From a virus, in the IMG/VR virus record IMGVR_UViG_3300042545_000561, positions 1-24,753 of that record: a stretch of DNA of 24,753 bases. The stretch is one strand, 5' to 3'. Shown here one piece after another: positions 1 through 24,753 of the stretch (positions are counted from its first letter, which is position 1; each line of letters opens with the position of its first letter). The translations under genes were made by a program, and so were the position numbers. The notes beneath the pieces are model-generated. The model saw only the letters and a program-made list of their open reading frames with translations. It was not told the origin of the DNA and did no database searches.

Positions 1-2
1 CC

Positions 3-830
3 AATGAAACCTGGCAAATAGCACAGGGAACTCCTGAGGACGGTTTTAACTACACTGACAGCAAATTAAAATTGTCACAGATTATTACAGATGCTGCTAC
101 TGACGACGGAGACCTAATTCTAATTGGAGCCGGCACAGGAGTGGTAAAAGTAACAGGCACTGTGAACTACGAGCAGCGAGTGTTAGACGATGATGATGTT
201 CCAAACAAACGCTATGTAGATGATGCAATTCAATTAAATCCCACATTTCAAATTACCAAAGACGATACTAGAGTCATTGTATTCGACAAAGAGAATCCAC
301 TGCCAGCAGCATCTTTTTCACCTGCAATAGGACCGTATGGGGCTCAACCTGTAAACAGTCAAATTGCTTTTATTGTTGACAACAGACGGGTAGCAGTAAT
401 GACAAGCGATCATTTTGAGATGACCGGTCTTACTATTTTTACTGAAGATCCTGTAGTACCTGATATAGAAGCAGCTATGTCGGGAAATTTTAACCCAGGA
501 CCAATTTCGACAAACCTTAGTGGTTTTGAAAATCAAAGTGCAGTGGTTATTCAGTCAGACAATACCAACGCCAACATAAGATTAGAAACTAACGGCACAG
601 GCAAAGTTGTAATTTCATATGCCATGAGTTTTGAATATCATGGAAGTCCGGTAACACAGGTTGGCAATACATCTATACTTTACGGTTCTACACCAGGACC
701 TGGTACCACTGGTTTAAGTTTTAGAAACACTAGACCTAGTAGAGAATTGGACGGCACAGCCAACGCTAGTTTTACCACTGATGAATTAATAAGTAAAAAT
801 AGAGCACTACTTTTCAGTATGTTATTTTAA
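3..830 (+). CDS. Tail-fibre-like virion protein, 3' part only
   Basis: The reading frame is open from base 3, with no stop before the TTG at 72, so this is the C-terminal 275 residues of a longer gene starting outside the window. A TTG start at 72 would have no purpose. The visible part opens with a beta-strand-rich stretch, then the motif VLDDDDVPNKRYVDDAI near residues 59-75. This resembles the 'vPNkrYVD' segment common in marine T4-like fibre and neck-appendage proteins, and the VPTQRAI segment in the giant proteins downstream. The rest is Asn/Thr/Gly-rich, with no catalytic motif seen. It ends in FSMLF and is followed 9 bases later by the next gene. A structural role in a fibre is inferred from composition and neighbours; the exact fibre is unknown. 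Confidence 0.72.
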   Translation, partial: NETWQIAQGTPEDGFNYTDSKLKLSQIITDAATDDGDLILIGAGTGVVKVTGTVNYEQRVLDDDDVPNKRYVDDAIQLNPTFQITKDDTRVIVFDKENPLPAASFSPAIGPYGAQPVNSQIAFIVDNRRVAVMTSDHFEMTGLTIFTEDPVVPDIEAAMSGNFNPGPISTNLSGFENQSAVVIQSDNTNANIRLETNGTGKVVISYAMSFEYHGSPVTQVGNTSILYGSTPGPGTTGLSFRNTRPSRELDGTANASFTTDELISKNRALLFSMLF

Positions 831-839
831 GGATTATAA

Positions 840-1190
840 ATGGCAATCGCAAACACACGATTAACAACTACAGGGCTAGTCACAGTTTACACAAGTAGTG
901 GCAACAATGCAATCACCACAATTATTGTGTGCAACACAGGCACAGTAGATCTCACAGATGAAACAGTTCGCGCTAGCGATTTAGATTTATATTTGGTTCC
1001 CAGCGGTGGTGGTGGTGGCACCGAAGCCACAAGAATAGTCAGCAAGCTGACAATACCTGCAGGTGAAACAGTTTTCTTCAGCGAAGAAAGAGTGGTTTTA
1101 AGCAACGGAGATACTGTACAAGCACAGGCCAGTTCCACCGGCGGAGTTGGCGGATTATTAACTATTACAGTAAGCACATTACCAGTATGA
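840..1190 (+). CDS. Small beta-rich virion protein, paralogue A
   Basis: A 116-residue protein with no signal peptide or membrane segment, made of alternating hydrophobic strands, with a Gly-rich loop (SGGGGGTEA) near residues 56-64. It begins MAIANTRLTTTGLVTVYTSS and carries a TIIVCNTGT strand. The layout matches the two other small proteins at 4096 and 18320: start, TxLxTV-like strand, 'V.I.N.G' strand, 'L.I.AG' turn and a final hydrophobic strand. AAGGA sits just upstream of the ATG. It overlaps the next gene by four bases (ATGA), which suggests translational coupling. Genes of this size are often found beside fibre genes in marine T4-like phages; a particle-associated beta-sandwich role is inferred, and no enzyme motif is seen. 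Confidence 0.68.
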   Translation: MAIANTRLTTTGLVTVYTSSGNNAITTIIVCNTGTVDLTDETVRASDLDLYLVPSGGGGGTEATRIVSKLTIPAGETVFFSEERVVLSNGDTVQAQASSTGGVGGLLTITVSTLPV

Positions 1191-1741
1191 AATTCCTAAA
1201 GACACAAAACACCAGCAGATTTGGCCTTAAAGACAATGCCTTTAAGGCAAATCCCTACGGTCGGTACATCATGGATGGGGTAGGCGGCATACGATTGCCC
1301 AAAGGTACAACAGCTCAAAGACCTAACCTTTCAGGTGTTGAAATGCCCGATGGTGCTAACGGAATGTTGCGCTACAATACCACGCTTAATGAATTGGAAT
1401 GTTATATTGGTGGCTTCTGGGAAACTGTCAAAGGGTCCGCTACTAACTCAATAACGGCTTCGGGATATGGTCCTGGAGATTTTGTAGAAACAAAATTTGG
1501 ACCACTGAATACTGCCTATGCTCCTGATTATACAGCCAATGCCAACAATATCATCGTGTTAGTTGAAAATGTTTGGCAAATTGCCGGCACGAATTTTACC
1601 ATAGTGCTTAATCCATCTGGATCAAGCAGTGCAACAGGATATTTGGCAGGTGTTCCTTATCCTGCAGGTTATTATCTAAGTTTTTCTGATGCAGTGCCTA
1701 TCGGCAAAACGGTCACTGTCTATTACGGTTACGCTAACTAA
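1187..1741 (+). CDS. Fibre-tip-like structural protein
   Basis: A 184-residue protein starting inside the stop of the previous gene (ATGA). Residues about 30-85 contain IRLPKGTTAQRP, then GMLRYNTTLNELECYIGGFWETV. This is the same motif found near the C-terminus of the next two fibre-like proteins: GFV.P.GT...QRP, then G..R.NT....lE.yDG..W. The C-terminal half (about residues 95-184) is a beta-rich Gly/Tyr/Ser domain with NIIVLVENVWQ and TVTVYYGYAN strands. It therefore looks like a free-standing copy of the fibre C-terminal module with an extra beta domain. A virion structural role at a fibre end is inferred. No signal peptide or catalytic motif is visible. Confidence 0.7.
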   Translation: MKFLKTQNTSRFGLKDNAFKANPYGRYIMDGVGGIRLPKGTTAQRPNLSGVEMPDGANGMLRYNTTLNELECYIGGFWETVKGSATNSITASGYGPGDFVETKFGPLNTAYAPDYTANANNIIVLVENVWQIAGTNFTIVLNPSGSSSATGYLAGVPYPAGYYLSFSDAVPIGKTVTVYYGYAN

Positions 1742-1743
1742 TC

Positions 1744-2919
1744 ATGACACAACTAGGTAGAATTAGCGGCCCAATACTCAATAGTAATCTACTGAGAGAT
1801 GGTAATGATTTAGCATTTGACACTGATCTATTATATTTAAAAATTTCTCCAATTATAGTGCCGTGGGAACAAGATGGCGAAGTAGGAGATCCTAATTATG
1901 ATTCATCTTTGCCAGCCTCAATGGCCGGCACGGGTATAGGTATCAATACTGATACTCCAGTAGTTGATTTAGACATCAACGGTTTTACAAAAACTTCAAA
2001 TCTAATAGTTGACAATCAAGCAATATTTGACAATCTTATATTCAATGCTAATGGCACAATATCAACGGTTGTAGGACCTATCAATATTAGTCCTGTTGGG
2101 TCCGGAGCGGTTATTAATCTTGATAGGATACTAACAGCACAACTTGAAATCAACGGAAATGCAATTAAAAATTACACAACCAACGGCAGTGTTGTGCTTA
2201 ATCCCAATGCATCTGGATCTATAAATATTCAAAGTAGCACCAGTATACTAGGCAATCTAACTGTCACAGGTAACACAGTGCTGACTGGAGATTTATCAGC
2301 AGGAGACAATATCATAGTTGGCGATAGCCCATTAGATGTTGTAGTTGTAGCACCAGATTTTACACAAGACATTATCCCGGGTGTAGACAACACGTATGAT
2401 TTAGGTCAATCAGCAAAACGCTGGAGTCAGTTGCATGTAGCTGATGATCTAACACATGCTGATCTTGTGCTGCCCCAAGCAGTTATTATTAGCGATCAAA
2501 TGAGACTGGACGGAGTTACTGGTCAAATTATCAGTGTGCAGTCAAATGATGATATTCGAATAACACCATTCACTGGAATAACTTCAATTGAACGTACTCA
2601 GTGGCAGATAAACACAGTCACTAACCTCAACAATTCTGCTATTACCATTGCATCCACGGGAATAGGCTATTCGAAATTTGTAGGAACAAATGGTTTTGTA
2701 ATGCCTGCGGGAACAGGTGACGATACTTATGCTCCAGGCACACCACAAAATCAAAGAAGAGCCAACCCCGAAGAAGGTGAAACTCGATGGAACACTGATT
2801 TACAATATGTCGAATGCTACGACGGTACAGTATGGCAATTATCAACTGGTGGTGGTGCAACTATAAGTGTACCAGTAATGCAAGATTTAGGAAATGTATA
2901 CAGTCTCATTCTAGGCTAA
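1744..2919 (+). CDS. Tail-fibre-like protein, paralogue of the 3039 gene
   Basis: A 391-residue protein. The N-terminus (MTQLGRISGPILNSNLLRDG then LAFDTDLLYL) is nearly the same as that of the next gene and probably forms an attachment domain. Residues about 75-190 are a repetitive beta-strand shaft with Asn/Gly turns (INGNAI, LGNLTVTGNTV, LTGDL). Residues about 213-232 carry the widespread fibre motif DI.PGVDNTYDLGQSAKRW. The C-terminal part has ITIASTGIGY, then TNGFVMPAGT, and the R.NT...ECYDGTVW module. Relative to its paralogue it has about 20 extra residues near position 40 (EQDGEVGDPNYDSSLPASMA) and a longer loop before QRRANPEEGE. The gap to the previous gene is two bases and no clear Shine-Dalgarno is visible. 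No enzyme motif was found. Confidence 0.8.
   Translation: MTQLGRISGPILNSNLLRDGNDLAFDTDLLYLKISPIIVPWEQDGEVGDPNYDSSLPASMAGTGIGINTDTPVVDLDINGFTKTSNLIVDNQAIFDNLIFNANGTISTVVGPINISPVGSGAVINLDRILTAQLEINGNAIKNYTTNGSVVLNPNASGSINIQSSTSILGNLTVTGNTVLTGDLSAGDNIIVGDSPLDVVVVAPDFTQDIIPGVDNTYDLGQSAKRWSQLHVADDLTHADLVLPQAVIISDQMRLDGVTGQIISVQSNDDIRITPFTGITSIERTQWQINTVTNLNNSAITIASTGIGYSKFVGTNGFVMPAGTGDDTYAPGTPQNQRRANPEEGETRWNTDLQYVECYDGTVWQLSTGGGATISVPVMQDLGNVYSLILG
2220..2227 (+). other. Intragenic TATAAATA match
   Basis: An exact match to the T4 late box lies inside the coding sequence of the 1744 fibre gene (codons for Ser-Ile-Asn-Ile). It has no nearby gene start downstream on this strand, so it is most likely a chance match in AT-rich DNA. 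Confidence 0.15.
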
Positions 2920-2931
2920 TTTTCCAAAAGA

Positions 2932-2939
2932 TATAAATA
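2932..2939 (+). promoter_or_regulatory. T4-type late promoter box TATAAATA
   Basis: An exact TATAAATA lies 12 bases past the stop of the 1744 gene, in one of the only two sizeable intergenic gaps of the window, and about 100 bases before the 3039 start. In T4 this box is recognised by gp55 with sliding-clamp activation, and transcription starts a few bases downstream, here about 2945-2948. It would drive the 3039 fibre gene and probably the long gene run after it. No -35 element is expected for this promoter class. Confidence 0.7.
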
Positions 2940-2947
2940 CTAGTGAT

Positions 2948-2970
2948 TACAGAAAAAGTTTTTTTCTGTA
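2948..2970 (+). promoter_or_regulatory. Perfect 10-bp stem-loop at the predicted 5' end of the late transcript
   Basis: TACAGAAAAA (2948-2957) is the exact reverse complement of TTTTTCTGTA (2961-2970), with a GTT loop. The stem begins eight bases after the late promoter box, so it would sit at or within a few bases of the transcript 5' end. That position fits a 5'-stabilising hairpin better than a terminator, although the T-rich right arm could also act on read-through transcripts from the gene upstream. Confidence 0.6.
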
Positions 2971-2971
2971 T

Positions 2972-3034
2972 GGTCAAACTGTGGTAAACCCGCAATGCAA
3001 GGTGGTTAACCGTGAAACACGGGGTCTAAGGAGA
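2972..3034 (+). promoter_or_regulatory. Structured leader of the 3039 gene with Shine-Dalgarno
   Basis: Downstream of the first hairpin, GGTAAACC (2983-2990) can pair with GGTTAACC (3004-3011) with one mismatch. Alternatively CCGTG (3010-3014) pairs with CACGG (3018-3022) around an AAA loop. The two pairings share bases 3010-3011, so they compete. A strong AAGGAG at 3028-3033 ends five bases before the ATG. No known riboswitch class was recognised. A regulatory role is inferred only from the structure and length of this leader compared with the near-absent leaders of the neighbouring genes. Confidence 0.4.
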
Positions 3035-3038
3035 GCTA

Positions 3039-4091
3039 ATGGCTATTGGAAGAATTTCCGGTCAAATGCTCAAATCCAATCTAGTCAGAGATGGCGTAGA
3101 TTTAGCATTTGAGACTGACTTATTATATTTGGATGTTGTTAACTCTCGAATCGGAGTAAACAAACTAAATCCTCAACACGACTTAGACGTCAACGGCACA
3201 ACAAAATCTACTGATCTAGAAGTAACTAATCAATTTGACATTGGCAATATAACAGTCACTGGCAATACTATCAGCAGCGATCTCAGTACCATAACTTTTG
3301 CACCATCGGGTGCTGAACCAACTATCTATAATGCTAGATTAGTAGTAGATGACATTCAAATTCTGGGAAATACTATTTCTACAGAAGTATCAAATAGTGC
3401 GTTAGAACTACGAGCCAACGGTACAGGAATAATAGATATTTACGGTAACACTAACATCACAGGCAATCTTGATGTTACTGGAAATATCAATGCTACTGGA
3501 AATGTAACCATAGGCGGAAATATTGTGATTGGAGACAGTCTGTCTGATTCAGTGACCATTAATGCCAGTATTAATAGTGATCTAGTTCCTCAATTTGACA
3601 ACACAGTAGATCTAGGATCCGGCGCCTACCGCTGGAGAAACGTCTACGTCAATAATCTGTATACCAGTGTGTTAAATGTTACCATGCTGGATGTTGGTAA
3701 TCTCATGTTTAGAGACAATGAAATTACCAGCACCACAGGCCAAGACATAATTATAGACGGCAACGGTGCAGGTGGAGTTAGACTGGGGAATTTTCGCATA
3801 GTAGACAACGTTATAACCAATCTCAGTTCTAATGCAGTAACTGAAATTGCACAAACGGGAATAGGATATTTTAAAATTCAAGGAACAAATGGTTTTGTTC
3901 CTCCAGTGGGCAGTGATGCTCAGAGGCCTACCGCTTATGCAGTGCTAGGTATGACTCGATTTAATACTAATTCAAAAGCTCTTGAAATTTGGGACGGAAT
4001 TACCTGGGCATCCCCTGCAGGAGCTTCTGGAGCCGTTTCAGAAATTCAAGCCAACGAAATAGCAGCCACTTATGCGCTGATGCTAGGATAA
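3039..4091 (+). CDS. Tail-fibre-like protein, paralogue of the 1744 gene
   Basis: A 350-residue protein. The N-terminus (MAIGRISGQMLKSNLVRDG, then LAFETDLLYLDV) matches that of the preceding fibre gene. SRIGVNKLNPQHDLDVNGT (about 36-54) is a typical phage fibre segment leading into a beta-strand shaft with repeated TGN motifs (NITGNLDVTGNINATGNVTI, about 140-160). PQFDNTVDLGSGAYRW near 187-202 is the conserved DNT.DLG...RW element. The end has TEIAQTGIGY, TNGFVPPVGSDAQRP and MTRFNTNSKALEIWDGITW. The start is supported by AAGGAG and the N-terminal match to the paralogue. It is the first gene after the late promoter. It is probably a trimeric fibre or fibre-like subunit; the exact location on the virion is not known. 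Confidence 0.82.
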   Translation: MAIGRISGQMLKSNLVRDGVDLAFETDLLYLDVVNSRIGVNKLNPQHDLDVNGTTKSTDLEVTNQFDIGNITVTGNTISSDLSTITFAPSGAEPTIYNARLVVDDIQILGNTISTEVSNSALELRANGTGIIDIYGNTNITGNLDVTGNINATGNVTIGGNIVIGDSLSDSVTINASINSDLVPQFDNTVDLGSGAYRWRNVYVNNLYTSVLNVTMLDVGNLMFRDNEITSTTGQDIIIDGNGAGGVRLGNFRIVDNVITNLSSNAVTEIAQTGIGYFKIQGTNGFVPPVGSDAQRPTAYAVLGMTRFNTNSKALEIWDGITWASPAGASGAVSEIQANEIAATYALMLG

Positions 4092-4095
4092 AATT

Positions 4096-4428
4096 ATGCC
4101 AACCTTATTTAGACACGCAGTAAACACCGAAATAGGAACCACACCTGTAGATGTGTTACAGGTAGATGCAGGAGTTAGAGTTACTGTAATTGGTATGAAT
4201 ATTGCCAACATCACAGACTATGACACTGTGGTAGTTAACGTATTTGTTATAGATGAAAACTCTACCCAGGCCCATTATGTGCGTGGTCTAACAATTGCTC
4301 CCAACAGCACAGCTAAAATTATTACACAAGGCGAAAAACTGATATTGCCAGAAACTGCAGGCATACGAATAGTCTGCGACACCGAAGACAGCATAGATTC
4401 TGTTATCAGTTATGTAGAAATATCTTAA
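4096..4428 (+). CDS. Small beta-rich virion protein, paralogue B
   Basis: A 110-residue protein of alternating strands: VDVLQVDAGVRVTVIGMNIAN, VVVNVFVIDEN, VRGLTIAPNSTAKII and a final ISYVEIS. It shares a strand order with the proteins at 840 and 18320, including an 'L.IAP.S.A.I' turn and a closing hydrophobic strand. Sequence identity is low, so the relation is a judgement by eye. It starts four bases after the fibre stop, with little room for a leader, suggesting coupled translation. There is no signal peptide, membrane segment or catalytic motif. A small decoration, adaptor or fibre-associated protein is the most reasonable inference from its repeated place directly after fibre genes. Confidence 0.65.
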   Translation: MPTLFRHAVNTEIGTTPVDVLQVDAGVRVTVIGMNIANITDYDTVVVNVFVIDENSTQAHYVRGLTIAPNSTAKIITQGEKLILPETAGIRIVCDTEDSIDSVISYVEIS

Positions 4429-4437
4429 GGAAAAATC

Positions 4438-4803
4438 ATGCCAAGTACATATTATTTAGGTCAAAGTCCAGATGAAGCACTAGGTGATAGTCCTCGCTAT
4501 TGGTATGCTTTGCGTAGAAACAACGATGGAGAATTATTTTTGTATAGAAGTGATCAGCTCAAAGACAAAGACAGTATTGAATTAAATCTTCCAGGCGCAC
4601 CAACTGAAAACTTTGAAGATTTTGAACCAGGCGTAGACTACTTTGATGGCATCACACAAGATCACGAAATAGAATATGACAATTTGGTATGGACACAATA
4701 TCGTTGGGACAACAGAAATATGTTGTACTATGTTGACAACCAGGGAAGACTAACCCAAAGAATAAATCAGGGATATAACTATCCCACAGGACATTCAAGT
4801 TAA
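4438..4803 (+). CDS. Small acidic structural protein of unknown role
   Basis: A 121-residue acidic, Tyr-rich protein (MPSTYYLGQSPDEALGDSPR at the start, YNYPTGHSS at the end). Aromatic-rich segments WYALRRNNDGELFLYRSDQL and LVWTQYRWDNRNMLYYVDN surround a linker of acidic residues (ENFEDFEPGVDYFDG, about 58-72). I do not recognise a named family. Size, lack of signal peptide, AAGGA ribosome site and location between fibre genes suggest a virion or assembly component. It ends 13 bases before the first giant gene. An antisense frame over 4652-4969 was judged a shadow. Confidence 0.62.
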   Translation: MPSTYYLGQSPDEALGDSPRYWYALRRNNDGELFLYRSDQLKDKDSIELNLPGAPTENFEDFEPGVDYFDGITQDHEIEYDNLVWTQYRWDNRNMLYYVDNQGRLTQRINQGYNYPTGHSS

Positions 4804-4816
4804 AACGGAATAAATT

Positions 4817-7800
4817 ATGGCAGAATTTAAAATCAGTAGGATTAGATATACATGGAGAAATTCGTGGGGTACGACCACGGTATACAATCGTGATGATGTG
4901 ATAAGATATGGTGGATCTACTTGGATCTGCCAACGTCAACACACCGCCGGAGTATTTGCTGCTGATCAAGCATATCTAGCTAATCAAAACGACACAGAGC
5001 CAACCCCAGCTTGGTTTAAAATGACCGATGGCTATGCATGGAGAGCTACATGGACCGGTACTACTTTATATAATCCAGGTGATCTTGCTTTATATGGCGG
5101 AGTGATATATCTATGCGTTACTAGCCATACTTCACAGGCAACATTTGATGCTAGTTTAGCAAATTGGGCCGTTTATCTTTCTGCAGACAATTGGCAATCA
5201 GCATGGGCTCCTAGTACTAGATATGGTGTCGGAGATGTGGCAAGATACAACGGCATAGTCTATCGTTGCATAGTAGAACACACTTCGGGAACCACAGCTC
5301 AAGGTCTTGAGGTAGGAAACAATGATGCCCAAGATGACAGTACAGGTGAATTATGGCAGGTCTACCACGAAGGTATTCAATATGTAGGAGTATGGACCAC
5401 TGCTACAAGATACAGACTCAACGATCTTGTGAAATACGGCGGCAGTGTTCTTCGATGCGTGGTAGGACATGTAGCTGGAGCAAATATAACCAATGCTAAT
5501 TTTGTCACAGAATTGATTGGACAGAATTTTTATGTCTCATGGAACAACACAGTTTATTACGCAATAGGAGACGTAGTTAGACACGGTGGATATCTTTATG
5601 TAGCGTCCGCTAATAACTACGCCAGTGTAAGCCCTGCACAAGACACTACAAACTGGAATATACTATCCAAAGCAGTGAATTTCGTAGGGACATGGAATGC
5701 AGATGTTGATTATAAAACTGGCGATGTTGTGCGCCGAGGCGGAAATTTATACATATCCACAGCAGATACCACCCATGATGGTAGTTCATTAGACTATCTA
5801 GATGCAGGAAATTGGGAAGTAGTTGTTACATCTCAATCTTGGCAAGGTCCATGGACGCTAGGCAACACCTACAGTGTCAATGACATTGTGATATATTTTG
5901 GTAACACGTATTCCTGTAATTTTGAACACATTGCTGCCGATCAAAATCTTCCAGGAGACAACGGATCGGGTTTCTTCTATTGGGACCTAATTCTAGAAGC
6001 TGGACAACAGGCTGGTATGAGTCAGCGAGGGGATCTGCTAACATATAATCTTTCAAGAGCCTTGCAAGGAGACGGCAGCTCATTTGGCCCAACAGCGGTG
6101 CCTGTTGGTGAAGAAAATCAAGTAGTCATAGTTGGTGAGCAAAACAATGTTGACTATGCTTTCTGGGGTGATCTTGCTAGAGTGAAATATGTGAGTTTAA
6201 ACGGTGTTGATGATAACACAGATCCAGAACGTGGCACCAGTCAGTTTCTTCCTTGGAGAACCATACGTTATGCCTGCGAACAGGTAGATGACGGGTTTTC
6301 TGGCAATACTACTATTAAGGTTGCAGTGGGAGAATATGTAGAGATTACTCCTATCATAGTACCACGCAACACTGTAGTTTTGGGTGCAGAATTGAGATCC
6401 ACAACTATCAAACCGTCTCCATCGATTTTATCTACAGCAGATCGTCTCTATACTATTGCAGCACTAAATAGGATTTCTGGTATAATTGAAGCTATTGTAG
6501 CAGGAACAGCAATTAGTCCTGCAAAATCTGCAGGTAATATATTAGATCCCGTAATCGTAACTGGGCCAACCCCAGTTTCGTTTGATCCGCCTCAGTACGA
6601 TGAATTTGGTTTGGAAATTTTTGACATAGTGGATCAACCTCTTAGTACTAGCGGTGTTGCTGCAATAGCTATTCAGACTAAAATTGCCAACATGATATCC
6701 TATATTAATTTTTATGTTAATTCTTCAGGATCAAATCCCACATTAGTGGGCACAAACACTGCGGTAACAACCACAACATACACCAACACTGTTTTACAAC
6801 TAGAAGCCAACAAAGAATTCTTAGCCGCAGAAGCTGTGGCGTTTATACAAACAGTATACCCTGCATATGTATTTGACGCAGAATTATATAAAACAAATGT
6901 GCGTAGATATATAGACGCTTGGAAATATGACATAATCTATACTGGTAATTATAAATCATTGTTAGAAGCAAGATACTATAGAAACAATGTACTAGGCTGT
7001 ACCGACACAGAAGATATGTTTTATGTGAGAAACGCTACAGGCATTAGAAACTGCACATTAAAAGGACTTGAGTCGACACTAAATCCTCCTGTGGCATTTG
7101 ACCTATACCAACTTCCATTAGGAGGCGCATATGTGTCACTGGATCCAGGCTGGGGCCCTGCAGACACACGTACATGGATCGACTCACGCTCTCCGTATAT
7201 ACAAGGTGTGACCACTATAGGCACAGGCTGTGTTGGACAAAAAGTAGATGGTGCTCTGCACAATGGCGGCAACAGATCTATAGTGTCTAATGACTTTACA
7301 CAGGTACTCAGTGATGGCATAGGAGCATGGGTGTTAAATAATGCTAGAGCTGAATTGGTATCTGTGTTCTCATATTATGCACACATTGGATATTTGGCAG
7401 AAAATGGTGGAATTATTAGAGCCACCAACGGAAATAGTTCATACGGTACCTACGGAGTGATTGCAGATGGCATTGATGCCACAGAAACACCAGTAGTAGC
7501 AAGAAACTATACTAGAACACAGCAGGCCATAGTGGCAGCAGCATTTGCTGGAGACTTCGTTGACGAGATACAGATTTTAGAGTGGACCAACGCAGGACAA
7601 GACTATTCCAGTGTGGCAGCTGACTTTGTTGGAGCTGGTATCGACGCCGATGTGGTATTTGAAGATTTTCGAGATGACGCAGTATTTGAAGCTAGGATTC
7701 TAGATGCCAATGCAGGCACTGAACAAATTGCACAGGCCATAGGTGGTGGTGGATATACACTGGTACAGAACAATGCACAGACAGGCGATGCTACTACTAT

Positions 7801-10423
7801 TACCATAGCTTCTAATGATGCAAATTCTATCACAGAATATATTGGCATGCGTCTTATTCTTACCAGCGGTGCAGGTACAGGACAATATGGATATATTGCA
7901 GCCTATGACAATATCACTAAAGTGGTAACGGTATACAGAGAATCTGATGATCAACCGGGATGGGATCATGTGGTTCCGGGCAAACCTCTTACAATACCTT
8001 TGCTGACCAACACCACATATAGAATAGAACCTAGGGTGATATTTTCAGCTCCGGCATATTCAGCACAAGAAATCATAGTACCAGTTAACACTACATGGAC
8101 TGAAATTATCTATGGCGATACTACTGAAATTTATACTAACCTAGCAGTCAACGAATCAGGCACCGGCACAACTATAGATGTTGTAGCTGCATTGGCTACA
8201 TTCAATATAACCAAACAAGGCAGAGATTATACTATAACGATCAACAACGGTGGCGCAGGATATCAAGCCGGTCAATTACTGACAATTGATGGCGATCTCA
8301 TAGGTGGTATTTCTCCACTTAATGATTTAATTATTTTAGTTACCGATGTCAGCGATGACAGCACTAACTCAATATTAGTTGCAGAACAAAAAACCTACGG
8401 CACAGGTGAGGACAACGAAGCTGCTAGTGGAAGATTTGTGGTTGTTTCTTCAGGCGGAGCAGCAGCACTTTACAGTCAAGACGGTGTTAACTGGACTGAT
8501 TTTAATATGCCTAGTGCAGGCGATTGGAAGTGTTTGGCAGCAGGTAGAGTAACTTACCCTACAGTGGGTAATTATCAATTTGTAGCTATACGTCAAGGCA
8601 GTGCTGTTGCTGCCAGTTCTACAGATGGTATAAACTGGACGGCTCGATCTATGCCAGCATCTCGTCAATGGAATTCTTGCACATACGGTGGAGGCTTATT
8701 CCTTGCTGTAGCTACAAATTCTAACTCAGCTGCCTACAGTCTCAACGGCACTAGTTGGACTACAACTACATTGCCTACCTTTGGTGATTCTACACTTAAT
8801 GAATGGGTAGACGTGGCTTATGGCAAGAATAGATATGTAGTGATAGCTAATAGTGGAAACATTGCGGCTGTAGGCACATATAATATTGCTTTGGATACCT
8901 GGGCCTGGTCCGGTCGAATTATGGACGTAGTTGCAGACTCTAGTGCTAAAGATTGGGTCAGCGTTACCTACGGCAACGACAGATTTGTTGCGATATCCAG
9001 CACAGGAGATGTTGCCTACAGCTTTGACGGCGAGGACTGGCTGGCTGCCACAATGCCGTCACAAGACGGCAGTACAGCTCACAACTGGAAAAAGATTCGA
9101 TATGCACAAGGAGTGTTCTTTGCTATAGGTGACACAGGCGGCCGCGATTTGGGATTCGATCCATCGCCAGTTTCTACAAATTATGCAGCTCAGTCCGCAG
9201 ACGGTATAGTATGGACTTCAAGAACACTGGCATCTTCCAAAGAATGGGTCAGTGTAGCATTCGGTACCCCGTATACAGCGGCAGGTGATTCTACTGTAGG
9301 CAAAAGCACACCAATGTGGGTAGCTATAGACAACGCAGAAACATTCAACAAGATACAAACAGGCGCACGAGCCTTGGGACGAGTCACACTAAGTTCCGGT
9401 ATTATTCGCTCAATAAAATTGTGGGACCCAGGCTCAGGATACACAGAAGGACCTACTTGTACGTTAGTTGATCCCAACAACGGAACTGAAGCAGTCATCG
9501 AAGCAAGAACAGCCGACGGTGTTATAGGCAGCACCAGTTGGATTAATCGAGGACTAGGCTATCGTACTCTCAGTACCACAGTCACAGTTAACGGCAACGG
9601 ATTTGCAGATGTTATTCCTTCTGGCAAATTTATTGTCATAAACGATTTGACTATGTATCCAACTCTTGGCGCTAATTTAGTAATCACAGGATTACCTGAC
9701 TCATACACACTGGTAGCCCTTGAAGAATTAGGCACCACAGATAGAGGACTAGCTGCAAGAATACGTGTTACGCCAGAAATCAAAGTTCGTGATAATCTAC
9801 AACATCTCACAGCGATCACAATTAGATCACAGTTTAGCCAGTGCAGAATCACAGGTCACGACTTCTTAGATATAGGCACGGGTAATTTTGAAGAAACTAA
9901 TTATCCTGAATTATATGCAGGATTCTATACCCCTGCCCCAGAAAACGAAGTAGTGGAACTAGATCGAGGTAGGGTGTTTTATACCTCAACTGATCAAAGC
10001 GGTAACTTTAGAACCGGCGAGCTATTTGCTGTTGAGCAGAGCACAGGAATAGTAACTATTAGTTCTGATTTCTTTGATCTAGGTGGGTTATCAGAATTGA
10101 GATTGGGTGGTATTAGAGTTGGCGGCACAGGAGCGGTAGTTAGAGAGTTTTCTACAGATCCATTGTTCGTTGAGGATTCAAATAATATCGTTCCAACACA
10201 GCGAGCTATTGCAGCATACCTTGCTTCAAGACTAAGTGTTGGTGGCTCAGAAATTGCAGTAGGCAGTTTTATCGCTGGCACTATCTTAGTAGGTCCTGAT
10301 AGAATCAACAATGTCGCAGGTTTGCGTATTATAGTGCCAGTAAGAGCAGAATTTGATGGTGCAATTTCTGGAATAAGTGGTAGTATGCTAGCACAGACAA
10401 TGTTTTACAACTCTTTCAATTGA
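4817..10423 (+). CDS. Giant multidomain fibre or appendage protein, 1868 aa
   Basis: Domains in order. Residues about 12-375 hold seven repeats of W...W...T.Y..GDvV.YgG..Y.C...H, which resemble chitin/cellulose-binding CBM5/12 modules. A QRGDLLTYN linker follows at about 400, with YVSLNGVDDN and LPWRTIRYACEQV at about 458-492 as the entry of a pectin-lyase-like beta-helix. A helical module (LEANKEFL..., about 662-728) precedes the beta-helix core at about 734-882 (SLDPGWGP, GQKVDGALHNGGN, SNDFTQVLSDGIGAW). A linking beta region follows FRDDAVFEAR (about 950-1110). A beta-propeller at about 1200-1505 carries Asp-box-like motifs (SQDGVNW, STDGINW, SFDGEDW, SADGIVW). The C-terminus (about 1672-1868) has TGHDFLDIGTG, STDQSGNFRTGELFAVEQ and VPTQRAIAAYL. 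No catalytic triad was identified, so binding or structure is favoured over hydrolysis. It is a full-length paralogue of the 10462 gene. Confidence 0.85.
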   Translation: MAEFKISRIRYTWRNSWGTTTVYNRDDVIRYGGSTWICQRQHTAGVFAADQAYLANQNDTEPTPAWFKMTDGYAWRATWTGTTLYNPGDLALYGGVIYLCVTSHTSQATFDASLANWAVYLSADNWQSAWAPSTRYGVGDVARYNGIVYRCIVEHTSGTTAQGLEVGNNDAQDDSTGELWQVYHEGIQYVGVWTTATRYRLNDLVKYGGSVLRCVVGHVAGANITNANFVTELIGQNFYVSWNNTVYYAIGDVVRHGGYLYVASANNYASVSPAQDTTNWNILSKAVNFVGTWNADVDYKTGDVVRRGGNLYISTADTTHDGSSLDYLDAGNWEVVVTSQSWQGPWTLGNTYSVNDIVIYFGNTYSCNFEHIAADQNLPGDNGSGFFYWDLILEAGQQAGMSQRGDLLTYNLSRALQGDGSSFGPTAVPVGEENQVVIVGEQNNVDYAFWGDLARVKYVSLNGVDDNTDPERGTSQFLPWRTIRYACEQVDDGFSGNTTIKVAVGEYVEITPIIVPRNTVVLGAELRSTTIKPSPSILSTADRLYTIAALNRISGIIEAIVAGTAISPAKSAGNILDPVIVTGPTPVSFDPPQYDEFGLEIFDIVDQPLSTSGVAAIAIQTKIANMISYINFYVNSSGSNPTLVGTNTAVTTTTYTNTVLQLEANKEFLAAEAVAFIQTVYPAYVFDAELYKTNVRRYIDAWKYDIIYTGNYKSLLEARYYRNNVLGCTDTEDMFYVRNATGIRNCTLKGLESTLNPPVAFDLYQLPLGGAYVSLDPGWGPADTRTWIDSRSPYIQGVTTIGTGCVGQKVDGALHNGGNRSIVSNDFTQVLSDGIGAWVLNNARAELVSVFSYYAHIGYLAENGGIIRATNGNSSYGTYGVIADGIDATETPVVARNYTRTQQAIVAAAFAGDFVDEIQILEWTNAGQDYSSVAADFVGAGIDADVVFEDFRDDAVFEARILDANAGTEQIAQAIGGGGYTLVQNNAQTGDATTITIASNDANSITEYIGMRLILTSGAGTGQYGYIAAYDNITKVVTVYRESDDQPGWDHVVPGKPLTIPLLTNTTYRIEPRVIFSAPAYSAQEIIVPVNTTWTEIIYGDTTEIYTNLAVNESGTGTTIDVVAALATFNITKQGRDYTITINNGGAGYQAGQLLTIDGDLIGGISPLNDLIILVTDVSDDSTNSILVAEQKTYGTGEDNEAASGRFVVVSSGGAAALYSQDGVNWTDFNMPSAGDWKCLAAGRVTYPTVGNYQFVAIRQGSAVAASSTDGINWTARSMPASRQWNSCTYGGGLFLAVATNSNSAAYSLNGTSWTTTTLPTFGDSTLNEWVDVAYGKNRYVVIANSGNIAAVGTYNIALDTWAWSGRIMDVVADSSAKDWVSVTYGNDRFVAISSTGDVAYSFDGEDWLAATMPSQDGSTAHNWKKIRYAQGVFFAIGDTGGRDLGFDPSPVSTNYAAQSADGIVWTSRTLASSKEWVSVAFGTPYTAAGDSTVGKSTPMWVAIDNAETFNKIQTGARALGRVTLSSGIIRSIKLWDPGSGYTEGPTCTLVDPNNGTEAVIEARTADGVIGSTSWINRGLGYRTLSTTVTVNGNGFADVIPSGKFIVINDLTMYPTLGANLVITGLPDSYTLVALEELGTTDRGLAARIRVTPEIKVRDNLQHLTAITIRSQFSQCRITGHDFLDIGTGNFEETNYPELYAGFYTPAPENEVVELDRGRVFYTSTDQSGNFRTGELFAVEQSTGIVTISSDFFDLGGLSELRLGGIRVGGTGAVVREFSTDPLFVEDSNNIVPTQRAIAAYLASRLSVGGSEIAVGSFIAGTILVGPDRINNVAGLRIIVPVRAEFDGAISGISGSMLAQTMFYNSFN

Positions 10424-10435
10424 ACAACATAACAA

Positions 10436-10443
10436 ACTAAATA
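10436..10443 (+). promoter_or_regulatory. Weak late-promoter-like box before the 2611-aa gene
   Basis: ACTAAATA matches the late box core TAAATA and differs from NATAAATA at one position. It lies in the 38-base gap before the 10462 start, followed by a GGAG ribosome site (10452-10455). It may give the longest gene its own transcript, but AT-rich spacers produce such matches readily. Confidence 0.3.
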
Positions 10444-10461
10444 TAGAATACGGAGTAGAAA

Positions 10462-13400
10462 ATGGCAGAATTTAAATTAGGTAGAATTCGATTTGTATGG
10501 AAGAATACATGGACCGCGGCAACAACATATTATATTGATGATGTTGTTAGATACGGTGCCCGCACATATATTTGTGCAGTAGGGCATACTTCTTCTGCAG
10601 ATTTTAACACAGATTTAGAATACGGTCCAACTAAATGGAATCAAATGAGCGACGGTCAATCATGGACCGGCGACTGGAATGTCAGTACTTTCTACAAACT
10701 CAACGATGTGGTCAAATACGGTGGCCTCTTATACATCTGTAATGACAGCCACACTTCTGCAGCTACCACATCATCGGGGCTGGAAGCAGACCAAGCCAAA
10801 TGGACTGTGTATGCAGAAGGTTTTGATTGGAAAACTAGCTGGGCAACGTCTACTCGTTACAAAGTAAATGATCTAGTCAAGTACGGCGGATACACCTATG
10901 TGTGTAATCTGCACCACACTTCAGCTGCTACCGCAGCATCTGGTCTGGAAGCAGATCAAGCCAAATGGGACACATTTAATCCTGGTGTAGAATACAAAGG
11001 CACGTGGACCACTGCTGTTAGATACAAACTTAATGATGTGGTAAAATATGGTGCAGGATTGTGGATCTGTGCCATTCAACATACCGCAGATGCTGCGTTC
11101 CTAACCGACAGCACCGCAGGTCGTTGGACTCAGTTCACTGAAGGCACTGAATTTGAAAGCATCTGGGATCCAGCTACACTTTATCAACCAGGTGATGTTG
11201 TGCAATATGGTGGTAATCAATACATTGCAAAAACTGTGCATACCGATGCATTTGTTCCGTCAAGCGTTGGTTCGGCCAACTGGGATTTGTACACAGAAGG
11301 ATTTAAATTTCAATCTGCGTGGGCAGGCGGCACTTCTTATGAAGTAGGCGAAGTGGTTAGTTTAGGCGGTTACACCTATTTGGCAGTGCAAGATTCACCG
11401 TCAACCACCGTTACTGTTACAGCAGTTACAGCAGCCACTGATGAATTTACCATAGCCTCAACCACAGGCATAGTGGTAGGCATGGCAGTGAGATTTACTG
11501 GCACAACATTTGGTAATGTGTTTACCTCTGCCAGATACTATGTGAAAACTGTGGCAGCAGGAAATATCACAGTTAGTACCACTCCAGGTGGCACAACCTT
11601 TAACATCACTGCAGATGCTGCAGGCACAATGTCTGCTACAGTGTCAGCAGAACCACCAAATACCACATACTGGTCAAGACTCAATGCTGGTATCAGCTGG
11701 CAAGGTTTATGGTCAGATGACAGAGATTATTTGTTAGGCGATGCAGTAAGATTTGGCGCAAATGCTTATATCTGCTTGTTAGCGCATAGGTCCGAAGGCG
11801 ATGACGGATCTACTGTGGGTGCAGCAGGTGGCGGCCAAGCTAACAGCAGACCTGATCAAGACAGCACAGGTACATATTGGAGTTTATTAAGTGTAGGATC
11901 TGAAACTGATATTCTTTCAGTAAGAGGCGATTTAGTCTACTACGGAGGTTCGGGCCCTACAAGACTGCCAATTGGCCGTGAAGGACAGGTATTAACCTCT
12001 AACGGTATTGATCCAGAATGGGTTACTCTAGGCGAAACTGATCATACTTATTTTGTAGCAACTACGGGTGTTGATTTACCATCACCTGTGCATGGCAGAA
12101 CTTGGGATAAACCATTCAAGACTATTCGTTATGCCTGTGAACAGGTAGAACGTGGTCCTAGAAACCCAGATGCACGATATCTACTGGAACTGAATCGTGT
12201 GTTTATTCAACGCGAAGTAACAGAATTTATACAAAATCAGATCACTAATAACATTGCACCATTTACTTCTGCGTTTGTCTACGATGATTTTAAATGTGAG
12301 AGAGATGTAGGATTTACTCTAGATGCAGTAACATATGATCTATGTCATGGTGGTAACATCAAATCACGCGGAGTTGCTAATTCATTAATTGGCGGACTCA
12401 GCGAAGGTGAAACAGAAGCATATCCAGGATTGGCTATTGAATCAGACGAATCTGTAGCTGCCTATAACTACATGCTCACAGTGATTGGAAATGTGTTAGC
12501 ACAGACATCTCCAACCATAAACTATCAGACACTGAACGGTGACAACTCTACTGCCACAGTGGCTCAATATTTCAACAGCGATCTTACAACAGAAGCTGAT
12601 GCATTGGCTACAGTAACAGCAAGTGTTACACTTATTACTAATGCAATCACTGCTAGAGCAGCAGCAGTTACAGCCCCTGAGATAGCAGCAGCTATAGCTA
12701 GTGTACCAGCAAGATATAGCCCTAGTAATCTTATAAGAATTTCTACAGGCCAGTATCGCGAAACACTACCAATCATAGTACCAGAACAAACTTGTGTAAT
12801 TGGGGATGAACTGCGTTCAACTAATGCAGGTCCAGCAGGCAGTTTAACTAACAGATCCGATGCAGGCTACAGCGTAGGTGCATTGACTAGACTGCAAACA
12901 GTGGTTGACGAAATTGTTAGAGGAGCCAACGTTACAGAAAGCTCAGGAAATACAGAAATTCAAAGTGTAGCATTTCCATATGCCAGCACCGACGAAGCAG
13001 CAGATGCAGCACAGTTGGTCAGAGTCATGCAACATCAGATTGATTTCAAGATCAGTTCCACGTTCATGGTAAGTTCCGCTGACCCTACAGGATATAATTC
13101 CACATTCCTATCAGGATTTGGCGACGCAAGAACACTGCTACGTGAAAACAAAGAATTTATCAAAGAAGAAATCACTGCATTTTTAACAGTGAATTTTCCT
13201 GCAGTTAAGTACAGCAGAACCAAATGCAAACGTGATGTAGCATTTATTGTTGATGCGATGACATATGATTTGACTTATGGAGGAACTTGGGCCACTCTAG
13301 TAGCTGGCACAGCATATTTTGACGGTGACAATAGCACACAACTACAGATCGACAGCTCAGAAATCACAGCCACAGTGGCCGCCTATGCTAGATTGAAGGA

Positions 13401-16400
13401 TATAGTGCAAGATATTATTTCTAATACTGGAGTATTTAAGTCTACAGGCAACACTGCTACTCAATGGACAGACTTAACAAATTTGTCAGGTGGTTCAGCA
13501 GCTAGTGTCACAGTGGGTGCCTTAGTAGATATTATTACTAACATAATACAAGGTGATAGTACTGAGGCCACAACACCACAGATTACAGTTACTACTATAT
13601 CTGGTACAGACACACTTACCAGCAACAGTCATGGATTAAGTGTAGGCGATGCGATAATTCCAAGAGAAACTGGAAACGGGTTGACTAACGGTGTAAAATA
13701 CTGGGTGGTAGGCACAGTTAATACAAATACTTTCCAACTGGCAGCCACATACGGTGGCAGTGTGTTGGCTACATTCACCAACGGGGCTGGTATTAGCATA
13801 CCCGTAGAAGTTATAGATTACCCCACTGCAACTAATGCTGTTACATCAACCACTGCATTGATAGCTGCGGCTGTGACTCTAGACGCTGCACAAGAAACTA
13901 TTGTGCAAAATGTCGTAGATGATTTAAATGCAGTAGCATGGCACACTGACTTTGTAGTAGACGAAACTTCGTTGACCTCGACAGATTTTAGAATCTACGT
14001 TGGTAAGCATACTCTCGCACACACCTATGTCAGTGGTGGAATAGTAACGAAATCCAATGGAACAGAGTTAGCAGTTAGTAACTTTGTCTATAATAACTCT
14101 ACAGGATATGCGGTAGTGACTACTGCAACACACGGTTTAGCAGCAGGTGATATTGTTAACATAACAAGCATTACTGTATCTTGCTTATCGTCAGGTGGTA
14201 CAGCCTTTAATGCGATATTCCCAAGTGCGTACAAAACTGACGGAGTTACACCTAAGATTCGATATCTCCAAACCAAATGTATTAGAGATACTCGATTGAT
14301 CCTAGAAGCTGTGATGTTTGACTTTATGTTCAACAGCAACTTCAAAACTAGAGAAGCAGCATACTCATATCTAAGAGCTTCAGCAGCAGATGTGTTTGTT
14401 GGTAATCAAAAAACCATTACTAGAGACGCACTAACTAATGCCAAGACAGAAGCACTGGCCAACGTAGGCGGCGATGCTACAGCACAGGCTCGTATTGAAA
14501 CACTAATGACCATGGTAGATGATATTGTCTACGGTGCTACCAATGAAGGCAGTCGTTGTGCCACAGGCAATAGAATGGTTGACTATGCTGTGCTACAATT
14601 AGAGCGCAACAGAGACTATATTGTTGCAGAAATTGATGCTTACATTGATTCAACCTACACTACCGCGGTCACAGCAGCCACAGCAGCCACTGACTTGTTT
14701 ACCTGCACATCAACTGCTTGGATGACCAGAAACGCAGCTATTAGATTCACTGGTACTGTATTTGGCGGAGTCAATACCACAACCACTTATTATGTACAGA
14801 ATGTGGTCAGCTCAACTACTTTTAAGATTGCTACCACAAGAGATTCAAATACAGCGTTTGATATTGCCAGCGACGGTAGTGGGTCTATGACAGTGAGTCT
14901 ATTCTACAGCAGCACAGCCTGCCTCAGAGATGTTAATGCTTACATTGATGCACTAAAGTATGATTTGAAATATCCAGGCAACTACAAATCTAGATACGCA
15001 GCTAGATACTATGCAAACAGTGTGATGGGCAGCCTAGAAGAAGACATGTATTATCTCAGAGACGCTACTGGTGTTAGAGATCAAACTCTGCAAGGACTTA
15101 CTGGAGATCTGTTAGCCGAAAATGAATACGGTACCTCAAGAGTATCTGCAGGTGCGTATGCATCGCTTGATCCAGGCTGGGGCCCAGAAGATTATCGTAC
15201 TTGGATTATAACACGTTCACCTTATGTGCAGGGTGTTACTACTCTAGGTACAGCGGCTGTTGGTCAAAAGATTGATGGTGCTTTGCATAACGGCGGCAAC
15301 GACAGTATTGTTTCCAACGACTTTACACAGGTAATATCAGACGGTATTGGCGCTTGGATTACCAACAACGGTCGTGCTGAATTAGTGTCCGTGTTTAGCT
15401 ATTACGCCCACATTGCATATCTAGCAGAAAACGGTGGTCGAATCAGAGCAACCAACGGTAACAACTCATACGGTGATTTTGGATCCGTAGCAGAAGGTTT
15501 TGATGCAACCGAAACTGCAGGAACTGGAGTAGTTGACAACAGACTACAGTTTGAAGCAGTGATTGATCGTGTGATCACTGACGGATCTGCCTTGCTGCAA
15601 ATAGAATTCCAAAATGCAGGTATAGATTACACAGAAGTCAGTTATACACTCACAGGTGGCGGAAGTGGGCAAGTTGTTGAGAATGATGAATTCCGTGACG
15701 ATGCTGTATTTGAAGTTCGCATGTTGGATCTTGTTGATGACAGTACAAATGCCCCAGAGGCAGAAGGCAATCTTGGAGGCTTTGGTTACATAACCAACTC
15801 CAATACTGCACAGGGCGGCACTTCTACTTCAGTGACCATTGCTGCTACAGACGGTGAATCTAGCACTGCCTACATAGGTATGAAGATTGTGTTAACAGGT
15901 GGCGCAGGTGTTGGTCAGTTTGGTATCATTAACACATATAATTCAGGCACTAAAGTAGCAGGATTACTTAAAGAATCAGACGGCACAGCAGGATTTGATC
16001 ATTTGGTTGCGGGCACTGCAATTACATCGCCTGATGCTTCTACTACATATATTATTGAACCTAGAGTAACGTTCTCAGCGCCTGGATATGCCAGCACAGC
16101 AGTCACACTGCCAACTTCAGGCACATGGACCGCTGCGAAATACGGTGAAACTACTTCTGTGTATACTACGGTAACAGGAACATATGCAGGTTCGGGCACA
16201 GGAGCTACCTTCACAGTGATACGTAATGGATGGAAATATATACCATCTATTCAAGGTGCTGGAACAGGTTATACTAGATTAGAGACCATAACCATATTAG
16301 GTACCAGCCTAGGCGGCACTACAACTGCTAACGATCTAGTGATTACAATCACCGCAGTGAATTCTACCACAGGTGCTATCTTAGAATTTGATCACAGCGG

Positions 16401-18297
16401 TTACGGTATTGGTGGTAGATATGTGGCCTTAAGAAGCGGAAGCACAGTAGGTGCAACTTCAGAAGATGGAGTAGCATGGACTACTAGAGCCAGCTTGATG
16501 CCTAGCGCAGCAGCATGGTCAGCAATGACTGCAGGCCTGTTTGACGACAGTTCTTCTGTAGGCAAGGTCAGCAAATTTGTTGCCGTGGTTGGCACTAGTG
16601 CTAATACCACTGGAGCATACAGTGATGATGGTATTACTTGGTCAGCAACTAGCATGCAGACTTCTGCTACATGGGTTGATGTGGCTTTTGGTAAACAAAA
16701 ATTTGTAGCTGTTAGCAGTGATGTAACCACAGTACGAATCAGCAATGACGGTGAAAATTGGGATCAAACTGGTACATTAACTACCACTGGATTTACAGCT
16801 ATCGCTTACGGCAAAAACAGATTTGTTGCAATCAAGAGTGGTACCAACGTAACTAATTATGCTACATCGACCACAGTCACAGGCACTTGGACTGCAGGCA
16901 CATTGCCTTCTAGCTCAAACTGGAACAGCATCGCTTACGGTAACAACAGATTCGTTGCTATTTCAAGCACTAGCGGTACTATTGCTGCTTATAGTTTAGA
17001 CGGTATAACTTGGACAGCCAGCACATTACCAGCTACAGCAGTTTGGACTAAAGTCACTTACGGTCAGGGAGTATTCCTTGCAGTGAGCACAACTACAGCA
17101 GCAGCTACATCGCCAGATGGAGTGACATGGACAACCAGAACTACTTCTACGGCTGCTAGTGGTTTCTCAGCAATCACTTTTGGTAATAGAAATCGTTACG
17201 GCTTGTTTGTGGGAGTCGGTGGCAGCACAGGTGATGTAGCTACATATATCAGAACCGGCGCTACTGCTAGAGGTCGAGCCAAAGTGGCCGCTGACAAACT
17301 ATTCCAGGTCAATATCACAGAACCTGGATCAGGCTACGCTACTGTGCCTACAATCACATTTACCGATCCTAACAACACGTTTGAATCTCCTGTGACAGTA
17401 AGGAAAAACAGTGGTGTATTGGCTAATCCTAGTTTTGTAAACAGGGGCACACAGTTTGTCACAGGCAGCGGTGAAGTAGATACCGGTGATGGTTATTCAG
17501 ATCTGTTTCAACCTGGCACTTTTGTGGCCACTCGCAGACTTTTTGAACGTCCTACACCAGGTGCAAATGTGGTGTTCAGTCATTTACCTGACAGAACTTT
17601 CAAGTTAGTCAACGTGATTACATTCTTGGGCACTAACGACGGCGCCTACACAGCGTTTTTACAGATCAGCCCGCAACTAACCATATCAGAAGCGCCACCT
17701 GACGGCACAGATGTTACTACGCGACTGAAATACAGCCAAGTTCGACTTACAGGACATGACTTCTTAGACATAGGTACAGGCAGCTTCATCGATACTAATT
17801 ATCCAGGAATACCACTACAATCGGCAATTCCTGCAAATGAAACAGTAGAAAATGGTGGGGGTAGAGTGTTCTTTACAAGTACTGACCAAGACGGTAACTT
17901 CCGAGTTGGCGATTTGTTTGCCATTGAACAATCAACTGGTATTGCTACATTAAATGCAGATGCGTTTAATATTTCAGGACTGCAAGAACTTAACCTGGGC
18001 AACGTAACACTGGGAGGTGGGTCAGCTACAATCACTGAATTTTCAACAGACCCGTTCTTTACAGCAGATTCAGATAACATCGTACCCACACAACGAGCAA
18101 TCAAAGCATATATCGCCGGACAGATTGGCGGTGGTGGTGCCAGCTTGAATGTTAACTCCGTAACAGCAGGTAGTATTTTTATCAGCTCAAACGTGATAAC
18201 TACGGTAACAGCAGGACCAATCAAGATGAATGCAGTCTTTGAGTTCAGAGGCGGAGTCATAGGCATACCTATAGCATTCAATTACTTTTTAAGCTAA
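10462..18297 (+). CDS. Giant multidomain fibre or appendage protein, 2611 aa
   Basis: Same architecture as the 1868-aa protein but enlarged. Residues 12-443 hold seven CBM5/12-like W..W..Y..dvVkYGG..Y.C..HT repeats, with an inserted beta domain at about 317-396. VRGDLVYY at about 490 and FKTIRYACEQV at about 552 start the beta-helix. A helical L..NreFI..Ei...C.RDv..i.DA..YD module then recurs, with Cys at 612, 922, 1273 and 1487; the last copy is split by a second inserted beta domain (about 1403-1480). A third small beta domain with SNSHGLSVGDAI lies near 1043-1110. The beta-helix core at about 1525-1676 (SLDPGWGP, GQKIDGALHNGGN), an FRDDAVFEVR region at 1743, an Asp-box propeller (about 1987-2267; SEDGVAW, SDDGITW, SLDGITW, SPDGVTW) and the C-terminal TGHDFLDIGTG / STDQDGNFRVGDLFAIEQ / VPTQRAIKAYI domain complete it. 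A structural or host-binding role is inferred. Start supported by GGAG and by the MAEFK match to the paralogue. Confidence 0.85.
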   Translation: MAEFKLGRIRFVWKNTWTAATTYYIDDVVRYGARTYICAVGHTSSADFNTDLEYGPTKWNQMSDGQSWTGDWNVSTFYKLNDVVKYGGLLYICNDSHTSAATTSSGLEADQAKWTVYAEGFDWKTSWATSTRYKVNDLVKYGGYTYVCNLHHTSAATAASGLEADQAKWDTFNPGVEYKGTWTTAVRYKLNDVVKYGAGLWICAIQHTADAAFLTDSTAGRWTQFTEGTEFESIWDPATLYQPGDVVQYGGNQYIAKTVHTDAFVPSSVGSANWDLYTEGFKFQSAWAGGTSYEVGEVVSLGGYTYLAVQDSPSTTVTVTAVTAATDEFTIASTTGIVVGMAVRFTGTTFGNVFTSARYYVKTVAAGNITVSTTPGGTTFNITADAAGTMSATVSAEPPNTTYWSRLNAGISWQGLWSDDRDYLLGDAVRFGANAYICLLAHRSEGDDGSTVGAAGGGQANSRPDQDSTGTYWSLLSVGSETDILSVRGDLVYYGGSGPTRLPIGREGQVLTSNGIDPEWVTLGETDHTYFVATTGVDLPSPVHGRTWDKPFKTIRYACEQVERGPRNPDARYLLELNRVFIQREVTEFIQNQITNNIAPFTSAFVYDDFKCERDVGFTLDAVTYDLCHGGNIKSRGVANSLIGGLSEGETEAYPGLAIESDESVAAYNYMLTVIGNVLAQTSPTINYQTLNGDNSTATVAQYFNSDLTTEADALATVTASVTLITNAITARAAAVTAPEIAAAIASVPARYSPSNLIRISTGQYRETLPIIVPEQTCVIGDELRSTNAGPAGSLTNRSDAGYSVGALTRLQTVVDEIVRGANVTESSGNTEIQSVAFPYASTDEAADAAQLVRVMQHQIDFKISSTFMVSSADPTGYNSTFLSGFGDARTLLRENKEFIKEEITAFLTVNFPAVKYSRTKCKRDVAFIVDAMTYDLTYGGTWATLVAGTAYFDGDNSTQLQIDSSEITATVAAYARLKDIVQDIISNTGVFKSTGNTATQWTDLTNLSGGSAASVTVGALVDIITNIIQGDSTEATTPQITVTTISGTDTLTSNSHGLSVGDAIIPRETGNGLTNGVKYWVVGTVNTNTFQLAATYGGSVLATFTNGAGISIPVEVIDYPTATNAVTSTTALIAAAVTLDAAQETIVQNVVDDLNAVAWHTDFVVDETSLTSTDFRIYVGKHTLAHTYVSGGIVTKSNGTELAVSNFVYNNSTGYAVVTTATHGLAAGDIVNITSITVSCLSSGGTAFNAIFPSAYKTDGVTPKIRYLQTKCIRDTRLILEAVMFDFMFNSNFKTREAAYSYLRASAADVFVGNQKTITRDALTNAKTEALANVGGDATAQARIETLMTMVDDIVYGATNEGSRCATGNRMVDYAVLQLERNRDYIVAEIDAYIDSTYTTAVTAATAATDLFTCTSTAWMTRNAAIRFTGTVFGGVNTTTTYYVQNVVSSTTFKIATTRDSNTAFDIASDGSGSMTVSLFYSSTACLRDVNAYIDALKYDLKYPGNYKSRYAARYYANSVMGSLEEDMYYLRDATGVRDQTLQGLTGDLLAENEYGTSRVSAGAYASLDPGWGPEDYRTWIITRSPYVQGVTTLGTAAVGQKIDGALHNGGNDSIVSNDFTQVISDGIGAWITNNGRAELVSVFSYYAHIAYLAENGGRIRATNGNNSYGDFGSVAEGFDATETAGTGVVDNRLQFEAVIDRVITDGSALLQIEFQNAGIDYTEVSYTLTGGGSGQVVENDEFRDDAVFEVRMLDLVDDSTNAPEAEGNLGGFGYITNSNTAQGGTSTSVTIAATDGESSTAYIGMKIVLTGGAGVGQFGIINTYNSGTKVAGLLKESDGTAGFDHLVAGTAITSPDASTTYIIEPRVTFSAPGYASTAVTLPTSGTWTAAKYGETTSVYTTVTGTYAGSGTGATFTVIRNGWKYIPSIQGAGTGYTRLETITILGTSLGGTTTANDLVITITAVNSTTGAILEFDHSGYGIGGRYVALRSGSTVGATSEDGVAWTTRASLMPSAAAWSAMTAGLFDDSSSVGKVSKFVAVVGTSANTTGAYSDDGITWSATSMQTSATWVDVAFGKQKFVAVSSDVTTVRISNDGENWDQTGTLTTTGFTAIAYGKNRFVAIKSGTNVTNYATSTTVTGTWTAGTLPSSSNWNSIAYGNNRFVAISSTSGTIAAYSLDGITWTASTLPATAVWTKVTYGQGVFLAVSTTTAAATSPDGVTWTTRTTSTAASGFSAITFGNRNRYGLFVGVGGSTGDVATYIRTGATARGRAKVAADKLFQVNITEPGSGYATVPTITFTDPNNTFESPVTVRKNSGVLANPSFVNRGTQFVTGSGEVDTGDGYSDLFQPGTFVATRRLFERPTPGANVVFSHLPDRTFKLVNVITFLGTNDGAYTAFLQISPQLTISEAPPDGTDVTTRLKYSQVRLTGHDFLDIGTGSFIDTNYPGIPLQSAIPANETVENGGGRVFFTSTDQDGNFRVGDLFAIEQSTGIATLNADAFNISGLQELNLGNVTLGGGSATITEFSTDPFFTADSDNIVPTQRAIKAYIAGQIGGGGASLNVNSVTAGSIFISSNVITTVTAGPIKMNAVFEFRGGVIGIPIAFNYFLS
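10660..10990 (+). repeat. 165-base tandem repeat within the N-terminal binding modules
   Basis: Repeats two and three of the 2611-aa protein share GLEADQAKW preceded by HTSAAT..SG, with TGGAAGCAGA at 10781 and again at 10946, exactly 165 bases (55 codons) apart. The flanking Y K.NDvVKYGG codons also align at this spacing. The DNA-level similarity, with several third-position differences, points to a fairly recent internal duplication. The other modules are much more diverged. Confidence 0.7.
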
Positions 18298-18304
18298 ATA
18301 AATA
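18297..18304 (+). promoter_or_regulatory. Late-promoter-like box AATAAATA before the 18320 gene
   Basis: AATAAATA overlaps the stop codon of the 2611-aa gene and fits the relaxed late box NATAAATA. However, a transcript starting a few bases downstream would begin at or past the GGAG ribosome site at 18308-18311. This weakens the case. Confidence 0.28.
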
Positions 18305-18319
18305 CATGGAGAATACATT

Positions 18320-18640
18320 ATGGCAACAGGAAGATTAGGAATAGCAGATCTAGCAGCGGCAACGAATACTACGCTGTATACAGTACCCGCAAGCACATTT
18401 TCAGTAGTAACTGTCAATATAGTAAACAGAGGTGCTTCGGCAGCTACCGTTAGAGTAGCAGTATCGTCATCAGCCACACCAGCAGATTCGGAATATATTG
18501 AATTTGACACTAGTCTGTCAGCTAAAGGTGTGCTAGAGCGCACAGGTATTGTACTAGATGCCGGAAAACTATTAGTTGTTCGCTCAAGTGCTATAGGTGT
18601 AAATGCTGTAGTCTACGGTATTGAAACTGCAACAGCTTAA
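18320..18640 (+). CDS. Small beta-rich virion protein, paralogue C
   Basis: A 106-residue protein, MATGRLGIADLAAATNTTLY onward, with strands FSVVTVNIVNRG, TVRVAVSSS, YIEFDTSL and LLVVRSSAIGVNAVVYGIET. The N-terminal 'tTLYTVPA..fsvVtVnIvNrG....tVrVaVs' pattern and the closing hydrophobic strand are typical of small structural proteins beside phage fibre genes. The same layout is seen at 840 and 4096 in this window. GGAG at 18308-18311 supports the start. It lies between the second giant gene and the S74 fibre. It is probably a virion decoration or adaptor protein with a beta-sandwich fold; its partner cannot be read from sequence. An antisense frame across 18289-18543 was rejected as a shadow. 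Confidence 0.7.
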   Translation: MATGRLGIADLAAATNTTLYTVPASTFSVVTVNIVNRGASAATVRVAVSSSATPADSEYIEFDTSLSAKGVLERTGIVLDAGKLLVVRSSAIGVNAVVYGIETATA

Positions 18641-18655
18641 TAAAAGGATAAGATC

Positions 18656-19531
18656 ATGGCAAGAAGAATCAATAGCGGACTTGTGGGTAGCCCTGCACTA
18701 GTAGGATCTATTCAAATTTCGCCCGAACAAGCCTTGACCACCGCGGCGGATCAGAATATCACTCTTAGTCCGGGCGGAACTGGACAAGTTGTTGCTACCG
18801 CAAACATTCAGTTAAATGCACAAAATGATTTGCGATTCGCAGATAGTGATTCGTCAAATTACGTTGGATTTCAAGCCCCTGCAACAATATCAGCTAATTT
18901 AGTATGGACACTGCCTGCCGCTGACGGCACAGCCAATCAACTTCTTTCAACCAACGGCTCTGGAACATTAAGTTTTGCATCGGCTGGTATTTCACTCAGT
19001 GATCAAACAACATCGGCAACCCTACACTATCCTTTGCTCACCTCAGCTACATCGGGCAATATAACTGCCGTGAATGTGTCGTCTACCAAAATGACATATC
19101 AACCAAGCACTGGTAAGTTGAATTTATTAGGTGCTCAGACCAGCAGCAGCAACTCTACCGGAACACTAACAGTCACTGGCGGCGTTGGCGTAACTGGTGC
19201 CATGTATGTAGGCGGAGAAATTGTTGCATATGCAGCTTCGGATATTAAACTGAAAGAGAATATTTCAAAGATTGATAATAGCCTAGAAAAATTACTAAAA
19301 ATATCAGGCTATCAGTATCACTGGAATAAAATTGCGCAAGAAATGTATCCAGAACGTACCATGCTGGACGTAGGAGTTCTTGCTCAAGAAGTAAAAGAAA
19401 TAATACCATCAGCTGTGGTTGAAAGAGAAGATGGATATCTTGCTGTAAAGTATGAAAAATTAATTCCTTTGCTGATAGAAGCTGTCAAGGCTCTAAAAGC
19501 AGAAATTGAAGATATGAAAAGAGAGAATTAA
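18656..19531 (+). CDS. Tail fibre with C-terminal S74 intramolecular chaperone
   Basis: A 291-residue protein. The N-terminal part (about 20-180) is a beta-rich fibre segment with phage-fibre phrases: NITLSPGGTGQVV, ANLVWTLPAADGTANQLLST, TGTLTVTGGVGVTGAMYVGG. From about 195 there is a classical S74 (endosialidase-type) chaperone domain: SDIKLKENI, then LLKISGYQYHW, VGVLAQEVKEIIPSAV, YLAVKYEKLIPLLIEA and a C-terminal helix KALKAEIEDMKREN likely to form a trimeric coiled coil. In this family the Ser of the S-D-x-x-x-K motif and the Lys five residues on form the self-cleavage dyad; here they are Ser195 and Lys200, both present. The chaperone trimerises the fibre and is then expected to release itself, leaving a short mature protein of about 194 residues. 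AAGGA precedes the ATG. Confidence 0.88.
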   Translation: MARRINSGLVGSPALVGSIQISPEQALTTAADQNITLSPGGTGQVVATANIQLNAQNDLRFADSDSSNYVGFQAPATISANLVWTLPAADGTANQLLSTNGSGTLSFASAGISLSDQTTSATLHYPLLTSATSGNITAVNVSSTKMTYQPSTGKLNLLGAQTSSSNSTGTLTVTGGVGVTGAMYVGGEIVAYAASDIKLKENISKIDNSLEKLLKISGYQYHWNKIAQEMYPERTMLDVGVLAQEVKEIIPSAVVEREDGYLAVKYEKLIPLLIEAVKALKAEIEDMKREN

Positions 19532-19533
19532 AA

Positions 19534-20361
19534 ATGCCAGTACAATTATCAAATTGCGGTATAATTTTTTCCAACGGTCAGCACAAGTGCAGGATCGAAG
19601 AACAAAGAGAACAGTATATCTGGAATCTCAACAATTGGAGCCCACAAAATGGTGGCCAGTGTTGTGCGTGGACAGTACCCACAGGGACTACTACAATCAA
19701 GTTTGAAATACTGTCAGGTGGCGGCCCAGGTGGCTCGTCAGGTGGTGACTATGATCACGGCATCGGTGGCCAAGGCGGCAATTACGGCGTAAGAACATTG
19801 CAAAAATCAGTGAATGGATTTACAGATGGCTCTGTATATACTGTATGCGCTGCTGGCTCATCGGATTGTAGCTGCTGCTGTTCATGTAATCAAAATTGTC
19901 GACATGGATGCACCAGCTTTGTCAATGGCACTGGTCTCAGCAATTTCTGTGCCATCGGCGGCATGGGTGGCTTTACTATGTGGGATATGACCTCCAGCTG
20001 CTATAACTGCCACATTGGTAATGTTCAGTGTAACGTGGGTAACTACAATGCCGGTTGGGGCAATAATGCTTGTGATACACCAGTATACGGGTCTGATATG
20101 TGTTTTAGAGGCACAGCTGGATCATACAATTCTTCATATGACTGTTGTGCAGATAACTTTTCTGTTGCAGGCTCACCTTCCGGACCAATTAGCACAAATC
20201 ATGGAGTTGGCGGCAAACATCGCTGCGTGGGCAATTTGGCCTGTTGTTCAGCACACGCAACCTGGCCAGGTGGTGGCGGCGCAGGCCACGCAACCGACTC
20301 ATCGAGTGCCTGCTGGGGCAGCTTTGGCGCCGGTGGTCTTGTTAGAATAACATATAGTTAA
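19534..20361 (+). CDS. Glycine- and cysteine-rich putative adhesin, copy 1
   Basis: A 275-residue protein with 24 cysteines and abundant Gly, and no signal peptide. Residues about 48-110 (TIKFEILSGGGPGG, DYDHGIGGQGGNYG, DGSVYTVCAAGSS) and the end (WPGGGGAGHATDSS, FGAGGLVRITYS) match the glycine-rich domain style of phage tail-tip and adhesin proteins, which can form polyglycine helices. In between lies a dense Cys/His block: CSCCCSCNQNCRHGC at about 111-125, then CYNCHIGNVQC, DCCAD, HRC and ACCSAH. Disulfides are unlikely in a cytoplasm-assembled virion unless they form after lysis, so metal binding or late oxidation is inferred. It follows the S74 fibre by two bases and is duplicated directly downstream. 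The overall combination is not a family I can name. Confidence 0.78.
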   Translation: MPVQLSNCGIIFSNGQHKCRIEEQREQYIWNLNNWSPQNGGQCCAWTVPTGTTTIKFEILSGGGPGGSSGGDYDHGIGGQGGNYGVRTLQKSVNGFTDGSVYTVCAAGSSDCSCCCSCNQNCRHGCTSFVNGTGLSNFCAIGGMGGFTMWDMTSSCYNCHIGNVQCNVGNYNAGWGNNACDTPVYGSDMCFRGTAGSYNSSYDCCADNFSVAGSPSGPISTNHGVGGKHRCVGNLACCSAHATWPGGGGAGHATDSSSACWGSFGAGGLVRITYS

Positions 20362-20371
20362 GGAGAAATAA

Positions 20372-21199
20372 ATGCCAACGTGTTTATCAAGTGCAGGAAT
20401 AATTTACGCTAACGCTCAACATCAATGTAAAATTGCAGAACAGTATGAAATCTATGTTTGGAATACCAACAACTGGACACCACTAAATGGTGGTCGCTGT
20501 TGTGCTTTTGTAGTACCTAATGGAACCACGTCGATCAAGTTTGAAATACTGTCAGGTGGCGGCCCAGGTGGCTCATCAGGTGGTGACCATGATCACGGAG
20601 TTGGTGGCCAAGGCGGCAATTACGGCGTAAGAACCCTGCAAAAATCAGTAAATGGATTTGCAGATGGCGCAACATATACTGTATGTGCCGCTGGCTCATC
20701 GGAATGTAGCTGCTGCTGTTCATGTAATCAAAATTGTCGACATGGATGCACCAGTTTTGTCAATGGCACTGGTCTCAGCAATTTCTGTGCCATCGGCGGC
20801 ATGGGCGGGTCAACTTCTTGGGACATGATCTCAAACTGCTATAACTGCCACATTGGAAATACTCAATGCGATCTAGGCAACTACAATGCCGGTTGGGTCA
20901 ATCACGCCTGTAATACGCCAGTATACGGGTCCGACATGTGTTTTAGAGGCACAACTGGATCATACAATCACCAATACAACTGTTGTGCTGATGCGTTCGC
21001 AGTAGCAGGAGGCCCAAGCGGCCCGTGGGCTGCACCTCATGGAATTGGCGGCAAACATCGCTGCGTGGGCAATTTGGCCTGCTGTTCAGCACACGCAGCT
21101 TTCCCAGGCGGTGGCGGCTCAGGCCACGCAATCGACTCATCGAGTGCCTGCTGGGGCAGTTTTGGCGCTGGCGGCCTTGTTAGAATAACGTACAGTTAA
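20372..21199 (+). CDS. Glycine- and cysteine-rich putative adhesin, copy 2
   Basis: A 275-residue paralogue of the preceding gene with the same length and 24 cysteines. Twenty-three are at the same positions; only the first differs (Cys4 here, Cys8 in copy 1). The Gly-rich blocks (FEILSGGGPGGSSGGD, GVGGQGGNYG) and the Cys block CSCCCSCNQNCRHGC are retained unchanged. Differences cluster in exposed-looking segments: the N-terminal 45 residues, the STSWDMISN region, and AVAGGPSGPWAAPHG. This is the pattern expected if a conserved scaffold carries variable surface loops. AAGGAG lies nine bases before the ATG. Copy 2 has a few more His residues (HDHG, HQYN, VNHAC) than copy 1. Function is inferred as in copy 1; the pair may form hetero-oligomers or alternative tips. 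Confidence 0.78.
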   Translation: MPTCLSSAGIIYANAQHQCKIAEQYEIYVWNTNNWTPLNGGRCCAFVVPNGTTSIKFEILSGGGPGGSSGGDHDHGVGGQGGNYGVRTLQKSVNGFADGATYTVCAAGSSECSCCCSCNQNCRHGCTSFVNGTGLSNFCAIGGMGGSTSWDMISNCYNCHIGNTQCDLGNYNAGWVNHACNTPVYGSDMCFRGTTGSYNHQYNCCADAFAVAGGPSGPWAAPHGIGGKHRCVGNLACCSAHAAFPGGGGSGHAIDSSSACWGSFGAGGLVRITYS

Positions 21200-21209
21200 G
21201 GAGAAATAA

Positions 21210-21926
21210 ATGGCAAAGATAACCAAAATGCTAACATACAGTATACCAGATCACTTATTTTCGTTGGAAAATACGTTGGGTAAAACCAGTACACAGTTAT
21301 ACGAAGGCCCAGAAGAAATAGTCATGTGGCTTGATAAAGAAACTGGCTATTTAATGCAGGCGTTTGCACCAGAAGACGAACCTGATCGTCCGCTTCCATT
21401 AGATCTCAAAAGAGAAATATTAAAAGCAGACACCGACATAAACTGCTGCAAAATTGGATTGATCTACGGCGGATTAGAAGACCCAAAGATCTACGAAGTT
21501 TCGGTTGGTCCAGTCGATCAACCAAACGCCACAGTTGTAGATCCTTCAGATATTAGAATAGTTTATGATAAACAATCTGTAACTGACGATTACACAGCAC
21601 CGCTTAAATTCTTTGAGAACAAAAGAATTAGAGATGATGCGTTTATTAGACGTGAGAGAGATACAAGACTAGCTGCAAGTGATGGCAAAATTGCTCCAGA
21701 TATGCCAGAAGCTCTAAAACAACAATGGCTGGATTATAGACAAAAACTTAGAGACCTTCCTGCAGATTGGGCAGATGTTCCTAAATATCTTGTAAGATTT
21801 CCGCGTAGTCCTGAAGACGGACCCAACATGGAATTTGAAAATGAGCATGTTAAGGTTATTAGAATCGCAGACAGAGATGCCTCCGATGCCGATGCTTTAC
21901 AAAATCTACCCCCAGGCGTTTACTAA
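21210..21926 (+). CDS. Putative tail-fibre assembly chaperone
   Basis: A 238-residue, charged, soluble-looking protein with no membrane segment. The most telling part is residues 169-187, LKQQWLDYRQKLRDLPADW, followed by VPKYLVRFPRSPED. The W..YRq.LrdlP...W...P..P pattern is the hallmark of phage tail-fibre assembly / tail assembly chaperone families that sit directly after the fibre genes they serve. The N-terminal half (YSIPDHLFSLENTLGK, EEIVMWLDKETGYLMQAFAP) has no motif I can assign. The GGAG ribosome site is shared with the duplicated junction. It is the last gene before a strong hairpin, which fits the end of the fibre operon. It is likely to help the Cys/Gly-rich tips or the S74 fibre fold or attach; the client is not determined. 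Confidence 0.65.
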   Translation: MAKITKMLTYSIPDHLFSLENTLGKTSTQLYEGPEEIVMWLDKETGYLMQAFAPEDEPDRPLPLDLKREILKADTDINCCKIGLIYGGLEDPKIYEVSVGPVDQPNATVVDPSDIRIVYDKQSVTDDYTAPLKFFENKRIRDDAFIRRERDTRLAASDGKIAPDMPEALKQQWLDYRQKLRDLPADWADVPKYLVRFPRSPEDGPNMEFENEHVKVIRIADRDASDADALQNLPPGVY

Positions 21927-21934
21927 TTTCCAAT

Positions 21935-21962
21935 AGTATTGTGCTGGTAACAGCACAATACT
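21935..21962 (+). terminator. Perfect 12-bp hairpin with GTAA loop after the fibre cluster
   Basis: AGTATTGTGCTG (21935-21946) and CAGCACAATACT (21951-21962) are exact reverse complements around a GTAA (GNRA-type) loop. The hairpin starts eight bases after the chaperone stop. No U-run follows (next bases are CAACGCTCGC), so it is not a standard intrinsic terminator. It may act as a weak terminator or as a 3'-end protecting structure. Its place at the boundary of the structural and enzyme genes supports a transcript end. Confidence 0.6.
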
Positions 21963-22002
21963 CAACGCTCGCTCACATTATTCTTAGAGGCCTAGCCCTC
22001 AA

Positions 22003-22010
22003 AATAAATA
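22003..22010 (+). promoter_or_regulatory. Late-promoter-like box AATAAATA before the glycosyltransferase
   Basis: AATAAATA fits the relaxed late box (N)ATAAATA and lies 30 bases before the 22041 start, downstream of the hairpin. A start near 22016-22018 would keep the AAAGG ribosome site (22025-22029) in the transcript. It would serve the two enzyme genes as a separate unit. Confidence 0.5.
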
Positions 22011-22038
22011 TCGTACTAGATAGCAAAGGTTACGATAT
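22008..22038 (+). promoter_or_regulatory. 8-bp inverted repeat spanning promoter box and start region
   Basis: ATATCGTA (22008-22015) and TACGATAT (22031-22038) are exact reverse complements separated by 15 bases holding the AAAGG site; the right arm ends two bases before the ATG. It could be a protein-binding operator overlapping the promoter, or a hairpin formed only in read-through RNA. An 8-bp match can also occur by chance. Confidence 0.35.
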
Positions 22039-22040
22039 CA

Positions 22041-23027
22041 ATGAAAAAAGCATTTTTTATAAATGGCGGCGCAGGTCGAGTACTATGCGCCATTCCCGCA
22101 CTAGAGTACTATGTTAAAAACACTGATCCAACAGCAGTCATTGTTGTTGAAGGTTGGATTGATCTATATTTAACCAGCAAAACATTAGCAAATAATGTGC
22201 ATCATGCTACAAACCCAGATCTTTTTGAAAAATTAAAAGATAGAGAAATCATAACTCCCGAACCGTATAAACTAAACGCATACTTTACTCAAAGATGCAA
22301 TCTTGTGCAGGCGTTTGACATGTTGATCAACTACGATGTTCCGCCTGAACTTATCCCAGAAACCAAAGAATATGATATTTTTATTGGCAAAAAGGATATT
22401 GCACAAGCAAACGAACTAGTCAATGAAGCTAGAAATCATTTTAAAAAGCAACAAGTAGTAATCTTCCAACCATTTGGAAAAACAGCTGGATTACAGGGCA
22501 ACACCATCATTGACGAAAGTGGTAGATCATTCGAAGTTGATGATATTATAAAAATACTTGAAGAACTGAATAAAAATTACGCTGTTATAATGATGAGCGA
22601 GTTAAAAATTCCTGGAAACAAAGCATTAGGGGTAATGGTACCGGAAAGCGTTAGTCTTTTACAATGGACTGCAATTATCAATGCTGCTGATTATTTCTTG
22701 GGCTGCGACTCAGTGGGACAGCATATTGCACATGCCTTAAAGAAACCGGGCACAGTGGTTATAGGCGGTACATTCCCTGAAAACATTTCGTATCCTAGTA
22801 GCAGTACACTTACTATAATCGATAACGGCAAAGACGAAAGAAAGTATTCTCCAATAAGAGTTGCGATAGACATTAGGATTGATAGACACAATGAAAATCT
22901 AATGGTGCTCAATGACGAAACTATTAAGACAATTACCAACGGGATTAAAACTACATTGAGTAAAACTGCCAAGGCATATGCTGAACCCAAACAAGCTGCT
23001 GGGTGTGCTGCACCCGGCTGTGCTTAA
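22041..23027 (+). CDS. GT9-like glycosyltransferase (heptosyltransferase fold)
   Basis: A 328-residue protein with a GT-B style layout. The N-terminal motif FINGGAGRVLCAIPALEYY (6-24) resembles the G.iGD.l..iPal.. loop of ADP-heptose-type transferases, with Arg13 where Asp is usual. The second half opens with VVIFQPFGKTAG (138-150), then a D-D-I-I-K-I-L helix, VIMMSELKIPG, and the diagnostic nucleotide-sugar side motif AADYFLGCDSVGQHIAHAL at about 215-233 (GCDSVGQH 221-228). PGTVVIGGTFPENISYP follows, as in GT9 proteins. It would move a sugar from a nucleotide donor to an unknown acceptor. There is no signal peptide, so it acts in the cytoplasm. An odd C-terminal tail, AAGCAAPGCA, carries two Cys. 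The pair with the carbamoyltransferase 23 bases downstream suggests a shared glycan pathway. Substrate is not predictable here. Confidence 0.68.
   Translation: MKKAFFINGGAGRVLCAIPALEYYVKNTDPTAVIVVEGWIDLYLTSKTLANNVHHATNPDLFEKLKDREIITPEPYKLNAYFTQRCNLVQAFDMLINYDVPPELIPETKEYDIFIGKKDIAQANELVNEARNHFKKQQVVIFQPFGKTAGLQGNTIIDESGRSFEVDDIIKILEELNKNYAVIMMSELKIPGNKALGVMVPESVSLLQWTAIINAADYFLGCDSVGQHIAHALKKPGTVVIGGTFPENISYPSSSTLTIIDNGKDERKYSPIRVAIDIRIDRHNENLMVLNDETIKTITNGIKTTLSKTAKAYAEPKQAAGCAAPGCA
22998..23018 (+). other. GC-rich stem-loop inside the 3' end of the glycosyltransferase gene
   Basis: GCTGGGTG (22998-23005) pairs with CACCCGGC (23011-23018), including one G-U pair, around TGCTG. It encodes most of the Cys-containing tail. 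No U-run follows. It could lower read-through into the carbamoyltransferase or protect RNA. Its GC-rich look contrasts with the AT-rich surroundings. Confidence 0.4.
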
Positions 23028-23035
23028 AATAAATG
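23028..23035 (+). promoter_or_regulatory. Partial late-promoter-like box before the carbamoyltransferase
   Basis: AATAAATG, one base off (N)ATAAATA, lies directly after the glycosyltransferase stop, followed by AAGGAAAA before the ATG at 23051. It is weak and may be chance; co-transcription from the upstream promoter is simpler. Confidence 0.2.
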
Positions 23036-23050
23036 TCACAAGGAAAAATA

Positions 23051-24753
23051 ATGAAAAAAACAGGATACATTGCAGGTATTGCTCGAGGGCATAATGCAGG
23101 AGTTTGTCTTTTAAAAGATGGACAAATTGTATTTTCTATTGAAGAAGAAAGACTATCTCGCTACAAATATGACGGCGGCCCGCTTGCGAGTATGATTAAA
23201 ATTCTTGACTATACTGACAAGATTGATTATTTGGTAATATCTCACACACAAGGTCATGACGAACCAATAAACGATTTTGTAAGGCAAGATGTGTATTCTG
23301 CACTTGCTAGGAAGTTGAGATTAATCGACGATGTTAATACCCAAGTAATTAAATATCACGATCAACACCATAGAAGTCACGCCGCGTTGGCATTTTATAG
23401 ATCTGGGTTTGATAAAGCAAGTGCTATTATTGTAGATGGGGCAGGTACATTTATTGAACGCCCCGACGGTCAAACCATGTTTGAAGTTGAAAGTATATAT
23501 GATTGTTCATACCCTGCAAACTTTGAGGAAGTGTACAAGCATTTTGGAGGCAACGGACCTTGGAGGACTGAACATTACAACAGTGATGGGAACGGTACAG
23601 AAGTTATAGTTAATGATAAAACAGGTATTGTTAAAGCATATGAAGCAGTAACTAGATTTTGTGGATTCGACTCGATAGAAGCGGGTAAAACTATGGGTCT
23701 GTTTCCGTATGGAGAACCGAACAAAGCACCTAAGATTTATGGTAATTTTGGTGGGAATAAAGATCTATTCACTAATACATATCCCAATGGCGCACTGGTC
23801 AATGAAGAAGGCTATGCTGAACTAGATGACAGGGTGTACGATCCAAAAGTAATTCATAGATCAGTGACTGACCCCAACGATCAACGACAAATGCAGCGGT
23901 ACGAGCAACAAATGCGTGAAGCTGATGCAGAAGATCTAACACAATTGGCTTCTAGAAGAAACATGGCCTACAATGTACAAACTGAATCGCAACAACTAGT
24001 ACTTGACTTGATTCTAAAATCAATTAAACGTACAGGTAATAAAAATATCGTTATCAGCGGCGGGTATGGTTTAAATTGTGTTGCCAACTATTTCTATCTA
24101 CAGCACTTACCGGAAGGTGTAAAGATATATGTTGAACCTGTTTCGAACGATGCAGGTACAGCTATGGGTGCAGCATTTTATCATTACTATAAAACATCTC
24201 AAGATACAAAAGTAAGATCAAAAGATGAAAATTTATTTTTAGGTCCGGTACAACATATCACTGAAGATGCAGTTATAGAAACTGCGGCCAAATACAGTGG
24301 CAGCGTAACAATAAATGTTGATTACAAAGATGTTATTAAGACTATTAGATCTAAAAACATCGTAGCACTATTCCAAGAACGCTGCGAAAACGGTCCTAGA
24401 GCACTAGGCAACAGATCACTGATGTTTGATCCAACATTTGCCGACGGTAAAGATTTTGTTAATTTGATTAAAAAACGAGAATATTTTAGACCATTTGCTG
24501 CATCAGTATTACAAGATGATGTACACGATTGGTTTGATCTGCGTGGCATGGAAGATTCTCCGTCTATGATGTATGCTGTAAATTGTCAGCCGGGCGTGAA
24601 AGAAAAGATTCCAGCAGTTATACACGTTGATGGTACCTGTAGAATTCAAACAGTGACTGAAGAACAAAACTTTCATTGGTATAATCTGATTAAAGAATTT
24701 AAAAATCAAACAGGTGTTCCTGCATTGTTTAATACCAGCTTTAACCTAGGCGG
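23051..24753 (+). CDS. NodU/TobZ-type O-carbamoyltransferase, cut by window end
   Basis: The frame is open for 567 codons from the ATG at 23051 to the window end. The N-terminal domain (Kae1-like) shows [17 protein letters not shown] with His14, [12 protein letters not shown], and the metal-site block [17 protein letters not shown] with His106, His107 and His110, then the nucleotide-loop IIVDGAGT (Asp129). [12 protein letters not shown] and [18 protein letters not shown] follow, also typical of the family. The C-terminal domain starts around [17 protein letters not shown] and includes [26 protein letters not shown] and [15 protein letters not shown]. It thus lacks only the last few tens of residues compared with usual lengths of 550-620. 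The family transfers carbamoyl from carbamoyl phosphate via carbamoyl-AMP to a hydroxyl of a sugar or other acceptor. AAGG precedes the start. All key residues visible here are intact. Confidence 0.9.

Follow-up and report, generated by a model that had tools for sequence, protein, structure and literature searches.

A conserved leader RNA with a predicted pseudoknot opens the fibre transcript of uncultured T4-type phages

The window, by which we mean the whole stretch of viral DNA analysed here (24,753 nucleotides, a 24.8-kb fragment), carries on its plus strand a T4-type late promoter, TATAAATA, at positions 2932-2939, just where the first-pass annotation had located it. It is followed by a predicted transcription start, a G at 2945, and by the first gene of the transcript at 3039-4091, which encodes a fibre-like virion protein of 350 amino acids belonging to what we call the GRISGPLL family. 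Two giant open reading frames lie further along the presumed transcript, at 4817-10423 (1868 amino acids, matching tail fibre families) and at 10462-18297 (2611 amino acids).

By itself TATAAATA is not rare: the window has two copies where 2.0 are expected. Among the matches listed, a TAAATA promoter precedes the core of the leader RNA in all 199 loci that were found by DNA pattern and have enough upstream DNA, as compared with 4% of random stretches. The start is placed at 2945 because T4 late promoters span -13 to -6 (PMC1524935), one base from the earlier estimate of 2946, and 133 of 139 representative leaders have a purine at exactly this distance. The arrangement is that of a T4-type late transcript, a TATAAATA-like promoter with a predicted start about 6 nt downstream. 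The gp23 capsid gene (PF07068), which is not expected within a fragment of this size, was detected in 17 of 18 large leader-bearing records, and the phages that carry the leader are therefore T4-type. The region 2945-3038, with its start predicted, is the 5' untranslated leader of a late mRNA of the T4 type. The first-pass annotation had considered such a leader unusual on the grounds that other genes here are almost leaderless. This is correct for the window, where the other late promoters are followed by leaders of 13-25 nt, but relatives have a second long leader, the Rfam family freshwater-2; when the late leaders of relatives were listed, the long ones were either the RNA studied here or freshwater-2.

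The leader of the window can be divided into four parts. The first is a 5'-terminal hairpin, P1 (2948-2970), whose arms form a perfect inverted repeat of 10 bp, TACAGAAAAA/TTTTTCTGTA (2948-2957 and 2961-2970), around a 3-nt loop (2958-2960), eight bases past the promoter. The second is a predicted H-type pseudoknot. A nearly invariant ACUGUGGU (2978-2985; consensus of the relatives found by protein search) holds the 5' strand of stem S1 and part of loop 1, which has three bases in the window. The S1 strand UGUG (2980-2983) pairs with CGCA (2991-2994), and the stem S2 strand AACC (2987-2990) pairs with GGUU (3004-3007) across loop 3, AUGCAAGGU, of 9 nt (2995-3003). Since no base separates the 5' strand of S2 from the 3' strand of S1, the two stems can stack. 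Two bases after the pseudoknot comes the hairpin P4, CCGUG-AAA-CACGG (3010-3022), and last the Shine-Dalgarno sequence AAGGAG (3028-3033), which lies outside every conserved helix. The perfect stem, CCGTG (3010-3014), CACGG (3018-3022), AAGGAG, and two further segments, GGTAAACC (2983-2990) and GGTTAACC (3004-3011), had all been correctly positioned in the first reading. Folded alone, the window sequence beats its shuffles only weakly (z = -1.34 and -1.45) and would prove nothing; the argument for the fold is comparative.

A search with the 350-aa protein recovered 80 IMG/VR loci with 64-99% identity, whose upstream regions keep the same layout in altered sequence. A covariance model (R1) found the leader in all of the protein-found loci searched. 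Of 30 phage records 28 have it once, and contigs of 281, 280, and 199 kb are among these; one of the two misses (G027) is a contig that begins 23 bases 5' of the gene, so that the leader lies beyond its edge. Single copies also occur in another 18 virus records, the largest mentioned being 332 kb, and we never found more than one copy in a virus record, in records of up to 332 kb. Two scans of IMG/VR with short DNA patterns, both blind to the protein, each gave at least 120 loci. Promoter and gene together gathered at least 196 distinct sequences from public contigs, nearly all in IMG/VR; one of these sequences is a paralogue that lacks the RNA. The same folded RNA opens the fibre message in hundreds of uncultured T4-type phages.

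Among bacterial genomes, 59 matches to the patterns included only two true leaders, both with the gene and both in a single Neomarinimicrobiota MAG (PBPT01000016.1 and PBPT01000082.1; our L424 and L468). These contigs are probably pieces of large phage DNA of the T4 type that were binned as bacterial. In cultured phages the leader had no DNA match, and one further search there gave chance-level matches only. The relatives of the downstream gene in cultured phages are distant cyanophage proteins; in the two cyanophage records checked, 15-30 nt separate the gene start from the preceding gene, so that a leader is absent.

The gene behind the leader is always the same one. Among the matches listed, all 187 sequences compared (186 downstream open reading frames and that of the window) belong to one family, even though the RNA had been found by DNA pattern only. 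Its members begin with an N-terminus like MAxGRISGPLLKxNLxRxGVDLAFETDLLYLDV and reach nearly 4000 amino acids. Several GRISGPLL paralogues occur in phages of this group (L178:391, L187, L329, L331, and others), and the leader stands before one only. The 350-aa product has no Pfam domain, hence no RNA-binding one, and its predicted structure (pLDDT 62.9) is too poor to judge.

Support for the fold comes from the way the sequences vary. In an alignment of 100 leaders, standard pairs fill 94.3% of cells and 17 of 21 pairs vary on both sides, with a covariation score of 0.457 compared with 0.143 ± 0.007 after shuffling and no more than 0.105 with slid partners; the slid-partner controls weigh more, because kinship among the sequences inflates tests by shuffling. 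Part of S1 and S2 was fixed by the pattern scans, so conservation counts for these stems rest on the protein-found set (A3), which is free of DNA-pattern bias and gives 94.7% paired cells and a score of 0.441 compared with 0.166 shuffled. Because alignments fitted to a covariance model lean toward that model, raw sequences were also parsed without it, and this reading succeeded for 194 of 196 leaders. A covariance search was the check proposed in the first-pass annotation, with absent covariation as an outcome that would speak against its reading; the covariation proved strong.

Each helix contributes to this signal. In P1 all nine modelled pairs covary and 93% of cells are paired: the arms vary freely in sequence yet stay paired across the family. 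G-U combinations outnumber A-C by 82 to 12 in this hairpin, so that the functional RNA is the transcribed plus strand, that is, the mRNA. Its first pair is usually 8 nt past the promoter, at about +3, and its median stability is -8.4 kcal/mol; the P1 loop reads GACCA in most relatives and has been lost in the close clade of the window. S1 covaries (U-A to A-U, and among U-G, C-G, and U-A) and has 87% of cells paired, as opposed to 25-62% with partners slid, although its fourth pair (2983-2991) is frequently mismatched in relatives. The parsed leaders use six S2 sequences (AACC, AACU, UACC, AGCC, GGGC, and GGAC), exactly complementary to the partner strand in 192 of 194, and the pair adjoining S2 is A-A in most leaders and C-G or U-A in others. 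Loop 3 has 9 nt in 106 parsed leaders, and most of the others have a longer loop with one or two inserted hairpins (P3), often capped by GNRA or UUCG. P4, with 92-94% of cells paired, exchanges CCGUG/CACGG for CGGUG/CACCG and GGG/CCC. We therefore describe the leader, on comparative sequence evidence, as a conserved structured RNA with a 5' hairpin, a predicted H-type pseudoknot with abutting stems, a short hairpin, and an unsequestered Shine-Dalgarno sequence.

One subtype of the leader (L061, L062, L065, L303, L317, L325, and similar) has GGGACAGGAUCCC in place of P4; its loop, ACAGGAU, may recall CsrA sites. We also considered a loop-loop pseudoknot between GACCA and UGGU, which is pairable in 93.8% of leaders. 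Both sides are nearly invariant, so they show no covariation; in addition it overlaps S1, UGGU is absent in C-type leaders, and the clade of the window has lost the loop, which makes this interaction unlikely.

No Rfam 15 family matches the leader at permissive E-values, manA, wcaG, preQ1, and SAM-II included; the window gave three sub-threshold matches at chance level (E 0.34-4.8), far under the gathering scores. Structured phage leaders are already known (manA, wcaG, freshwater-2, and gene 32), and the present family itself is undescribed in Rfam 15 or in the literature searched, where we found no paper naming freshwater-2 or this leader.

Of these, freshwater-2 (RF02980) is found in the same phages. 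It does not match the leader at E<=5 (window and L018) or E<=1 (others), although several of the loci searched have freshwater-2 matches at other positions. Among 40 leader-bearing records, 35 contain it at E<=0.01, 18 of them above the gathering score. It usually follows gp23 closely and typically lies 4-5 kb upstream of our leader. In the nearest relatives of the window it scores 34.6 bits, under the cut-off of 49.9, and the corresponding site would fall about 1 kb before the window starts. In the 35 records, and in four loci (L063:1083-1171, L031:1241-1310, L014:869-947, and L024:1089-1165), freshwater-2 stands behind a TAAATA late promoter and before a gene beginning MGRPLRK near gp23, which makes its setting as a late leader of phages clear. 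The two RNAs are alike in directly following such a promoter, in starting with a hairpin and ending with a Shine-Dalgarno sequence and ATG, and in length; they differ in sequence, in fold (the freshwater-2 model has no pseudoknot), and in the gene that follows. Its presence in the same phages suggests a possible setting and function for a family that Rfam lists as a candidate cis-regulator.

Other comparisons are with known phage leaders. That of T4 gene 32 contains an H-type pseudoknot used for autogenous repression, and it resembles ours in coming from a T4-type phage and in having stacked stems 5' of the start codon (PMC3014915). Gene and sequence are different, and our leader adds a hairpin at the 5' end and another between pseudoknot and Shine-Dalgarno sequence; the latter, P4, takes the place of the A+U-rich UUAA repeats that cover the ribosome site of gene 32. 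Autoregulation belongs to gene 32 and is for our leader a candidate mechanism only. The gene 43 operator is a simple leader hairpin whose conserved loop is read by the phage polymerase itself (PMC3014915). It shares with our leader a hairpin with a conserved loop, whereas ours is late, composed of several elements, and has a putative binder. manA and wcaG (RF01745 and RF01761) are likewise structured 5' leaders in T4-like cyanophages and are riboswitch candidates (PMC2864571), but they mostly occur with metabolic genes and have no covariance-model match to the leader studied here.

What could such a leader do? We favor, with a probability of about 0.42, that it controls expression of the fibre operon post-transcriptionally through a specific trans-acting protein, with the 5' hairpin shielding the mRNA. 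P1, free in sequence, would shield the long mRNA from decay that depends on the 5' end, and a protein, either a virion protein acting in autogenous feedback or an RNA-binding protein of phage or host, would recognize the pseudoknot core, which contains invariant bases. Binding would adjust ribosome entry or the life of the mRNA, so that fibre output is matched to assembly. The linkage of one RNA to one gene is typical of autogenous leaders, as with those of ribosomal proteins. A trans-acting protein, possibly autogenous, is favored because of this exclusive linkage, the conserved unpaired bases, and the precedent of T4 gene 32 (PMC3014915), and an added role in mRNA protection because the terminal hairpin varies freely. 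Sequestration of the ribosome binding site by the leader found no support in nested folding: accessibility of the Shine-Dalgarno sequence is 0.457, against 0.444 with the upstream leader shuffled, in a model without pseudoknots. A simple on/off mask of this site is unlikely, as it lies outside the conserved helices and its modelled accessibility is independent of the upstream leader, pseudoknots being outside the model.

The leader might instead, with a distinctly smaller probability, be a passive stabilizer and insulator, in which hairpin and pseudoknot protect the long fibre mRNA and keep the presentation of the ribosome site constant. Nearly every leader indeed opens with a stable hairpin of free stem sequence at about +3, at the 5' terminus as in stabilizers of the ompA type, the putative transcript is exceptionally long, other late leaders nearby mostly have 25 nt or less, and the accessibility of the Shine-Dalgarno sequence is neutral. 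The invariant unpaired residues near ACUGUGGU and GCAAWG, and the GACCA loop conserved in most relatives, would be superfluous for protection alone, and the conservation of unpaired bases speaks against a role that is passive only.

Rather doubtful is a small-molecule riboswitch, with the pseudoknot binding a metabolite that reports the state of the host and gating translation. Small H-type pseudoknots with an A-rich loop 3 near the Shine-Dalgarno sequence are similar in size to known small riboswitches. T4-like cyanophages also carry the riboswitch candidates manA and wcaG (PMC2864571). However, the leader shows no evident expression platform (no terminator, no conserved anti-Shine-Dalgarno sequence, and a Shine-Dalgarno sequence left unsequestered in nested folding), the one gene family that follows it encodes a virion protein rather than a metabolic one, and no Rfam riboswitch matches. 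Very improbable is a self-cleaving ribozyme, or a site at which processing shortens the 5' end: the conserved pseudoknotted core is ribozyme-like in size, but no Rfam ribozyme matches, and cleavage at the extreme 5' end would remove the leader only.

Also very improbable is the proposal of the first-pass annotation that two competing, mutually exclusive pairings in the leader time fibre production. In the window GGTAAACC could pair with GGTTAACC, except for one A-A, in a pairing that overlaps CCGTG. The overlapping part, the extra GGU/ACC pairs, shows no two-sided change and fails in 16-23% of sequences per pair, whereas the compatible pairs, AACC/GGUU (2987-2990/3004-3007) and CCGUG/CACGG (3010-3014/3018-3022), are conserved together. 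The annotation was right that the late fibre transcript begins with a structured leader, and had missed S1 (UGUG/CGCA), AACC/GGUU being stem S2 of the pseudoknot. To an element acting as DNA (an origin, recombination, or packaging site) we give next to no weight, for although there is one copy per genome in a fixed place, the G-U excess in P1 is expected only if the strand acts as RNA, and the element always follows a late promoter and precedes a Shine-Dalgarno sequence and start codon.

Control by a trans-acting protein, our preferred reading, would extend the usual account of T4-type late genes, which are explained mainly by their promoters: the leader suggests that virion output is tuned by RNA too. 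More speculatively, and we think this rather unlikely, late virion transcripts might each carry a dedicated RNA sensor read by a specific factor, the pseudoknot on the fibre operon and freshwater-2 near the capsid gene, to give the right ratios of parts; if true, these phages would have a level of late-gene control that is not known from T4 itself. In any case the leader offers a compact RNA for questions of autogenous control, mRNA protection, or ligand sensing.

Two minor features lie near the other end of the window. Between the fibre genes and a glycosyltransferase-like gene, a strong hairpin lies at 21935-21962; its stem of 12 bp, A-GTATTGTGCTG/CAGCACAATAC-T, closes a GTAA loop and has no U-run 3' of it, and the hairpin could end or protect the fibre mRNA. 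At 22003-22041, a TAAATA-type late promoter precedes the glycosyltransferase-like gene (328 amino acids, 22041-23027) and is followed by ATCGTA...TACGAT, which could form a short terminal hairpin.
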